From Propioniciclava coleopterorum (lineage in GTDB: Bacteria; Actinomycetota; Actinomycetes; Propionibacteriales; Propionibacteriaceae): 64,000 nt of DNA. Position 1 is the stretch's first letter; every line of letters starts with the position of its first letter. The notes below the pieces were generated by a model that did no database searches, was not told the origin of the DNA, and saw only the letters and a list, made by a program, of their open reading frames with translations. Positions 1 through 64,000 of this stretch are shown here, in pieces. The translations under genes were made by a program, and so were the position numbers. The stretch is taken from assembly GCF_011393335.1 (NCBI RefSeq), contig NZ_CP049865.1:868001-932000 (forward strand), written 5' to 3'.

Positions 1-353
1 CTCCCGCCGGCGACGGCGTCGTCCTGCAGGCCGCCGGGCCCGACGAGGCGCTGGCGCTGTCCGCGCTCCAGAGCGCCGCCAACCTGCTCGCCGAGATCGG
101 CCCCAGCCCCGTCGAGATCGTCGTGCAGTCCGGCGCGGTCGCGGGCCTGGTCGCCGACCACCCGCAGGCGGGGCGGCTCGCCGAGAAACTCGCCACCCTG
201 CCCACCGTGACGGTGCTGGCCTGCCGCAACGCGCTGCGCGCCCACCACGTCGACGAGGACGCCCTGGCGCCCGGCGTCGGCGTCGTGCCGGCGGGGATCG
301 CGCGGGTCGTCGAGCGGCAGCGCGACGGCTGGGCCTACGTCCGGGTGGGCTGA
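1..353 (+). CDS. DsrE/DsrF-like family protein (5' end cut)
   Basis: The reading frame is open from the window edge (first full codon at base 3) to the TGA at 351-353, so the true start lies upstream. The visible 116 residues follow the DsrE-like pattern: a hydrophobic strand (GVVLQAAG), a helix beginning ALALSALQSAANLLAEIG, a second strand (VEIVVQSGAVAGLV), then a conserved CRNAL segment and a C-terminal GVGVVPAGIARVVERQ. DsrE-like proteins are small sulfur-transfer or unknown-function proteins. I see the fold pattern but no evidence of an actual sulfur pathway nearby. The Cys in CRNAL is the usual family cysteine position. It converges on the next gene and overlaps it by 19 bases. Confidence 0.7.
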   Translation, partial: PAGDGVVLQAAGPDEALALSALQSAANLLAEIGPSPVEIVVQSGAVAGLVADHPQAGRLAEKLATLPTVTVLACRNALRAHHVDEDALAPGVGVVPAGIARVVERQRDGWAYVRVG

Positions 354-1374
354 CCGCGCGGCGGGCCGAGCACCCGGACGAGCGCTGCCCCGGCGAGCCC
401 GACGCCCACCGCCACGGCGAGCGGGCCCCACTGCGGCTGCGCGATCCAGAACGCCCACGCCTCCCGCGCGAACGCGAGCATCCGCGTGGGGCTCCCCATG
501 ACCAGGCGCGTGCCCAGCGTGGAGGTGATGACGCCGGCGACCGCCGGCACCAACCACAGCGCCGCCAGCGCCCCGACCCAGCCGATCAGTCGGCGCCACG
601 GCGGCACCGTGCAGCGCGCCAGCGCCACCCCGACGAACAGGCCCGGCAGCCACTCCCGCAGCATCGCGGGCAGCGGGTCGGACGCCGGCGCCGGGACGAG
701 CGCCGGCAGGAAGGACGCGACCCAGACCGCCAGGGGGACGGCGGCCACTCCCCACGCGACCGTCCGCTTCACGACGCAGGGGGCGGTCATCCACCACAGC
801 AGCCCGGCCGACGCCGCGAAGGCCGCCACCGTCCCGCCCAACAGGCCCAGAAGTAGGGGGCGCCCCAACCCCGCGGAGTGGCGCCGATCCCCAGCCCGTC
901 CCCCAGGACGGCGAACGACTGGGCCAGGACGACGGCCTGCACCGCGGCCAGCCCCGCCAGGGCGCGGCGGCGCGCGGTCGGCCCCGCGAGGGTCGAGACA
1001 CGCAGCGCCAGTGCCGCGGCCGCCGCGCCGGCGACGGCGATGCCGACGATCCGGTCCACCATGTACTGGCTCAGCGGCAGCAGCGACAACGGCATGGCCG
1101 CGGGCGGCTGCGCACCCACCCCCATGTTCTGCACGGGGAGCCGTGCGCCCTCGAGGAGGTGCGGCAGCAGGGCGAGCAGCCCGGCCGCCACGCCGATGAG
1201 CAGGCCCTGCCGCGGCATCGGGAGCGAAGTCCGTGGCGTCGGGCGCGGGGTCCGTTGCGTCGGGGGCGGCGTCCGTTGCGTCGGAGCCGGCGTGACCGGC
1301 GTCGGCGCGGGCGGGCGTGGCGGGGAGGGTGCGCGTCCGTCAGATGCGGGGGCGCGGGGCTCGGTCGGGGCCAT
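335..1374 (-). CDS. Polytopic membrane protein of unknown function (single-base frameshift)
   Basis: Two overlapping reading frames make one protein of about 346 residues. The N-terminal part begins at ATG 1374 with a Pro/Thr/Arg-rich stretch made of near-repeats of PTQRTPPP, followed by a membrane segment (GLLIGVAAGLLALLPHLL) and more hydrophobic helices. The C-terminal part from about 868 to 335 has four or more membrane helices. The frames join at a run of four C on the + strand (863-866). One extra base there gives RGWGRPLLLGLL and restores continuity. An alternative start is ATG 1218 (MPRQGLLIG), which skips the Pro-rich tail; neither has a clear ribosome site. I do not recognise the family. 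Its start faces the end of the DUF2804 gene across a 236-bp spacer with nothing recognisable. Confidence 0.6.
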
Positions 1375-1610
1375 GACGGCAACGTAGGGTCGCACGGTGG
1401 CCGCCGTCCCCCGCCGGGGCGGACGGACGCCCGCGGGCCGATCCACGCGCGACCACGGTGACACCCGCGGCCCCGCCCACCGGCCCCCGGGTGCTGCTGC
1501 ACAGCCACCGTCGTCGTCCCCTCGACGCCGCATACCCCCGACGCCACGCGGGCCGCCGCCCCACCCTCGACGCGCAGCCGCCTCACCGTCCCTCGACGGC
1601 GCGCAGGGCG

Positions 1611-2630
1611 CTACCAGCGCTGGTGGCACTCCTCGATCCAGCCGACCAGGCCGTCCACCGACCAGGTGCCGGACTGCGTCGTGACGGTGCCGGTCCAGGT
1701 GCCGAAGCACTGGTGGGTGCGCGAGCCCACGATGCCGAGTTCGACGGCGGCGACGCGCTCGTGGAACGGGGTCAGGGTCACGTCGACGCGCTCGGCGCCG
1801 CGCGCGCCCCGCATCCGCCAGGGCCGGAGCCGGTCGGCCGGGTCGACGTCGACGGTGAGCTCGACGCCGAGCTTGTGCAGGACGCCGTCGACGAGAAGGG
1901 CGTTCTCGGTGGAGCCGGTGCCCTCGGTCCACTGGGCGCCCAACTGGAGGCCCTGGGCCACGCCCGGCACGCCCGCGGGGCCCGAGCCGGCCGCCCAGTT
2001 CCAGGAGATCCGGCCGGGCCAGCGGCCGCGGCCGTGGTCGAGCACCGCGTAGGACTCCCCCGCCGGCACGTCGTGGCGGACGCCGTCGAGGGTGAGCGTC
2101 CCGGAGACGGGGCGGGCGACGTCCTTGACGGTGTACTGGAAGCGGCGCGGCGACCAGGGCACGACGACACCGAGCGACTCGTGCCCCGGCGGGGAGGGGA
2201 TGTCCAGGTCCAGTTCGATGCCCGGCGCCCGGGCCGCGAGCACGGTGCCGGCGTCGTCCTGGTGGATCTCGATGACCAACCCGGCCCACGCGGCGCGCAC
2301 CCAGCCGCGTCCCGAGCGCGGCGGCAGCGTGACGCCCGCCGCGAGCGGCGCGGTGACGTCGCGGACCCATTCGCGCCCGGTGGCGCGCTCGAGCACGTAC
2401 AGCCCGTGGACGCCCGCGTAGTCCAGGGAACTGGCCACCACGCCGATGCAGTGCGTCGGCGTGACGACGCCCCATTACTCCCAGCGCTTGGTGCGGCCCC
2501 ACCAGCCCGGGCCGGTGCGCAGGTTCGCCCGGTGCAGCGGCCGGCGGGACCAGCCCACGGCGTCGGGGTCGAGCCGGCCGTCGGGGAGGCACAGGTCGAC
2601 CGGGGCGGTGATCTCCCGCTCGTGGGTCAC
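1611..2630 (-). pseudogene. DUF2804 domain protein, interrupted by an in-frame stop
   Basis: The frame from GTG 2630 to TGA 1611 encodes about 340 residues of DUF2804, a family of unknown function often found in actinobacteria. It begins [18 protein letters not shown] and ends IEECHQRW. Family-like blocks include WGRTKRWE near residue 50, a hydrophobic VVPWSPRRFQYTVKDV in the middle and WNWAAGSG. The codon at 2477-2475 is TAA exactly where the sequence context KRWE-x-WGVV expects tyrosine (TAC). Reading continues in the same frame on both sides, so this is one substitution, not an indel. The GTG start overlaps the stop of the upstream aldo/keto reductase (GTGA), so the two were translated together. 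It could be a genuine nonsense mutation or a base-call error. Confidence 0.7.
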
Positions 2631-3484
2631 GCGAACAGGGGCTCCATCGCCCACGCGGCCTCGAGCGCGTCCATCTCCTCCTCGCTCGGACGCCCCACGA
2701 ACCGCTCGGCGGCGTCCAGCTGCCTGGCCAGCAGTTCGGGGTCGCTGGCCGAGTTGAGGAAGACGCCCGGGCGTCCGAGCACCCACCACACGGCGGTGTC
2801 GATCGCCGCCTGGTCCTCCAGCGGCCGGTACCAGGTGGTGGTGTTGCGCTCCTGGTCGCCCCAGGGCGCGCGCGTGATGCTCTTGATCGTCTGCACCGCG
2901 ATGTCGCGCTCCTCGCACACGGCGGCGAGCGCCTCGAAGTCGGCGGCGTAGGCCTCGTTGCGCATCATCGGGTGGTTGTAGGGCAGCAGCACCGACGCGA
3001 AGTCGAAGGCCTCCAGCGAGCGCAGGTGCATCGACGGCACCAGCGTCCCGTGCCCGGTGACGCCGATGAAGCGCACCAGGCCCTCGTCGCGTGCCCGCAC
3101 GGCCGCCTCGAGGGCGCCGCCGGGCGCCATCGCGACCTCCCACTCGTCCGGGTCGGACAGGTTGTGCAGCTGCAGCAGGTCCACCTGGTCGGTCTGCAGC
3201 CGCTCCAGGGAGCGGCGGATCTCGTCGTAGGCCGGCTGGAACGTCCGCTCGCCCGTCTTGGTGGCGAGGAAGAACTCGTCGCGGTGCGTCCTCATCCACG
3301 GGCCGAGCCGCAGTTCGGCGTCCCCGTAGCTGGCCGCGGTGTCGATGTGGTTGATGCCGTGGGAGAGGATCAGCTCCATGGTGGCGTCGGCCACCGCCTG
3401 GGTGACCTCCCCGAAGGCGGCCGCCCCGAAGATCACCCGGGTGCTGTCGTGGCCGGTGGTGCCGAACGGCTGGGTGGGAATCAT
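2627..3484 (-). CDS. Aldo/keto reductase family protein
   Basis: A 285-residue protein of the aldo/keto reductase superfamily, NADPH-dependent (beta/alpha)8-barrel oxidoreductases that reduce carbonyl compounds. It shows the N-terminal hairpin ([17 protein letters not shown]), the [15 protein letters not shown] motif with the catalytic Asp and Tyr, the Lys of FFLATKTGE, and a [10 protein letters not shown] strand carrying the catalytic His. The start ATG 3484 was chosen because GGAGG lies just upstream; a longer reading from 3535 has no ribosome site. Downstream it overlaps the DUF2804 gene by four bases. The specific substrate cannot be told from the sequence. Confidence 0.88.
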
Positions 3485-3613
3485 GCCAACGCCTCCTCGC
3501 GTCCGCGCGCCGCCGGTGGCGCGCGTTCCCATCATGGCACCGGGGCCCCATCATGGCACCGAGGCAGGGATACTGGGCGCGCGGCACATCGGCGTCCGCG
3601 GTGAGGAGCCCCC

Positions 3614-4612
3614 ATGACGACCCCGCCCCCCAACCCCCCAGCCCGCGAGGAGGACGTCGCGGCCGCCGAGGCGACGCTGGGACGCCGGCTCCCGCCCTGG
3701 CTGCGCGACCGACTGCTCGCCGAGAACGGCTGGCTGATCGACGACCTGCGGGGGCCCACCAACGAGGAGTGGCAGTTCCTCCCGGTCCTAGATCGGCGCG
3801 ACCGCAAGGCCATGACGCGCACCGCCGAGGGCATCGCCTGGTACACCCGACGCCTCGCCGACGCCGCCGACTTCGGCGCCCTCCCCGACGGGGCGGCGAT
3901 GGTCGCGTTCGGGCGCGCCCGCTACTCGCATCGCCTGCTGCTGCTGCCCGACCCCGACGACCCGGCGGCGTTCGACGACCGGCTGTTCCGGCAGGTCCAC
4001 ACCGGGGAGCCGACCCCGGTCGACCGCGCCGCGCTCGGCCGTCCCGCCCCGCCGGTCGACCCGGCGCAACTGCGGCCACGCAGCGAGATCCCGACCTTCC
4101 GCTACCACCCCGACCCGGTGGGGACGGGGTCGTTCGTGCAGCGCGCCGACCGGACCTGCCCGGCGTGCGGGCTCGCGACCGGCTGGTCCTACGTCACCTC
4201 GCCGTACGGGCCGGGGCGCCATCCCGACCTGTGCCCGTGGTGCATCGCCGACGGCTCGGCGGCCCAGAAGCTCTCCGCGTCGTTCATCGACGTCTACTGG
4301 CTCGAGGGCCAGGACCCGCCGGCACCCCTGGACCGGCTCGCCGAGCTGGCGCACCGCACGCCCGGCTTCGCGTCCTGGCAGCAGGAGGAATGGCAGTACT
4401 GCTGCGGGGACGCCTGCGCGTTCCACGGCGTGGCGACGGCGGACGCGCTGGGCTCGCTGGCGGAGGAGGAGCGTCCGGCCTGGCTCGACGACGCGTTCCT
4501 GGCGGCGCTGCGGGACGTGGAGGCCGACGGCGAGGAGCCGGCCGACCCGGTGCCGTTCGCGTTCCGCTGCCTGCACTGCGGCCGGCTGCGCGTCTGGCTG
4601 GACGTCTCGTGA
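3614..4612 (+). CDS. SMI1/KNR4-like domain fused to CbrC-family domain
   Basis: A 332-residue two-part protein. Residues 1-130 resemble the SMI1/KNR4 fold (EATLGRRLPPWLRDRLLAENG, later WQFLPVLD), a family in which many bacterial members are immunity proteins against polymorphic toxins. Residues 155-330 match the CbrC/UPF0167 family: FRYHPDPVGTGSFV, a CPAC pair, LCPWCIADGSAA, RTPGF then SWQQEEWQYCCGD, and a final CLHCG pair that may bind zinc. CbrC in E. coli is linked to colicin E2 tolerance. The last codon overlaps the next gene by GTGA, so the two are probably co-translated. The immunity role is an inference from family, not shown here. Confidence 0.8.
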   Translation: MTTPPPNPPAREEDVAAAEATLGRRLPPWLRDRLLAENGWLIDDLRGPTNEEWQFLPVLDRRDRKAMTRTAEGIAWYTRRLADAADFGALPDGAAMVAFGRARYSHRLLLLPDPDDPAAFDDRLFRQVHTGEPTPVDRAALGRPAPPVDPAQLRPRSEIPTFRYHPDPVGTGSFVQRADRTCPACGLATGWSYVTSPYGPGRHPDLCPWCIADGSAAQKLSASFIDVYWLEGQDPPAPLDRLAELAHRTPGFASWQQEEWQYCCGDACAFHGVATADALGSLAEEERPAWLDDAFLAALRDVEADGEEPADPVPFAFRCLHCGRLRVWLDVS

Positions 4613-4932
4613 CCGAGGGTTCGGGGGCCGGGCGTCCGGAGATCGTCTGCCTCTGCGGCTCGACGCGGTTCGCCTCGCAGATGCGGGAGGCGAACCGGCG
4701 GCTGACGCTGGCCGGGGCGATCGTGGTCGCGCCGGGCGTGTTCGCCCACGCCGGCGACACCGTGACCGAGCAGCAGAAGGCCGCGCTGGACGCCCTGCAC
4801 CTGCACAAGATCGACCTCGCCGACCGCGTCCTGGTGGTGAACCCGGGCGGCTACGTCGGCGAGTCGACCGCCCGCGAGATCGCGTACGCCCGCGCGTCCG
4901 GCAAGCCGGTCGCCTTCACCCACCCCGAGTGA
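4609..4932 (+). CDS. Small nucleoside 2-deoxyribosyltransferase-like protein
   Basis: About 107 residues starting at GTG 4609, which overlaps the stop of the SMI1/CbrC gene. The chain opens with a short strand and glycine loop (EIVCLCGSTRF), then PGVFAHAGDTVTEQQKAALDALHLHKIDLADRVLVVNPGGYVGESTAREI, and ends with GKPVAF. This pattern, with the conserved aspartate in LADRV and the GGYVGEST loop, is typical of the nucleoside 2-deoxyribosyltransferase-like fold used by nucleotide-processing and some defence proteins. The full-length enzymes are slightly longer, so the catalytic function is uncertain. The tight coupling to its neighbour suggests a joint function. Confidence 0.7.
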   Translation: MTEGSGAGRPEIVCLCGSTRFASQMREANRRLTLAGAIVVAPGVFAHAGDTVTEQQKAALDALHLHKIDLADRVLVVNPGGYVGESTAREIAYARASGKPVAFTHPE

Positions 4933-4941
4933 GCCGCCCCC

Positions 4942-5055
4942 GACTGGCGGGATGGTCCTCGCCGACCGACGGGGACGGCCCTCGCGGACTGACGGGGACG
5001 ACCCCTCGTCGACTGACGGGGATGGTCTTCGCCGACTGAGGGATGATCCCTCGCC
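4942..5055. repeat. Five tandem ~23-bp repeats
   Basis: Five head-to-tail units of 22-24 bp follow the pattern GACTGACGGGGATGGTCCTC plus GCC. They start at 4942, 4964, 4987, 5011 and 5034. Unit 5 contains the small palindrome GGGATGATCCC. They lie directly after the end of the preceding gene and lead into the larger repeat block. Confidence 0.85.
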
Positions 5056-5113
5056 GGATCGGCGTGCCCACCGCCACCACATCAGCGTCCCTTGCGACAG
5101 GCACCGCGCCACG

Positions 5114-5940
5114 CAACCCGTCTTGTCCCTCGAAACCCGCCACATGCAGACGCCCCCGTTCGGTGCAGCCGCCCGCGTTCCTGCGGGGGCGTCTGCACCG
5201 AAAGGGGGCGTCTCGTTCTGGAAGCGGGCGACTCGTCCCAAGCGCGGGCGGCTCGTTCTGGAAGTGGGCAACTCGTCCCAACCGGAGGCGACTCGTCCCA
5301 AGCGCGGGCAACTCGTTCTGGAAGCGGGCAACTCGTCCCAACCGGGGGCGACACGTCACCGAAAGCGGGCGACACGCACCCGCACACAACCCGTCTCATC
5401 CCTCGATACCCGCCACATGCAGACGCCCCCGTTTGGTGCAGATGCCCGCGTTCCTGCGGGGGCGCCTGCACCCAAAGGGGCAGCTCGTTCTGGAAGCGGG
5501 CGACTCGTCCCAAACAGGGGCGACTCGTCCCGAACGAGGGCGACAGGTCCCAAACGCGGGCGACACGTCCCAAACGCGGGCAACTAGTCCCAAACGGGGG
5601 CGACTCGTCCCAAACGGGGGCGACTCGTCCCGAAAGCGGGCGACACGCACCCGCGCCACACAACCCGTCTCATCCCTCGACACCCGCCACATGCAGACGC
5701 CCCCGTTCGGTGCAGATGCCCGCGTTCCTGCGGGGGCGCCTGCACCCAAAGGGGGCAGCTCGTTCTGGAAGCGGGCGACTCGTCCCAAACGCGGGCGACA
5801 CGTCCCAAACGCGGGCGACACGTCCCAAACGCGGGTAACTCGTCCCAAACGCGGGTAACTCGTCCCAAACGGGGGCGACTCGTCGCAACCAGGGGCGACT
5901 CGTCCCAAACGGGGGCAACTCGTCCCAGCAGCCCGCCGCG
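5114..5940. repeat. Three ~274-bp repeats, each a hairpin module plus a 20-bp tandem array
   Basis: Three near-identical copies begin at 5114, 5387 and 5661 (each starting CAACCCGTCT) with periods of 273 and 274 bp. The last runs to the ispE stop codon. Each copy has a conserved ~125-bp module followed by several 20-bp units of the form GCGACTCGTCCCAAACGCGG. Copy 3 has about eight. In copy 1 the module holds a strong inverted repeat: arms at 5150-5168 and 5193-5211 pair at 18 of 19 positions around a loop that itself contains CCCGC/GCGGG. Stop codons are rare in every frame, which creates long spurious readings on both strands. I see no ribosome site or protein family, so I treat the block as non-coding. 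Unit variants (AACTCG, ACACG) show it has diverged by unit duplication. Confidence 0.9.
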
Positions 5941-6869
5941 TCAGGAGCCGATCAGCCGGGCGCCCGGGACGGGGCCGGATACGCGCCGGACGGCGCGGGC
6001 CAGCGGGCTGCCGGCCAGCGCGTTGGACAGCCGGACGGCGGCGTCCTCGTTCTCGGCGAGGAACGCGCACGTCGGCCCGGAGCCCGACACGATCCCGGCG
6101 AGCGCGCCGGCGGCGAGCCCGGCCTCCAGCACCTCGGCGAGGTGGGGGCGCAGCGACAGCGCGGCGGGCTGGAGGTCGTTGACGAGGTTGTCGGCCACCT
6201 GAGTGATGTCGCCGCTGGCCAGCCCGGCGAGCAGCCCGGCGGGGATCTCCGGGGCGGCGGCGGCGTCGGGGTTGAGCTCGTCGAAGCGGCGGAAGACCGC
6301 CGGGGTGGAGAGTTCGACGTCCGGCAGCGCCAGCACCCAGTGGTAGCTGCCGCGGCTCAGCATGGGCACCAGTTCGTCGCCGCGCCCGCGGCCCAGCGCC
6401 GTGGAGCCGAGCAGGCAGAACGGCACGTCGGCGCCGAGTTCGCGGGCCAGCTCGGCGAGTTCGTCGGGCGTGATGTCGATGTGCCACAGCGTCGCGCAGG
6501 CGACCAGTGCGGCGGCGGCGTCGGCCGAACCGCCGGCCATGCCCCGGTGACCGGGATGGTCTTGCGGATCCGCATCGCGACGCCGTCGTCCCGCCCGCCC
6601 GCGTGCTCGGCGAGCAGGTCGGCGGCGCGCAGCGCCAGGTTGGTCCCGTCGCTGGGCACGAGGTCGGCCTGTTCCCCCAGCACCTCCAGGGTGCGGCGTC
6701 CGGCGGGCGCGGCCCGCACCTCGAGCTCGTCGAACAGCGACACCGACTGGAAGACGGTCGCGAGCGGGTGGTAGCCGTCGGGCAGCACGCCGCCCACGCG
6801 CAGGGCGAGGTTGATCTTGCCCGGCGCCCGGACCTTGATCCGCTCGGCCTTGAGGTCGCGGCTGCTCAT
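5941..6869 (-). CDS. ispE: 4-diphosphocytidyl-2-C-methyl-D-erythritol kinase (single-base frameshift)
   Basis: This enzyme phosphorylates CDP-methylerythritol in the non-mevalonate isoprenoid pathway. The N-terminal frame (start ATG 6869) has the GHMP-kinase opening KVRAPGKINLALRVGG and PDGYHPLATVF. The C-terminal frame has the ATP loop MAGGSADAAAAL and the late GHMP motif IVSGSGPTCAFL. The expected sequence IPVTGGMAGGSADA is broken between the frames at a run of four C on the + strand (6542-6545); a fifth base restores it. Joined length is about 309 residues, normal for IspE. The gene order ispE, rsmA, tatD, rsmI is the standard actinobacterial neighbourhood. The frameshift is probably a sequencing error because the gene is essential in organisms using this pathway. 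Confidence 0.9.
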
Positions 6870-6996
6870 GGCCCTTTCCTACCAGCCGGGGCGGGGGCGG
6901 TCGAGACGGTGCCCGCGCGGGACGCGCCTCGGCCAGGGCGGTCGCGACCCGGGCGACGCCCGCGGGTCCGGGCGCGTGGGCGCGACGGACGCGCGC

Positions 6997-7842
6997 TCAG
7001 GCGGGCAACTGCTCGGCGATCCGGACGAAGTCGTCGATGGTCAGCACCTCGCCGCGGGCCTGCGGGTCGACGCCCGCCCGCTCCAGCGCGGCGGTGGTGG
7101 CCGCCGATCCCCCGAACAGCCCCGACAGGGCGCCGCGCAGCATCTTGCGGCGCTGCGCGAACGCGGCGTCCACCACGGCGAACACCTGCTGCCGGGACGC
7201 CGTGGTGTTCGGCGGGGCGTGTCGGGTCAGCGAGACCAGGCCCGAGTCCACGTTGGGGACGGGCCAGAACACCTTGGGCGGGACCGTCCCGATCCGCGCG
7301 GAGGACGCGTACCAGGCGAGCTTGACGCTCGGGACGCCGTAGACCTTGCTCCCCGGCTTGGCGACCAGCCGGTCGGCGACCTCGAGCTGCACCATCACCA
7401 GGCCGCGGGCGAGGGTGTCGAACCGCTCCAGGGCGTGCAGCAGCACCGGGACGCTGACGTTGTAGGGCAGGTTGGCCACCAGCGCCGTCGGCTGCGGGTC
7501 GGGCAGGTCATCGACGGCCAGGGCGTCCGCCTCGATCACCGTCAGCCGCCCGGACGCCTCGGGCGCGCGCTGGTCCACGGTGCGGGCCAGCCGGCGCGCC
7601 AGCGCCGACTCGATCTCGACGACGGTGACGTGCCGGGCGATGTCGAGCAGCCCGAGCGTGAGCGACCCCAGCCCCGGCCCGACCTCCAGCACGACGTCGT
7701 CGGGCGTGATCCCGCTCGCCGCGACGATCCGCCGGACCGTGTTGGCGTCGTGCACGAAGTTCTGGCCGCGCTGCTTGGTGGGCCGCAGGTCCAGCTCGGC
7801 GGCCAGGTTGCGGATGGTCCGCGGGTCGAGCAGGTCAGCCAC
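6997..7842 (-). CDS. rsmA: 16S rRNA (A1518/A1519-N6)-dimethyltransferase RsmA/KsgA
   Basis: A 281-residue S-adenosylmethionine-dependent enzyme that dimethylates two adjacent adenines near the 3' end of 16S rRNA during small-subunit maturation. Visible motifs are LRPTKQRGQNFVHD at the N-terminus, the SAM-binding VLEVGPGLGSLT around residue 52, VVEIE, the catalytic NLPYNVSVP, and the C-terminal FAQRRKMLRGAL helix. Length is normal. It overlaps tatD by eight bases. In mycobacteria an rpfB gene sits between tatD and ksgA; here it is missing and the two genes touch directly. Confidence 0.96.
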   Translation of the reverse strand: MADLLDPRTIRNLAAELDLRPTKQRGQNFVHDANTVRRIVAASGITPDDVVLEVGPGLGSLTLGLLDIARHVTVVEIESALARRLARTVDQRAPEASGRLTVIEADALAVDDLPDPQPTALVANLPYNVSVPVLLHALERFDTLARGLVMVQLEVADRLVAKPGSKVYGVPSVKLAWYASSARIGTVPPKVFWPVPNVDSGLVSLTRHAPPNTTASRQQVFAVVDAAFAQRRKMLRGALSGLFGGSAATTAALERAGVDPQARGEVLTIDDFVRIAEQLPA

Positions 7843-8683
7843 GGCTCCCCCAGTCCCCGAACAGAGCGGTCGCGTTCGCGTCCAGGGCCCCGCACAGGTC
7901 CTCGAGGGCCTCGCCGCGCTGCTCGGCGAGGAACCGCACCGTGTGCGGCAGCAGGTAGCTGGCGTTCGGGCGGCCGCGCACCGGCACCGGCGTCAGGTAG
8001 GGCGCGTCGGTCTCGGCGAGGATCCGGTCGCGCGGGGTGAGGCGGGCCGCCTCCCGCAGCGGCTCGTTGGCCTTGAACGTGACCGTGCCGGGGAACGACA
8101 GGTACGCGCCGGCGTCGAGGCAGCGGCGCGCCAGGGCGGCGTCCCCGGAGAAGCAGTGCATCTGGACGCGCGCCGGCCAGCCCTGGGCGTCCAGCACGTC
8201 GAGCAGGTCGTCGTGGGCGTCCCGGTCGTGGATGACCAGGGCGAGGTCGTGGTCCTTCGCCCAGCCGATCTGGACGGCGAAGGCGTCGCGCTGCCGGGCG
8301 CGGGCGGCCTCGTCCTTGACCCAGTAGTAGTCCAGGCCGGTCTCACCGACGCCGCGGATGCGGTCGGAGGTGCCGAGCAGCGCCTCGACCCCTCGCAGGG
8401 CCTCGTCGAGGCCGTCGCCGAGTTCGACGGCGTCGTGCGGGTGGATCGCCACGGCGGCGACGACGTCGTCGGACGCGGTCGCGGCCGCGATGGCCGCCAC
8501 GGAGCTGGGCAGGTCGTAGCCGACGTCGACCAGGCGCGACACGCCCACGGCGCGGGCGCGGCTCACAAGGTCGGCGGCCGACAGGCCGGTCTTGCGGGTG
8601 GTCGTCGCCAGGTGCGTGTGCGCGTCCGTCGTGGGACGCGGCAGCGGCGCCGGCGCCTCGGGCAGGCTCGCCTCGCGGCTCAT
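7835..8683 (-). CDS. TatD-family metal-dependent deoxyribonuclease
   Basis: A 282-residue TIM-barrel metallohydrolase of the TatD family, which act as 3'-5' exonucleases in DNA repair or fragmentation. Metal-binding and family motifs are visible: DAHTHL at residues 20-25, the GETGLDYYW strand, the QRDAFAVQIGWAKDHDLALVIH block, HCFSGD, and ILAETDAPYL. The ATG overlaps the rsmI stop (ATGA) and the gene overlaps rsmA, so rsmI-tatD-rsmA form one transcript. Confidence 0.93.
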   Translation of the reverse strand: MSREASLPEAPAPLPRPTTDAHTHLATTTRKTGLSAADLVSRARAVGVSRLVDVGYDLPSSVAAIAAATASDDVVAAVAIHPHDAVELGDGLDEALRGVEALLGTSDRIRGVGETGLDYYWVKDEAARARQRDAFAVQIGWAKDHDLALVIHDRDAHDDLLDVLDAQGWPARVQMHCFSGDAALARRCLDAGAYLSFPGTVTFKANEPLREAARLTPRDRILAETDAPYLTPVPVRGRPNASYLLPHTVRFLAEQRGEALEDLCGALDANATALFGDWGSRG

Positions 8684-9531
8684 GCGCGCTCCTTCCGTGC
8701 CGCCAGCGCGGCGTCGTACAGCTCGGGCTTGGCGACGCCGTGGCGGGCCGCCGCGGCGGCGACCGCGTTCTTGAAGCGTTCCCCGTCGGCGACCTGGGCC
8801 AGCACGTCGGCGACGGCGTCCTGCAGCGAGCCGGCGCGCGCGACGGCCCCGGCGACGACCACGGTGATCTCGCCGCGGACCTCACCGGCGGCCCACGCGG
8901 CCAGGTCGGCCAGGGTGCCGCGCAGCACCTCCTCGTAGGTCTTGGTGAGTTCGCGGCACACGACGGCGGGGCGGTCGGGGCCGAGCGCCTGCGCCGCGTC
9001 GGCGAGGAAGGCGGCGAGCCGGTGCGGCGCCTCGAAGAAGACCATGGTGCGCGGCTCGGCGGCCAGGTCGGCCAGCGCGCGGCGGCGCTCCCCCGGCTTG
9101 CGCGACACGAAGCCCTCGAAGGTGAACCGGTCGGTGGGCAGCCCCGAGACGGCCAGGGCGGTGAGCACCGCAGACGGGCCGGGGACGGCGGTGACGCGCA
9201 CGTCGGCGTCCACGGCGGCCTGCACGATGCGGAAGCCGGGGTCGGACACGACCGGCATGCCCGCGTCGGTCACCACGACGACCCGCACGCCCGCGGTCAG
9301 CGCGGCCACCAGGCCCTCGACGCGTCCGGCCTCGTTGCCGTCGAAGTACGACACGACCCGGGCGGTCGGCTCGAGATCCAGGCGCCGGCACAGGTCGCGG
9401 AAGCGGCGGGTGTCCTCGGCGGCGATCACGTCGGCGTCCAGCAGCGCCCGGCGCAGCGCCGGGCTGGCGTCGGCGACGTCACCGATCGGGGTCGCGGCCA
9501 GCACCAGGACGCCGCTCTCGGGTTCGCTCAC
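8680..9531 (-). CDS. rsmI: 16S rRNA (cytidine-1402 2'-O)-methyltransferase RsmI
   Basis: A 283-residue SAM-dependent enzyme that methylates the ribose of C1402 in the decoding centre of 16S rRNA. Diagnostic segments are LAATPIGDVADAS at the start, VIAAEDTRRFRDL, VSYFDGNE, VVTDAGMPVVSDPG with the SAM pocket, AVPGPSAVLTAL, and FEAPHRL. I chose GTG 9531 (VSEPESG) because the family begins about ten residues before the ATPIGD motif; longer upstream readings add low-complexity sequence. It is divergent from the O-mannosyltransferase gene, the same pairing as in mycobacteria. Confidence 0.95.
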   Translation of the reverse strand: MSEPESGVLVLAATPIGDVADASPALRRALLDADVIAAEDTRRFRDLCRRLDLEPTARVVSYFDGNEAGRVEGLVAALTAGVRVVVVTDAGMPVVSDPGFRIVQAAVDADVRVTAVPGPSAVLTALAVSGLPTDRFTFEGFVSRKPGERRRALADLAAEPRTMVFFEAPHRLAAFLADAAQALGPDRPAVVCRELTKTYEEVLRGTLADLAAWAAGEVRGEITVVVAGAVARAGSLQDAVADVLAQVADGERFKNAVAAAAARHGVAKPELYDAALAARKERA

Positions 9532-9715
9532 GCCCCCAGTATGGCGAACCCGCCACGTCGTCCGGGACGCGGGCCGGGGTGCGCGCCGACCAGCGGCACG
9601 CGAGCAGGCACCGCGACGGCGGACACGACCGCCCGGCGGGAAGGACCGCCCAGACCGAAGGCCCGGGGCGCGCGGGGGCGTGCATCGTCCGGGAGGCTGC
9701 GCGCCGGTGGCTAGC

Positions 9716-11272
9716 ATGGCCCCCGTGACCTTGGACCGGCTGCGCGACGGCGTGCGCGACAACCCCTGGATCAGTTGGGGCGTCACCGTCGCCATCGGAG
9801 CGCTGGCCTTCATCATCCGGGTGGTGAACGTCGGCTTCCCCCGGACGGTGGTCTTCGACGAGACCTACTACGCCAAGGACGCGTGGTCGCTGCTGCAGCA
9901 CGGCTACGAGGCCGAGTGGAGCAACGGGGAGGTCGTCAACGCGCACATCATCGCCGGCGACCTGTCCGACCTGACCGCCACGGGCTCCTTCATCGTGCAC
10001 CCGCCGGTCGGCAAGTGGCTGATCGCGCTGGGCGAGGCCGCGTTCGGCATGAACCCCCTCGGCTGGCGGATCGCCGCCGTCCTCTTCGGTGCCCTGCTCG
10101 TGATGGCCACGATCCGGCTCGCCCGCCGGCTGTCGCGCTCGCTGCTGATCGGCGCGCTCGCCGGCCTGCTGCTCACCTTCGACGGGCTCGCGTTCACGAT
10201 GAGCCGCATCGCCCTGCTCGACGTCTTCCAGGCCACGTTCCTGGTGGCCGCCGTGGCGGCCCTGGTCGCCGACCGGGACCACCACCGGCACCGGTTGACG
10301 GACGCCATCGAGGCCAAGGGTTGGACCGACCTGCGCGGCACCTTCGGCCCGCTGCTGTGGTGGCGGCCCTGGCGCTGGGTCGCCGGGCTGCTGTTCGGCC
10401 TGGCGGTCGCCACCAAGTGGAACTCCCTGTACGTGCTGGCGGTGTTCGGCATCGTCACGGTGATCTGGGACGTCGGCGCACGCTCGCTGGCCGGCGCCGG
10501 CTTCCTGTCGTGGACGGCACTGCTCAAGGAGGGGCTGCTCGCGTTCGTGTCCCTGGTGGGGACCGCGTTCGTGGTCTACCTGGTGTCCTGGACGGGCTGG
10601 CTGGTCACCGACGGCGGTTACGGCCGCGGCTGGGGGCTGGAGAACCCCGACCACCCCTGGGTGGCCGCGTTCGGGCCGGCGCTCGCCTCGCTCCTGCACT
10701 ACCACCAGGAGATCTTCGAGTTCCACACCGGCGACTACATGCGCGAGCAGACCCACCCCTACGACGCGCACCCGGCCGGCTGGCTGCTGATGCTGCGCCC
10801 GATCAGCTTCGACGCCACGAACGCCATCCCGGTCGGCACCGACGGCTGCGTCGGCCCCGAGACCTGCGTCCGCGTGATCGTCGGCATGGGCACGCCGGTG
10901 CTGTGGTGGGCCGGGGCGGCGGCGCTCGTCCTCGCCCTGATCTGGTGGATCGCCGGCCGGGACTGGCGCTTCGGCGTCCCCGTGCTGGGCGTCGCCTCGG
11001 TGTGGCTGCCGTGGTTCGCCTCGGCCGACCGCCCCGTCTTCTTCTTCTACGGCATCACGATCATCCCGTTCACGGTGGTCGCGCTCGCGCTGGTGCTCGG
11101 CCTGGTGCTGGGGCCCCCGGACGCCCCCGGTCGCCGGCGCGGCGCCATCATCGTCGGCACCCTGACCGGCCTGGTCGTGGCGAACTTCGCCTATCTGTAT
11201 CCCGTTCTCACCGACGCGTCGCTGCCGTACGGGCAGTGGCTCGCCCGGATGTGGCTGCGGTCCTGGATCTGA
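9716..11272 (+). CDS. Protein O-mannosyltransferase (GT39/PMT family)
   Basis: A 518-residue polytopic membrane glycosyltransferase that moves mannose from polyprenyl-phosphate-mannose onto Ser/Thr of secreted proteins during export. The key feature is the acidic pair in the first extracytoplasmic loop, VVFDETYYAKDAW (Asp48-Glu49). HPPVGKWLIALGE follows and membrane helices run through the whole chain. The segments LLHYHQEIFEFHTGD and the C-terminal PYGQWLARMWLRSWI are typical of actinobacterial members. ATG 9716 is taken as start; a GTG three codons later is also possible. A 184-bp spacer separates it from divergent rsmI. Confidence 0.93.
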   Translation: MAPVTLDRLRDGVRDNPWISWGVTVAIGALAFIIRVVNVGFPRTVVFDETYYAKDAWSLLQHGYEAEWSNGEVVNAHIIAGDLSDLTATGSFIVHPPVGKWLIALGEAAFGMNPLGWRIAAVLFGALLVMATIRLARRLSRSLLIGALAGLLLTFDGLAFTMSRIALLDVFQATFLVAAVAALVADRDHHRHRLTDAIEAKGWTDLRGTFGPLLWWRPWRWVAGLLFGLAVATKWNSLYVLAVFGIVTVIWDVGARSLAGAGFLSWTALLKEGLLAFVSLVGTAFVVYLVSWTGWLVTDGGYGRGWGLENPDHPWVAAFGPALASLLHYHQEIFEFHTGDYMREQTHPYDAHPAGWLLMLRPISFDATNAIPVGTDGCVGPETCVRVIVGMGTPVLWWAGAAALVLALIWWIAGRDWRFGVPVLGVASVWLPWFASADRPVFFFYGITIIPFTVVALALVLGLVLGPPDAPGRRRGAIIVGTLTGLVVANFAYLYPVLTDASLPYGQWLARMWLRSWI

Positions 11273-11326
11273 CCAGTTGCCGAACTGTGACCTATCCGGT
11301 CCCAATCGTGACCTGTTCGTGCAGAA

Positions 11327-11342
11327 CCCGCCGATGGGCGGG
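11327..11342 (+). terminator. Hairpin after the O-mannosyltransferase gene
   Basis: CCCGCC-GATG-GGCGGG forms a perfect 6-bp GC stem 54 bp after the stop codon. No T-run follows, so it would be an actinobacterial-style terminator or an mRNA-end structure. It may instead belong to the leader of the next gene. Confidence 0.4.
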
Positions 11343-11396
11343 AATAGGGTGAAATCCGGTCCCATCGACCCGGCCGAGCCCCGCAGGAGGTAGTTC

Positions 11397-12994
11397 GTGA
11401 ACGTCCGGCGCCTCGCGGCCTGCCTCGGCACCGCACTCGCCCTGACGCTCACCGCGTGCACCACCGACCCGTCCCCCACGCCGAGCGAGACCACCTCCGT
11501 CCCCGCCAACGCGAGCCGCGACATCAACCCGTTGCCCCGCGACCGCGTCCGGAACGGGGCCTGCTGCGGTTCTCGCTGACGGCGCTGCCGACGCAGTGGA
11601 ACCCCCACCACCCGGCCGCGGCCACCGACGACGCCCGCACGGTGCTGGCCCCGCTCACGCCCGCCCACTTCTCCCTGGACGCCGCGGGCCGCGCCCGGCC
11701 CAACCCCGACTTCGTCACGTCGTTCGAGGTCGAGTCGACCCCCGCCACCCGCGTCACGCTGCACCTCAACCCGCTGTCCAGGTGGGGCGACGGCGCGCGC
11801 GTGACAGCCGCGGACTGGGTCGCGACCTGGCGGGCCGCGACCGGGCAGGTCGCCGGCCTCGAGCTGGTGGACCTCCCGGGGTGGCAGCGGGTGGCCGACG
11901 TGTCGGCGGGCGAGACGCCGACCGACGTCGTGCTCACCTACCACGGGCCCGACCCGGACTGGGCGGAGCCGCTCGTGTCGGGTCCACTGCGTGGCGACGG
12001 CATCGGCGACGCCGCCGCGGCCGACTGGGACGCCTACGATCCGGCGCACTACGCCGCACCCTTCACGGTGGCGCACGTCGACCCGGTGCAGGGCCTGATC
12101 ACGCTGGAGCCCAGCCCGACCTGGTGGGGTGACGCCGCGAAGCTGGAGCAGGTGATGTTCCGCACCGTGCAGCCCGAGGCCGTCGCGGCCGCCTTCCAGC
12201 ACAACGAACTCGACGTGTGGACCATCGGCACATCCGAGGACCGGCTGCAGCAGAGCAAGGCCGCCGCCGACACCGTGCTGCGGACCGCGCCCGGCCGCAA
12301 GGGCCGCTCCCTGCGGCTGACGACCGAGGGCACGCTGGCCGACGTCAAGGTGCGGCAGGCCGTCGTCCAGGCGCTGGATCGCGGCGCTCTGGGCGCCACC
12401 GAACTCGACGTCACCCCCGGCACCGTCACGCCGTGGTCGAACTCGCTGCTGCTTCCCACCCAGCCCGGCTACGTCGACGAGGCGCGCGCCACCGGCCTGA
12501 GCCACGACGCCGCGCAGGCCGCCACCACGCTGGAGGAGGCGGGCTGGCGCAAGGACCCCGACGGCCACCGCAGCAAGGAGGGGCGTCCGCTCGCCCTGAC
12601 CTACGGGGTCACGGAGACCGACGCGCTCGCCGGCACCGAGTTCACCGCGCTGAGCGCCCAGTTGGCGGCCGTCGGGATCTCGCTGAGCGCCGTCCCCGGC
12701 ACCGGCGACCTCACCCCCACCACCATCACCGTCGGGGCGTTCCCGCTGGCGCAACTGCCGGCGTCGGCGAACCGGCCGGAACTGGCCGAACTCGTCACGA
12801 AGGTGCGCACCGAGCAGGACGGGGTCCGCCGCGCGGACCAGGCCGGCCAGCTCGCGCGGGCGCTGTGGCAGGACGCCACCGAGGTGACCCTGTTCCAACT
12901 GCCGCAGCAGGTCGCGGTCCGCAACGGGCTGGCCAACTACGGCGCGCCGGCCTTCTCCACGACCGACTGGGAGGACGTGGGCTGGGCAACCTGA
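11397..12994 (+). CDS. ABC transporter solute-binding lipoprotein, family 5-like (single-base frameshift)
   Basis: The gene starts at GTG 11397 behind CAGGAGG and opens with a lipoprotein signal peptide: MNVRRLAACLGTALALTLTA then Cys in the lipobox L-T-A-C. The downstream frame carries a peptide/oligopeptide-binding (DppA/OppA-type) protein: LRFSLTALPTQWNPHHPAA, RVTLHLNPLSRWGDGARVTAADWVATW, and a late LPQQVAVRNGLANYG. The frames meet at a run of four G (11556-11559); a fifth G gives RNGGLLRFSL and one chain of about 532 residues. No permease or ATPase gene is adjacent, so its partners lie elsewhere or it is an orphan receptor. Peptide versus other ligands cannot be told. Confidence 0.85.
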
Positions 12995-13057
12995 GCCAAC
13001 CGCGTCCGGTGGGGGTACATTGCTGCCGTTTGACCTGGTACGGACGAAGGATGCCTC

Positions 13058-14488
13058 ATGGCGTTGTGGAAGTTGCACGGTGACGGATCGCTGAAGCTGG
13101 GCGACGTGGTCGCCCCGGACGAGCGGCTGAGTTGGGGCAAGACCGTCGGGCTGGGAGCCCAGCACGTCGTCGCGATGTTCGGCGCGACCTTCGTCTTCCC
13201 GCTCCTGATGGGGCTCAACCCGCAGTTGGCCGTCATGATGTCGGGCATCGCGACCCTGGTGTTCCTGGTGGCGGTGAAGGGCAAGGTGCCGAGCTACCTC
13301 GGCAGCTCGGCGTCCTTCGTCGGCGTGGCGACCGCGATCTACTCCGCCGGCGGCAACCCGGCCGACGTGAGCGGGGCGATGTTCTGGGTCGGCGTCCTGC
13401 TGCTGATCGTCGGCGTCATCATCAGCGCCGCCGGGGCGCGGGTGATCCACCGGGTGCTGCCGCCCGTCGTCACCGGCGCCGTGGTCATGCTGATCGGGTT
13501 CAACCTGGCCCCGGTCGTGGCGCGGACCTACTGGCCCCAGGACCAGTGGGTCGCCCTGATCACCATGCTCGCCGTCGTGGTGCTGAGCGTGGGCGTCCGC
13601 GGCTTCGTGAGCCGGATCGCGATCTTCGTGTCCCTGATCTTCGGCTACGTCCTGAGCTGGATCCTCGATCTGGTCACCGGCCCCATCACGTCCTTCTCGG
13701 CGTCGGCCGGCGAGGTCACCACGCACCTGCGGGTCGACTGGTCGCACGTGGCGGACGCGTCCTGGATCGGCCTGCCACCGGTCACGGACCTGGCCGGCTG
13801 GGTGTGGCACTCGGACGCCAACGTGGTCGGCTTCCACCTGCCGAGCTTCAACATCGCGTTCGCGCTGATCGCCATGCCCGTCGTGATCGCGCTGATCGCC
13901 GAGAACACCGGCCACGTGAAGGCCGTCGCCGAAATGACCGGCGCCAACCTCGACAAGCAGATGGGCCCGGCGATCGCCGCCGACGGCGCCACCTCGATGC
14001 TGGCCACGTTCGTGGGCGCCGGGCCGACCACCACCTACGCGGAGAACATCGGCGTCATGGCCGCCACCAAGGTCTACTCGACCGCGGCCTACGTCGTGGC
14101 GGCGGTCGTCGCGATCCTGTTCGGGTTCTCCCCGAAGTTCGGGGCGATCATCTCCGCGACCCCGGGCGGGGTGCTCGGCGGCATCACGGTCGTCCTGTAC
14201 GGCATGATCGGCCTGCTCGGCGCCAAGATCTGGAAGGAGAACAAGGTCGACTTCGGCAACCCGGTCAACCTCGTCCCGGTCGCGGCGGGCATCATCATCG
14301 GCGTCGGCGACGTCTCCTTGACCATCGGCGACTTCACGCTGGGCGGCATCGCGTTCGGCACGCTGGTCACGGTGATCGTCTACCACCTCGCCGTCCGGCT
14401 GGCCCCGGCGGAGCTCAAGACCGACCTGGAGGGCGCCGTCCTGTTCGTGGATCGGCCGGGCGCCTACCGCGGCGACGACCAGGACTGA
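13058..14488 (+). CDS. Uracil/xanthine (nucleobase:cation symporter-2) permease
   Basis: A 476-residue inner-membrane transporter of the NCS2 family, which import uracil or xanthine with protons. Motifs seen are QHVVAMFGATFVFPLLMG at the first helix, SSASFVGVA, VIALIAENTGHVKAV with the conserved Glu in helix 8, and the signature GAGPTTTYAENIGVMAATKVYS in helix 10. The ENTG and TTYAEN patterns favour a UraA-like uracil transporter over xanthine. The gene starts 63 bp after the lipoprotein gene and faces the APC permease at its end. Confidence 0.93.
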   Translation: MALWKLHGDGSLKLGDVVAPDERLSWGKTVGLGAQHVVAMFGATFVFPLLMGLNPQLAVMMSGIATLVFLVAVKGKVPSYLGSSASFVGVATAIYSAGGNPADVSGAMFWVGVLLLIVGVIISAAGARVIHRVLPPVVTGAVVMLIGFNLAPVVARTYWPQDQWVALITMLAVVVLSVGVRGFVSRIAIFVSLIFGYVLSWILDLVTGPITSFSASAGEVTTHLRVDWSHVADASWIGLPPVTDLAGWVWHSDANVVGFHLPSFNIAFALIAMPVVIALIAENTGHVKAVAEMTGANLDKQMGPAIAADGATSMLATFVGAGPTTTYAENIGVMAATKVYSTAAYVVAAVVAILFGFSPKFGAIISATPGGVLGGITVVLYGMIGLLGAKIWKENKVDFGNPVNLVPVAAGIIIGVGDVSLTIGDFTLGGIAFGTLVTVIVYHLAVRLAPAELKTDLEGAVLFVDRPGAYRGDDQD

Positions 14489-14492
14489 CCCC

Positions 14493-14558
14493 CCGCTCGT
14501 GGCCGCCGCGCCGCGGCATTGCTTGCGCACGCCCGTCGGCAGCACCGACCACGAGCGG
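14493..14558. terminator. Long inverted repeat between convergent genes
   Basis: The 10-bp arm CCGCTCGTGG at 14493-14502 is matched by CCACGAGCGG at 14549-14558 across a 46-nt GC-rich loop. It lies between the 3' ends of two convergent permease genes, which suits a bidirectional terminator. There is no T-run. Confidence 0.4.
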
Positions 14559-14578
14559 CGACGGACCGCCCCCTGCGC

Positions 14579-15820
14579 TCAGCGCGGGGGGCGGCGCCGT
14601 ACCAGCAGCCGCCCGGCCAGCCCGACGGCGAAGACGGCGGCGCCGGCCGCGACCGAGGCGACGGGCAGCGCCGCCACCAGCAGCAGGCAGAGCGCGAGCC
14701 CCAGGCCCTGGACGGCGCGCGGGGCCAGGCGGCCCTCCCGCTGCCGCCAGGCGGCCAGGTTGGCGACGGCGTAGTAGACCAGCACGCCGAAGCTGGAGAA
14801 GCCGATGACCTCGCGCAGGTCGGCGACCAGCACGAGGCCCGCGACCGCCGCGCCCACCGCCACCTCGGCCACGTGCGGGACGCCGAAGCGCGGGTGCACC
14901 GCGGCCAGGGGCCGGGGCAGGTCGCCGTGGCGGGCCATCGCCAGCGCGGTGCGACCGATGCCCGCGATGAGACCCAGCAACGCCCCCAGCGCCGCCAGCC
15001 CGGCGCCGACGCGCACGGCGGGAGCAAGCCAGGGGGCGGGCGAGGCCTCGACGGCCGCCAGCACCGGCGCGGGGGAGGCGGCGACGGCGTCCGGGCCCAG
15101 CGTCCCGACCGTGCCGATGCCCACGAACGCGTACAGGACGACGACGACGCCCAGCGCGATCCAGATGGCGCGCGGGATCGCGCGGCGCGGATCGCGGACC
15201 TCCTCCCCCAGCGTCGCGATGCGGGCGTACCCGGCGAACGCGAAGAAGATCAGCCCCCCGGCCTGGAGGACGCCGGCCGGGGTCGCGGGCGCCGGCTCCA
15301 GCCGCGCGAGCGCCCCCGGCGCGCCGCCGAGCCAGGTGGCGGCGACGACGGCGACCAGGACCGCCCCGACGGCGGCCAGCAGGACGCGGGTGAGCGCCGC
15401 GGTCCGCGTGATGCCGCGGTAGTTCACGCCCGCCAGGGCGACGACCGCGAGCGCGGCGACGGGGCGCTGCCACCAGCCGTCGGGGACCAGGTACGTGACG
15501 GCGGTGAGGGCCATGGCGGCGGCGGAGGCGGTCTTGCCGACCACGAAGCCCCAGCCGGCCAGGAAACCCCACCAGGGGCCCAACTCCTCGCGTCCGTAGA
15601 GGTAGGTGCCGCCGGCGGAGGGGTACCGCGCGGCCAACTGCGCCGAACTGGTGGCGTTGCACCACGCGACGACGGCCGCGAGCACGAGCCCGGCGAAGAG
15701 CCACGCCCCGGCGGCGCGGGCGGCCGGCGCCCACACGACGAACACCCCCGCGCCGATCATCGAGCCGAGCCCGAGCGCCACGGCGTCGCGCAGTCCCAGG
15801 GTGCGGGCGAGGTCGTTCAC
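14579..15820 (-). CDS. APC-superfamily amino acid permease
   Basis: A 413-residue amino acid-polyamine-organocation transporter with about twelve membrane helices. The N-terminal LRDAVALGLGSMIGAGVFVVW is the classical APC helix-1 signature with the unwound GSMIGAG motif. LIFFAFAGYARIATLGEEVRDPRRAIPRAI is the helix-6 to loop signature. The chain ends soon after the twelfth helix (RLLVRRRPPR). Substrate cannot be assigned, although the GYARIATLGEEVRDP form is common in general amino acid permeases. Divergent from tag, with a 77-bp gap. Confidence 0.9.
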   Translation of the reverse strand: MNDLARTLGLRDAVALGLGSMIGAGVFVVWAPAARAAGAWLFAGLVLAAVVAWCNATSSAQLAARYPSAGGTYLYGREELGPWWGFLAGWGFVVGKTASAAAMALTAVTYLVPDGWWQRPVAALAVVALAGVNYRGITRTAALTRVLLAAVGAVLVAVVAATWLGGAPGALARLEPAPATPAGVLQAGGLIFFAFAGYARIATLGEEVRDPRRAIPRAIWIALGVVVVLYAFVGIGTVGTLGPDAVAASPAPVLAAVEASPAPWLAPAVRVGAGLAALGALLGLIAGIGRTALAMARHGDLPRPLAAVHPRFGVPHVAEVAVGAAVAGLVLVADLREVIGFSSFGVLVYYAVANLAAWRQREGRLAPRAVQGLGLALCLLLVAALPVASVAAGAAVFAVGLAGRLLVRRRPPR

Positions 15821-15897
15821 CCGCGAGAGCGTAACCCGTGCGGGTGAACGGCCGGCGAACAGGTCGGCGCGTGACGCGGGCTGCCTAACCTGAGGGC

Positions 15898-16410
15898 ATG
15901 GAACGACCGGCCTGGGCGCTGAGCAGCCCGCTGATGCAGGAGTACTACGACACCGAGTGGGGGCTGCCGGTGCGCGACACCCGCGGGGTCTACGAGCGCA
16001 TCACCCTGGAGGGCTTCCAGTCGGGGCTGTCCTGGGCGACGGTGCTGCGCAAGCGTCCGGCGTTCCGGGCCGCCTTCGACGGCTTCGATCCCGACGCCGT
16101 CGCCCGCTACGGCGACGCCGAGGTGGAGCGGCTGCTGGCGGACGCGGGCATCGTGCGGAACCGGCGCAAGATCGAGGCGGCGATCACCAACGCGCGCGCC
16201 ACGGTCGCGCTGACCGAGCGGGGCGAGGACCTCGCCGAGCTCGTGTGGTCGTTCCGGCCGGACGATCCGACGGCGGGCACCGACCTGACCCACTCGCCGG
16301 AGTCGCTGGCCTGCTCGAAGGAGCTCAAGCGGCGGGGATTCGTGTTCGTGGGGCCGGTGACGATGTTCGCCCTGATGCAGGCGATCGGGATCCTCGAACA
16401 CCGGCTCTGA
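15898..16410 (+). CDS. tag: DNA-3-methyladenine glycosylase I, variant lacking zinc ligands
   Basis: A 170-residue base-excision repair enzyme that removes 3-methyladenine from alkylated DNA. It aligns along its length with E. coli Tag: YYDTEWGLPV (Tyr16 region), LEGFQSGLSWATVL with catalytic Glu38, DAGIVRNRRKIEAAITNA, and KRRGFVFVGPVTMFALMQAIG. All four zinc ligands known in E. coli Tag are absent. Cys4 is Pro (MERPAW), His17 is Tyr, and the C-terminus stops at ILEHRL before the His/Cys tail. The reading frame is clean, so this is a natural short form rather than an error. Confidence 0.9.
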   Translation: MERPAWALSSPLMQEYYDTEWGLPVRDTRGVYERITLEGFQSGLSWATVLRKRPAFRAAFDGFDPDAVARYGDAEVERLLADAGIVRNRRKIEAAITNARATVALTERGEDLAELVWSFRPDDPTAGTDLTHSPESLACSKELKRRGFVFVGPVTMFALMQAIGILEHRL

Positions 16411-16463
16411 TGCGCCGGGCGGCCGCGGGCCGCACCGTCGCGCCGCCCGGCGGTCGGACCGGA

Positions 16464-17633
16464 TCAGACCTGGCCGTTGTCGAAGTAGGCGACGGTCTCG
16501 GCGGGCAGCGGCGGAACCGGCAGCGCGGAGCCGTCGCCCCGCAGGGACTGCGCGGCGAGCACCCCGGTCACGACGGCCTCGCGGGCGGCGACCGGGGAGG
16601 TGTCGGTCCGGCCGCCCTCGCGGACGAAGCGCAGGAACTCCCGGATCAGCAGCGAGTCCGCGCCGCCGTGCCCGCCCTCGGCGTCCGGGACGGCGTGGGT
16701 CTCGTCGGGCTGGGCCCAGCCGCGGTGCCGGCGGTTCCAGACACCGACGAGCTGGCCCGCCTCGTCGCCGAAGTTCTCCAGCCGCCCGCGGGTGCCGATC
16801 ACGGTGTAGTTGCGCCAGTAGTCGGGCGTGAAGTGGCACTGCTCGTAGGAGGCCAGGACGCCGTTGTCCAGGCGCATGTTCACCTGGCTGATGTCCTCGA
16901 CGTCGACGACGGGGTTGAGGCCGGTCAGCTCGGTGGGGGGCCAGTTGTCGAGCGAGAACCAGTCCCACATCCGCTGGTCGCTGCGGTCCTGCCGGTCCTC
17001 GATCCCGCCGTAGACGACGTTGTCGCCCATCGCCGCCACGGTCCGGGTGTAGCCGCCCGCGAGCCAGTGGATCACGTCGATGTCATGCGCGCCCTTCTGC
17101 AGCAGCAGGCTCGTCACCCGGGACCGGTCGGCGTGCCAGTCCTTGAAGTAGAAGTCCCCGCCGTGCCCGACGAAGTGGCGGCACCACACCGCCTTGACCT
17201 CGCCGATGGCCCCCTCGTCGATCAGCCGCTTCATGAGGGTGATGACCGGCATGTGGCGCATGTTGTGGCCGACGTACAGCCGGGAACCGGTGCGCTTGGC
17301 CGCCGCCAGGACGCGGTCGGCGTCCTCGACGGTGATGGCCAGGGGCTTCTCGCTGAACACGGCCTTGCCGGCCTCCAGCGCCGCGACGATGGGGTCGGCG
17401 TGCAGGTCGTCGGGGGTGAGGACCATCACGGCGTCGACGTCGGAGCCGATCAGGTCGGCCAGATCGGCCGTGATGCGGGCCTCCGGGTACGCCTCACCCG
17501 CCTCGCGGCGGCTGCGCTCGCTCGGGTCGCAGACGACCGCCACGACGGCGTCGTTGCCCTCGCGTCCCAGTTCGCGTGCCAGGCTGGCCGCCCGGGCTCC
17601 GTAGCCGATCAGGCCGATGCGCAGGGTCGTCAT
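16464..17633 (-). CDS. Gfo/Idh/MocA-family oxidoreductase
   Basis: A 389-residue NAD(P)-dependent oxidoreductase of the glucose-fructose oxidoreductase/inositol dehydrogenase family, acting on sugars or sugar-like polyols. The N-terminal Rossmann fold reads LRIGLIGYGARAASLARELG, the cofactor and catalytic EKP motif is AVFSEKPLAIT, and QKGAHDIDVIHWLAGG carries the Asp/His of the active site. ATG 17633 overlaps the stop of the LacI-type regulator (ATGA), so the regulator and enzyme are co-transcribed. The natural substrate is unknown; no sugar transporter is adjacent. Confidence 0.9.
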   Translation of the reverse strand: MTTLRIGLIGYGARAASLARELGREGNDAVVAVVCDPSERSRREAGEAYPEARITADLADLIGSDVDAVMVLTPDDLHADPIVAALEAGKAVFSEKPLAITVEDADRVLAAAKRTGSRLYVGHNMRHMPVITLMKRLIDEGAIGEVKAVWCRHFVGHGGDFYFKDWHADRSRVTSLLLQKGAHDIDVIHWLAGGYTRTVAAMGDNVVYGGIEDRQDRSDQRMWDWFSLDNWPPTELTGLNPVVDVEDISQVNMRLDNGVLASYEQCHFTPDYWRNYTVIGTRGRLENFGDEAGQLVGVWNRRHRGWAQPDETHAVPDAEGGHGGADSLLIREFLRFVREGGRTDTSPVAAREAVVTGVLAAQSLRGDGSALPVPPLPAETVAYFDNGQV

Positions 17634-18655
17634 GGAAGGTGGTTCCTCTCGATACGTGGTTCGGTGCGGTGGTGGAAGGTCGAGCGGCGCGGGTACAGGC
17701 GCCACGGGAACGTGTGGAGCGTGCCGGTCCCGGCGTCCCGCGACGCGGCGTCCAGGACGATCGCGGCCTGCCGGGCGAAGAAGTCCTCGGGCCCGGCGGT
17801 CGTGAGCGCGGGGGCGGCCTGCGCGGCCTCGGCGGTGTTGCCCAGCCCGGCGACCATCACGTCGTCGGGGACGCGGAGGCCGAGGTACTGCGCGGCCTGG
17901 AGCGCCGCGAGCGCCGCGTAGTCGGTGTTGCCGAGGATGGCCGCGGGTCGTCCCGGCGAACTCAGCAGCCGCAGCGCGGCCCCGAACGCGGACGTCCGGG
18001 ACCCGTCGTAGTCGGTGGTGCGGTCGCGCTCGACGCGTCCGGCGGTCACCGCCGCCGCGTACGCGTCGTGGCGCGCCGCCTGGGACGGGTGGACGGCGCC
18101 GCCCACGGTCGGACGCAGGTACGCGACGTCGCCGGTGTGCGGCAGGATCGCGTCCAGGACCAGCGCCGTCCCGGGGGCGGCGTCGGATCGGATGACGTCG
18201 AAGCCGTCCGCGGCCAGCGTGTCGGAGAAGACCACCAGCCGCTGCCCGCGCGCGACGAGTTCGGCGAGCCGCCGCGCCGTCTCGGCACCGGGGGTCGGCG
18301 AGTCCAGGTAGGCCACGTCGGGCTGGAGCCGCAGCACGGTGTCGAACCAGTCGCCCCGGCTCTGGACCAGCGCCGTCGCCCCGGACCCCTCGGCCGCCTC
18401 GCCGATGGTGTCCGCCACGGCCAGCGCCCACGGGTCGGTCATCATGCGCAGCGAGAGCAGCACCAACCCGGTGCGGCCGGTGCGCATCGCCTGGGCGGCC
18501 CGGTTGGGACGATAGCCCTGCTCGGCCGCCGCCCGGCGCACCCGGTCGACGGTGCTCGTGGGGATGGCGTGCGGCTTGTCGCGCAGCACCAGGGAGACGG
18601 TCGCGGCGGAGACGCCCGCCGCCTCCGCGACGGACCGCAGCGTGGATCGCGTCAT
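17630..18655 (-). CDS. LacI-family transcriptional regulator
   Basis: A 341-residue repressor with an N-terminal helix-turn-helix (TLRSVAEAAGVSAATVSLVLRDK) and a periplasmic-binding-protein-like sensor domain. The hinge region RRAAAEQGYRPNRAAQAMRTGRTG leads into GLVLLSLRM. The ATG at 18655 sits behind GGGAGAGG; upstream starts would run into the operator. It very likely controls itself and the downstream oxidoreductase through the AAACGTTT site just upstream. The ligand is presumably a sugar or sugar acid. Confidence 0.93.
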   Translation of the reverse strand: MTRSTLRSVAEAAGVSAATVSLVLRDKPHAIPTSTVDRVRRAAAEQGYRPNRAAQAMRTGRTGLVLLSLRMMTDPWALAVADTIGEAAEGSGATALVQSRGDWFDTVLRLQPDVAYLDSPTPGAETARRLAELVARGQRLVVFSDTLAADGFDVIRSDAAPGTALVLDAILPHTGDVAYLRPTVGGAVHPSQAARHDAYAAAVTAGRVERDRTTDYDGSRTSAFGAALRLLSSPGRPAAILGNTDYAALAALQAAQYLGLRVPDDVMVAGLGNTAEAAQAAPALTTAGPEDFFARQAAIVLDAASRDAGTGTLHTFPWRLYPRRSTFHHRTEPRIERNHLP

Positions 18656-18668
18656 CGCCTCTCCCAGT

Positions 18669-18678
18669 AAAACGTTTG
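18669..18678. promoter_or_regulatory. LacI-type operator
   Basis: The perfect palindrome AAACGTTT (18670-18677) within AAAACGTTTG lies 15 bp upstream of the LacI-family start codon. The central CG step with A/T flanks is the usual form of LacI-family operators. Autoregulation is inferred. Confidence 0.6.
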
Positions 18679-18799
18679 ACTGACGGTACCCAGCGGCGCG
18701 TGACGCCCGCAAGGGGGTTGTCACGAATCCCCGACGAACCGACGCGAGTGCGTCGTCCGGCGCCGGCCCGCTCCCCGGCTCGGGGGAGCGGGCGCCCGC

Positions 18800-19719
18800 T
18801 CAGGAGGCGGCGTCCTTCGCGACGGGCGGGACGCCGTCGGCCCCCTCGGCGCGGACGGCGTGGCCGCCGAACTGCTGCCGCATGGCGGCCACCATCTTCA
18901 TCGTGAGGCTGTCCTCGCGCTGGCTCTCGAAGCGCGCGAACAGCGCGGCGGCGATCGTCGGCACCGGGACGCCGAGGTCGACCGCGGCGTTGACCGTCCA
19001 GCGGCCCTCGCCGGAGTCGGCGGCGTAGCCGTCGATCTTGTCCAGGTGCGGGTCGGCGTCCAGCGCCAGCACGAGCAGGTCCAGCAGCCACGCGCGGATC
19101 ACGGTGCCCTCGCGCCAACTGCGGAAGATCTCGGGGACGTTCTCGACGACGTCGGAGGTCTCGAGCAGGTCGAAGCCCTCGGCGAAGGCCTGCATCACCC
19201 CGTACTCGATGCCGTTGTGCACCATCTTGGAGAAGTGGCCGGCCCCGACGCCGCCGGCGTGCACGAACCCGAACTCCCCCTCGGGCTTCAGCGAGGTGAA
19301 GATCGGCCGGACCACCTCGACGGCGGCGTCCTCGCCGCCGACCATGATCGCGTAGCCGTTCTCCAGGCCCCAGATGCCGCCCGAGACGCCGCAGTCCAGG
19401 AACCGGATGCCGCGCTTGGCCAGCAGTTCCGCGTGCGGCTCGTCCTCGGTCCAGCGGGTGTTGCCGCCGTCGATGACGATGTCGCCCGGCGCCAGCACCT
19501 CGGCCAGTTCCGCGATGACGGAGGTGGTGATCGGCCCGGCCGGCACCATCACCCACACCACCCGGGGCTCTCGCTCAGGGCGGCGACGAGCCCGGCGGTG
19601 TCGGGGACGTCGGTGAGGTCGGGGTTCTTGTCGAGGCCGACGATGTCGTGGCCGGCGCGGCGCAGCCGCTCGCGCATGTTGCCGCCCATCTTGCCCAACC
19701 CGATGAGTCCCATCTGCAT
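18800..19719 (-). CDS. gnd: 6-phosphogluconate dehydrogenase, short type (single-base frameshift)
   Basis: The enzyme oxidatively decarboxylates 6-phosphogluconate to ribulose-5-phosphate in the pentose phosphate pathway. The N-terminal frame reads MQMGLIGLGKMGGNMRERL (NAD(P)-binding GLGxMG). The second frame carries VMVPAG, DIVIDGGNTRW, FLDCGVSGGIWGLENGYAIMVGG, and the catalytic SKMVHNGIEYGVMQAFAEGF. The frames meet at a run of four G on the + strand (19564-19567); one more base gives SESPRVVWVMV. Joined length is about 306 residues, the short single-domain form rather than the 470-residue form. ATG 19719 is preferred over 19725 because AGGGAG is then correctly spaced. Confidence 0.9.
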
Positions 19720-19868
19720 GGTCATGCTCCCTTTCGACGGTCGTGCTCGGAGACTAGTCGCCGCGCCGCGCCCGCACCACGCCCCACGTCGGGACCGCCA
19801 CACCGCCCGGACTAGACTCGGGAGTGATCCGTAGCCGCCCGACGAGCCATGTTGCGAGGTTGTTTTCC

Positions 19869-21851
19869 GTGAGCGCATCGCCCTCCCCGTCGCACGCCCC
19901 GCGCGTGCTGAGCACGGGGCTCCTGCTCGCCCTCGCAGCGGCGGTCGTCGCCGCCTACGTGACGGTGTGGCTGGTGGGCCTCGACCTGTCGGTGCGCCCG
20001 CCGCTGCCGGCCCGGTTCCAGGCCGATCACGTCACCGGGCTGATCTCGCTGGTGGCCGACCTGACCGCCCGGCTGGGCGCCGTGGGCGCGCTCGGCGCGT
20101 TCGTCGCCGCCCTCGCCGGCGGCCTCGACGCCGGCCGGCTCACCGAGCGCGGCGGCCGGTTCGCCGCCTGGGGCGGACGCCTGGCGCAGGTGTGGTTCGC
20201 GGCATCGGTGCTGAACACCTTCGCTAACCCGGCCTACGTCAACGGGGTGGGGCTGCACACCACGCTGACGCCGGCGTCCTGGTGGACCTTCCTGTGGGCG
20301 TCCCCCTCCGCGCTCGCGTGGCTGTACTCCGCGGCCGTGGCGCTGGGTTGCGTCGTCGCCGCCTACGCGTCGCGGCGCTGGGCGACGTTCGCGCTGTGCT
20401 GGGCGGCCGGGGTCTCGGCGCTGCTGTTCGTCTCGGTCACCGGCAACGTCACCGTCGGGCTCGATCACGACTGGGCCACCGACGCCGCCGTCATCCTCAC
20501 CCTCACCGCGGTGCCCCTGCTCAGCCTCGCGGTCGGCAGCTGGCTGGCCGGCACCACCGCCGCGGCGCGCGGCTACCAGCGCGTGGCACTCCCGCTGCTC
20601 CTGATCGCCGCGGCGGGCCAGGCGGTCGTCGCCTGGCAGCAGTTGGCGGGCGTCCCCGCGACGGCGACCCCGTTCGGGCTGTGGCAGCTCGTCATGGCCG
20701 GGATCGCCGTGCTGTGGCTGGCGAGCTGGGCCCTGCGGGCGGTCCGCGGCGCGCGTCCGGGTGCCTCGGTCGGCCTGGACGCCGTCCTGGGGGTCGCGTA
20801 CCTGGCGGCCCTGACCGCCGAGAACCACGTCCCCTCGCCGCGCTTCCTCGAGCCGCAGACCGTGATGATCAACTACCTGGGCTACCAGGTGCAGGTCGGC
20901 CCGACCATCGAGCGGCTGGTCTCCCTGGGGCGTCCCAACCTGCTGTGGGTCGTCATCGTCGTCGCCGCGATCGCCTGGTACGTGACCGCCTGGCTGCGCG
21001 CGCGCCGGCTGGGGCGCCCCTACCCGCTGCTCCGGCTCGTGTCCTGGTGCGCCGCGTGGCTGTTGACCCTGTTCCTGGCCGTCACCGGGCTGTGGGAGTA
21101 CTCCACGGTGCAGTACAGCTGGCACATGGTCGTGCACATGACCGTCAACATGATGGTGCCGGTGCTCGCCGTGCTGGGCGCCCCCCTGAGCCTGATCCGC
21201 GCGGCCTCCGATCCGCAGCCCGGCCACGTCGGCGCGGCCGCCGGCCTGGACGCGCTGGAGGCGTCCCGGCCCTGGCAGATCATGACCAGCCCGCTCGTCG
21301 CCTGGCTGCTCTACGTCGGCAGCCTGTTCATGGTGTACTTCACCCCGGCGTTCAGCTGGCTGATGAAGTACCACTGGGCCCACCAGCTGATGCTGCTGTT
21401 CTTCATGGCGACCGGCTACCTGTTCTTCGAGCAGATCATCGGCTCGGACCGTCCCGGACGCCAACTCCCCCACCTGCTCAAGCTCGCGCTGGTGATCTCG
21501 ATCATGCCGTTCCACGCGATCTTCGCGGTCAGCATCCTGTCCAGCCGGACGCTGATCGGCGCCGAGTTCTACCAGACCATCGCGCCGCCGTGGATCCCCG
21601 ACCTGCTCGCGGAGCAGAACATCGCCGGTCAGGCGACGTGGTTCCTGGGCGAGGTGCCGCTGTTCCTCGTGATCGCGGCCCTGGCCGCGCAGTGGTTCCG
21701 GTCCGACAGCAAGGAGGCGGCCGACTCGGACGCCGCCGAGGAGTCCGGCGACGACGACTCCTTCGACGCCTACAACGACATGCTCGCCGAGCTGGCCCGC
21801 CGCGACCGGCAGGCCGAGCGCGAGGCCCACCTGAGGAAGTTCCAGCCATGA
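19869..21851 (+). CDS. Bifunctional CopD-like / CtaG-type cytochrome c oxidase assembly membrane protein
   Basis: A 660-residue membrane protein. The N-terminal half has the spacing of CopD-type copper-handling proteins: SVTGNVTVGLDHDWATDAAV preceded by several helices. The C-terminal half is a CtaG/caa3 assembly domain: STVQYSWHMVVHMTVNMMVPVLAVLGAPLSL with metal-binding His residues, KYHWAHQLMLLFFMATGYLFFEQI, and PFHAIFAVSILSS. Such fusions are characteristic of actinobacteria and serve copper delivery to haem-copper oxidase. GTG 19869 is the likely start, following a short hydrophilic run before the first helix. Its stop overlaps the start of the copper ATPase gene, which links the two in function. 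The C-terminus is charged (EESGDDDSFDAYND). Confidence 0.88.
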   Translation: MSASPSPSHAPRVLSTGLLLALAAAVVAAYVTVWLVGLDLSVRPPLPARFQADHVTGLISLVADLTARLGAVGALGAFVAALAGGLDAGRLTERGGRFAAWGGRLAQVWFAASVLNTFANPAYVNGVGLHTTLTPASWWTFLWASPSALAWLYSAAVALGCVVAAYASRRWATFALCWAAGVSALLFVSVTGNVTVGLDHDWATDAAVILTLTAVPLLSLAVGSWLAGTTAAARGYQRVALPLLLIAAAGQAVVAWQQLAGVPATATPFGLWQLVMAGIAVLWLASWALRAVRGARPGASVGLDAVLGVAYLAALTAENHVPSPRFLEPQTVMINYLGYQVQVGPTIERLVSLGRPNLLWVVIVVAAIAWYVTAWLRARRLGRPYPLLRLVSWCAAWLLTLFLAVTGLWEYSTVQYSWHMVVHMTVNMMVPVLAVLGAPLSLIRAASDPQPGHVGAAAGLDALEASRPWQIMTSPLVAWLLYVGSLFMVYFTPAFSWLMKYHWAHQLMLLFFMATGYLFFEQIIGSDRPGRQLPHLLKLALVISIMPFHAIFAVSILSSRTLIGAEFYQTIAPPWIPDLLAEQNIAGQATWFLGEVPLFLVIAALAAQWFRSDSKEAADSDAAEESGDDDSFDAYNDMLAELARRDRQAEREAHLRKFQP

Positions 21852-24100
21852 CGCAGACCCAGGCCACCCCGAGCGCGCTGGACCAGCGCGTCGAACTCGA
21901 CATCTCCGGGATGACCTGCGCCGCGTGCGCGTCGCGCATCGAGAAGAAGCTCAACAAGATGGACGGCGTCCACGCCACCGTCAACTACGCCACCGAGCGG
22001 GCCGTCGTGCTGGGCCTGCCCCCCGCGCGGGCCGAGGAGGCCGTCACGGTCGTGGAGAAGGCCGGCTACGGCGCGTCCGAGGTCCGCGAGGGCGAGGAGG
22101 CCGGGGGCTACACCGACCGGGTCAAGATGCTGCGGAACCGGCTGATCGTCGCCGCGCTCCTGACCGTCCCGCTCGGCGACGTCGCCATCGTGCTGGCGCT
22201 GGCGCCCCAGATGCGGTTCCCCGGCTGGCAGTGGGTGCTGCTCGTGGCAGCGATCCCCGTGGTGTTCTGGTGCGCCTGGCCGTTCCACAAGGCCGCCTGG
22301 CGCAACCTGCGGCACGGCTCCACGTCGATGGACACGCTGGTCTCCCTGGGCATCCTCGCCGCCTTCACCTGGTCGCTGGTCTCCACGATCCTGGGGGCGG
22401 AGGACCACGAAGGCTTCTGGGTCGGGTACGGCATCGCCCCCTCCGGCGCCGACTCGCTGTACCTCGAGGTCGCCGCGGCCGTGACGACGTTCCTGCTGGG
22501 CGGGCGCTACATGGAGGCCCGCTCGAAGCGGTCGGCCCGCGGCGTCCTGTCGGCGCTGAGCAGGCTGGCGCCCACGTCGGTGCGGGTCATCCGCGACGGG
22601 GTCGAGGAACTCATCCCGATCGGCGAGCTGGCCATCGGGGACCGGTTCTCGGTGCGGCCCGGCGAACGCATCGCCACCGACGGCACCATCGCCCTGGGCA
22701 GTTCCGCGATCGACACCTCGATGATGACCGGCGAGCCCGTCCCGCGGGAGGTCACCGAGGGCGACACGGTGCTGGGCGGCACCGTCAACACCACCGGCGC
22801 GCTCATCGTCACCGCCGACCGGGTCGGCGCCCACACCCAGCTCGCGCAGATGGCGGCCACGGCCGAGCAGGCCCAGGCGCGCAAGGCCGCGGTGCAGACC
22901 ATGGTGGACCGGGTCGTGTCGTGGTTCGTGCCCACGGTGCTGGTGATCTCGGTCGTGACGCTCACCATCTGGCTGCTGGCCGGCGGCGGCCCCCGCGCCG
23001 CGTTCAGCGCCGCCCTGAGCGTCCTGATCATCGCCTGCCCCTGCGCGCTCGGGCTCGCCACCCCGACCGCCCTGATGGTGGGGGTCGGACGCGGCGGGCA
23101 GCTCGGCATCCTCATCAAGGGCCCGGACGCGCTGGAGGCGTCCGGCGTCATCGACACCGTCGTGCTGGACAAGACCGGCACGCTGACCACCGGCGAGATG
23201 ACCGCGGGCGAGGTGATCGCCTTCGACGACGCCGGCGCGGAGGCCGTCCTCGCGGACGCCGCGGCGGTCGAGCAGCAGTCCGAGCACCCGCTGGGCCGCG
23301 CCGTGGTCGTGCGGGCCCACGCGGACGGCCCCACCTGGCCGCGCGCCCACGACGTCACCGCCGTCCCCGGGCGGGGAGCCTCCGGCACCGTGCGCGGCGT
23401 GCCCGTGCTCGTGGGCAACGCCGCGCTGCTCGACGAGGCCGGCGTGGCCGTGCCCGAGGAGGCACTCGCCGCCGTCGAGGCCGCGTCCGCGGTGGCCGCG
23501 AACGCGGTGCTCGTCGCCGTGGCCGGCCGCTGCGTGGGGGCGATCACCGTCGCCGACGAACTCAAGGAGTCCGCGCCCGAGGCCGTCGCGCGGCTGAAGG
23601 ACATGGGCCTGCGGACCGTGCTGCTGACCGGCGATCGCGAGGTGGCGGCCCGGCTCATCGGCGACCGGGTCGGCGTCGACGAGGTGGTCGCCGAGGTGCT
23701 GCCCACCGACAAGGCGGCCGTCATCGAGCGGCTGCAGGCCGAGGGCCGGCGCGTGGCCATGGTCGGGGACGGCATCAACGACGCGGCGGCGCTCGCCTCG
23801 GCCAACCTCGGGCTCGCCGTCGTCTCCGGAACCGACGTGGCGCTGAAGTCGGCCGACATCATCCTGGTGCGGCAGAACCTCAACGTCATCCCGGACGCCA
23901 TCGCGCTGGCGCGCCGCACCCTGCGCACCATCAAGGGCAACCTGGTGTGGGCGTTCGGCTACAACATCGCCGCGATCCCGCTGGCGGCGTTCGGGCTGCT
24001 CAACCCGCTGATCGCCGGCTTCGCGATGAGCCTGTCCAGCGTCTTCGTGGTGTCGAACTCCACCCGGCTGCGGCGGTTCGCCCCGGGCGGACGCCGCTGA
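21848..24100 (+). CDS. Copper-translocating P1B-type ATPase
   Basis: A 750-residue copper pump. An N-terminal heavy-metal-associated domain has the metal site GMTCAAC (Cys24, Cys27). The transmembrane copper site is IIACPCALGLATPTALM, the phosphorylation site DKTGTLTTGEM, the phosphatase-type motif MTGEP, and the hinge MVGDGINDAAAL. The CPC motif with the GMTCAAC domain marks it as a Cu(+) exporter of the CopA/CtpV type. The ATG overlaps the CtaG stop (ATGA), so the pump and the oxidase-assembly protein are co-translated. It may feed copper to the oxidase rather than only detoxify. Confidence 0.95.
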   Translation: MTQTQATPSALDQRVELDISGMTCAACASRIEKKLNKMDGVHATVNYATERAVVLGLPPARAEEAVTVVEKAGYGASEVREGEEAGGYTDRVKMLRNRLIVAALLTVPLGDVAIVLALAPQMRFPGWQWVLLVAAIPVVFWCAWPFHKAAWRNLRHGSTSMDTLVSLGILAAFTWSLVSTILGAEDHEGFWVGYGIAPSGADSLYLEVAAAVTTFLLGGRYMEARSKRSARGVLSALSRLAPTSVRVIRDGVEELIPIGELAIGDRFSVRPGERIATDGTIALGSSAIDTSMMTGEPVPREVTEGDTVLGGTVNTTGALIVTADRVGAHTQLAQMAATAEQAQARKAAVQTMVDRVVSWFVPTVLVISVVTLTIWLLAGGGPRAAFSAALSVLIIACPCALGLATPTALMVGVGRGGQLGILIKGPDALEASGVIDTVVLDKTGTLTTGEMTAGEVIAFDDAGAEAVLADAAAVEQQSEHPLGRAVVVRAHADGPTWPRAHDVTAVPGRGASGTVRGVPVLVGNAALLDEAGVAVPEEALAAVEAASAVAANAVLVAVAGRCVGAITVADELKESAPEAVARLKDMGLRTVLLTGDREVAARLIGDRVGVDEVVAEVLPTDKAAVIERLQAEGRRVAMVGDGINDAAALASANLGLAVVSGTDVALKSADIILVRQNLNVIPDAIALARRTLRTIKGNLVWAFGYNIAAIPLAAFGLLNPLIAGFAMSLSSVFVVSNSTRLRRFAPGGRR

Positions 24101-24110
24101 GGGACGCGGG

Positions 24111-25430
24111 CTACGGGCTCGGCGCGGACGCCGGGCGGCCGCGGTCGGAGGTCTCGGGCATCCGCCAGAAGACCACGGCCGACACCAGGCACAGCGCCAC
24201 CATGACCGCCTCGAACACCCAGAAGACCTCGGCGCGCAGCGTCGCGGTCGCGAGCACCGGCGCCAGCCCGCCGAAGACCGCCACGGCGATCCCGTAGGGC
24301 AGCGAGATCCCGGCGGTCCGCACGGCGGCCGGGAACTGCTCGGCCATCACCGCGGCCAGGGAGCCGGCGTAGGCGGCCAGGAAGATCGCGTTGACGGCCA
24401 CGGCGACCAGCACGCTCGACATGGTCGTGCCGATGGTGGCCAGCGTCGGGACGAACGAGACCGCCGAGCCCAGCGCGAACGCCAGCAGCAGGGGGCGGCG
24501 TCCGAAGCGGTCGGACAGCCAGCCCGACACCGGCTGCAGGATCGTGAACAGCGCCAGGCCCAGCATGGCCGCCAGTTGGGCGTCCGCGAGTTCGACGCCC
24601 GTCTTGAGGTTCACCAGGCTCGGCAGCGACACGAACCAGAACTGCACCAGGGCGGTGCCGGCGGCGACCATCCCGACGACGCGCAGTGCGGCGCGCGGGT
24701 GCTCGCGCAGCACCTGCGTCAGCGGCCGGCTGGCCAGCCGCCCCTCGTCGCGGGTGCGCGTGAAGATCTCGGTGTCGGGGACCGCGAGCCGCAACCACAG
24801 GCCCAGCAGCCCCATCACCGCGCCGACGCCGAAGGCGACGCGCCAGCCCCACGCGGCGAGGTCGGCCTCGGGCAGCGTGGCGAACATGAAGGCCGCCAGG
24901 ATCGAGGCCAGCAAGGTGCCCGCGCCCACCGACACCTGCTGGAACGACCCGGCCCACGCGCGGCGTCCGGGAGGCGCGTTCTCCACCAGGAAAGCCGAGG
25001 AGGCCCCGAACTCGCCGCCCGCCGAGATCCCCTGGACGCAGCGGGCCAGGGTCAGCAGCACGGGGGCGAGGATCCCGATCTGGCCGTAGCCGGGCAGCAC
25101 GGCGATCGCCAGGCTGGCGCCCGCCATCAGGCCGATGCCGAGCGTCATGCCCGCCCGGCGGCCGTGGCGGTCGCTGTAGGAGCCGAGCAGCGCGCCGCCG
25201 AGCGGGCGCATGAAGAAGCCGATGGCGAAGACCAGGAAGCCGGACAGCACCTGGGCGAACCGGTCGCCGGCCGGGAAGAACGCGGCGGCGAAGTAGGGCA
25301 CGAAGAACGCGTAGACCGACCAGTCGAACCACTCCACGAGGTTGCCCACGGTGCCGGCGAACAGCGCGCGCCGGTGCCGCGAGGTGACAGCAGGTGTGGT
25401 GCTGATGGCGTTCCCCTTCGACTCGACCAT
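24111..25430 (-). CDS. MFS transporter, metabolite:H+ symporter type
   Basis: A 439-residue twelve-helix transporter of the major facilitator superfamily, metabolite:H+ symporter branch. Characteristic parts are TVGNLVEWFDWSVYAFFVPYFAAAFFP at helix 1, FMRPLGGALLGSYSDRHGRRAGMTLGIG (the MFS loop motif), ISAGGEFGASSAFLVENAP, and LSDRFGRRPLLLAFA in the second half. Family members carry dicarboxylates, proline/betaine or similar small acids. The substrate is not evident, and no enzyme gene is coupled to it. Its 3' end is 10 bp from the copper ATPase stop (convergent). Confidence 0.92.
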   Translation of the reverse strand: MVESKGNAISTTPAVTSRHRRALFAGTVGNLVEWFDWSVYAFFVPYFAAAFFPAGDRFAQVLSGFLVFAIGFFMRPLGGALLGSYSDRHGRRAGMTLGIGLMAGASLAIAVLPGYGQIGILAPVLLTLARCVQGISAGGEFGASSAFLVENAPPGRRAWAGSFQQVSVGAGTLLASILAAFMFATLPEADLAAWGWRVAFGVGAVMGLLGLWLRLAVPDTEIFTRTRDEGRLASRPLTQVLREHPRAALRVVGMVAAGTALVQFWFVSLPSLVNLKTGVELADAQLAAMLGLALFTILQPVSGWLSDRFGRRPLLLAFALGSAVSFVPTLATIGTTMSSVLVAVAVNAIFLAAYAGSLAAVMAEQFPAAVRTAGISLPYGIAVAVFGGLAPVLATATLRAEVFWVFEAVMVALCLVSAVVFWRMPETSDRGRPASAPSP

Positions 25431-25555
25431 CCCAACCGTAATGCTCCGCTATTCAATCAGCACGGACTTGGGGCGGGTTGCGCGGTCCGCCACCCGGTGC
25501 GGGTGGCGACGCCGCGCCGGTTGCGGTGCCTCGCAACACCCCGCGGCCGCTCGGC

Positions 25556-26754
25556 TCAGCGGCGCTCCCCCGCGCCCCGGGCGAGCAACGCCGTCGCCAG
25601 CGCGGCCGCCTCGCGCCGGTCGGGCTTGCCGGTGGGGCGCAACGGGAGGCTCGCCAGCCGGACCAGCGCGCGCGGGCGCTCGGCCGGGCGCAGGGCGTCG
25701 GCGGCCGCGCGGACGGCGGCCAGGTCGACGTCCGGGTCGGTCGTGACGGCCGTGACCAGGTGCCCCAGCGGTCGTCCGGGACGCCCACGACCAGCCACTC
25801 CCCGCCCAGGCCGGCCAGCGCGGCCTCGATGACCAGCGGCGAGACGTTGGCGCCGCCGCTGATCAGCACGTCGTCGGCGCGCCCCTCGACCACGAGCCGC
25901 CCGTCGACCAGCCGCCCGACGTCGGGGGTGACGAGCCAGCGGCGTCCCGCGTCGGTGACGAAGGGCTGGCCGGCGGCGTCCGGCGACAGGTCCAGGTAGG
26001 CGTCGGCGAGGGTGGGCCCGGCGAGCCGCACCCGCCCGTCGACCACGCGGACGCCGACCCCGGCGAGCGGGACGCCGTCGTAGACGCAGCCGCCGGCGGT
26101 TTCGGTGGAGCCGTAGGTCGTGACGACGCGGACGCCGGCCGCCGCGGCCCGCGCGGCCAGGTCCGGGCTGAGCGCGGCCCCGCCGACCAGCACGGCGTCG
26201 AAGGCGGCCAGCAGCCGCGTCCCGGACGTCAGCGCCGCGTGCAGTTGCGTCGGGACGAGCGACAGGTAGCGCCGCTCGCCCTCGGTGCCGGCCAGCGCGG
26301 CGGCCAGCAGGGCCTCGTCGAAGCCGGACGCCGGGGCGTACACCCGCGGCTCGAACCCGGCCAGCGCGCTGCGCAGCACCACCTGGAACCCGGCGACGCC
26401 GTGGACCGGGAGCGACGTGACCCAGCGTCCGGGGCCGCCGAGTCGCTCCAGAGTCGCCGCGGCGGACGCGAGCAGCGCGTCCAGCCCGAGCCCGACCAGG
26501 TGGCCGCGGCCGTCGGTCGACCCGGACGTGGCGATCACGATCTCGGGCGCGGCGTGCCCCGGGACCAGCCGCCGCACCGCCGCGTCGAAGCCCTCCTCGT
26601 CGGCCGCCATGACCCACGTGGCCTCGCCGAGGCGTCCGGGGTCGTCGGCGCGGCCCCGCACCGCGGCCAGCAGGTGCCCGTACAGCGCCCGGACCGAGCG
26701 CTCCCCCGTCCCGCCGCGCCCCCAGGCCAGGGGGCGACCGCCGTAGTCGACCAC
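25556..26754 (-). CDS. menE: o-succinylbenzoate-CoA ligase (single-base frameshift)
   Basis: Converts o-succinylbenzoate to its CoA thioester in menaquinone synthesis. It is a short AMP-forming ligase of about 399 residues. The adenylate loop is seen as IVIATSGSTDGRGHLVG, then SLPVHGVAGFQVVLRSALAG, VVTTYGSTETAGGCVYDG, and DVGRLVDGRLVVEGRADDVLISGGANVSP. The frames meet at a run of four C on the + strand (25763-25766); one more base gives DDRWGHLVTAV and the C-terminal PTGKPDRREAAAL with the catalytic lysine. GTG 26754 starts immediately after the menB stop. It sits directly downstream of menB, confirming the assignment. Confidence 0.9.
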
Positions 26755-26757
26755 GGC

Positions 26758-27696
26758 TCAGAAGTAGTAGGGGTGGCCCGACCAGTCGGGTTCCCGCTTC
26801 TCCACGAAGGCGTCGCGGCCCTCCTGGGCCTCGGCCGTCATGTAGGCCATCCGCGTGGCCTCGCCCGCGAAGACCTGCTGCCCCGCCAGGCCGTCGTCGG
26901 CGAGGTTGAACGCGTACTTCAGCATCCGGATCGCCTGCGGCGACTTGGTGGCGATGATGCGCGCGTACTCCAGGGCCAGCGACTCGATGTCGTCGTGGTC
27001 GGCGACCTCGTTGACGACGCCCCACCGCTCGGCGTCGTCCGCGGAGTACTCCCGGGCCAGGAAGAAGATCTCGCGGGCGCGCTTGTCGCCCGCCTGCCGG
27101 GCGAGCAGTGCGGAGCCGTAGCCGGCGTCGAAGGAGCCCACGTTGGCGTCGGTCTGCATGAACTTCGCGTGCTGCCGCGAGGCGATGGACAGGTCGCAGA
27201 CCACGTTGAGGGAGTGACCGCCGCCGGCGGCCCAGCCGCTCACGACGGCGACGACGACCTTCGGCATGGTGCGGATGAGCCGCTGCACCTCGAGGATGTG
27301 GAGGCGTCCGGCGCGCGCCGGATCGATCTGCTCCCGCCGGGTGGCCCGGTCGGCGCGCGGGTCCGCGCCGTCGGTCTCGTAGAGGTAGCCGTCGCGACCG
27401 CGGATCCGCTGGTCGCCGCCGGAGCAGAACGCCCAGCCGCCGTCCTTGGGCGAGGGACCGTTGCCGGTGAGGATGACCGTGCCGACGTCGGAGGTCATCC
27501 GGGCGTGGTCGAGCGCCCGGTAGAGCTCGTCGACGGTGTGCGGGCGGAACGCGTTGCGCACCTCGGGCCGGTCGAACGCGATCCGCACCGCGGGCAGGTC
27601 GCCGCCGTCGGCGTCCACCGCCCGGTGGTAGGTGAGGTCGGTGAAGTCGAAGCCCTCGACGGCGCGCCAGCGGGTCGGATCGAACGGGTTGCCCAT
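26758..27696 (-). CDS. menB: 1,4-dihydroxy-2-naphthoyl-CoA synthase
   Basis: A 312-residue crotonase-fold enzyme that closes the second ring of menaquinone from succinylbenzoyl-CoA. The long form is typical of actinobacteria. Motifs: RIAFDRPEVRNAFRPHTVDEL, CSGGDQRIRGRDGY with the oxyanion hole, VVAVVSGWAAGGGHSLNVVCDLSIAS, DANVGSFDAGYG with the catalytic Asp, and the C-terminal EKREPDWSGHPYYF. It precedes menE by three bases and is divergent from menF across a 103-bp shared upstream region. Confidence 0.96.
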   Translation of the reverse strand: MGNPFDPTRWRAVEGFDFTDLTYHRAVDADGGDLPAVRIAFDRPEVRNAFRPHTVDELYRALDHARMTSDVGTVILTGNGPSPKDGGWAFCSGGDQRIRGRDGYLYETDGADPRADRATRREQIDPARAGRLHILEVQRLIRTMPKVVVAVVSGWAAGGGHSLNVVCDLSIASRQHAKFMQTDANVGSFDAGYGSALLARQAGDKRAREIFFLAREYSADDAERWGVVNEVADHDDIESLALEYARIIATKSPQAIRMLKYAFNLADDGLAGQQVFAGEATRMAYMTAEAQEGRDAFVEKREPDWSGHPYYF

Positions 27697-27799
27697 GGTG
27701 GGCCAGCCTACTCAGCGCGGCGGCCGCCGGTCGGCCGCGCTCCGCCGCGGGGCCGCGCGATCGGGAGGTGGGTGGCCCTCGGCGGTAGACTCGCCCCTC

Positions 27800-29031
27800 G
27801 TGACCAACCCGTCCGACGACGCGCTCGCATCTCCGGCTGCCCACACCATCGAGGAGCCGTTGGAGGACTCGCTCAGCCGCGGCCTGCCGCTGGTGTGGGC
27901 GACCGGCGCCGGACGCGGCCGCCGGGCGCTGCTGGGCTGGGGCGAGGCGTTCCGCGCGACCGCGCAGGGCCCCGATCGGTTCGCCGAACTCGACGCGGCG
28001 TTCGCCGCCCACGCGGCCTCGCCGGACGCCGGGGACACGCCGGTCGCCTTCGTGACGGCGGCCTTCGCCGACGACTCTGCGTCCGCGTCGGTCCTGATCG
28101 TGCCCGCCCTGCTGGGGCGCTGGGCCGACGGGGTGCTCACCGTGACGCCGAACACCGACGCCGCCCCCGGGATGTTGCCGCCCCTGGGCGAGCGGGCCGA
28201 GTTCGAGGAGTTGGACCTGCGCCCGGGGACGCTGTCGCGGCAGGGCTTCCGGCAGGCGGTCGCCGCCGCTGTGGAGCGGCTGGCCGACGGCGAACTGGAG
28301 AAGGTGGTGCTGGCGCGCGACCTGGAGGCGGCCGCCGACGACCCCCTGGATGTGCCCGCGCTCCTCATCCGCCTGCAGCAGGCGAACCCGCAGTCCTACA
28401 CCTTCCACGTCGACGGCATGGTCGGTTCCTCCCCGAGTTGCTGGTCGCCGTCGAGGGCAGCCACGTCCGCTCGCAGGCCCTGGCGGGGTCGGCGCCCGTG
28501 ACGGGGAACGTGGCCGAGGACGACGTGACCGCCACCCGGCTGGCCGCCTCGGGCAAGAACCACGCCGAACACGTCTACGCGGCCACCTCGGTCGCCGAGA
28601 AGCTCGGGACGCTCGCGTCGGTGCAGCACTCGGACCCGCACGTCATCCGGCTGCCCCGCATCATGCACCTGGCCACCGACATCTCCGGCGACCTGCATGC
28701 GCCCGCCACCGCGCTGGCGGTCGCCGGCGTGGTGCACCCCTCCGCGGCGGTGTGCGGGACGCCCACGGAGTTGGCCGCGCGGGTGCTCGCCGAACTTGAG
28801 GGCTTCGACCGCGGCCGCTACGCCGGCCCGGTGGGCTGGCTGGACGCCGACGGCGACGGCGAGTTCGCGATCGCGCTGCGCTGCGGCCAGGTCTCCGACG
28901 ACGGCAGGAGCATCCGCCTGTTCGCGGGCGGGGGCATCGTCGCCGGGTCCGACCCCAGCGAGGAACTGGCGGAGACGGCGCGGAAGTTCCTGCCCATGTA
29001 CGAGGCGCTGTCGCCGGTGGACCGGCCGTGA
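27800..29031 (+). CDS. menF: Isochorismate synthase (single-base frameshift)
   Basis: Converts chorismate to isochorismate, the first committed step to menaquinone. The first frame starts at GTG 27800 and includes LRPGTLSRQGFRQAVAAAVERLADGELEKVVLARDLE. The second frame continues ELLVAVEGSHVRSQALAGSAPV and carries the chorismate-enzyme C-terminal block (SVQHSDPHVIRLPRIMHLATDI, GFDRGRYAGPVGWLDADGDGEFAIALR, FAGGGIVAGSDPSEELAET). The junction is a run of four C (28431-28434); a fifth gives VGSSPELLVAVEG, matching the family TPELLV motif. Combined length is about 410 residues. It overlaps menC by GTGA. Confidence 0.9.
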
Positions 29032-29981
29032 TCGCGGTCTACGCGACGTCGCTGCGCGACCGGTTCCGGGGGCTGGACCGGCGCGGCGGCGTCCTGTTGC
29101 GCGGTCCGGCGGGCTGGGGCGAGTTCTCCCCGTTCTGGGACTACGACGACGCCGCCTGCGTCCCGTGGCTGCGGGCCGCGCTCGAGGCGGCGACCCTGCC
29201 CTACCCCGAGCCGGTGCGCGACCGCGTGGCGGTGAACGCGACCGTGCCGGCCGTCGGGCCGCAGCGCGCCGCCGAGATCGTGAGCCGTTCCGGCTGCTCG
29301 ACGGTGAAGGTCAAGGTGGCCCAGGCCGGCCAGAGCCTCGCCGAGGACCTCGACCGGGTCGCTGCCGTCCGCTCCGCCCTGGGCGCCGAGGGCCACATCA
29401 GGGTCGACGCCAACGGCGCCTGGTCCCTGGAGGACGCCCGCGCAGCCGTCCCCGCCCTCGACCGCGCCGCCGGCGGCCTGCAGTACGCCGAGCAGCCCGT
29501 CGCGACCGTGGACGATCTGGCCCGGCTGCGCCGCAGCGTCGGGGTCCCGATCGCCGCCGACGAGTCCATCCGCCGGGCCACGGACCCGCTCGCGGTGAAG
29601 CGGGCCGAGGCCGCCGACGTGGTGGTCATCAAGGTGCAGCCGCTGGGCGGCGTGCGCGCCTGCCTCGCCCTCGTCGAGGAACTGGGCCTGCCCATGGTGG
29701 TGTCCTCGGCGCTGGAGTCGTCGGTCGGCATCGCCGCCGGCGTCGCCCTCGCGGCGGCCCTGCCGGGCATCGAGTACGCCTCCGGGCTGGCCACCGTGGC
29801 GATGTTCGACCACGACGTGGCGTCGCGCCCGCTGCTGCCCGAGGCCGGGACGCTGCCCGTCGGCCGCGTCACCCCCGACGCGCTCGCGCCGGCGTCCGAG
29901 GACACGGTCAGCCGCTGGCTCGCCCGGCTGGAGCGGGTCGCCGACCTGGCGGCCATCGACCTGGACGAGGTGCTGCGGTGA
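29028..29981 (+). CDS. menC: o-succinylbenzoate synthase
   Basis: A 317-residue enolase-superfamily enzyme that dehydrates SHCHC to o-succinylbenzoate. The barrel carries the catalytic lysine in TVKVKVA, the metal-binding Asp of GHIRVDANGAWSLEDA, the Glu of LQYAEQPV, the Asp of PIAADESIR, and the second lysine in VVVIKVQPLGG. It starts at GTG 29028 overlapping the menF stop and overlaps menD at its end, so menF-menC-menD are a translationally coupled trio. Confidence 0.95.
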   Translation: MIAVYATSLRDRFRGLDRRGGVLLRGPAGWGEFSPFWDYDDAACVPWLRAALEAATLPYPEPVRDRVAVNATVPAVGPQRAAEIVSRSGCSTVKVKVAQAGQSLAEDLDRVAAVRSALGAEGHIRVDANGAWSLEDARAAVPALDRAAGGLQYAEQPVATVDDLARLRRSVGVPIAADESIRRATDPLAVKRAEAADVVVIKVQPLGGVRACLALVEELGLPMVVSSALESSVGIAAGVALAAALPGIEYASGLATVAMFDHDVASRPLLPEAGTLPVGRVTPDALAPASEDTVSRWLARLERVADLAAIDLDEVLR

Positions 29982-31537
29982 GCGCGACCGAGGTGGCCCG
30001 CGAGCTGATCCTGCAGTTGGTCGCGGCCGGGGTCCGCGACGTCGTCGTCGCGCCGGGCTCCCGCTCGGCGCCCCTGACCTACGCGGCGGCGGACGCCGAG
30101 GCGTCCGGCCTGCTGCGCGCGCACGTGCGGTTGGACGAGCGCACGGCGGGCTTCTTCGCGCTCGGCCTGATCAAGGCCTCGACGCTGGCGGGCCGGACGC
30201 GCCCGGTGGCGGTCGTCACGACGTCGGGCACGGCGGTCGCCAACCTCCATCCGGCGGTGCTGGAGGCGTCCCACACCGGGCTGCCCCTGCTGGTGCTCAG
30301 CGCCGACCGTCCGCACGAGTGGCGGCACACCGGCGCCAACCAGACCACGATCCAGTCCGGGATGTTCGGCGAGGCCGTGCGGTGGTCCAGCGAACTGCCC
30401 GCCCGGGTCAACCCCGCTTCGATCCGCGGCCACGTCGCCCGGGCCGTCGCCGCCGCGGAGGGCACCCTCACCCGCGACCCCGGACCCGCCCAGCTCAACG
30501 TCGGCTTCGCCGAGCCGCTGGTGCCCGCGTCCCCCTGGGACGTCCCCGCGGCGCCCGAGCCGATCCGGGTCGCGGCGCGGCCCGCGGGCGAGGCACTGCC
30601 CGTGCCCGCCGGACGCCGCACCCTGGCGATCGCCGGCGACGCGGCCGGCCCGGACGCCGCCCGGGTCGCGCTGGCCGCGGGCTGGCCGCTGCTGGCCGAG
30701 CCGTCGTCGGGCGCCCGGCTGCCCGGCGCGATCGTCCGCTACCAGGCGCTGCTGCGCGCCGGGCTGGCCGCCGACGCCGAGCGCGTGGTCGTGTTCGGGC
30801 ACCCCACGCTGTCGCGCACCGTCTCCTCGCTGCTGGGCCGCGCCGACCTCGAGGTGATCGTGGTCTCCCCCACCGCACGCTGGACCGACGTGATGGGGCG
30901 CGCCTCGGCCGTCATCCCGGCCGTCGCCCCTGCCGCGCCCGCGGCGTCCGACGCGGCGTGGCTGGACCGCTGGCGGGACGCCGACGCGGCCGCCGCCCCG
31001 GGCGACCCGGGGCTCTCCCCCATCCAGCGGGCCGCGCTGGCGCTGTGGGGCGGCGAGGGCGTCCTGCTGCTGGGGTCCTCCAACACGGTGCGCGCGTTCG
31101 ACGCGGTGGCGCCGGGGTCGCGGCGCGGCGCGCGCGTCCTGGCGAACCGGGGGCTGGCGGGCATCGACGGCCTGATCTCGACCGGGCACGGGCTGGCCGT
31201 GGGCCTCGGCGAGGCCGTGACGGTGGTGCTGGGCGACCTGAGCTTCGCCCACGACGCCGGCGGGCTGGGGCGCGGCGAGCGCGAGCCCGAGCCCGACCTC
31301 GACGTGGTCGTGCTCGACGATCATGGCGGCGGGATCTTCGCCGGTCTGGAGCACGCCGCGGCCCCGCGCGCGACGTTCGAACGGGTCTTCGCGACGCCGC
31401 AGACCCTCGACATCGCCGGCATCGCCCGCGGCTTCGGTGCGCGCCACGCGCGCGTGGGGGTGGACGATCTGGCGCGGGCCGCCGCGTCCGATCAGGGCGG
31501 ACGCCGCGTCCTGGAGGTTCCGCTGCCGCCGGTCTAG
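29978..31537 (+). CDS. menD: 2-succinyl-5-enolpyruvyl-6-hydroxy-3-cyclohexene-1-carboxylate synthase
   Basis: A 519-residue thiamine diphosphate enzyme that joins 2-oxoglutarate-derived succinic semialdehyde to isochorismate (SEPHCHC synthase). The N-terminal VVVAPGSRSAPLTYAA, VRLDERTAGFFALG, and TSGTAVANLHPAVLEASHTGLPLLVLSADRPHEWRHTGANQTT are the MenD signatures. The ThDP motif is VLGDLSFAHDAGG followed by DHGGGIFAGLEH. GTG 29978 overlaps the menC stop. With menE and menB opposite, only menA, menG and a menH/menI function are not in this window. Confidence 0.95.
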   Translation: MSATEVARELILQLVAAGVRDVVVAPGSRSAPLTYAAADAEASGLLRAHVRLDERTAGFFALGLIKASTLAGRTRPVAVVTTSGTAVANLHPAVLEASHTGLPLLVLSADRPHEWRHTGANQTTIQSGMFGEAVRWSSELPARVNPASIRGHVARAVAAAEGTLTRDPGPAQLNVGFAEPLVPASPWDVPAAPEPIRVAARPAGEALPVPAGRRTLAIAGDAAGPDAARVALAAGWPLLAEPSSGARLPGAIVRYQALLRAGLAADAERVVVFGHPTLSRTVSSLLGRADLEVIVVSPTARWTDVMGRASAVIPAVAPAAPAASDAAWLDRWRDADAAAAPGDPGLSPIQRAALALWGGEGVLLLGSSNTVRAFDAVAPGSRRGARVLANRGLAGIDGLISTGHGLAVGLGEAVTVVLGDLSFAHDAGGLGRGEREPEPDLDVVVLDDHGGGIFAGLEHAAAPRATFERVFATPQTLDIAGIARGFGARHARVGVDDLARAAASDQGGRRVLEVPLPPV

Positions 31538-31911
31538 CCGGTGGCGATGAACAGGACCGCGAGCATCATCACGACGCTGAGCGGCACCATGAGGCGGCGC
31601 TGCCGCCGACTGCGGGACATCGCGAGCGCGACGACCTTGACCGCGCCGTAGGCGAACACGACCCAGGCGAGCGTGCCGACCAGCCAGGATTCCCCGCCCG
31701 GCAGGACACCCGCCCGCGAGAGCAGGACGAGCGCCGTGACCACGTAGACCCCGATGGAGAGCCGGGCGGCCTTGCGGACACCGTCGCCGTGCAGTTGCCG
31801 TTCGCCGCCCCACGTGTACTCGCCGACCGGCTTGCCCGCCGCCACCATGGCCTGCAGCCCACCCAGGAAGGTGAGCATGAGCAGCGCCACGCACAGCGAC
31901 AGCACGGTCAT
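31534..31911 (-). CDS. Small membrane protein of unknown function
   Basis: A 125-residue protein with four predicted membrane helices: residues 3-24 (VLSLCVALLMLTFLGGLQAMVA), 50-68, 78-98 and 107-124. A conserved-looking GEYTWGGERQLHGDGVRKAARL loop lies between helices 1 and 2. I do not recognise a named family. It converges on menD and overlaps its stop by four bases, so the two transcripts run into each other. Confidence 0.65.
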   Translation of the reverse strand: MTVLSLCVALLMLTFLGGLQAMVAAGKPVGEYTWGGERQLHGDGVRKAARLSIGVYVVTALVLLSRAGVLPGGESWLVGTLAWVVFAYGAVKVVALAMSRSRRQRRLMVPLSVVMMLAVLFIATG

Positions 31912-32015
31912 CTGGTGGTCCCCCGTTCCGAGCCGTGGACGACCCGTCGATCCAACCTAGCGGCCCCAGCCCCTCTTTGGGACGTTTCACGAGGGTCGAG
32001 ATTTTGCCTACCCGG

Positions 32016-32519
32016 TCATCCCCGCAGCGGCGCGCGGGCGAGGACGCGGCAGCCGCCGGACTCCCACCAGGTCAGCAGGAGTTCGTCGGCGCGCCCCGCC
32101 GCCGGAAGCAGCGGTCCCACCCGCGCCGCCGTCGAGGCGAGCGTGACGCGCTCCCCCAGCCGGTCGAGGGTCAGGTGCGGCGTCGGCTCGGCGCGTCCCC
32201 AGTAGGGCGTGACCTCGGGTGCCGCGCGGCGCGCCGCCGCGGTGAGCGCCGCGAACGGCCCGGCCGGCTCGGGCACCAGGTGGATCACCCCGTCGGGGAA
32301 GACGGCGAGCCGCTCCAGCGCGTAGTCGAACGGGGCGACCGACGCGGCCACCTGCTCCAGGAGGTCCGTCGACGCCGGACAGGGCGCCAGCACGGTGATG
32401 TGCGCGTGGGCGAACCGCGGGTCCGCGGACACGAAGCCGGGGTCGTAGAACGCCGTCCGCGCACGCACCCAGTCCTCCAGCGCCGGTACCCCCACCAGCA
32501 ACACCGCGTGCCCCTCCAC
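32016..32519 (-). CDS. 2'-5' RNA ligase family (2H phosphoesterase) protein
   Basis: About 167 residues from GTG 32519. The two catalytic HxT motifs of the 2H phosphoesterase superfamily are present: FAHAHITVLAP and TPHLTLDRL, about 75 residues apart. These enzymes act on cyclic phosphates or RNA ends, or modify small metabolites. The actinobacterial substrate is generally unknown. Longer in-frame starts exist upstream but lack similarity. Its start faces the IclR regulator across about 265 bp containing an inverted repeat. Confidence 0.8.
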   Translation of the reverse strand: MEGHAVLLVGVPALEDWVRARTAFYDPGFVSADPRFAHAHITVLAPCPASTDLLEQVAASVAPFDYALERLAVFPDGVIHLVPEPAGPFAALTAAARRAAPEVTPYWGRAEPTPHLTLDRLGERVTLASTAARVGPLLPAAGRADELLLTWWESGGCRVLARAPLRG

Positions 32520-32589
32520 GGGAGCCCAGCCTAGGGCGCCGGCACCGGAGGGGCGGATACGGGTCGCCGGGCGCCCCAGCAAGCGGTTT

Positions 32590-32608
32590 CGTTGCATTAT
32601 GCGCAACG
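32590..32608. promoter_or_regulatory. Candidate IclR-type operator
   Basis: A 19-bp inverted repeat with perfect 6-bp arms, CGTTGC (32590-32595) and GCAACG (32603-32608), around ATTATGC. Paired half sites of this sort are typical of IclR-family regulators, and the IclR gene starts 177 bp downstream. Its role is inferred. Confidence 0.4.
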
Positions 32609-32692
32609 CTCGTCTCCAATATCGGCACAACTCTGGACTCCCTCACCCGCGGCGGGTTATGTTCTCCGCCATCCCGAGCGAGGAGCGCGCCA

Positions 32693-32781
32693 TGTATCTG
32701 CTTGTCAGTCGCGCCACCGTGGCGCAGCCGTGTGGACGCACGCCGTCCGACCGCCCGCCGACCCCTCTCCGCGAGGGCTGA
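32693..32781 (+). CDS. Possible 29-residue leader peptide
   Basis: ATG 32693 follows GAGGAGCG at good spacing and reads MYLLVSRATVAQPCGRTPSD followed by nine more residues, stopping three bases before the IclR start. It could be a leader peptide coupling translation to the regulator, or a chance frame. There is no homolog I recognise. Confidence 0.3.
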
Positions 32782-32784
32782 ACC

Positions 32785-33527
32785 ATGGCCGGGGGCACGG
32801 AACTGCTGACCGTCAGCCGCGCGCTCAAGGTGCTGCGCGCCTTCAGCGAGGAGAACCCCTCCTGGGGCGTCACCGAACTCGCCAACGAGTTGGACCTGGA
32901 CAAGTCGCAGGTCCACCGCCTGCTGGCCACCCTCACCCGGTACGGCTTCGTCGCCACGGTCCCCCGACGAGGCGCTACGCGCTCGGGCCCGCGGCCGTCC
33001 GGCTCGGCCACCTGGCGGAGATGAGCCCCGGCGTCCGGCACCGCTGGGACGTCCACCTGGCCGCCCTGTCCCAGCGAACGGGAGAGAGCGTCGTCATCGC
33101 CGTCCCCGACGGCTTCCGGTACCGCACCATCGCCGCCGTGGAGGGCCCGGGGCTGCTGCGCTACAACACCGCCATCGGCCGCTCCTACCCCGGCAACGCG
33201 GGCGCGACCGGCCACGCGATCTTCGCCCACCACCGCGGCGTGAGCGCGGTCGACCTGCTCACCGCCGACGGGACGCCCGCGGCCACCGCCGACGTGGCCG
33301 CGCTCCGGGAGCGACACGAGGCGGTCCGCCGCGACGGCTACGCGGTCTCGGAGGCCGAGTACGACCCACGCGTCATGTCCGTGGCGTTCCCCCTGATGTT
33401 CGACGAGCGGATCTTCGGGTCGGTCTCGGTCCTGGGCCCCAAGGAGTCCATGCGCGAGCGGCGCGAGGATCTCGTCCGCGCCGTCCGCGACGCCGCCACC
33501 GCCATCCAGGAACCCGTGGGTTCCTGA
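32785..33527 (+). CDS. IclR-family transcriptional regulator (single-base frameshift)
   Basis: About 247 residues after correction. The N-terminal winged helix reads LLTVSRALKVLRAFSEENPSWGVTELANELDLDKSQVHRLLATL. The second frame begins TRRYALGPAAVRLGHLA, the standard IclR join between DNA-binding and effector domains, and continues to FDERIFGSVSVLGP and a C-terminal VRDAATAIQE. The frame changes at a run of five C (32961-32965); one more C gives VATVPPTRRYALGP. It is the first gene of the peptide-utilisation cluster and probably its regulator. Confidence 0.87.
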
Positions 33528-33562
33528 GCCACCCTCCCCCGACGCCACACCGAAAGCCGGCC

Positions 33563-35212
33563 ATGACCACTGAACCCACCACCACGACGCAGGCACCCCT
33601 GCGGCACCCCAGCGCCTTCGAGCCGATCACCTTCATCCTGATCATCCTGCTGTCCGTCGTCGGTGCGCTGATCGGGCTGCACCTGATCACCACCCTCGGC
33701 ATCTCGGCCAACACGTCCGTGATCGGCGCGCTGGTGGCCATGATCATCGGGCGCATCGGCATCCTCGGACTGAGCAAGTTCCGCGACATCAACCGCCAGA
33801 ACCTCGCCCAGTCCGCCATCTCGTCGGCCACCTTCGCGGCCGCCAACGCGCTGCTCATGCCGATCGGCATCAGCTGGGCGTTCGGCCGCCCCGACCTCGT
33901 CTGGCCGATGCTGGCCGGCGTCACGGCGGGCCTGATGATCGACGCCTGGGTGCTCTACCGCACCTTCGGCTCCCGCTTCCTGCCCGCGACCGCTCCCTGG
34001 CCGCCCGGGGTGGCGGCCGCCGAGACGATCAAGGCCGGCGACCAGGGCGGACGCCGCGCCGCCGTGCTCACCGGCGGTGGCGTGGTCGGCGCCGTCATGT
34101 CCTGGTTCGGGCTGTCCGCGTCCGCCGCCGGCGTCGCGTTCATCGGCAACGTGGTCGCGCTGCTGATGCTGGGCATCGGCCTGATGGTGAACCAGTACTA
34201 CAAGCTCGTGCCCGCCCTCAAGGACGTCTCGCTCTCGGGCCAGTACATCCCGCACGGCCTCATGGTCGGCGCCGGGCTCGTCGCGCTGGGGCAGGCCGTG
34301 TGGATCTTCCTCAACCGCCCCAGCCGCCGGAAGGCCACCCCCGTGGACGACGGCGAGGACGCCACCGATCCGGCGCTGGCCCCGACCCGCGGACGCCAGG
34401 AGCTCGCGTCCGGCCTCGGCGGCGGCTTCGTGGTGTTCATCGTGGGCGCGCTCGCGCTCGGCGTGATCACCGGCCTGATGGCGGAGATGTCGATCTGGCA
34501 GCTGATCGGGTGGGCGCTGTTCGCCGCCTTCGCCGCGTTCGTCCACGAGATCATCGTCGGCCTCGCCGCGATGCACTCGGGCTGGTTCCCCGCGTTCGCC
34601 GTCACCCTGATCTTCCTGGTGCTCGGCCTGGTCGCCGGGCTGCCGGACGTCCCCCTGGTCGTGCTGGTCGGCTACTGCGCCGCGACCGGCCCCGCCTTCG
34701 CCGACATGGGCTACGACCTGAAGGCCGGCTGGATCCTGCGCCGCGTCCATTCGCGGCACCCCGGGTACCGCGCCTACGAGATGTCGGGACGCCGTCAGCA
34801 GTACTACGCCGCCATCCTCGGCTTCGCCGTCGCCCTGGCCGCCGTCATGCTGCTGTGGCAGCCGATGTTCACCGACGGGCGGGTCCCGCCGGTCTCGAAG
34901 GTCTTCGCCGACACCATCACCGCGGGCCTCACCAATCCCAACGCCGTGACCAACCTGATGCTGTGGGCCATCCCGGGCGCGATCATCCAGCTGATCGGCG
35001 GCTCGAGCCGGCAGATGGGCATCATGCTCGCCACCGGCCTGCTGCTGACCCAGCCCAACGCGTGCTGGCTGATCTTCGGCGCGCTGATCATCCGCCTCGT
35101 CATCCGCCACCTCAAGGGCGCGAAGGCCGAGGAGGACCTGGCCCTGGTCGGCGCCGGCCTGATCGCCGGGGACGCCATCGCGTCCCTGGGCCAGATCTTC
35201 AAACCCCGCTGA
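33563..35212 (+). CDS. OPT/YSL-family oligopeptide transporter
   Basis: A 549-residue membrane protein with about 13-14 hydrophobic helices. The signature PWPPGVAAAETIKAGDQGG, the loop GWILRRVHSRHPGYRAYEMSGRRQQYYAA, and the C-terminal DAIASLGQIFKPR are characteristic of bacterial OPT/YSL transporters. These import oligopeptides or metal-chelate-like compounds by proton symport. The gene starts 35 bp after the IclR gene and is followed by two peptidase-like genes, which favours peptides as substrate. Confidence 0.9.
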   Translation: MTTEPTTTTQAPLRHPSAFEPITFILIILLSVVGALIGLHLITTLGISANTSVIGALVAMIIGRIGILGLSKFRDINRQNLAQSAISSATFAAANALLMPIGISWAFGRPDLVWPMLAGVTAGLMIDAWVLYRTFGSRFLPATAPWPPGVAAAETIKAGDQGGRRAAVLTGGGVVGAVMSWFGLSASAAGVAFIGNVVALLMLGIGLMVNQYYKLVPALKDVSLSGQYIPHGLMVGAGLVALGQAVWIFLNRPSRRKATPVDDGEDATDPALAPTRGRQELASGLGGGFVVFIVGALALGVITGLMAEMSIWQLIGWALFAAFAAFVHEIIVGLAAMHSGWFPAFAVTLIFLVLGLVAGLPDVPLVVLVGYCAATGPAFADMGYDLKAGWILRRVHSRHPGYRAYEMSGRRQQYYAAILGFAVALAAVMLLWQPMFTDGRVPPVSKVFADTITAGLTNPNAVTNLMLWAIPGAIIQLIGGSSRQMGIMLATGLLLTQPNACWLIFGALIIRLVIRHLKGAKAEEDLALVGAGLIAGDAIASLGQIFKPR

Positions 35213-35257
35213 TCCGCGTTCCACCACCCCTGACCGCAACGAAGAAAGGCAACCGAA

Positions 35258-36325
35258 ATGGAAGTCACCAACCGCGTCGAGTCGCGCAACGAGTACCTCG
35301 CCTTCGAGGCGTTCGTCGGCGCCCGCAAGTTGATCGAGGAGATCATGTGCGTGCAGCCGGGCGAGAACGTGCTGATCACCACCGACACGTCCTCCGACAT
35401 GCGCGTGGCCGAACTGCTCGGCGGCGCGGCCCGGGCCGTCGGCGCGCATCCCGTCATCGTGCGCTACGAGACGCGCTGGCAGTCGGCCGTCGAGCCGCCC
35501 GCCCCGGTCGCGGGCGCCGCGCTCGGCGCGGACGTGTGGATCGAACTCCAGCTCGGCTACATCATGCATTCGAACGCGTTCCGGGCGGCGATGGAGCGGG
35601 GCACCCGCTACACGTGCCTGACCGGCCTGGACGTCCAGATGCTCGTCGACACCGTCGCCAAGGTCGACTACGCCGGCGTCCGGGAACTGGGCGACAAGCT
35701 GGTCGAGCTGATGAGCGCCGGCGAGGAGATCCGGATCACCTCGGAGAACGGCATGGACATCACCGGGCGCACCGGCGACCGCCCCATCCACGTGCGCGGC
35801 ATCCCCGCCGACAAGCCGGGCATGTCGGTCATGCTCGCCGGCCAGATCTCCTGGAACCCGCTCGAGGAGACGCAGAACGGCACGATCGTGTTCGACGGCG
35901 CCGCCTGGCCGCCGGACGAGAACGGCCTGATCGCGAACCCGATCACGCTGACGGTCGAGAACGGCGTCGTGACGTCGATCACCGGCGAGGGCCGCGACGC
36001 CGCCGTCTTCCGCGCCTGGATGGAGTCCCAGGACGACCCGAACATGTTCCGGATCGCGCACTGGTCGCTGGGCTACAACCCGGGCGTGACCCGCTCGACG
36101 GGCCGTATCGTCGAGGACGAGCGCGTGTTCGGCTGCGTCGAGTTCGGCATCGGCACCAAGGGCGCCTGGATCGGCGGCGAGCCGTGGGTCGCCCCGGCGC
36201 ACACCGACGGGTCGAACGTCCGGCCGTCCATCTACGTCGACGGGGTGGCCATCGAGGAGAACGGCAAGTACGTCCACCCCGAGCTCGTCGAGATCTGCCG
36301 CCGACTCGGCGTCGGCGGCTACTGA
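35258..36325 (+). CDS. M29-like aminopeptidase family protein
   Basis: A 355-residue protein resembling the M29 (thermophilic aminopeptidase) family and its relatives. The N-terminal ENVLITTDTSSDMRVAELL region is typical. The C-terminal half has GCVEFGIGTKGAWIGG, APAHTDGSNVRPSIYVDG and YVHPELVEICRRLG, where family metal ligands (Glu, His, Asp) lie. A related branch includes the dioxygenase NicX, so hydrolase activity is not certain. Between an OPT transporter and an S33 peptidase, peptide cleavage is the likely role. Confidence 0.8.
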   Translation: MEVTNRVESRNEYLAFEAFVGARKLIEEIMCVQPGENVLITTDTSSDMRVAELLGGAARAVGAHPVIVRYETRWQSAVEPPAPVAGAALGADVWIELQLGYIMHSNAFRAAMERGTRYTCLTGLDVQMLVDTVAKVDYAGVRELGDKLVELMSAGEEIRITSENGMDITGRTGDRPIHVRGIPADKPGMSVMLAGQISWNPLEETQNGTIVFDGAAWPPDENGLIANPITLTVENGVVTSITGEGRDAAVFRAWMESQDDPNMFRIAHWSLGYNPGVTRSTGRIVEDERVFGCVEFGIGTKGAWIGGEPWVAPAHTDGSNVRPSIYVDGVAIEENGKYVHPELVEICRRLGVGGY

Positions 36326-36339
36326 GAGGAGAATCCGCG

Positions 36340-37614
36340 GTGAGCACCGAGACCTTCCGGGTGGACGGCCACGAGGTCCACGAGCACGTCGTGACCGTTC
36401 CGCTCGACCACACCGGCACCACGCCGGGCACGATCGAGGTGTTCGCCCGCGAGTTCGTCCGGCGCGGCGGGGAGAGCCGGCCCCGGCTGATCTGGTTCCA
36501 GGGCGGCCCGGGCAACCGGGCCAACCGGCCGGACTCGGTCGGCGGCTGGCTCGACCGGGCGCTGGAGGAGTACCGCGTCGTCCTGCTCGACCAGCGCGGC
36601 ACCGGCCGCTCCACCCCGGCCGACCGGCAGACCCTGGCGGGGATGGCCGAGCCCGCCTCCTACCTCAGCCACTTCCGCGCCGACGCGATCGTCGAGGACG
36701 CCGAGGCGCTGCGCGTGTCGCTGGGCGAGGAGAAGTGGAGCGTCCTGGGGCAGTCGTTCGGCGGCTTCATCGCCACCGCCTACCTGTCGCGCCACCCGGG
36801 GTCGCTGCGCGAGGTCGTGATCACCGCGGGCCTGCCCGCGCTGACCGGGCCCGCCGACGACGTGTACGCGCTCACCTACGCGCAGACCGCGCGCCGCAAC
36901 GCCGACCTCGGGCGCGCGTTCCCGTGGCTGCCCGGCACCATCGCCGACGTGGCCCGGCACCTGGGCGACACCGAGGAACTCCTCCCCACCGGGGAGCGGC
37001 TCAGCGCGCGGCGCTTCCTGCAGATCGGGATCAAGCTCGGGGCGGCGTCCGGCTTCGCGGCGATGCCCTACCTGCTGGAGGACCCGTTCGTGAGCGTCCG
37101 GGGCGAGCGCCGGCTGCGCGACCGGTTCCTGGCCGAGGTGGGCGGGGTCGTGTCGTTCGCCGGCAACCCGCTGTACGCGGTGCTGCACGAGACCATCTAC
37201 GCCCAGGGGTCCGCCTCACACGGGGCCACACGCTGGGCGGCGCAGCGCGTCCGGGACCGGCTGCCGGCGTTCGACGCGTCGGCGTCCGCGCCGCTGCTCA
37301 CCGGCGAGCACATCTACCCCTGGCAGTTCGACGAGGACCCGGCCCTGGTTCCGCTCAAGGACGCCGCGGAGGCGCTCGCCGCCAAGGAGGACTTCGGGCG
37401 CCTGTACGACCCGGCCACGCTGGCGGAGAACACGGTGCCGGTCGCCGCGGCGGTCTACCAAGACGACATGTTCGTGCCGCGGCAACTCTCGCTGCAGACC
37501 GCCGCGGGGATCCGCGGGCTGCGGCCCCTCATCACCAACGAGTACCAGCACGACGGCATCCGCGTGGACGGCCGCAACCTGCTCGACCGGCTGCTGCGGC
37601 TGCTGCGCGGCTGA
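36340..37614 (+). CDS. Prolyl aminopeptidase-like alpha/beta hydrolase (S33)
   Basis: A 424-residue serine hydrolase. The oxyanion loop reads LIWFQGGPGNRANRP, DQRGTGRS follows, and the nucleophile elbow is VLGQSFGGFIA. NTVPVAAAVYQDDMFVP carries the late Asp and NEYQHDGIR the His of the triad. The long form, the GGPGN loop and the fold match S33 prolyl aminopeptidases and tripeptidyl peptidases. GTG 36340 sits 14 bp after the M29 gene, behind GAGAGGAG. It probably removes N-terminal proline from imported peptides. Confidence 0.85.
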   Translation: MSTETFRVDGHEVHEHVVTVPLDHTGTTPGTIEVFAREFVRRGGESRPRLIWFQGGPGNRANRPDSVGGWLDRALEEYRVVLLDQRGTGRSTPADRQTLAGMAEPASYLSHFRADAIVEDAEALRVSLGEEKWSVLGQSFGGFIATAYLSRHPGSLREVVITAGLPALTGPADDVYALTYAQTARRNADLGRAFPWLPGTIADVARHLGDTEELLPTGERLSARRFLQIGIKLGAASGFAAMPYLLEDPFVSVRGERRLRDRFLAEVGGVVSFAGNPLYAVLHETIYAQGSASHGATRWAAQRVRDRLPAFDASASAPLLTGEHIYPWQFDEDPALVPLKDAAEALAAKEDFGRLYDPATLAENTVPVAAAVYQDDMFVPRQLSLQTAAGIRGLRPLITNEYQHDGIRVDGRNLLDRLLRLLRG

Positions 37615-37673
37615 CGCCACACCGACCACGGCGCCGGCACCCGCCGCCGCCAGGAAGCTCTTGAAGGGGAACC

Positions 37674-38351
37674 ATGAAGCTGTCGCTGGTCACGATCGGG
37701 CAGAGCCCCCGCGTCGACATCACCGCCGAACTGGACGGCTACCTGCCGACCGGGGTGGAGATCATCGAGTTCGGCGCGCTGGACCACCTCGACGAGGCCG
37801 GGATCGCGGCCATCGCACCCCGGGCCCGCGAGGGCCACCTCACCTCGCGCCTGCGCGACGGGGGCTCCGCGGTCTTCGGGCACGGCCACACCGTGCCGCT
37901 CGTGCAGCGCGCGATCCGGAGCGGCGAGGACGCCGGGGCGGACGCCACCGTGCTGCTCTGCGCCGGCGACTTCCCCGGGGTGGTCCACGACAAGCCGCTG
38001 TTCCTGAGCGAGCGACTGTCCCACGACGGCGTCCGGGGGCTCCTGAGCGGCCTGGGCGCCGGCCGTCTGGGCGTCGTCCGGCCGCTGCCCGAGCAGCTGG
38101 ACGCCGGGTACGCGCACTGGGGCCGGTCCCTGGGGCGGTTCCCGGCCGCGATGGCGGCGGCGTCCCCCTACACCGACTCGCTGGAGACCATCGCGGCGGC
38201 GTCCGCCAAGGTGGCTGACCGCGTCGATCTGGTGGTGCTGGACTGCATGGGCTTCGGCGAGGACGCGCGGCGGGCTGCCGCTGAGGCGTCCGGGGTGCCG
38301 GTGGTGACGGTTCGCGGGGTGGCGCTGCGGCTGCTCAGCTCACTTCTGTGA
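37674..38351 (+). CDS. AroM-family protein
   Basis: A 225-residue protein of the AroM family, whose biochemical role is unknown. It opens KLSLVTIGQSPRVDI, the family's signature start, followed by a conserved LLCAGDFP motif and VVLDCMGFGEDARR, and VPVVTVRGVALRLLSSLL at the end. The second half resembles aspartate/glutamate racemase-like folds. It is the last gene of the IclR-OPT-peptidase cluster, so it may process an unusual amino acid released from peptides. This role is an inference. Confidence 0.87.
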   Translation: MKLSLVTIGQSPRVDITAELDGYLPTGVEIIEFGALDHLDEAGIAAIAPRAREGHLTSRLRDGGSAVFGHGHTVPLVQRAIRSGEDAGADATVLLCAGDFPGVVHDKPLFLSERLSHDGVRGLLSGLGAGRLGVVRPLPEQLDAGYAHWGRSLGRFPAAMAAASPYTDSLETIAAASAKVADRVDLVVLDCMGFGEDARRAAAEASGVPVVTVRGVALRLLSSLL

Positions 38352-38456
38352 TGCGGGACGAGCCGGTCCGCTGTTGGGCGGCACTGCCATAATGAAGCCC
38401 ATGACAAGCACCGACGCGGAGAGTCATAGACCCAGCTCCCCCGGTGAGGTGGTCCG

Positions 38457-39826
<1,370 letters not shown>

Positions 39827-39830
<4 letters not shown>

Positions 39831-40861
39831 TCACCCCCCTGGCCATGAGCCCCTGGGCCGTCACCGCGTGGACGGTGGCCCTGATCGCCCTGAGCGCCTT
39901 CTTCGTCGCGGCCGAGTTCGCCCTCATGGCGGCCAAGCGGCACCGCCTCGAGCGGCGGGCCGACACCCCCGCGGGGCGGGCCGCGCTGAAGAACTCGGCC
40001 GAGCTCACGCTCGTGCTCGCGGGCGCCCAGCTCGGCATCACCGTCTGCACGCTCGCGCTCGGGGCCATCACCAAGCCCGCCGTGCATCACGCCCTGATGC
40101 CGCTGCTCGAGGCCGGCCTGCCCACGGCGGCGGCGGACGTGGTGGCGTTCGTGCTCGCCCTGATCGTGGTGACGTTCCTGCACCTGGTCATCGGCGAGAT
40201 GGCGCCCAAGTCGTGGGCGATCGCCCACCCGGAGGAGTCGTCCCTCGTGCTGGCGCTGCCGCTGCGGGCCTACATGTGGCTCACCCGGCCCGTGCTGATC
40301 GCGATGAACACCGCGGCGAACTGGCTCGTCCGGCGCGCGGGCGCCGAGCCGGTGGACGAACTCGCCACCGGGCAGGACGCCGTCGGCCTGCGTCATCTGG
40401 TGGAGCACTCGGCCAACGTCGGGGCGCTCGACGCGCGGTTCAGCGGCTCCCTGGAGCAGGTGCTGACGCTGCGCGACACGAAGGTCCGGGAAGTGATGCC
40501 CACCGGCCGGCCGCTGTCCGCGGTCGGGGTGCAGGCCACGGTGGCGGACGCCAGGGCGGAGGCGATGGCCTCCCGCCACCGTCGCGTCCTGGTGCGGGAC
40601 GGCGAACGGACCGTCGGCGTCGTGCACGTCCGCGACACCCTGCAGGCGCCCGATCCCTCGGCCCCCGCGCTCTCGCTGGCCCGTCCCCCGGTCACCGTCG
40701 CCGCCGACACGGGGCTGGCCGCCGCCGTCGCCACCATCCGGCAGGCGAGGACGCAGTTGGCCGTGGTGACCGAGGACGGCCGCGAGGTCGGCGTCCTGAC
40801 GTTCGCCGACGTGCTGCCGAGCCTGATGCCGGCGGCCATGCTCGTCGCCGAGGAAGGCTGA
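39827..40861 (+). CDS. CNNM-type membrane protein with CBS domains (second of pair)
   Basis: A 344-residue relative of the preceding gene. The DUF21 region is complete (FFVAAEFALMAAKRHRLERRA, LAGAQLGITVCTLALGAITKP, HLVIGEMAPKSWAIAHPE). Two shorter CBS domains follow (SLEQVLTLRDTKVREVMPTG and RTQLAVVTEDGREVGVLTFADVLPSLM). It lacks the C-terminal CorC/HlyC domain. ATG 39827 overlaps the stop of its partner. The two probably form a hetero-dimeric transporter, as tandem pairs of this type commonly do in actinobacteria. Confidence 0.92.
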
Positions 40862-40891
40862 CGCCCCTAGCCTCGGGCTCGACACCCTGTT

Positions 40892-40906
40892 TGTTAGTAA
40901 CTAACA
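40892..40906. promoter_or_regulatory. Perfect 15-bp palindrome, likely TetR operator
   Basis: TGTTAGTAACTAACA is a perfect inverted repeat (TGTTAGT-A-ACTAACA) ending 7 bp before the TetR start codon. Its A/T-richness stands out from the GC-rich surroundings. Autoregulation of the TetR-ABC operon is the obvious inference; the short gap implies a leaderless or nearly leaderless message. Confidence 0.75.
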
Positions 40907-40913
40907 TTTATGC

Positions 40914-41456
40914 ATGAGCAGGTGGGACACCACGCATGCCGCGCTCAGGGAGGCGGCCCTGGAGTTGTTCGGGACGTTGGGGTACGACGCCACCACGACC
41001 GCGCAGGTGGCACGCCGGGCAGGCGTCACCGAGATGACGCTGTTCCGGCACTTCCCGACCAAGGAGGCGCTGCTGCTCTCCGACCCGTACGACCCGCTGC
41101 TGGCCGAGGCCGTCCGCACCCGGCCGCCGGGCGAGGCCCCCATGGCGGCGCTCGTCGCCGGCATCGGCCAGGCGTGGTCGCGGCTCCCGGAGGCCGACCT
41201 GGCCGCCCTGGGCGCGGTGCTGGCGATCGTCCGGGGGACGCCGGGGCTGCGCGGCGCGTTGGAACGCAACGCGTCCGCCACCACCGACGCGCTCGCGGAG
41301 GCCTTGATCGCGCGTGGGGCCACCCCGGTCGCCGCGGCCGTCGCGGCGGCGGCCGCGATCGCGGGGTTGAGCGCGGCCCTGCTCGCCTGGGACCCCGAGG
41401 AGCGCGACCTGTCCGACCACCTGAGCGAGGCGCTGGACGCCTTGGCGGGCCGATGA
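40914..41456 (+). CDS. TetR-family transcriptional regulator
   Basis: A 180-residue regulator. The N-terminal HTH is ALREAALELFGTLGYDATTTAQVARRAGVTEMTLFRHFPTKEALL. The C-terminal domain is alanine-rich and not recognised as a ligand class. ATG 40914 lies just after the palindrome; an ATG four bases earlier is in another frame. The stop overlaps the ATPase start, so regulator, ATPase and permease are coupled. Confidence 0.93.
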   Translation: MSRWDTTHAALREAALELFGTLGYDATTTAQVARRAGVTEMTLFRHFPTKEALLLSDPYDPLLAEAVRTRPPGEAPMAALVAGIGQAWSRLPEADLAALGAVLAIVRGTPGLRGALERNASATTDALAEALIARGATPVAAAVAAAAAIAGLSAALLAWDPEERDLSDHLSEALDALAGR

Positions 41457-42163
41457 GCGCCCTGACTCTTGCGGGCGTCAGCGGCGGCTACCGGGGCGCG
41501 GCGGCCGTCAGCGCGATCGACCTGACGGTCGGGCGCGGCGAGGTGGTCGCGCTCGTGGGGCTCAACGGCACCGGCAAGACCACCCTGCTGCGGCTCGCGT
41601 TCGGCATGGTCCGACCCACGGCCGGACGGGTCAGCGTCCTCGGGACGCCGGTCGCGGGCCTGCCCGCCGCGATCTGGGGTCGGGTGGGGTACCTCGTCGA
41701 CACCCCGCTCGCCTACCCCGAGCTCACGGTGCGGGAGAACCTTCGGATGGCCCTGTCCCTGCACGGGCGGTCGGCTGCGCGGCTCGACCAGTGCCTGGGG
41801 AGGTGGCGGCTGCGCGAGTCGGCCGGCCGCAGGCTCCGGCACCTGTCGCTGGGGAACCGGCAGCGGGTGGGGCTCGCGGCGGCCTTGGCGCACGACCCGG
41901 ACCTGGTGGTGCTCGACGAACCCGGCAACGCCCTGGACCCCGCGGGCGTCATCATCCTGCGCGACGAACTGCGTCGCCGGGCGGACGCGGGTGCCGGCGT
42001 CCTGGTCAGCAGCCACCACCTCGACGAGGTGGCCCGCGTCGCCGATCGGGTGCTGGTGATGAACGCCGGACGCCTCGTCGGGGCCCTGGATCCGCACGGC
42101 GCCGAGTTGGAGCGAGCGTTCTTCGCCATGGTGCGCGCCGACGACGAGGAGCGGGTGCGATGA
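41453..42163 (+). CDS. ABC transporter ATP-binding protein
   Basis: A 236-residue ATPase with Walker A GLNGTGKTTLLRLA, a degenerate signature HLSLGNRQRVGLAAAL (LSLGN rather than LSGGQ), Walker B LVVLDEPGNALDP, and the switch-region His in GVLVSSHHLDEVA. The N-terminal half resembles drug or antibiotic exporters. It overlaps TetR and the permease at both ends by four bases. Export of a toxic compound that the TetR senses is a reasonable guess. Confidence 0.93.
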   Translation: MSALTLAGVSGGYRGAAAVSAIDLTVGRGEVVALVGLNGTGKTTLLRLAFGMVRPTAGRVSVLGTPVAGLPAAIWGRVGYLVDTPLAYPELTVRENLRMALSLHGRSAARLDQCLGRWRLRESAGRRLRHLSLGNRQRVGLAAALAHDPDLVVLDEPGNALDPAGVIILRDELRRRADAGAGVLVSSHHLDEVARVADRVLVMNAGRLVGALDPHGAELERAFFAMVRADDEERVR

Positions 42164-42909
42164 GGGCCGCGTTGGCCGCCGAGGCGCTCAAGCTGGGGCG
42201 CTCCCGCGTCGGACCGCTCGCGTCGCTGGTGTTCGTCGGAGGACTGCTGGCCCTCCTGGCGGGGATCGCGGCGGCGGTGGCGTCGGGCAACGCCGAGATG
42301 ATCGCGAAGGCCGGACGCGGGGCCACAGCGGACTGGTCCGGGTTGCTCGCCTCATCGGCCCAGGTCACCGCCGCCGGCGGCCTGCTGGGGTTCGGCGTCG
42401 TGCTCGCCTGGATGTTCGCCCGCGAGTTCGCCGAGGGCACCGTCTCCGGGTTGTTCGCGTTGCCGCTGCCCCGCGGCCGCATCGCAGGGGCGAAGCTGGT
42501 CGTCTACCTCGGTTGGGTCGCGGCGGTGAGCCTCGCCGCGTCGGCCGGCGTGCTCGCCCTGGGATGGGTGCTCGGCTACGGGTTTCCGTTGCGGGACGCC
42601 TGGTTCGGGCTGGCACGGCAGGTGGCGCTCGGGTTGCTCACGGGTCTGGTTGCGGTGCCGGTCGCGTGGGTCGCGTCGGCGTCCCGGTCGCTGCTCGGGG
42701 GCGTGGCCTCCGCCGTTGGGATGGTCGTGATCGCCCAGGTGGGGACGCTGGCCGGCGCGGGGCCCTGGTTCCCGGTCGCGACCCCGGCCATCTGGGCCAT
42801 GACCGGGGGCACGGTCGGAGCGCCACAGCTGGGGCTCACGCTCGCCCTGTCCGCGGCCGCGGCGGCACTCACGTGCCGGAGTTGGGCCCGCATGCGGCTG
42901 GATCGGTGA
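42160..42909 (+). CDS. ABC transporter permease
   Basis: A 249-residue membrane protein with six hydrophobic segments (residues about 17-40, 67-88, 107-130, 141-160, 170-190 and 220-240). It has the LAWMFAREFAEGTVSGLFALPLPRGRIAGAKL loop between helices 2 and 3, seen in ABC-2 type exporters. It follows the ATPase with an ATGA overlap and completes a two-component exporter. Confidence 0.9.
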   Translation: MRAALAAEALKLGRSRVGPLASLVFVGGLLALLAGIAAAVASGNAEMIAKAGRGATADWSGLLASSAQVTAAGGLLGFGVVLAWMFAREFAEGTVSGLFALPLPRGRIAGAKLVVYLGWVAAVSLAASAGVLALGWVLGYGFPLRDAWFGLARQVALGLLTGLVAVPVAWVASASRSLLGGVASAVGMVVIAQVGTLAGAGPWFPVATPAIWAMTGGTVGAPQLGLTLALSAAAAALTCRSWARMRLDR

Positions 42910-43120
42910 CATCCGGTCGCCGCCCCCTCGCTTGAACGCCCCCGTGAACGGGATCAGCGGCTTGCACCCATGCCCGACGCCCCGTCGCTCGTGGGCCCGG
43001 ACGACTCGTGGGCCCGGACGAACTGACTCAGCGCTTGCTCCCCGGGTAGGAGTGCGGGGCCGCGCCCGTCCCGACGACTGCTCGTTCTCGCCCGTCAGTT
43101 TGCCCCGCCAGGCGACCAGC
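42910..43120. other. Spacer with a perfect 17-bp tandem duplication
   Basis: After the permease stop there is no gene. CTCGTGGGCCCGGACGA occurs twice in tandem (42988-43004 and 43005-43021). The stretch then passes into the repeat block. Confidence 0.8.
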
Positions 43121-43665
43121 CTCGTCAACCGGCGCCCTCTGTCAACCAGCCCGCAGCCACCCTGGTCAACCAGCCCGCAGTCACCAGTCGACCGGCCGTC
43201 CCTGTCAACCAGCCGCAATGTCAACCAGCCCCCGCAATGTCAACCGGCCGCCGCACATGTCAACCGGCTTCCGCAGATGTCAACCGGCTTCCGCAGATGT
43301 CAACCGGCCTCCGTAAATGTCAACTGGCCCCCGCAGACGTCAACCGGCCTCCACAGATGTCAACCGGCCTCCGCACATGTCAACCGGCCCCCGCACATGT
43401 CAACCGGCCTCCGCAGATGTCAACCGGCTTCCGAAAGTGTCAACCGTCCGGCAATGTCAACCGGGTCGGTAATGTCAACCGGGTCGGTAATGTCAACCAG
43501 CCTCGAAATGTCAACCGTCCGGCAACATCAACCGGGCCCGCAGTGTCAACCAGCCCGGCAATGTCAACCAGCGGCCGAAAATGTCAACCGGCCGACGACA
43601 TCAACCGGGCCGGCAATGTCAACCAGTCGCCGCAATTCCAACGGGCCCCTGCGGTGCCAACCGGC
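43121..43665. repeat. Tandem array with TGTCAACC core, 17-20 bp period
   Basis: About 25 units share the core TGTCAACC. From about 43217 to 43436 they are regular 20-mers of the form ATGTCAACCGGCCTCCGCAG; after that they shorten to 17-19 bp (for example ATGTCAACCGGGTCGGTA). The 5' part (43121-43216) is degenerate. Stop codons are rare, so spurious long readings occur. No inverted repeat is obvious, and units vary in the last eight bases. There is no CRISPR spacer structure. The period of 20 bp is close to two helical turns, so sites would face the same side of DNA. Confidence 0.9.
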
Positions 43666-44050
43666 CCCTCAGCCGGCGCCGCGTCCAGTTCCCCCTCGAC
43701 GGCCCCGAGGGCGGCAGCGCGCGCGTCCGCTCGTTGGTCGCCTCTCGCTCGGTGCACAGCGCCGCCTCGAGCATCCGGCAGGCGCCCCCTATCAACACTC
43801 CGCCCACACCCCATGCCAACCGGCCTCCGCAATGCGATCCGGCTCCGAGAAGGGCAACCGGCCCGACAGCCGGCGCCGCGTCCGACTCCTCCTCGGCGGC
43901 CCGGCGGGCGGCCTGCGCGCGCCGCCCCGGCGACCAGCCACCCTTGCCAACCGGCCCCGCGATGTCGACCAGGCCACAGCCACCGCCGAACAGCCACCCC
44001 ACGTCAAGAACCAGCCCTCGCAGTGTCAACAGGCCACAGCCACTCGCTGT
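43659..44050. repeat. Two ~197-bp degenerate direct repeats, downstream part of the block
   Basis: Copies begin at 43659 and 43856. Each opens AACCGGCCC, then CAGCCGGCGCCGCGTCC, and continues with a GC-rich tract ending in a run such as GGCGGCC. Similarity is by eye and lessens toward the end. Two further near-copies of CAACCAGCCCGCC lie at about 44081-44140. Confidence 0.65.
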
Positions 44051-44739
44051 CACCTGTCAGACCAGCCCTCCCGTCAACCAGCCCGCCCTCGCGGGCCTTC
44101 CGCCCTGCTCAACCAGCCCGCCCCGGCGGGCCCTCCGCCCTACAGGGGCCCACCTCGTGCCGGAGTATCTGCTAGCGGCGTCCGTCCCGATACCAGCAAC
44201 CCGATCGCCCCGGCCGCGACACCGCCGTATGCGCGGGGCGGGATCGGGGCCGCCACGGGACGCGGCGGGACCGTACCGACGCCCTGGGCGCCAACGCCGG
44301 CTGCTCCACACTGCGAGCCACCACCTCGGCGCTACCGCACCATCATGTCTGGACGCGAGGCGTGGAACCTCTGGTTGGAGTCCCCTACGGCCACGCCCCC
44401 ATGGACTTCGGCGTCAGACCCGGACACGGGCGCGCTCGCGAACGGCCCGGGACTCGCGCGGCAGGCCGCGGCATCGGCTTCCAGACCGGGGCCGGCAGGA
44501 CGATCGACCCAGCCGCCGAAGGCGAGCGCGCTGTTGACTCGGCATCCTGGCGGACGTTGGCACCCCACGATGGCCCCGCTCGCTTGGCCTCTTGCGCTCG
44601 GTTCCAGCGCACGGCGGACCAGTGCCCCGCGACGACCCGCGTTATCCCCTCACCCGCGGCCGACCGGAGCGGGTTCGGGTGACCGGCTGCGCCTGTGCCC
44701 CGACCGACTTCTGGACGGTGAGCGACGCCGCCGCGTCCA
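44051..44739. other. GC-rich region with no recognisable gene
   Basis: The reading frames here continue from the repeat block and look like random GC-rich sequence: no ribosome site, no family match, low-complexity Pro/Ala/Arg. The stretch precedes the 3' end of the HNH gene. It may be decayed duplicate material. Confidence 0.6.
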
Positions 44740-46092
44740 TCAGCCGGAACTCGTACCCTCACCGGCCGGATGCTCGCGCCGGTGGCGGTGGTTGCGGCGG
44801 GGACGCTGCTGCGGGTCGACCCTGACCGGTGGAATCACCACCGGCACGCCATCGTCGAGTCGGATCTGCCAGCGTGTGTCGGGATGCCGGTGGTCGGGTT
44901 CGACCGTGTTGTGGTGATGCCGGCACAGGAGCACCAGATTCGGAAGCGAGGTCGGTCCGCCGCGTTGCCAGGGAGTGACGTGGTGAGCGTCGCACACGGC
45001 GGCGGTCCGGTCGCAGCCGGGGAACACGCAGCCACGATCCCTGGCGACGAGCGCGGCACGGATCGCGGGGGTGACCAGCCGGTTCGCCCGTCCCACGTCC
45101 AGCACCTCGCCTGCACCGTTCATCACCACCGGGAGGATGCCGGCGTCGCAGGCCAGCACCCGCACCTGCGTGGGGGTGAGGTCCGCACCTGAATCGAGCA
45201 GCTGCGCCTTCCGGCAGTCGTCGACCAGCCGGTCGTGGTTGATGAGGACCATGATCCGCGGCCGATCCCCGCCGTGGTTGGGGGCGTCCTGGTGCACCGC
45301 GGCGGCGCGGGCGAGCTCGATCAGGGCATCAGCCCGGCGCTGGGTGGGGGTGGCCTTCTCGGCGAGCGGGTCGGCGCAGTCCAGGGCACGGCGGTGGTGC
45401 AAGTGCGCGATCGCCTCGACCTGCGCCCGCAACAACTCCGCCTCCACCGTCGGCAGCGAACCTTTGATGAGGACCGATCCCATCCCATCGGGGGTGAAGG
45501 TCAGGTGCCGCACCGCGTGGGCGTGCCGGGCTTCCCGCTCCAGGCGGCGTTCCAGCGTTTCGTCGGCGGTTTCGGGGGCGATGACTTCGAGGAGATGCCG
45601 GGCCAGCCGGCTGAGTTCGTGGGAGTCGAACTGGGCGCAGAACCCCACCATCATCGCCTCAGCGTCCCGCACCTTCTGGTCGGGCAGATCCTCGGGCAGT
45701 TGGGCTAGGACGCGGGTGACCGCGCGGGCCTGCAAGGGTGTGGCCGCCCCGGTGAGGGTCGCTTCCCGCAGCACGGGCCGGCTCGACAGTTCCTGGGCTG
45801 AGGCCAACAGCCGGCCGGCTTCGCGTCGCGTCATCCGCTGGGCGTCGTGCAGCCACGACAACGTGCCCACCCCGACCACCGCCTGCGGGGCCGCGACTCG
45901 ATCCGCCTCAGCCACCAACACCCCTGCCAGTGCTTGCAGGCGGCCGGCGGCGGCGAGCGCCTGCTCGGCCAACCCGACCCGCTCAGCATCGGTGAGCAGC
46001 ACCCGATCCAAACCATCGGGCTCCAGGCCGTCCAGACCAGCGAGGACATTCGTCAGGAATGCCTCACTCCGCGTCCGGATCAACGTCTCCAT
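44740..46092 (-). CDS. DUF222 / HNH endonuclease-domain protein
   Basis: A 450-residue member of the actinobacterial 13E12-repeat/DUF222 family. Residues 1-300 are the helical DUF222 part (LSWLHDAQRMTRREAGRLLASAQEL). The C-terminal HNH nuclease reads CVFPGCDRTAAVCDAHHVTPWQRGGPTSLPNLVLLCRHHH, with paired zinc Cys and the catalytic His pairs. These occur in many copies in actinobacterial genomes and are often near mobile DNA; their role is unknown. The start has no strong ribosome site. Confidence 0.92.
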   Translation of the reverse strand: METLIRTRSEAFLTNVLAGLDGLEPDGLDRVLLTDAERVGLAEQALAAAGRLQALAGVLVAEADRVAAPQAVVGVGTLSWLHDAQRMTRREAGRLLASAQELSSRPVLREATLTGAATPLQARAVTRVLAQLPEDLPDQKVRDAEAMMVGFCAQFDSHELSRLARHLLEVIAPETADETLERRLEREARHAHAVRHLTFTPDGMGSVLIKGSLPTVEAELLRAQVEAIAHLHHRRALDCADPLAEKATPTQRRADALIELARAAAVHQDAPNHGGDRPRIMVLINHDRLVDDCRKAQLLDSGADLTPTQVRVLACDAGILPVVMNGAGEVLDVGRANRLVTPAIRAALVARDRGCVFPGCDRTAAVCDAHHVTPWQRGGPTSLPNLVLLCRHHHNTVEPDHRHPDTRWQIRLDDGVPVVIPPVRVDPQQRPRRNHRHRREHPAGEGTSSG

Positions 46093-47171
46093 GAAAAGAC
46101 TCTAGAAGGGCCCACTGACAATTCTTGATGCTGGTTGGCTCCGCCGACGAAAACAAGGTGAGATCGCACCGGCGCGCGGCGCCCCGGGCTGTTCACCTCA
46201 TGACCAGGGCGATCGTGAACTCGTTCCACGCCGCGCTAGACAGCGATCCGGTCGGCGACCACGCGCGCCTCGCGGAAGGCTCTGCGCGCTGCGTCTGTCG
46301 GGGCGGGGTGGCGCCGAACCGGGTCGCGGCGTACTCCCCACCACCAACACGAGGATGCTGACCACCCCGATGCACCGGACCAGACCAACACACCTCCGAG
46401 GCCCACCGACCAGCACGTCAACCACCCGGATGCGTCGGACCGCACCTGGGCACCGCGGAGTCCCCACCCCCACACGCTGGAGGACCCCCGCGCCGGAGGC
46501 CACGGTCACGTCGCCGCGCATCACGAGCAGGATGCGGGCCTCGTGGCACTCAGGCAGCGCGACGTCGGCGCCCGGGGCACTTCGACCACCTGATGTGCCA
46601 GGACCAGCGGGTCGCGATCCACTGCGGCCGGTGCCGGAGGCCCCAGCGATCCCACGCCGGGGAGGATCCGTCGCGTTCGAGTCCGTGGATTGGGTGTTAC
46701 TGACGATTAATCCGCCGCTACAGCCGCTCCGTTCTGGGCGTGTCCGCTGAACGCCGAACATCGAGAAGACGACGTGGCCGGTGGGTGCCCCTTCGTGGAA
46801 GGCGTGCCCACGGCGAATGCCGCTCACGCGTTCACCAGGAACGAGCGATGCATCGGTCGACAGCCCCACCACCGATCCCCTCGGCAGCACGCGGCACCCA
46901 GCCACCTCCGAGCACGGCACCCCGCGTCAGCGACACGGCGGCACCACCCCCGGCCGCTTCAGGACATGTCAGCCGTCATCGACACCACGCCGGCAGGCAG
47001 CGTGGGGTACGGCCGCACGAGCCGCGTCGGCGCACCGACCGCATGGGCATGGAACCCGAACCTCGACGGCCAGCCCCGGCGGCTTCCGCGACCACGACGG
47101 CCAGCATCGAGGCTTCGGCGGCCTTGACGGCCCACGCGGCCGGAGCGTCCGCTCGGCCAACCACAGCGCGG
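46093..47171. other. 1.1-kb stretch without a convincing gene, possible gene remnant
   Basis: I find no intact gene. On the minus strand, about 46490-46575, the translation contains GADVALPECHEARILLVMRG, which resembles the C-terminal cupin part of type I mannose-6-phosphate isomerase. Both sides lose any similarity, so it may be a decayed fragment. Around 46360-46450, near-repeats of GATGCACCGGACC and GATGCGTCGGACC lie about 65 bp apart. Confidence 0.4.
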
Positions 47172-48617
47172 TCAGTGGGCGGGCAACTCCGAGTCGTCCG
47201 GCCGCGGCGCAGGGATGAACACCGCGAGCACCGTGCAGACCACGGCGGCGATGAAGCCGAAGATGAACGCCATCTGGAACCCACCCGGGCTCGGCGCCAC
47301 CGCGTCCCCGACGCGCACGGACGAGGCGGTCAGCACCGCCGCGATCACCGCGGACGCCGAGGCGGTGCCCAGCGCGCGCATCAGGGTGTTGAGGCCGTTG
47401 GCGGCGCCGGTCTCCGAGGCAGGCACCGCACCCATGATGAGGTTCGGCATCGCGGCGTACCCCAGCCCGATCCCCACGCCGATGAGCACGTTGATCACCA
47501 GAATGTGCCACGCGTGCAGGTCGAGCAGCACCGCCGCGGTGTAGCCGATCGCGATGATGCTCGAGCCGGCGATCAGCAGGGGCTTGGGGCCGAAGACCGT
47601 CTCCAGGCGTCCGGCGACGGGCGACATGACCAGCATGGCGATGCCCGAGGGCATCAGCATCATGGACGCCTGCAGCAGCGGCAGCCCCAGCCCGCCGGCC
47701 ACCTCGGGCAGTTCGAGCAACTGCGGGAACGCGACCGAGGACGAGAACAGGGCGAACCCCATCGCGACCGAGGCGAGGTTCGTCATGAGGACCGGCCCGC
47801 GCGCGCTGACCCGCAGGTCGACCAGAGGATCGTGGATCCGCAGTTCGAGGAAGCCCCACACCAACAGGACGGCCGCACCGCCGAGGAGCAACCCGAGCGT
47901 CAGCGGGGACGTCCAGCCCCAGTCGCCGCCGCGGGAGATCGCCAGCAGGAGGCACGCCAGCCCGATGGCGAGCCCGACGACGCCGACGACGTCGATGCGC
48001 CCGCCGGTCCGCACGTCACTCTCCGGGACGCACGTCGCCACGAGCACGAGGACCGTCGCCCCCATCGCTGCGGCCGCCCAGAACAGCATGTGCCAGTCGG
48101 CGCGCTCCGTCACGAAGGCGCTCAGCGGCAGGCCGAGCGCACCGCCGACGCCCAACGTGGCGCTGACCAGGGCCGTCGCACCGCCGAGGCGTTCCTCGGG
48201 CAGGGTGTCGCGCAGGATCGAGATGCCGAGCGGGATGACGCCCATGCCGAGGCCCTGTAGCCCGCGTCCGACGATGAGCGGCACCACGCTCGGCGACAGC
48301 GCCGCGACCGTCGAGCCGGCGACCAGGAGGCCGAGCAGCACGAGCGCCACCCGGCGCTTGCCGTACATGTCGCCGAGCTTGCCCGAGATGGGGGTGCAGA
48401 TCGCCGAGACGAGCAGGGTGATCGTGATGACCCACGCCGCGTCCTCGCGGGACGCCCCCAGCAGGTGCGGCAGTTCGCCCTGGATCGGGATGAGAATCGT
48501 CTGCATGAAGGAGGCGGTGACGCCCGCCAGCGCCAGGACGGCGATCACGAGGTTCGGACGGGCGGGCCGTCCGGTCCTCTCGAGAACGGACTGCGGTTCC
48601 TGGCTGAGCGCTACCAA
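47172..48617 (-). CDS. DHA2-type MFS drug exporter
   Basis: A 481-residue, 14-helix major facilitator. Motif A-type SGKLGDMYGKRRVALVLLGLLV, motif C-like GLGVGGALGLPLSAFVTERADWHMLFW, and QGLGMGVIPLGISILRDTLPEERLGG are typical of DHA2 proton-drug antiporters. TTG 48617 (LVALSQEP) is the best start: GAAGGAAG lies 5-8 bp upstream, while an upstream ATG adds 15 residues without a ribosome site. It is divergent from a TetR gene, which most likely represses it. Confidence 0.92.
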   Translation of the reverse strand: MVALSQEPQSVLERTGRPARPNLVIAVLALAGVTASFMQTILIPIQGELPHLLGASREDAAWVITITLLVSAICTPISGKLGDMYGKRRVALVLLGLLVAGSTVAALSPSVVPLIVGRGLQGLGMGVIPLGISILRDTLPEERLGGATALVSATLGVGGALGLPLSAFVTERADWHMLFWAAAAMGATVLVLVATCVPESDVRTGGRIDVVGVVGLAIGLACLLLAISRGGDWGWTSPLTLGLLLGGAAVLLVWGFLELRIHDPLVDLRVSARGPVLMTNLASVAMGFALFSSSVAFPQLLELPEVAGGLGLPLLQASMMLMPSGIAMLVMSPVAGRLETVFGPKPLLIAGSSIIAIGYTAAVLLDLHAWHILVINVLIGVGIGLGYAAMPNLIMGAVPASETGAANGLNTLMRALGTASASAVIAAVLTASSVRVGDAVAPSPGGFQMAFIFGFIAAVVCTVLAVFIPAPRPDDSELPAH

Positions 48618-48666
48618 TGGACTTCCTTCGATCGAGCGGCGAGTCGTGAGACTCCATCTCATCTAA

Positions 48667-48679
48667 GATAGTTCGTATC
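48667..48679. promoter_or_regulatory. Candidate TetR operator
   Basis: GATAGTTCGTATC, with arms GATA and TATC around GTTCG, lies in the gap between the divergent exporter and TetR genes in an A/T-rich patch. Short arms make this tentative. Confidence 0.35.
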
Positions 48680-48718
48680 ATTCCAGCGCGCCAGTCTCGT
48701 CCGCGATACGATCGGGGC

Positions 48719-49303
48719 ATGGCCAGGGACGTTCGGGAACGCGCCCGCGAGGCGGTCCGCACCGAGATCGCGCAGGCGCTCAGCGACCTGTTCGCCGCGC
48801 GCGGCTTCGACGCGGTCACCGTCGAGGAGGCCGCCCGCGAGGTCGGCATCTCCCGCGCGACGTTCTTCCGCTACTTCGGCTCCAAGGAGGACGCCGTCAT
48901 CGCGGCCATGGACGGCGTCGGCGTCGACTTCGGCGCCGTCCTCGACACCCTCGACCCCGTCGCGGGCGAGTCCGCCTGGGGGCTGCTGCTGCGCACGTTC
49001 CAGCGCACGCTGGAGGGCGTCGATGAGAGCTCGGACGCCGACCGCGCCCGCCTCCGGATGATCCACAGCACCCCGTCGCTGCGCGGCCGGCTGACAGCCC
49101 GCCGCGTCAGCCGCGAGGACTCCCTCGCCGACGCGCTGACCCGCCGCGGCGTCCCCCTGGCCCGCGCGCAGGCGGCCGCGGCCGCCGGTCTCGCCGGGCT
49201 GGACGTGACGTGGCGCAGGTGGGCCAACGGCACCGCCCTCACCATGCAGCGCGCCCTCGCCGACACCTTCGCCGACCTGGCCGCGACCGACACCCCGCTC
49301 TAA
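48719..49303 (+). CDS. TetR-family transcriptional regulator
   Basis: A 194-residue regulator. HTH: VRTEIAQALSDLFAARGFDAVTVEEAAREVGISRATFFRYFGSKEDAVI. The C-terminal domain resembles those of drug-efflux repressors by length. It is divergent from the DHA2 exporter with 101 bp between start codons, the common layout for a local repressor. Confidence 0.92.
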   Translation: MARDVRERAREAVRTEIAQALSDLFAARGFDAVTVEEAAREVGISRATFFRYFGSKEDAVIAAMDGVGVDFGAVLDTLDPVAGESAWGLLLRTFQRTLEGVDESSDADRARLRMIHSTPSLRGRLTARRVSREDSLADALTRRGVPLARAQAAAAAGLAGLDVTWRRWANGTALTMQRALADTFADLAATDTPL

Positions 49304-49346
49304 CCCGGCTCGACCAGGGCCCCATTCGCTCGAGGTCCACGCACGG

Positions 49347-50620
49347 TCAGGCGGCCTGCGGCCCCCAGGCGTGCCGGTCGAGCTGGGCCGCCTTCGTGCC
49401 GAGGTGGCCGTTGCGGACCAGCATCGCCAGGGCGTCCAGGATCACCCGCGAGCTGAGCAGAGCGGTCTGTTCGGCCCAGTCATACGGCGGCGAACACTCG
49501 ACGACCTCGAGCCCGGAGATCCCCTCGCCGGCGATCATCCGAATCATGTTGAGCGCCTCGCGCGGAAGCAGGCCGCCCGGCTCGGGCCAGCCAGTCCCGG
49601 GAACGAAGCCGGCGTCGATGACGTCGATGTCGAAGGAGAGGTAGACCGCCTTGGCGTCCTTCCACGCCGTCTCGAGGGCGACCTCGGCGACCTTCTCGAT
49701 GCCGACCCGCTCGACGTCGCCGACCGTGATCACGGTGGTGCCCCGCTCGCGTCCCACCTTGACGCCGGCCCGCGGCGCCTGCCAGCCCCCGATGCCGACC
49801 TGCACGAGGTTCGTGGCGGGGGCGTTCTTGATGTTGGTGGCGTGGAACCACGGCGTCGTGTGCATCCGCTCGTCCAGGTCGGTCTCCTGGGTGTCGACGT
49901 GCCGGTCGAAGTGGATGATGCCGACGTTGCCGTCGACGTAGGGCGCCAGCCCCCGGATCGTCGGGTAGCCGATGGAGTGGTCGCCCCCGAGGATGACCGG
50001 GAAGACGCCCCGCTGGTAGACGTGCGCCATCGCCTGGCTGATCTGGTCGAAGGACTTCTCCAGGTTGCCCGGGATCGTGAAGATATCGCCGATGTCCACC
50101 ATGTTGAGCTGCTCGCGCAGGTCGATGCCCAGCTCGTAGCAGTAGGTACCGAACAGGTTCGTGGACCGGCGGATGCCCTGCGGGCCGAACCGGGCACCCG
50201 GCCGGTACGTCGCCCCGGAGTCCAGGGGCGCGCCGAAGATGGCGACCTCGGCGTCCTCGACCTGGTTGACGTCCTCGAGGAAGGGCGAGTTCAGGAACGT
50301 GCCGCGCTCCCCGCGAAGTGCGGCAGCTCGCCGCGGGAGAACGTGGGGATGGTGCGATCCTTCAGGGTCGGGGAACCCTCGAGGCCGAACGCGAGGCCGC
50401 GCTCGATCTCCTCGTCGTGTCGGAACAGGGAGATCCGCTCCTCGGCGAGCTGCGCCCAGCGTCCCTCCTTCGAGGCGAACGCGTCGCTGTGGGAGTGTTG
50501 ATGATCATGGGGGTGCCCATGACCGTGGGAGTGGGGCCGACCCTGCTCGTGGGCGAGCCGATGGGCCTCCGCTTCGTGATCGTGCTGTTCTGGATGCGGA
50601 TTCTGCGGGCGATCGGACAT
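49347..50620 (-). CDS. gdmH: Ureohydrolase, probable nickel-dependent guanidine hydrolase (single-base frameshift)
   Basis: A protein of about 424 residues of the arginase/agmatinase superfamily. All metal ligand motifs are present: GGDHSIGYP, HFDRHVDT (D-x-H-x-D) and LSFDIDVIDAGFVPGTGWPEPGG (S-x-D-x-D). The N-terminus is exceptional: 13 His in the first 44 residues, eight of them alternating at residues 30-44 (HSHGHGHPHDHQHSHS), which suits Ni(2+) binding. The frame changes at a run of four C on the + strand (50309-50312); one more base gives FAGERGTFLNSP and a continuous chain. ATG 50620 follows GGAGG. A guanidine-III riboswitch precedes it, so guanidine is the likely substrate (yielding urea and ammonia). 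Agmatinase or guanidinobutyrase activity remains possible. Confidence 0.78.
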
Positions 50621-50633
50621 TGCTGCCTCCCGT

Positions 50634-50677
50634 GTGACCGTCTTGGCTTCCGGTACGGTCACCCTCGTCGGTCGGGG
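50634..50677 (-). promoter_or_regulatory. Guanidine-III (ykkC-III) riboswitch
   Basis: Reading the minus strand: CCG (50671-50669), ACGAGG (50668-50663), GTGACCGT (50662-50655), A, CCGG (50653-50650), linker, then CAAGACGG (50645-50638) with its end pairing back. GTGACCGT and ACGGTCAC (50641-50634) form a perfect 8-bp helix, and CCG pairs with CGG for the short P1. The order ACGAGG - helix - CCGG - AAGACGG matches the class-III guanidine aptamer as I know it from the Thermobifida fusca structure. The last helix strand ends three bases before the GGAGG ribosome site (50630-50626), as expected for translational control. The gene it precedes belongs to the ureohydrolase family that includes guanidine hydrolase. 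Confidence 0.85.
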
Positions 50678-50700
50678 CGCTCCTTGCCACCTGCACCCTC

Positions 50701-50728
50701 CTTAACAAACAAGGCGTTGTGAAGTCAA
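50701..50728 (-). promoter_or_regulatory. Candidate promoter of the guanidine hydrolase gene
   Basis: TTGACT (50728-50723) is a good -35 element. A/T-rich GTTAAG (50706-50701), 16 bp on, is a weak -10 element. This patch of low GC lies just upstream of the riboswitch. Confidence 0.4.
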
Positions 50729-50873
50729 TGGTTGGGGCGCGCAAATCTCGGCGGCTCCAGGGTCGCTCCCCAGCAGCGCCGACCGGCGACGGTGGGCCTC
50801 ACGGGGTGACACCACCGCGCGTCCGGCCCCGCCGCCCGGCCTACGCTGGGAGGGCCCACACGAAAGGACGACC

Positions 50874-51643
50874 GTGCAGCAACCCGACCATGGCGCACCC
50901 TTCCCCCACGCGACGACGCCGGAGGAGTTCGCCGCCAACCTGGACGCCGTGCGCGCCCGGATCGCGGCGGCGGCCCACCGCGCCGGACGCGAGGCGTCCG
51001 AGGTCGAACTGCTGCCGGTGAGCAAGACCGTGCCGCAGGAGCGGCTGCGCGCGGCGATCGCCGCCGGCTGCACCACCCTGGGGAGAACAAGGTGCAGGAG
51101 GCCGTCCGCAAGCACGGCGAGCTCGCCGACCTGGACGTCCGCTGGTCGCTGATCGGGCATCTGCAGCGCAACAAGGCCAAGGACGTCGCCGCCATCGCCG
51201 CCGAGTTCCACGCCCTGGACAGCCTGCGCGTCGCCGAGGCCCTCGACCGCCGACTGGACGCCCTGGGCCGCCCGCTGGACGTGTACGTCCAGGTGAACAC
51301 GTCGAGCGAGCCGCAGAAGTACGGCGTCGCCCCCGACGAACTGCCGGGCTTCCTGGCCGACCTGACCGCCTACCCGACGCTACGGGTGAAGGGCCTGATG
51401 ACGCTGGCGCTGTTCACCAGCGACCAGGAGCGCGTCCGGAAGTGCTTCGCGCTGCTGCGCGACCTGCGCGACCGGGCTCGGGCCACCGACCCCGACCTGA
51501 TCGGACCCGGCGGGCTGTCGATGGGCATGTCGGGCGACTTCGAGACCGCGATCGAGGAGGGTGCCACCTGCGTCCGGGTGGGCCAGGCGATCTTCGGCGC
51601 CCGCCCGACCCCGGACAGCATGTACTGGCCGGACGCCCGCTGA
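50874..51643 (+). CDS. YggS-family pyridoxal-phosphate-binding protein (single-base frameshift)
   Basis: A PLP-homeostasis protein of about 256 residues, a non-catalytic TIM-barrel related to alanine racemase N-domain. The first frame (GTG 50874) has VELLPVSKTVPQERLRAAIAAGCTTLG with the PLP-binding lysine in VSKT. The second frame begins ENKVQEAVRKHGELADLDVRWSLIGHLQRNKAKDV. The join is a run of four G (51080-51083); a fifth gives the standard LGENKVQEA. Later motifs QVNTSSEPQKYGV and GLSMGMSGDFETAIEEGATCVRVGQAIFG are complete. Confidence 0.92.
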
Positions 51644-51694
51644 TCCTGCGCCGGCGGCGTCCGGTTCCGCGAACGACGGGTCGAGCACCCGCGG

Positions 51695-52069
51695 TCAGGC
51701 AGGCTCCTCCTGAAGCGCGCGGACCTCGATGCGAGAACCCAGAGCGGCGGAGGCGCGTTCCGCCCAGGCCAGGGCTTCGGACATCCCAGGAGCCTCGATG
51801 ATCCAGAAGCCGCCCACGTAGGAGGGCGCGTCGACGAACGGGCCCGGGGTGTGACGGGGCACGCCTCCGGTGACATCGACCGTGACCGCCGCCGAGGGCG
51901 GCTGCAGGCCACCGGCGGCGACGAACGCCCCCGCCTTCGTCAGGTCGGAGTTGAAGGCGTCGACGGCCGCCAGGAGTGCGTCCAGCTCAGCCGGGGCGAA
52001 CTCGAGCATCGACTCCATCGTGGGCTCCTCGCCCGCGTCGTGCGGGACGGTGAGGAAGTACTGCGTCAT
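51695..52069 (-). CDS. YciI/DGPF-domain protein
   Basis: A 124-residue protein of the YCII-related family, found with extracytoplasmic-function sigma factors or regulators. It reads MTQYFLTVPHDAGEEP at the start, with the family DGPF-like motif appearing as GPFVDAPSYVGGFWII near residue 76. Biochemical role unknown. It is translationally coupled to the TetR gene (ATGA overlap), which is unusual for the family and suggests the two respond to the same signal. Confidence 0.82.
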   Translation of the reverse strand: MTQYFLTVPHDAGEEPTMESMLEFAPAELDALLAAVDAFNSDLTKAGAFVAAGGLQPPSAAVTVDVTGGVPRHTPGPFVDAPSYVGGFWIIEAPGMSEALAWAERASAALGSRIEVRALQEEPA

Positions 52070-52770
52070 GCGGTGCCTGCTTTCATCGGAGTGGATCGGT
52101 GGGTCGAAGGATCACGGCGTGCGGTCCCGGCCAGCGGTGGGGGCTCCGGCGTCCCTGAAGGCACTCCCACGGAACCTGGGACGAAGAGTCTGTCCAGGTG
52201 CTCGTCGATGGCGGCGTGCGCCGCGCCCGGCTCGATGACGTCCAGTTCGAGCAGCGGGGCGAGGCCCGTCACCGCGAGCACGAGGTCGGTCTCGACGACG
52301 GGGTCACGACCCGGACCGATCTGACCGTCGCGGATCGCCTGCCGGATGAGGGCTTCGATCTGTGCCCGCCCGTCGCGCATTCCGGCGCCCACCTGCGCCT
52401 TCAGCGCGGGGTCATGGAGCGCCTCGGCGACGTAGGCCGCGTGGAGGCGGCTGGTCGCCCGGGCGTCCGGACGCAGCGGCAGCATCTCCGTGAGGACCAC
52501 GCGGAGCGCCTCGCGCGGGTGCGGGGGCCGGCCGAGCGCCGCCAGCGCGTCCGCCACGCGACGGGCCGTCTGCTCGGAGGCGAACTCGACCGCGAAGGCC
52601 AGCATCTCGGCACGCGAGGAGAAATAGTGCTGGAGCTGGCCCAGCGAAACGCCCGCCTCGCTCGCCACCTCACGCAGGGTGGCGCGCGCCCAGCCCTGCT
52701 GATCCACGACCCGCCACAGCGCGTGGGCGATGGACTCGCGTCGCTCGTGGCGATCGACTTGTTTCGGCAC
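52066..52770 (-). CDS. TetR-family transcriptional regulator (BetI-like)
   Basis: A 234-residue regulator. HTH: SIAHALWRVVDQQGWARATLREVASEAGVSLGQLQHYFSSRAEML, with the SLGQLQHYF recognition helix of BetI-like members. The C-terminal domain runs to a Pro-rich tail after DRLFVPGS. I prefer GTG 52770 (VPKQVDRHER), with AGGAGG seven bases before it; ATG 52785 overlaps this ribosome site. Confidence 0.9.
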   Translation of the reverse strand: MPKQVDRHERRESIAHALWRVVDQQGWARATLREVASEAGVSLGQLQHYFSSRAEMLAFAVEFASEQTARRVADALAALGRPPHPREALRVVLTEMLPLRPDARATSRLHAAYVAEALHDPALKAQVGAGMRDGRAQIEALIRQAIRDGQIGPGRDPVVETDLVLAVTGLAPLLELDVIEPGAAHAAIDEHLDRLFVPGSVGVPSGTPEPPPLAGTARRDPSTHRSTPMKAGTA

Positions 52771-52845
52771 GGCACCCCTCCTCATGTTTCAATACAAGTG
52801 ACATAATACAGATGACCGACAGCCCGTGCCAGGAGGTGAGCGGGG

Positions 52846-53382
52846 ATGACGAGCCCCGAACTGCCCGCCAGGTTCTACAACCCGTACGCGTTCGAGTTCG
52901 ACACCGAGACGGTGATCGCGCTGCTCGCCGACCGACACATCCGCCAGGCGATCGAACGCGGTGAGTTCGACGACCTGCCCGGTAGCGGCCGCCCGCTGGA
53001 CCTGCCCGCCCAACACGACCCCGACTGGTGGCTCAAGGGCCTCATCAAGCGCGAGGGCCTCGCGCTGCTGCCGGCGTCCATCCAACTGCGCAAGGACGAC
53101 GCCGCCCTGGACGACCTGCTCGATCGGCTCCCGCACGAGGACGCCGTCCGCCGCGAGGTCAGGCAGTTCAACGAGCGGGTGGTCCGCGCCCGGTACCTTC
53201 CCCCAGCAGGACCTCCGCTGATCACGATGCCCCGCGACGTCGACGCCACGGTCACCGCCTGGACCGCCCGCCGAGAAGCCCGAGCCGAGGAGGCGCGCCG
53301 CCAGAGCAGCGAGCACACGAGCGGCACTCTCCCACCCCAAAGGAGGCGTCGTCGTCCCGCCCGCTGGCGGCGTCGCGGCTAG
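52846..53382 (+). CDS. DUF1992 (DnaJ homolog subfamily C28-like) protein
   Basis: A 178-residue protein whose residues 20-100 form the DUF1992 domain: ADRHIRQAIERGEFDDLPGSGRPLDL, then DPDWWLKGLIKREGL. The signature IRQAxxxGEFDxLPGxGxPL is complete. Cellular role unknown. The C-terminus ends in an arginine-rich tail (RRRRRPARWRRRG). It is divergent from the TetR gene with an A/T-rich gap carrying candidate promoter elements. Confidence 0.85.
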   Translation: MTSPELPARFYNPYAFEFDTETVIALLADRHIRQAIERGEFDDLPGSGRPLDLPAQHDPDWWLKGLIKREGLALLPASIQLRKDDAALDDLLDRLPHEDAVRREVRQFNERVVRARYLPPAGPPLITMPRDVDATVTAWTARREARAEEARRQSSEHTSGTLPPQRRRRRPARWRRRG

Positions 53383-53920
53383 CCCCTGGCTCACCGCCGC
53401 GAGGTCAACAAGCTGTGCCGTCCCGCACTCCGCGGTGGTTGTGCGAGGACGTTGCCGCCGTAACCGACAGCGACAGTGGGTGCTGTGCATGGCGCGATGA
53501 CAGCTTGGTTCCGGACGCCGACTGCTACGGGCCACGACGCTACTCGCTCCCGCGGAGCGGGCCACGGCGCTGAGGGCCAGGGTTCCGGCCCGCTCGGTCA
53601 CGCACCACCTCCACCGGATCACCCGCGCGACTAGGGAAAACTGAACGTGTGAGGCCACACGCCCTCGTCCGATGGCTCGCTGCCAACGGTGCTGACGCAT
53701 TGACCGCCGATGAGCAGGAGCCCTGGGCGTCGCTCGTCACAGCTGCGAACAGATCATTCAGATGGGCGCGTGACGACTGCAACGACCTATGACATCAGAC
53801 GCTACTAGCTCAGCTCGAGTGGGTGCTATGCGAAAACGGCTCGCAGGTGCGGCATCAGTGTCATCACTTTGACGAAGCAGTTCGGCGTTCACCGTGGCAC
53901 CGCCTGGACGAAGGCTCGTG
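53383..53920. other. Junction region, no confident gene
   Basis: No family is recognised. A short reading from GTG 53649 to TGA 53792 (47 residues, opening VRPHALVRWLAANGADALTA) has a coding-like composition but only a weak ribosome site. The base composition visibly drops in GC across this stretch, marking the left edge of the restriction island. Confidence 0.6.
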
Positions 53921-54844
53921 CTAGCCCTTGAGGCGAGAGGCGTACTCATGATCCTGATGGCAGACAAAGCGCTGCGGATCAGTGCTCGCGATCTCCCCAA
54001 CTGCATCGCCGAACTTGCTCACACGGTCTGCCAAGTAGGTGGAGAGTGAGCCGGCGGATACGACGGCGATGTTGAAATGTCCGTCGACCTTCGCCGACTT
54101 GATCTCACGGGTCACGGCCACCCATGGGACCTCGACTGCTTCAATACTCTCGCTCGTGACGTCAACCGCGAACACTGGCGCTGAGGTGACGATCACTGGG
54201 TAATAGAAGTCGATGCTCGCCCATTCCTGACCTGGCCGGTGCGTGACGTAGGAGGCCCTATTCACCTGTGAACGAAAGTACGTCAACGCCTTCGCCAGCG
54301 GGTAGACCAATGAGGTGAAGATTCCCCGGTTGTCCGCTAGCCAGGTCTGCTTACGGTCGAGGCGGGTTAGCTGAGTCCCGAGGAAACCACCCTCCCACGG
54401 ATTCCCTGGCAACTTGTCGATCCCGAGATACTCTCGAGCACGCGTGCTGTGAAGCTGCGCTCGACCGTCCCCAAGCTCCGTCCGCCCAGTCTCGATGGTT
54501 GGGAACCGGAAATGTTGTTCTTTTCGATCCCGCTCCAACTCGTAGGGGCTCGCTGGGCCGCCTACCACTACGTAAGGCATCGAACTCTGCTTACACTCAG
54601 CGAGTACCTGAACGCCGACGCTGAACGACAACTCATCGTTGCGATAAAGCTGTCGATAGCCATAAACGTCGATCTCACGTGACACAGTCGCGTCGTCTGG
54701 ATCAGGAAACGCCTTGCCCTGCATCACGTGGAATCCACCGGCGCCCAAAGCGCGAGCGGTATCCTGCTCCAAGAGCCACCCAGCGTCGCGCAGGGCAGCC
54801 ACAACTTCACCCGACGTAGGCAAGGTCATCCCACGATCAACCAT
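53921..54844 (-). CDS. Putative PD-(D/E)XK-type nuclease of the restriction island
   Basis: A 307-residue protein with no family I can name. Near the N-terminus it has the order typical of PD-(D/E)XK nucleases: Glu26, REIDVYGY (Asp59), then VLAECKQS (Glu83, Lys85). The rest is a beta-rich domain (VDVTSESIEAVEVPWVAVTREI). ATG 54844 follows GGAG. It is 40 bp after the BsuBI/PstI-type restriction gene in the same direction, so it may add a second nuclease to the system or act as an accessory. Its GC content is lower than the core genes. Function beyond nuclease-like is unknown. Confidence 0.6.
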   Translation of the reverse strand: MVDRGMTLPTSGEVVAALRDAGWLLEQDTARALGAGGFHVMQGKAFPDPDDATVSREIDVYGYRQLYRNDELSFSVGVQVLAECKQSSMPYVVVGGPASPYELERDRKEQHFRFPTIETGRTELGDGRAQLHSTRAREYLGIDKLPGNPWEGGFLGTQLTRLDRKQTWLADNRGIFTSLVYPLAKALTYFRSQVNRASYVTHRPGQEWASIDFYYPVIVTSAPVFAVDVTSESIEAVEVPWVAVTREIKSAKVDGHFNIAVVSAGSLSTYLADRVSKFGDAVGEIASTDPQRFVCHQDHEYASRLKG

Positions 54845-54884
54845 GGCTACTCCGGTTCGATCACAAGTTTGACGGCTTCCTCAC

Positions 54885-55844
54885 TCATTCGTATGGCCCG
54901 AGGAATCGTTCACCGTTGTAGTGGATCATGTGGGTAGGGTGGTCGGCGCACCAAACTTCGGATTCCCAGGCGATCTTGTCGACGTACTTGCGGAACTCAG
55001 CCCGGTCGGGGAAGCACGAGACGTAGACGAGTCCGGCCGTTGACTCTGCGAACAGCTCGGCAAGTTCGGCTTGCCGTTTGGAGTCGACTGGGCCGTGGGA
55101 GCTGGCAGCTTCGAGGAGCACGAGCCAGTTCCGGTCTGGTAGGTACAGGACGAGGTCGGGCATCTTGCCGTGCTGATCGACCTTCACGCTGAGCGATGCG
55201 AGGGAATCGCGTTCGAAGAGCGCCCACTTGTCCCCTGCGTCGCCGATGTACAGCACCTGTCCACCGGGGGTGAAACGTGGGCAGAAGTCTTCGATCATCG
55301 CCTTCAGTAGGACGTTCTGGCCGCCCGGCGTCAGGGTGAAGACCGACCCATCGGGGAGGGTCAGCGGGACGCGGTCCATCTCGCGCACCGCCGCGTACCG
55401 GGCCTTGAGTCCCGGCAGCTCAGCGAGGTACTGATCGACAGCGGACGACCATCTGTCGGTGTCGTAGGCGCGCAGCACGTCCAGCGCCTCAGCCGTGACT
55501 TGGTAGTTCCACTTCGGGGAGTTGACGGGGCGTTGCGGCTGGTCGGGGTTCTGTACGACGAGTTGTGCTTCCACAAACTGATGCAGTGTGAATCGCCGAA
55601 CCGTCTCGCGGGAGTTCGGCGCGTAGTCCTTGCCGTACTCGTCGCGGATGAAGTCCATGATCGCGCGCGTGCCGAGCATCGGGTTGGCGACTTCGGTCCA
55701 GGACTCGAAGGGGGTGAGTTTCAGGAGTGCCAGCAGCACGAGCGCTGATCGCTCGTTGCTGCGCTCGGCATCCATGCCGAGCGTTTCGAGAACGATACGA
55801 GCCTCTTCCAGACGCTCGTACGCAGCGTCGTTAAGCTCGCTCAT
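54885..55844 (-). CDS. BsuBI/PstI-family type II restriction endonuclease
   Basis: A 319-residue enzyme. The C-terminal catalytic region matches the BsuBI/PstI family: PGGQNVLLKAMIEDFCPRF, GQVLYIGDAGDKWALFE, then HGKMPDLVLY (Asp230), LVLLEAASSHGPVDSKR (Glu245, Lys256). The N-terminal part (residues 10-150) is a helical family domain, ending WNYQVTAEAL. Family enzymes cut CTGCAG. The ATG overlaps the stop of the methyltransferase gene, so methylation comes first in translation. Strongly supported by its partner. Confidence 0.92.
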   Translation of the reverse strand: MSELNDAAYERLEEARIVLETLGMDAERSNERSALVLLALLKLTPFESWTEVANPMLGTRAIMDFIRDEYGKDYAPNSRETVRRFTLHQFVEAQLVVQNPDQPQRPVNSPKWNYQVTAEALDVLRAYDTDRWSSAVDQYLAELPGLKARYAAVREMDRVPLTLPDGSVFTLTPGGQNVLLKAMIEDFCPRFTPGGQVLYIGDAGDKWALFERDSLASLSVKVDQHGKMPDLVLYLPDRNWLVLLEAASSHGPVDSKRQAELAELFAESTAGLVYVSCFPDRAEFRKYVDKIAWESEVWCADHPTHMIHYNGERFLGPYE

Positions 55845-57316
55845 GCGGCGATCAGCTCCCTGACTAGGGAGTCAACCTCCAGCTGGGACGCGGCGGAGTT
55901 ACGTCCCAGGTCGCGCAGAATGGCCGCTGTAGGGAACCGGAGGCTTCGAAGGTCAGTGGCGTTGACCTGGGTATGGCCAGAGAAGGTGCGGAAGAACTTG
56001 TCGATGACCGACGAGTTGAGCCAGAGGGCGATTCCATTGGCAAGGTCCTCGTCCAAGCCGTGACCGCCGATATGGCAGACGTTGAGGTGGTTCTCGAACG
56101 CCACCTTGCCGGGGTTTTCCAGTGGCGACCAGACTGAAGCGACGATTCGTCGGCGTTCTTCTTTCGCGCTGAACCGCTTGACGATCGCGTACCAGCCCTC
56201 CGGCAGGAGCATCGCGCGATCCTTGTCGTCAGTCGGCTGGAACCACTGCGGCTTGCGGATTTCTCGTGGCCAGATCACGCCGCCGTCTCGAAGGTTGCCT
56301 GGATAGATCAGCGGCGCAGCGCCGGACTGCGCCACAGCCCTGAGCGCATGGCGCGACCGGAAAACGACCACGCGACCGGTTGAGACCTGCACACCGAGAT
56401 CAGCCAGGGAGCAAGGCTGAGAAAGCACAACCTCGGCGACAGCCGTGTCTTCAGCGTCGGTCGCAAGGCGGATGAATCGGTTCGGATCGTTGGGGAACAC
56501 GACCTCGTCATACGCGACGGCACGGGTTGAGACATCATCAGTGTGGTCACGGCTGACGGAAAGCTCAACAACACCCGGAGCCGCCCCGCGCGTTCCAGCG
56601 AAGATCACGTTCTCTTGAAGGACGCCAGTGTCGGCGAACACCGTGGAGCGGGAATCGAAAACGTGCACTCGATCGAGAGCGATCGAGTCGAGCAAATGGG
56701 CACGAAACGCGCCGAAGTACGGGCCGTTGAAGAACGAGCGGGGAGTGATCGCCACCACCTGGCCACCTTCCCGAAGCGCCGCCACGGACAGCGAGAGAAA
56801 CGCCGCGTACAGGTTCGGTGCATCGACCCCGGCAGCACGCATGGCCGCCCGATGTGCACTCGATACCGCAAGCTTCCCGTACGGAGGGTTCTCAATCACG
56901 AGATCGAACTGGCCCTCAAAGTTTAGCGAAGAATCCAAGCCGACGGAGTCGAGGATGAAGTCCGCCTCAACTGCCCTGGCGTGGACTCGGCCACCACCCG
57001 CTTGCTCACATGCCGTAAGCGTTGCCCTGAGGCTTGGCAGGACGAGAGGGTCGCGCTCGACCGCAATGATCTCAATCGACAGCTCTGACCGTTCTGGGAG
57101 GGCACGGCTGACGAGCGCTGCTGCAAGTACACCTGAGCCTGCGCCGGGGTCGAGCACACGCAACGTCCCACCTTCGGGCAGGCGCGGAATTGAGGCAATC
57201 AACTGCGCGGCCACTGCGGGCGTGAAGAACTGCCCGAGCTCGCCCTGCGTGCGCGCATCAAGCCCACCGAGGGCGGCGACACGCTCGCTCTCGGCGACAC
57301 TCAACAGGTCTGCCAT
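55841..57316 (-). CDS. BsuBI/PstI-type DNA adenine N6-methyltransferase
   Basis: A 491-residue gamma-type DNA methyltransferase. SAM binding is LRVLDPGAGSGVLAAAL (residues 53-68); the catalytic motif is VIENPPYGKLA (Asn143-Tyr146). TQGELGQFFTP is the family N-terminal motif, and HTQVNATDLRSLRFPT a target-recognition region. ATG 57316 has GGGAGGG upstream; an in-frame longer start adds unsupported sequence. It protects the host against the downstream endonuclease, most likely at CTGCAG. Confidence 0.93.
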   Translation of the reverse strand: MADLLSVAESERVAALGGLDARTQGELGQFFTPAVAAQLIASIPRLPEGGTLRVLDPGAGSGVLAAALVSRALPERSELSIEIIAVERDPLVLPSLRATLTACEQAGGGRVHARAVEADFILDSVGLDSSLNFEGQFDLVIENPPYGKLAVSSAHRAAMRAAGVDAPNLYAAFLSLSVAALREGGQVVAITPRSFFNGPYFGAFRAHLLDSIALDRVHVFDSRSTVFADTGVLQENVIFAGTRGAAPGVVELSVSRDHTDDVSTRAVAYDEVVFPNDPNRFIRLATDAEDTAVAEVVLSQPCSLADLGVQVSTGRVVVFRSRHALRAVAQSGAAPLIYPGNLRDGGVIWPREIRKPQWFQPTDDKDRAMLLPEGWYAIVKRFSAKEERRRIVASVWSPLENPGKVAFENHLNVCHIGGHGLDEDLANGIALWLNSSVIDKFFRTFSGHTQVNATDLRSLRFPTAAILRDLGRNSAASQLEVDSLVRELIAA

Positions 57317-57382
57317 CAACACCCTCCCATCGTATCCGGGGCCACTGACACGCCACGGGGAACACGCAGACCGCCGGCCGCC

Positions 57383-58481
57383 GACAACAACATCTGGGCA
57401 CCCCAGCTCGCGTTCATCGCCGCAGCCCGGGTGACCTTCTGCATCGTTCACAAGCTCGACCGGCTCGCGCGCAACCGCGCAGACGACGTGAAGAAATCAC
57501 GAAGCCCTCCTCGCGGCAGGCGTCACCTTGGTGTCGGCGACGGAGTCGATCGATCAGACTCCCTCGGGGGTGCTGATGCACGGCATCATGTGGTCCATTG
57601 CGGAGTTCTACAGCCGCCACCTCGCCACGGAGGCAACGAAGGGCCTTACCCAGTAGCTCGCGCAGGGCGGCACACCGATGCGCGCCCCCGGCTGGCTACC
57701 TCAACGTCCGCCGCACCGACCCACGCGGCCGCATGATTCGCACTGTCGAGATCGATCCGAGCGAGCGCCGCTGATTCGGCGGGCGTTCGAGACCTACGCC
57801 AACGGCTAGACCTCCGTCACCGGGCTGTTGCGTGACCTCACCGCGCGAGGGTTGACGCCTGTGCCGTCACCGAAGCGCACGTCGAAGCCGCTCGGGAAGA
57901 ACACGTCTACAAGCTGCTCACGAACCCGTACTACGCGGGAGTGATCCGCTGTAAAGGAGCCCCTGCACCCGGGCGCGCACGAGCCGCTGATCGAGCCCTC
58001 AATGTTCGATCAGGTGCAATCGCTACTGAAGCCGCGCAACCCGCGGATGACGCGGCACGTCCAGCATGCGCACCACCTCAAGGGCTGCTGCACTGCGGAA
58101 CATGCGGGTCGCGGATGCTACTCGACTTCGCCACCAACCCGCGCGGCACCACCTACGCCTACTTCATCTGCTCCGGCCGCGCAGCCAAGAAGACCACCTG
58201 CACCAGACGCTCCGTGCCTGTCCAGGCCGCCGAGCGGCTGGTCGCGGACTCATACCGCGACATCACGATCAGCGAGACCGACTACCGGCACCTCGCCGCC
58301 GAAGTCGATGCCGCGTTCGAAGAGCAGAGCGCCGGACGGGACCGAGAGTTCGCCAACTTCACCGCCAACCGAGGGCGCCTCGAAGCAGAGAGTGACAAGC
58401 TCCTCGCCGCGCACTTCGACGATGCCATCGACCTGCCCACGCTGAAGCGACACCAAGACCGCATCCGCACGGGCCTCGCCG
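57383..58481 (+). pseudogene. Large serine recombinase remnant, 5' part
   Basis: Pieces of a large serine recombinase in several frames: CIVHKLDRLARNRADDV, SATESIDQTPSGVLMHGI followed by WSIAEFYSRHLATEATKG, HVYKLLTNPYYAGVIR, LLHCGTCGSRMLLDF and SGRAAKKTTCTRRSVPV with zinc cysteines. The N-terminal catalytic-serine segment is missing. Lesions include a TAG after ANG, one after TKGLTQ, and several one- or two-base shifts of unlike kind. These differ from the homopolymer pattern elsewhere in the window, so this gene is truly dead. The part after the IS resumes the same chain. Confidence 0.88.
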
Positions 58482-58538
58482 TGAATCCCCCCGGCGTGTC
58501 CGGGGGCTCCGAACCTTGGGAAGGGAAGGTTTGGAGTC

Positions 58539-58865
58539 ATGCCAGGGAACACATCGAAGAGGTATCCGCTTGAGTTGAAGCAGCGGGCGGTGCGCATGTA
58601 CGCCGAGGTCCGGCCGGATCATCCGACGGATTGGGCGGCGATGGCCAAGGTGGCCGGCCTGCTGGGGGTGGCCACGCCGGAAACGTTGCGGAAGTGGGTG
58701 CGTCAGGCCGAGGTCGACCAGGGTGCCCGGCCGGGGGTCACGTCGGAGGAGTCGGCCGAGTTGAAGCGGCTCAAGCGTGAGAACGCCGAGTTGCGTCGGG
58801 CGAACGCGATCTTGAAGGCGGCCTCGGCTTTCTTCGCGGCCGAGCTCGACCGGCCAGGGCTGTGA
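58539..58865 (+). CDS. IS3-family transposase OrfA
   Basis: A 108-residue DNA-binding protein: an N-terminal HTH ([20 protein letters not shown] and [16 protein letters not shown]) followed by a coiled-coil leucine zipper ([29 protein letters not shown]). This is the standard IS3 OrfA plan. The stop overlaps the start of OrfB, which lies in the -1 frame, so an OrfAB fusion by frameshifting is possible; I see no clear slippery run. Confidence 0.93.
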
Positions 58866-59809
58866 TCGTGGACTTCATCCGCGAGCACGCCGACCGCCAG
58901 GAGCCTGGCGGGCTGCGATGGGGTGTTGAGCCGATCTGTGCTGTGCTGACCGAGCATGGCCTGCCGATCGCCCCATCGACTTTTTATGAGTGGAAGGACA
59001 AGCTTCCCACGCGTCGGCAAGAACGCGACCAGGCCTTGTTGGTGGAGGTGCATCGGGTGCATGCCGCTCATTACGGCGTGTACGGGGCCCGGAAGGTGTG
59101 GCTGCAGCTGAACCGGGAAGGGATCAGCGTGGCCCGCTGCACGATCGAGCGGCTGATGCGCGCGGCCGGGCTGACGGGGGTGGTGCGTGGCAAGGTGAAA
59201 CGCACCACGATCGCGGATCCGGCAGCCGTTCGTCCCGGTGATCTGGTGAAACGGAACTTCGCCCCGCTGGAGCCCAACAGGCTTTGGGTGGCCGACATCA
59301 CGTATGTGTCGACGTGGGCCGGCTGGGCGTATGTCGCGTTCGTCACCGATGCCTACGCCCGCCGGATCCTGGGCTGGCGCTGCTCGGCCACCATGACCAC
59401 CCAACTCGTCCTCGACGCGGTCGAGCAGGCCATCTGGACCCGGCAACGCGACGGACACGAGTTGGCCTCGGTGATCGCGCATCACGACCGGGGCTCCCAG
59501 TACAGCGCCGTCCGCTATAGCGAACGGCTCGCCGCTGCCGGGATCCAGCCCTCGGTCGGGGCCATCGGTTCGTCGTATGACAACGCGCTGGCCGAGACGA
59601 TCAACGGCTTGTACAAGACCGAACTGATCAAACGCCGGGCGCCGTGGCGGACCCTGGATGATGTCGAGTACGCCACCGCCGAATGGATCGACTGGTTCAA
59701 CCACCGACGGCTGTATGAGTACTGCGGCGACATCCCACCAGCAGAACTCGAGAACGCGTTCTACGCTCGTCTACACGCCCAGCCACCGGCTGAGCTCACA
59801 CACAGTTGA
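58862..59809 (+). CDS. IS3-family transposase OrfB (DDE integrase core)
   Basis: A 315-residue transposase catalytic subunit. The HTH_21-type N-terminal part ([35 protein letters not shown]) precedes an rve integrase core with the DDE residues: [20 protein letters not shown] and [19 protein letters not shown]. All three acidic residues are intact. GTG 58862 is the separate start, overlapping the OrfA stop. The gene ends close to the right inverted repeat. Confidence 0.95.
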
Positions 59810-59835
59810 GCCTCCGGACACGCCGGGGGGATTCA

Positions 59836-60143
59836 CCGACATCCAACAACGCCTCAGCGGACACGAGGAGCAAAACGCCGGAGCGAGGGCGTTCCTCCAC
59901 GACAGCCTGCGGTTGCTCACCCACGCGCACCACGCGTATACGCACTCGGACGACGAGAACCGAAGACCCGCGAACCAAGCGTTCTACACCCGGTTGGAGA
60001 TCACCGACGAAGAGCAGCTACGCCCACGCCTGGCCGAGCTGTTCAAGACGATCTTCGAGGCCGCCGCAGGCAAGGAAGCAAACGGGAACACCCAACATCT
60101 TCCAATGTCGCGTGTTCCCGTAAGACACTTTTGGTGGAGCTAA
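59836..60143 (+). pseudogene. Large serine recombinase remnant, 3' part
   Basis: The chain resumes after the IS at DIQQRLSGHEEQ, passes through FLHDSLRLLTHAHHAYTHSD and NQAFYTRLEITDEEQLRPRLAELFKTIFEAA, and stops at 60141-60143. These are the normal C-terminal segments of large serine recombinases. Its stop codon lies inside the 3' end of the tRNA-Ala on the other strand, which suggests the recombinase's own element ended there. Confidence 0.85.
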
Positions 60144-60207
60144 GGGGATTCGAACCCCTGACCTTCTCATTGCGAACGAGACGCGCTACCAACTGCGCCA
60201 TAGCCCC
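60132..60207 (-). tRNA. tRNA-Ala (anticodon CGC), CCA encoded
   Basis: The minus strand gives a 76-nt cloverleaf starting GGGGCTATGGCGCAGTTGGT and ending TAGCTCCACCA. The anticodon loop is TTCGCAA, so the anticodon is CGC (reading GCG). The acceptor stem has G3:U70, the alanine identity base pair. CCA is in the DNA. It marks the right edge of the low-GC island. Confidence 0.95.
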
Positions 60208-60252
60208 TTGAAGCGCTGACCAGACTACCACGCAGCACAGCCAGCGCGAAAA

Positions 60253-61023
60253 TCACTCCCCCACGGCGCGGGGACGCTCGTCGCCCTGGCCGTCCACCTC
60301 GGCGGACGCGCCGGACGCGGCCTCCTCGGGGGCGTCCGCGGTCACCGGGACGCCCGAGCCGGAGGGCAGTGGGGCGGACAGATCGATCGTGCGGACGGTG
60401 CGCGGCGCGAGCGGACGCGACACGTAGGTCGGCGCGGTGATGGGGATCGGTTCCCACAGCGAGCCGGTCATCTCGATGGGGCCGCTCAGCTCGACCGAGT
60501 GTGCGGCTTCCTCCTCCTCGGTGGACTCCCACACGGCGATCGCGACGGTCTCCTCGTCGACGTCGCCGCCGCGGACCACCCGGACGCGGGCGTCCAGCTT
60601 GCGCCGCATCCGGGCCACCGAGATCCGCGCGACCACGAGGAAGGCGACCAGCAGCCCACCCGGGACGGCCAGCGTCCACCAGGGCACGAGGTTGAAGCCG
60701 GCCATCGCCGCGGTGGTCGAGGCGACCAGCAGCAGGAACAGCACGGTGAGGCGGCGGCGGCGCGCGGCGGCCCGGTCCAGATCGGCGAGCTCGCGCAGCG
60801 CGGCGCGGCGGTTGTGCGGCGTCGAGACGACGGCGGTGCCGTTCTCGGCGGTGTCCAGCGGCGTGCCGCGGCGGACGATCGTCACCGACGAGCTGAACGG
60901 CTCACCGGGCTCGACCTCGTCCATGAGCCCGTTATCACGGCGGTTGAGGAACATGGGCACCAGGTAGATCAGCCAACACGCCGCGACGGCGCCGAAGATC
61001 AGTCCCTGAAAACCCATGGCCAC
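60253..61023 (-). CDS. sepX: Divisome protein SepX/GlpR
   Basis: A 256-residue membrane protein. Residues 5-25 form one helix (GLIFGAVAACWLIYLVPMFL), followed by the typical R-R-D motif and a Ser/Pro-rich linker (PFSSSVTIVRRGTPL). A second membrane region lies around residues 93-128. The N-terminal helix with LVPMxLxRRD is the SepX/GlpR family signature. In streptomycetes SepX is needed for septation; in corynebacteria the related receptor binds the MoeA-like protein Glp. Here the MoeA-like gene is two genes upstream, the same neighbourhood. The C-terminal tail is acidic and disordered-looking. Confidence 0.85.
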   Translation of the reverse strand: MAMGFQGLIFGAVAACWLIYLVPMFLNRRDNGLMDEVEPGEPFSSSVTIVRRGTPLDTAENGTAVVSTPHNRRAALRELADLDRAAARRRRLTVLFLLLVASTTAAMAGFNLVPWWTLAVPGGLLVAFLVVARISVARMRRKLDARVRVVRGGDVDEETVAIAVWESTEEEEAAHSVELSGPIEMTGSLWEPIPITAPTYVSRPLAPRTVRTIDLSAPLPSGSGVPVTADAPEEAASGASAEVDGQGDERPRAVGE

Positions 61024-61110
61024 GACCCTAAAGGTGCTCGTGGACGCCTCCCCGGAGGACTCGCCGCGCCACCGGCATCCCTCCCCCGAAGTCGTGGCGC
61101 GAGCCCTAGA

Positions 61111-61731
61111 TCAGCGCGCGGGCAGGCGTCCGATCAGGCCTTCGGGGCCGACCTCCTCGGCGTGCAGGGCGAACATCAGGTGGTCGCGCCACTCGCCGTT
61201 GACGTGCATGAACGCCGGACGCATCCCCTCGGGCCGGAAGCCCAGCTTCTGCACCACGCGCAGCGAGTTCACGTTCTCGGGACGGATCGCCACCTCGATG
61301 CGGTGCAGCTTCAGGACGCCGAACGCGTAGTCCGCGCCCAGGGCCAGGGCGGTCGGGACGATGTTGCGGCCCGCGACGGCGCGGTCGACCCAGTAGCCGG
61401 CCATCCCCCAGCGCGCCGACCCGTAGGTGATGCCCGAGATGGTGAGCTGCCCCACGAGCACGGGCTCGTCGCCGGGCTCGGTCCAGGTGATCGCCCAGGG
61501 CAGGGCGCGGCCCGCGCGGGCGTCCACGTTGAACTGCCGCACCAACTGCCGGAAGGTGAGCCCGGCCTCGGTGGACTCATCGGGCCGGGTGGCGTCCCAC
61601 GGTCGCGTCCAGGACGCGTTGCGCGCCCGGATCTCGTACCAGTACGTCTCCTCGCGGGCGCGCAGCGGACGCAGCCCGACCGGGCCGTGCTGCAGGCTCA
61701 CCGGCCAGCGGTGCGCCCCGCCGGGCTTCAC
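61111..61731 (-). CDS. GNAT-family N-acetyltransferase (RimJ-like)
   Basis: A 206-residue acetyltransferase. The GNAT core shows VLVGQLTISGITYGSARWGMAGYWVDRAVAGRNIVPTALALGADYAFGVLKLHRIEVAIRPENVNSLRVVQKLGFRPEG, with the acetyl-CoA pocket around VDRAVAGRNIV and the final NVNSLRVVQKLGF helix. This is the RimJ/RimL branch, which acetylates protein N-termini or small amines. GTG 61731 overlaps the MoeA-like stop (GTGA). It is placed between the MoeA-like gene and sepX, as in other actinobacteria. Confidence 0.9.
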   Translation of the reverse strand: MKPGGAHRWPVSLQHGPVGLRPLRAREETYWYEIRARNASWTRPWDATRPDESTEAGLTFRQLVRQFNVDARAGRALPWAITWTEPGDEPVLVGQLTISGITYGSARWGMAGYWVDRAVAGRNIVPTALALGADYAFGVLKLHRIEVAIRPENVNSLRVVQKLGFRPEGMRPAFMHVNGEWRDHLMFALHAEEVGPEGLIGRLPAR

Positions 61732-63029
61732 CGCGCCTCGTGGTCCGATCCGTCGCCCAGCACGACGCACTCGACCTCGCTGCCGGCCACGGCGCCGTCC
61801 CAGTCGGCGGGGATGATCGCCAGCACGTTGGCGCGGGCGAGGTCCCAGGCGAGCTGGGAGTCGGACGCGGCGATCGCGGTGACCTCACCCGAGGCGTCCC
61901 GGACGGCGGGCACGTAGTGCGTGACGCCGAGTTCGGACTCGACGGGCCCGGTCAGCCGCCCGGGGAGGCGTTCGCCGGCCAGCGGGTCGACCTCGTTGAG
62001 CTTGTTGACCAGCGGGCGCACGAGCGCCAGGTAGGCCACGTAGGACGACACAACGCCGGAGGGCAGCGTGATGAGCGGCGTCCGGCCGTCGCCGAGGCCG
62101 GCGTGCACGATCGGGGCGCTCCCGTTGAGGCCGACGAGCGCCTCGTCGACGTCGCGGGCGCCGGTGATGTCGTTGACGAACGAGCCGCCGCCGATGGCGA
62201 CGATCAGGTCGGCGCGGATCTGCTGGTCGTTGACGACGCGGCGGACCGCCTCGGCATCCGCGGGGACGACGCCGAGCGGGTACACGGTGGCGCCGTCGGC
62301 GCGGGCCGCGGCCGTGATGAGCGCGGTGGTCGCGTCGTAGCGCTGCTGCGGGGCGGTGAGCGCGTGGCCCGGCTCGATGAGCGTCTCGCCGACGGTGAAC
62401 ACGACCACGCGCGGACGCGGGCGCACCATCACCTTGTCGAGGCCGACTTCGGCCAGCACGGCGACCGAGCGCGGCGTCAGCACGTCGCCGGCGTGCAGCA
62501 GCGGCGTCCCGTCGGCGAGCTCGGAGCCGGCGCGGCGCAGGTTCTGGAACAGGCGGGTCTCGCCCTCGATCAGCACGACGTCGTCCTCGCCGAGCCGGCC
62601 GGCCGACAGCGGCACGACCGCGTCGACGCCCTCGGGGACGATGGCGCCGGCCTCGACCTGGACGGCCGCGCCGGCCACGACCGGACGGCCCGGGTCGTCG
62701 GCGGCGCGGATGGTGTCGATGAGGTACAGGCTCGCCGGACGCTCCGGGGTGGCGCCGACGAGGTCGGAGCCCCGGACGCCGTAGCCGTCGACGCGCGCGG
62801 TGGTCACCAGCGGCAGATCGAGGTCGGAGACGATGTCCTCGCACAGCACGAGGCCGGGCACATCCAGGATCTGCATCGCGAACGGCCGCATCGGCTGGAC
62901 CTTGTCCAGCAGGAAGTCCCGCTCCTGCTCCAGGGAGCGGGCGGTACCGGTGGGACGCGCGAACGGCGAGGAGACGGGGCGGTCGTCGCCCTCGACGCCG
63001 TCGGTCGTGCTGGGTGCGAAGCTGGCCAT
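61728..63029 (-). CDS. MoeA/gephyrin-like protein, probable Glp
   Basis: A 433-residue protein with the MoeA domain plan (residues about 30-400). Its catalytic motifs are altered. The usual DNSAMDG is TARVDGYGV, GDEL is GETLIEPG, the GGVSVG loop is AIGGGSFVND, and PGNPxS is LPSGVVSSYV. It is therefore unlikely to insert molybdenum. In corynebacteria the gephyrin-like Glp works with its membrane receptor and FtsZ in cell division, and sepX-type genes lie close by. I infer that this gene is Glp. ATG 63029 is the likely start (MASFAPSTTDG). Confidence 0.82.
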   Translation of the reverse strand: MASFAPSTTDGVEGDDRPVSSPFARPTGTARSLEQERDFLLDKVQPMRPFAMQILDVPGLVLCEDIVSDLDLPLVTTARVDGYGVRGSDLVGATPERPASLYLIDTIRAADDPGRPVVAGAAVQVEAGAIVPEGVDAVVPLSAGRLGEDDVVLIEGETRLFQNLRRAGSELADGTPLLHAGDVLTPRSVAVLAEVGLDKVMVRPRPRVVVFTVGETLIEPGHALTAPQQRYDATTALITAAARADGATVYPLGVVPADAEAVRRVVNDQQIRADLIVAIGGGSFVNDITGARDVDEALVGLNGSAPIVHAGLGDGRTPLITLPSGVVSSYVAYLALVRPLVNKLNEVDPLAGERLPGRLTGPVESELGVTHYVPAVRDASGEVTAIAASDSQLAWDLARANVLAIIPADWDGAVAGSEVECVVLGDGSDHEAR

Positions 63030-63046
63030 GAAACTACGATAAGACA

Positions 63047-63670
63047 ATGAGCACACCCGGCCCGGAAGGGTTGCCGCGAGCCGTGCAATCCGGCGGGCAT
63101 TCCCGCGCCAAGCAGGCGCTGCGCGCGGCCGTCCGGGCTGCTCGGGCCGCCGACGGGGCGCGCGCGGACGCCGATCGCGACCGGCTGCCGCGCCTGCTGG
63201 ACGCCTCGCGCGGGCACCGGCGCGTCGCCGCCTACGTCTCCGTCGCACCCGAGCCCGACACCACCGCCCTGATCGAACGGCTCGCGGCCGAGGGCGTCGA
63301 GGTGCTGCTGCCCGTCCTGCAGGGCCACCGCTCCCCCGCCTGGGCTTGGTACGCCGGCGCGGACGCGCTGCGCCCCGGCTGGCACGGCATCCCCGAGCCG
63401 ACCACCCCGACGCTGGACGCCGACGCGCTGGCGTCCTGCACGCTGGTGTGGGTCTCGGCGCTGCTCGCCGCCCCGGACGGCGGCCGGCTGGGCACCGGCG
63501 GCGGCTGGTACGACCGCGCGCTCCTGCACGCGCACCCGGCCGCGACCCTGGCGACCCTGGTGGGCGACGCCGAACTGGTGGACGAGGTGCCCCGCGAACC
63601 GTGGGACCTGCCCGTCGATCTCGTCGTGACCCCGTCGCGCACCGTCTCGACGGGCGCCCGCCGCCCGTAA
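63047..63670 (+). CDS. 5-formyltetrahydrofolate cyclo-ligase
   Basis: A 207-residue enzyme that converts 5-formyl-THF to 5,10-methenyl-THF with ATP. The N-terminal SRAKQALRAAVRAAR, RRVAAYVSVAPEPDTTALIERL and the nucleotide-binding RLGTGGGWYDRAL are diagnostic. It is divergent from the MoeA-like gene with only 17 bp between starts and lies upstream of the FmdB gene. The length is close to normal. Confidence 0.93.
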   Translation: MSTPGPEGLPRAVQSGGHSRAKQALRAAVRAARAADGARADADRDRLPRLLDASRGHRRVAAYVSVAPEPDTTALIERLAAEGVEVLLPVLQGHRSPAWAWYAGADALRPGWHGIPEPTTPTLDADALASCTLVWVSALLAAPDGGRLGTGGGWYDRALLHAHPAATLATLVGDAELVDEVPREPWDLPVDLVVTPSRTVSTGARRP

Positions 63671-63724
63671 CGCCGCTCCGACCCGGGGCTAGACTGTCCC
63701 GTCGTCGTCCCCGGAAGGAGCCCC

Positions 63725-64000
63725 ATGCCCACCTACGAGTACCGCTGCGCCGACTGCGGCCGCGAGTTGGAGGTGCAGCAGAAGTTCTCCGACGACCCGT
63801 TGACCGTCTGCCCCACGTGCCAGGGCCGCCTCAACAAGGTGTTCAGCGCCGTCGGCGTCGTGTTCAAGGGGTCGGGCTTCTACGCCACCGACAACCGCAG
63901 CAAGAAGGACAAGGGCAAGGCCGCCTCCGAGAAGTCGGGCGGCAAGTCCGAGAAGTCCGGGGCCAAGTCGGCGGACAAGCCCAAGAAGGCGGACAAGCCG
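63725..64000 (+). CDS. FmdB-family zinc-ribbon protein (3' end cut)
   Basis: The first 92 residues are seen; the window ends before the stop. The zinc ribbon is MPTYEYRCADCGRELEVQQ with a second knuckle CPTCQGRLNKVFS, then VVFKGSGFYATD. A lysine-, alanine- and serine-rich tail follows. The strong ribosome site GGAAGGAG supports ATG 63725. Such proteins occur next to 5-formyl-THF cyclo-ligase in many actinobacteria; their role is unknown. Confidence 0.92.
   Translation, partial: MPTYEYRCADCGRELEVQQKFSDDPLTVCPTCQGRLNKVFSAVGVVFKGSGFYATDNRSKKDKGKAASEKSGGKSEKSGAKSADKPKKADKP

What the first reader, a model, noticed from the sequence alone, without database searches (positions are those of the whole stretch)
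49347..50677. Guanidine-III riboswitch on a ureohydrolase that carries its own histidine-rich tail
The minus strand upstream of the gene has ACGAGG, an 8-bp perfect helix (GTGACCGT/ACGGTCAC), CCGG and AAGACGG in the class-III guanidine order, with the ribosome site three bases after the helix. The gene is in the arginase/agmatinase family with every metal ligand. Known guanidine hydrolase is a nickel enzyme that needs helper proteins. This one has 13 His in its first 44 residues, eight alternating, like nickel-storage tails of HypB or SlyD. The gene may have fused nickel handling to guanidine hydrolysis. The sequence shows the motifs; substrate and nickel role are inferred.
Basis: partly seen in the sequence, partly recalled or inferred. 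Interest (0 to 1): 0.8.

Follow-up and report, generated by a model that had tools for sequence, protein, structure and literature searches.

The report
Guanidine-splitting enzyme with histidine-rich tail
A bacterium carries a gene of the guanidine-splitting nickel-enzyme kind, preceded by a slightly shortened form of a known guanidine-sensing RNA switch and beginning with a histidine-rich tail that looks metal-binding, in a genome where the usual nickel-delivery helper genes were not found.

Summary
A guanidine-III (ykkC-III) aptamer lies on the minus strand just before an ATG, and the protein starts with 13 His in 44 residues. Rfam gives the aptamer 24.7 bits (cut-off 36), weak by itself. 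It is credible because four homologous loci in three other genera carry the same departure at the same place: the P1 pseudoknot helix is one base shorter on BOTH strands, while the guanidine-contacting bases are kept. The enzyme is of the guanidinase (GdmH) clade, with all metal ligands and the Thr/His/Trp guanidinase signature. The tail marks one supported 11-member clade (7 members with 7-13 His, 4 with only HSHSDAF). Of 23 genomes tested for HypB/UreG, HypA and urease, two lack all three: this one and Cellulomonas triticagri, whose tails have the most His (13 and 11). A built-in nickel-binding tail is thus plausible but unproven: five other tailed genomes have HypB and/or UreG. The window copy is split between two frames near 50300; the 80 relatives are open there. 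Guanidine-III before speB genes was reported in 2010; I found no report of the shortened aptamer or the tailed clade in my searches of an open-licence library.

The parts
50632..50693 (-). guanidine-III (ykkC-III) riboswitch aptamer, RF01763, sub-threshold match
   Evidence: 24.7 bits, cut-off 36; rank 2 in own genome; 21.5 bits, E 0.0084, with model R1 built from 30 other aptamers
50632..50671 (-). variant core CCGACGAG...CCGTACCGG...AAGACGG: P1 of 3 bp (50671-50669 with 50652-50650) instead of CCGG/CCGG
   Evidence: same departure in L042, L043, L048, L049; among 396 genomes sampled from the phylum only the own genome matches the pattern
50634..50662 (-). P2 helix, 8 bp, GTGACCGT/ACGGTCAC
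   Evidence: 95.8% of cells paired, 4 pairs with two-sided changes over 9 distinct of 10 chosen sequences
50626..50631 (-). ribosome-binding site GGGAGG, 5 nt before the ATG
   Evidence: sequence
50291..50620 (-). first frame piece of the guanidinase gene: tail, WAQ...HFAG region, then out-of-frame stop
50489..50620 (-). His-rich tail, residues 1-44, 13 His
   Evidence: relatives
49347..50300 (-). catalytic core of guanidinase (PF00491), second frame

Best explanation
A guanidine-induced gene for a nickel-type guanidinase, probably gained horizontally. Free guanidine binds the mRNA leader, stabilises the pseudoknot and exposes the adjacent ribosome-binding site; the enzyme then splits guanidine into urea and ammonium. 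The leader is a P1-shortened variant of guanidine-III: one pair of the CCGG/CCGG helix is missing through one base on each strand, while the equivalents of C6, G7 and G17, which contact guanidine, are kept. The His-rich tail most likely acts as a tethered buffer for nickel (or another divalent metal) that supplies the two-metal site, doing on the enzyme part of what HypB or UreG does elsewhere. Shown: sequence, homology, the conserved variant leader, the clade-limited tail, no helper gene found. Inferred: ligand, translational switching, nickel as the metal, tail function, horizontal gain. My odds: guanidinase 0.92; working guanidine-III-type aptamer in the clade 0.88; tail binds Ni/Co/Zn in vivo 0.7; tail helps load the active site 0.45; this copy active as sequenced 0.3.
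For: Best solved relatives of the core: N. inopinata guanidinase 9FEK (E 1.7e-134) and Synechocystis guanidinase 7ESR/7OI1 (1.3e-128); the next family is at 9.6e-45. Thr, His and Trp named for guanidinases in PMC11410670 (passages) are present by my residue counting on the alignment. The six metal ligands (positions recalled for the family) are invariant in 26 of 26 rows. The model of the intact homologue L043 (89% identical to the core) matches 9FEK first, 62% identity, and 7ESR, 59%. R1 finds a same-strand aptamer within 600 nt upstream of the core in 52 of 80 loci; 43 of 80 have the canonical core, 4 of 80 the variant. Tailed and HSHSDAF rows form one clade, support 96/95. The tail is predicted disordered in L043 (pLDDT <50 for 1-43) and keeps its His content while its sequence varies. 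HypB/UreG, HypA and urease alpha not found in G000 and G392; G000 has a NicO-family transporter. Window versus L042: 22/9/124 differences at codon positions 1/2/3 over 310 codons, so the core has been under selection. Found in 1 of 391 genomes of the order at E<=1e-60, the own one.
Against: Aptamer below Rfam's cut-off, in a score range where chance matches occur; the nearly invariant A30 is C here. Six of 11 clade members have no aptamer that I could find upstream, so tail and variant are not strictly coupled. Tailed genomes L042, L044-L046 and L051 have HypB and/or UreG-like matches; the link to helper absence rests on 2 genomes, one a draft. G392 has no NicO match; other nickel importers were not searched. 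The long tail is not one clade within the 11 (at least two changes). The window copy has a broken frame. No metal, ligand or substrate was measured.
Confidence: 0.6

Rival explanations
1. Guanidinase with a guanidine-III switch, but the tail is not for nickel loading: it buffers zinc, cobalt or copper, is a spacer, or is neutral growth from a short HSHSDAF stub.
For: Four clade members keep only HSHSDAF; tail length and sequence vary widely; five tailed genomes have HypB and/or UreG-like matches; the comammox enzyme has no dedicated chaperone known.
Against: His count stays at 7-13 in 7 members of five genera (counting the unnamed one of the window, and Mycolicibacterium once) while the surrounding sequence changes; the two genomes without helpers have the two highest counts.
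Confidence: 0.35
2. The window copy is a decaying pseudogene with a decaying riboswitch.
For: Frame break near 50300 and another in the neighbouring YggS-like gene; aptamer below cut-off; end branch 0.11 against about 0.03 for L042 and L043.
Against: The aptamer departure is shared by four other loci; differences lie mostly at third codon positions; frame breaks in two adjacent genes can also be assembly errors, which cannot be told apart here.
Confidence: 0.2
3. Ordinary agmatinase.
For: NCBIfam agmatinase models match; TIGR01230 misses its cut-off by only 5.6 bits (core piece only).
Against: Much stronger match to two guanidinases than to agmatinases; guanidinase signature residues present; guanidine aptamer upstream.
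Confidence: 0.03
4. The shortened leader is a variant class that senses another guanidino compound, such as methylguanidine, and the enzyme follows.
For: Coordinated change of positions invariant in 30 other aptamers, seen only in one enzyme clade among the loci held; [quoted passage not shown]
Against: Equivalents of the guanidine-contacting C6, G7 and G17 are unchanged, and the enzyme keeps the guanidine-specificity residues.
Confidence: 0.1

Closest known systems
Guanidine-III (ykkC-III) riboswitch, RF01763
   Same: P2 helix with two-sided changes, ACGAGG third strand, CCGTA, AAGACGG; just before the ribosome site of a speB-like gene
   Different: P1 CCGG/CCGG reduced to CCG/CGG by one base on each side; A30/C31 not kept in all five; shorter linker in the window; 24.7 bits against a cut-off of 36 (two of the four relatives with the variant do pass 36)
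Guanidinase of Nitrospira inopinata (9FEK) and GdmH/Sll1077 of Synechocystis (7ESR, 7OI1)
   Same: Core closely related (L043: 62% and 59%), same metal ligands and specificity residues, guanidine-riboswitch control
   Different: Guanidine-III instead of guanidine-I; His-rich N-terminal tail; no hypA/hypB found; no urease found in this genome
His-rich nickel helpers HypB and UreG (SlyD recalled)
   Same: His-dense flexible segment
   Different: Here on the enzyme itself; no GTPase domain
Metformin hydrolase MefH / dimethylguanidine hydrolase
   Same: Nickel ureohydrolases activated by HypA/HypB (passages of PMC11399263)
   Different: 24-28% identity in the fold search; heteromeric; helper genes adjacent

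Membership tests
Guanidine-III riboswitch (RF01763) | Score at or above the gathering threshold | tested here: not met
   24.7 against 36 bits; relatives with the same variant: 41.5 (L042), 40.4 (L043), 35.4 (L049), 34.1 (L048) (places mapped to loci by me)
Guanidine-III riboswitch (RF01763) | Guanidine-contacting bases C6, G7, G17 | tested here: met
   ACGAGG and CCGTA intact; contacts from passages of PMC5696562
Guanidine-III riboswitch (RF01763) | P1 of four pairs CCGG/CCGG plus the G29-C20 pair | tested here: not met
   three pairs CCG/CGG; G29 and C20 equivalents present (my mapping)
Guanidine-III riboswitch (RF01763) | P2 helix supported by two-sided changes | tested here: met
   12 cells changed on both sides and 95.8% paired, 0 of 500 shuffles as high; but the number of pairs with such a change (4) is reached by 132 of 500 shuffles; 10 chosen sequences, 9 distinct
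Guanidine-III riboswitch (RF01763) | Binds guanidine | not testable with these tools
   needs in-line probing
Guanidinase (GdmH) | Thr, His and Trp at N. inopinata 105, 222, 313 | tested here: met
   residue counting on the alignment with an offset of two; definition from passages
Guanidinase (GdmH) | Closest to proven guanidinases | tested here: met
   for the window core; for the model of L043
Guanidinase (GdmH) | Hydrolyses guanidine with nickel | not testable with these tools
   needs enzyme assay
Agmatinase (TIGR01230, PRK02190) | Curated cut-off | tested here: not met
   168.7 against 174.3; 198.6 against 302, core piece only
HypA/HypB- or UreG-assisted nickel enzyme | Helper genes in the genome | tested here: not met
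   no TIGR00073 match at E<=1e-5; no PF01155 match over cut-off; other kinds of helper not searched

The most novel reading that the evidence does not exclude
A clade of guanidinases has fused its own nickel-delivery segment and can work without HypA, HypB or UreG, and it is switched on by a shortened guanidine-III variant that arose by paired loss of one base on each strand of the P1 pseudoknot helix. If so, it offers an answer to how chaperone-free guanidinases get nickel, which is called unclear for the comammox enzyme.
Probability: 0.3. Interest if true: 0.7.

Novelty: new variant of a known kind. Interest (0 to 1): 0.55.

Why it matters
[quoted passage not shown] A guanidinase with a built-in His tail in a genome where HypA, HypB, UreG and urease were not found gives a direct experiment: delete the tail and measure nickel. 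The paired one-base loss in P1 is a natural test of how short the guanidine-III pseudoknot can be, and shows real-looking members that fall under Rfam's cut-off.

Tried and rejected
Idea that the weak aptamer score reflects sequencing error, as the frame breaks might: rejected for the aptamer, because L042, L043, L048 and L049 have the same departures.

Idea that the tail strictly replaces helpers: rejected as a rule, because five tailed genomes (L042, L044, L045, L046, L051) have HypB and/or UreG-like matches.

Folding the leader alone: the 86-nt leader is not unusual (z -0.21). The 40-nt core of the window is (z -2.89), the cores of L042, L043 and L048 are not (z -0.11, -0.06, -1.26). Such folding ignores the pseudoknot.

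Search for the variant elsewhere: 1 of 396 genomes sampled from the phylum, the own one; in the 128 loci held, only the four relatives and loci cut from the own genome. The sample is small against the phylum, so rarity is not proven.

Plasmid search: 11 records encode a relative at E<=1e-80, best 82.8% identity; their N-termini were not examined.

One search aligned the variant cores with wrong coordinates and was replaced. The frame scan counts 18 same-strand frame switches; many will be ordinary overlapping genes, so it was used only for the two breaks at about 50310 and 51080. In one search the line for the window tail used a wrong frame; the tail was read again.

Start codons of relatives are my choice. 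The tail table covers 31 of the 80 loci and the alignment 25 of the 80 plus the window core. Helper tests cover 23 or 24 genomes, chosen by me. Paper searches list only part of what they match (20 of 776; 20 of 68; 20 of 50) and only titles, counts and abstract starts were seen there.

Full report
OBSERVATION. The minus strand reads CCGACGAGGGTGACCGTACCGGAAGCCAAGACGGTCACACGGGAGGCAGCAATG. Rfam's guanidine-III model aligns end to end at 50632-50693 with 24.7 bits against a cut-off of 36; the cut-off scan of the window lists only a tRNA. In the own genome it is the second hit (E 0.0067). The first, 61.5 bits at C1:3454257, precedes a gene whose translation reads like an SMR transporter (name recalled, not scanned). 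The third has 21.4 bits. In 117 genomes of the order, 31 sub-cut-off matches were listed, 9 of them at 24.7 bits or more, and with that call's stricter filters the window match was not reported. The score alone is therefore not decisive.

FRAME BREAK. The first frame ends at 50291; the catalytic core runs in another frame from about 50300 to 49347. The 80 homologous loci are open across this place in one frame. The neighbouring plus-strand gene is also split between 50874-51152 and 51092-51643: the second piece matches Ala_racemase_N only from profile position 68 on, the first matches no Pfam family (the name YggS is recalled). Mutation and assembly error cannot be told apart here. The core differs from L042 at 22/9/124 first/second/third codon positions over 310 codons, the pattern of a gene under selection.

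WHAT THE ENZYME IS. The core's best solved relatives are 9FEK and 7ESR/7OI1 (E 1.7e-134 and 1.3e-128); the next is at 9.6e-45. The literature defines guanidinases by Thr105, His222 and Trp313 of N. inopinata (passages of PMC11410670). Counting residues on the alignment with an offset of two, all three are present. The six metal ligands (in GGDHS, HFDRHVD and SFDID; positions recalled) are invariant in 26 of 26 aligned rows. NCBIfam agmatinase models match below their cut-offs, one by only 5.6 bits. The AlphaFold model of the intact homologue L043 has mean pLDDT 73.1; its first match is 9FEK at 62% identity, with TM 0.66 and rmsd 14.1, so I use it only for the fold and the disordered tail.

THE APTAMER IS A SHORTENED VARIANT. 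In 30 guanidine-III aptamers from the order, one of them from the own genome, CCGG before ACGA and CCCGG in the loop are invariant. The window has CCG and CCGG. Four homologous loci have the same departure before their guanidinase: Streptomyces albipurpureus L042, Cellulomonas triticagri L043 and two Actinomycetospora, L048 and L049. In the crystal structure, nucleotides 1-4 pair with 21-24, G29 is inserted and pairs with C20, and guanidine contacts C6, G7 and G17 (passages of PMC5696562). By my mapping the variant loses one P1 pair through one base on each strand and keeps G29, C20, C6, G7 and G17. P2 is supported: 95.8% of cells pair and 12 cells change on both sides, neither reached in 500 shuffles; but the number of pairs with such a change, 4, is reached in 132 of 500 (10 chosen sequences, 9 distinct). 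With Rfam's model the four relatives score 34.1-41.5 bits, two of them over 36; with R1 they score 23.6-38.6 and the window 21.5.

HOW WIDESPREAD. R1 finds a same-strand aptamer within 600 nt upstream of the core in 52 of 80 loci, the weakest at 19.0 bits. A canonical pattern occurs in 43 of 80, the variant pattern in 4 of 80. The 28 without a hit include L044-L047, L050 and L051. In a sample of 396 genomes of the phylum only the own genome matches the variant pattern. The gene was found in 1 of 391 genomes of the order at E<=1e-60, which suggests horizontal gain (inference).

THE TAIL. In the tree of 81 rows, the window, L042-L046 and L051 (7-13 His before the WAQ motif) and L047-L050 (2 His, HSHSDAF) form one clade with support 96/95. 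The long tail is not one clean clade inside it (at least two changes). Of the 21 tabulated loci outside the clade, 20 have 0-3 His in that segment; L111 has 5. The tail of L043 is predicted disordered.

HELPERS. HypB-model matches at E<=1e-5 occur in 21 of 23 genomes, over cut-off in 15; the weaker ones, often beside urease, I read as UreG. None in G000 and G392. HypA is over cut-off in 18 of 24; none in G000, G392, G398, G400, G409 and G412. Urease alpha matches in 20 of 23; none in G000, G392 and G406. So the two genomes without any of the three are the two whose tails have 13 and 11 His. Against a replacement rule: L042, L044-L046 and L051 are tailed and have HypB and/or UreG-like matches. 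G000 has one NicO-family transporter and G392 none. No urea carboxylase over cut-off was found in G000 or in three relatives, so urea may simply leave the cell (inference).

MECHANISM. Guanidine binding to guanidine-III is thought to expose the ribosome site (PMC5696562; PMC12186494; passages). Guanidinase gives urea and ammonium. Nickel is inferred from the family: the N. inopinata crystal enzyme holds one nickel and one manganese, the Synechocystis enzyme is nickel-dependent and its operon encodes two loading proteins, and N. inopinata's loading is called unclear (passages). Related riboswitch-controlled genes often sit in operons with hypA and hypB (passage of PMC8390497). A tethered His segment as nickel buffer is my inference.

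WHAT WAS KNOWN. Weinberg et al. 2010 reported ykkC-III upstream of emrE and speB genes (passages of PMC2864571), so the riboswitch-gene pair is not new. I found no report of a His-rich guanidinase tail in searches, nor of a P1-shortened guanidine-III variant in searches. These cover an open-licence library and list only part of their matches; Sherlock and Breaker 2017 is not held.

VERDICT. New variant of a known kind.

Noticed in passing
50874-51643 (+): YggS-like gene (alanine racemase N-domain in its second piece) split between two overlapping frames: a second frame break within 1 kb of the guanidinase.
   Followed up: partly
L011 about 5928-6323 (-), own genome C1 about 3,454,000: Canonical guanidine-III aptamer (61.5 bits) before a gene whose translation reads like an SMR (Gdx-type) exporter.
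   Followed up: partly
L048 and L049, about 2.2-3.3 kb upstream of the guanidinase core: NicO-family nickel/cobalt transporter gene near the guanidinase in both Actinomycetospora genomes.
   Followed up: partly
25 of the loci (cluster 1): A conserved protein that reads like an APC permease (not scanned) lies near the guanidinase, as in comammox bacteria; next to the window gene there are TetR and MFS genes instead.
   Followed up: partly
15 loci (cluster 14), e.g. L053 6752-7555: Protein with MPTHSHGHPHP and a UreG-like P-loop (recalled, not scanned) near mycobacterial guanidinases: a His-rich segment on a presumed helper instead of on the enzyme.
   Followed up: no
L042 7619-7662, L043 1421-1464: The ACGAGG strand can pair with a CCUCGU just before the ribosome site, a possible OFF state; the window leader has no such CCUCGU.
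   Followed up: no
L111 2264: Guanidinase of an uncultured Rubrobacteraceae starts MGGNHHHHHN: a separate His run in another branch.
   Followed up: no
43212-43666: Degenerate tandem array, period 20, 24 copies, 76% matches, in a stretch with little coding signal.
   Followed up: no
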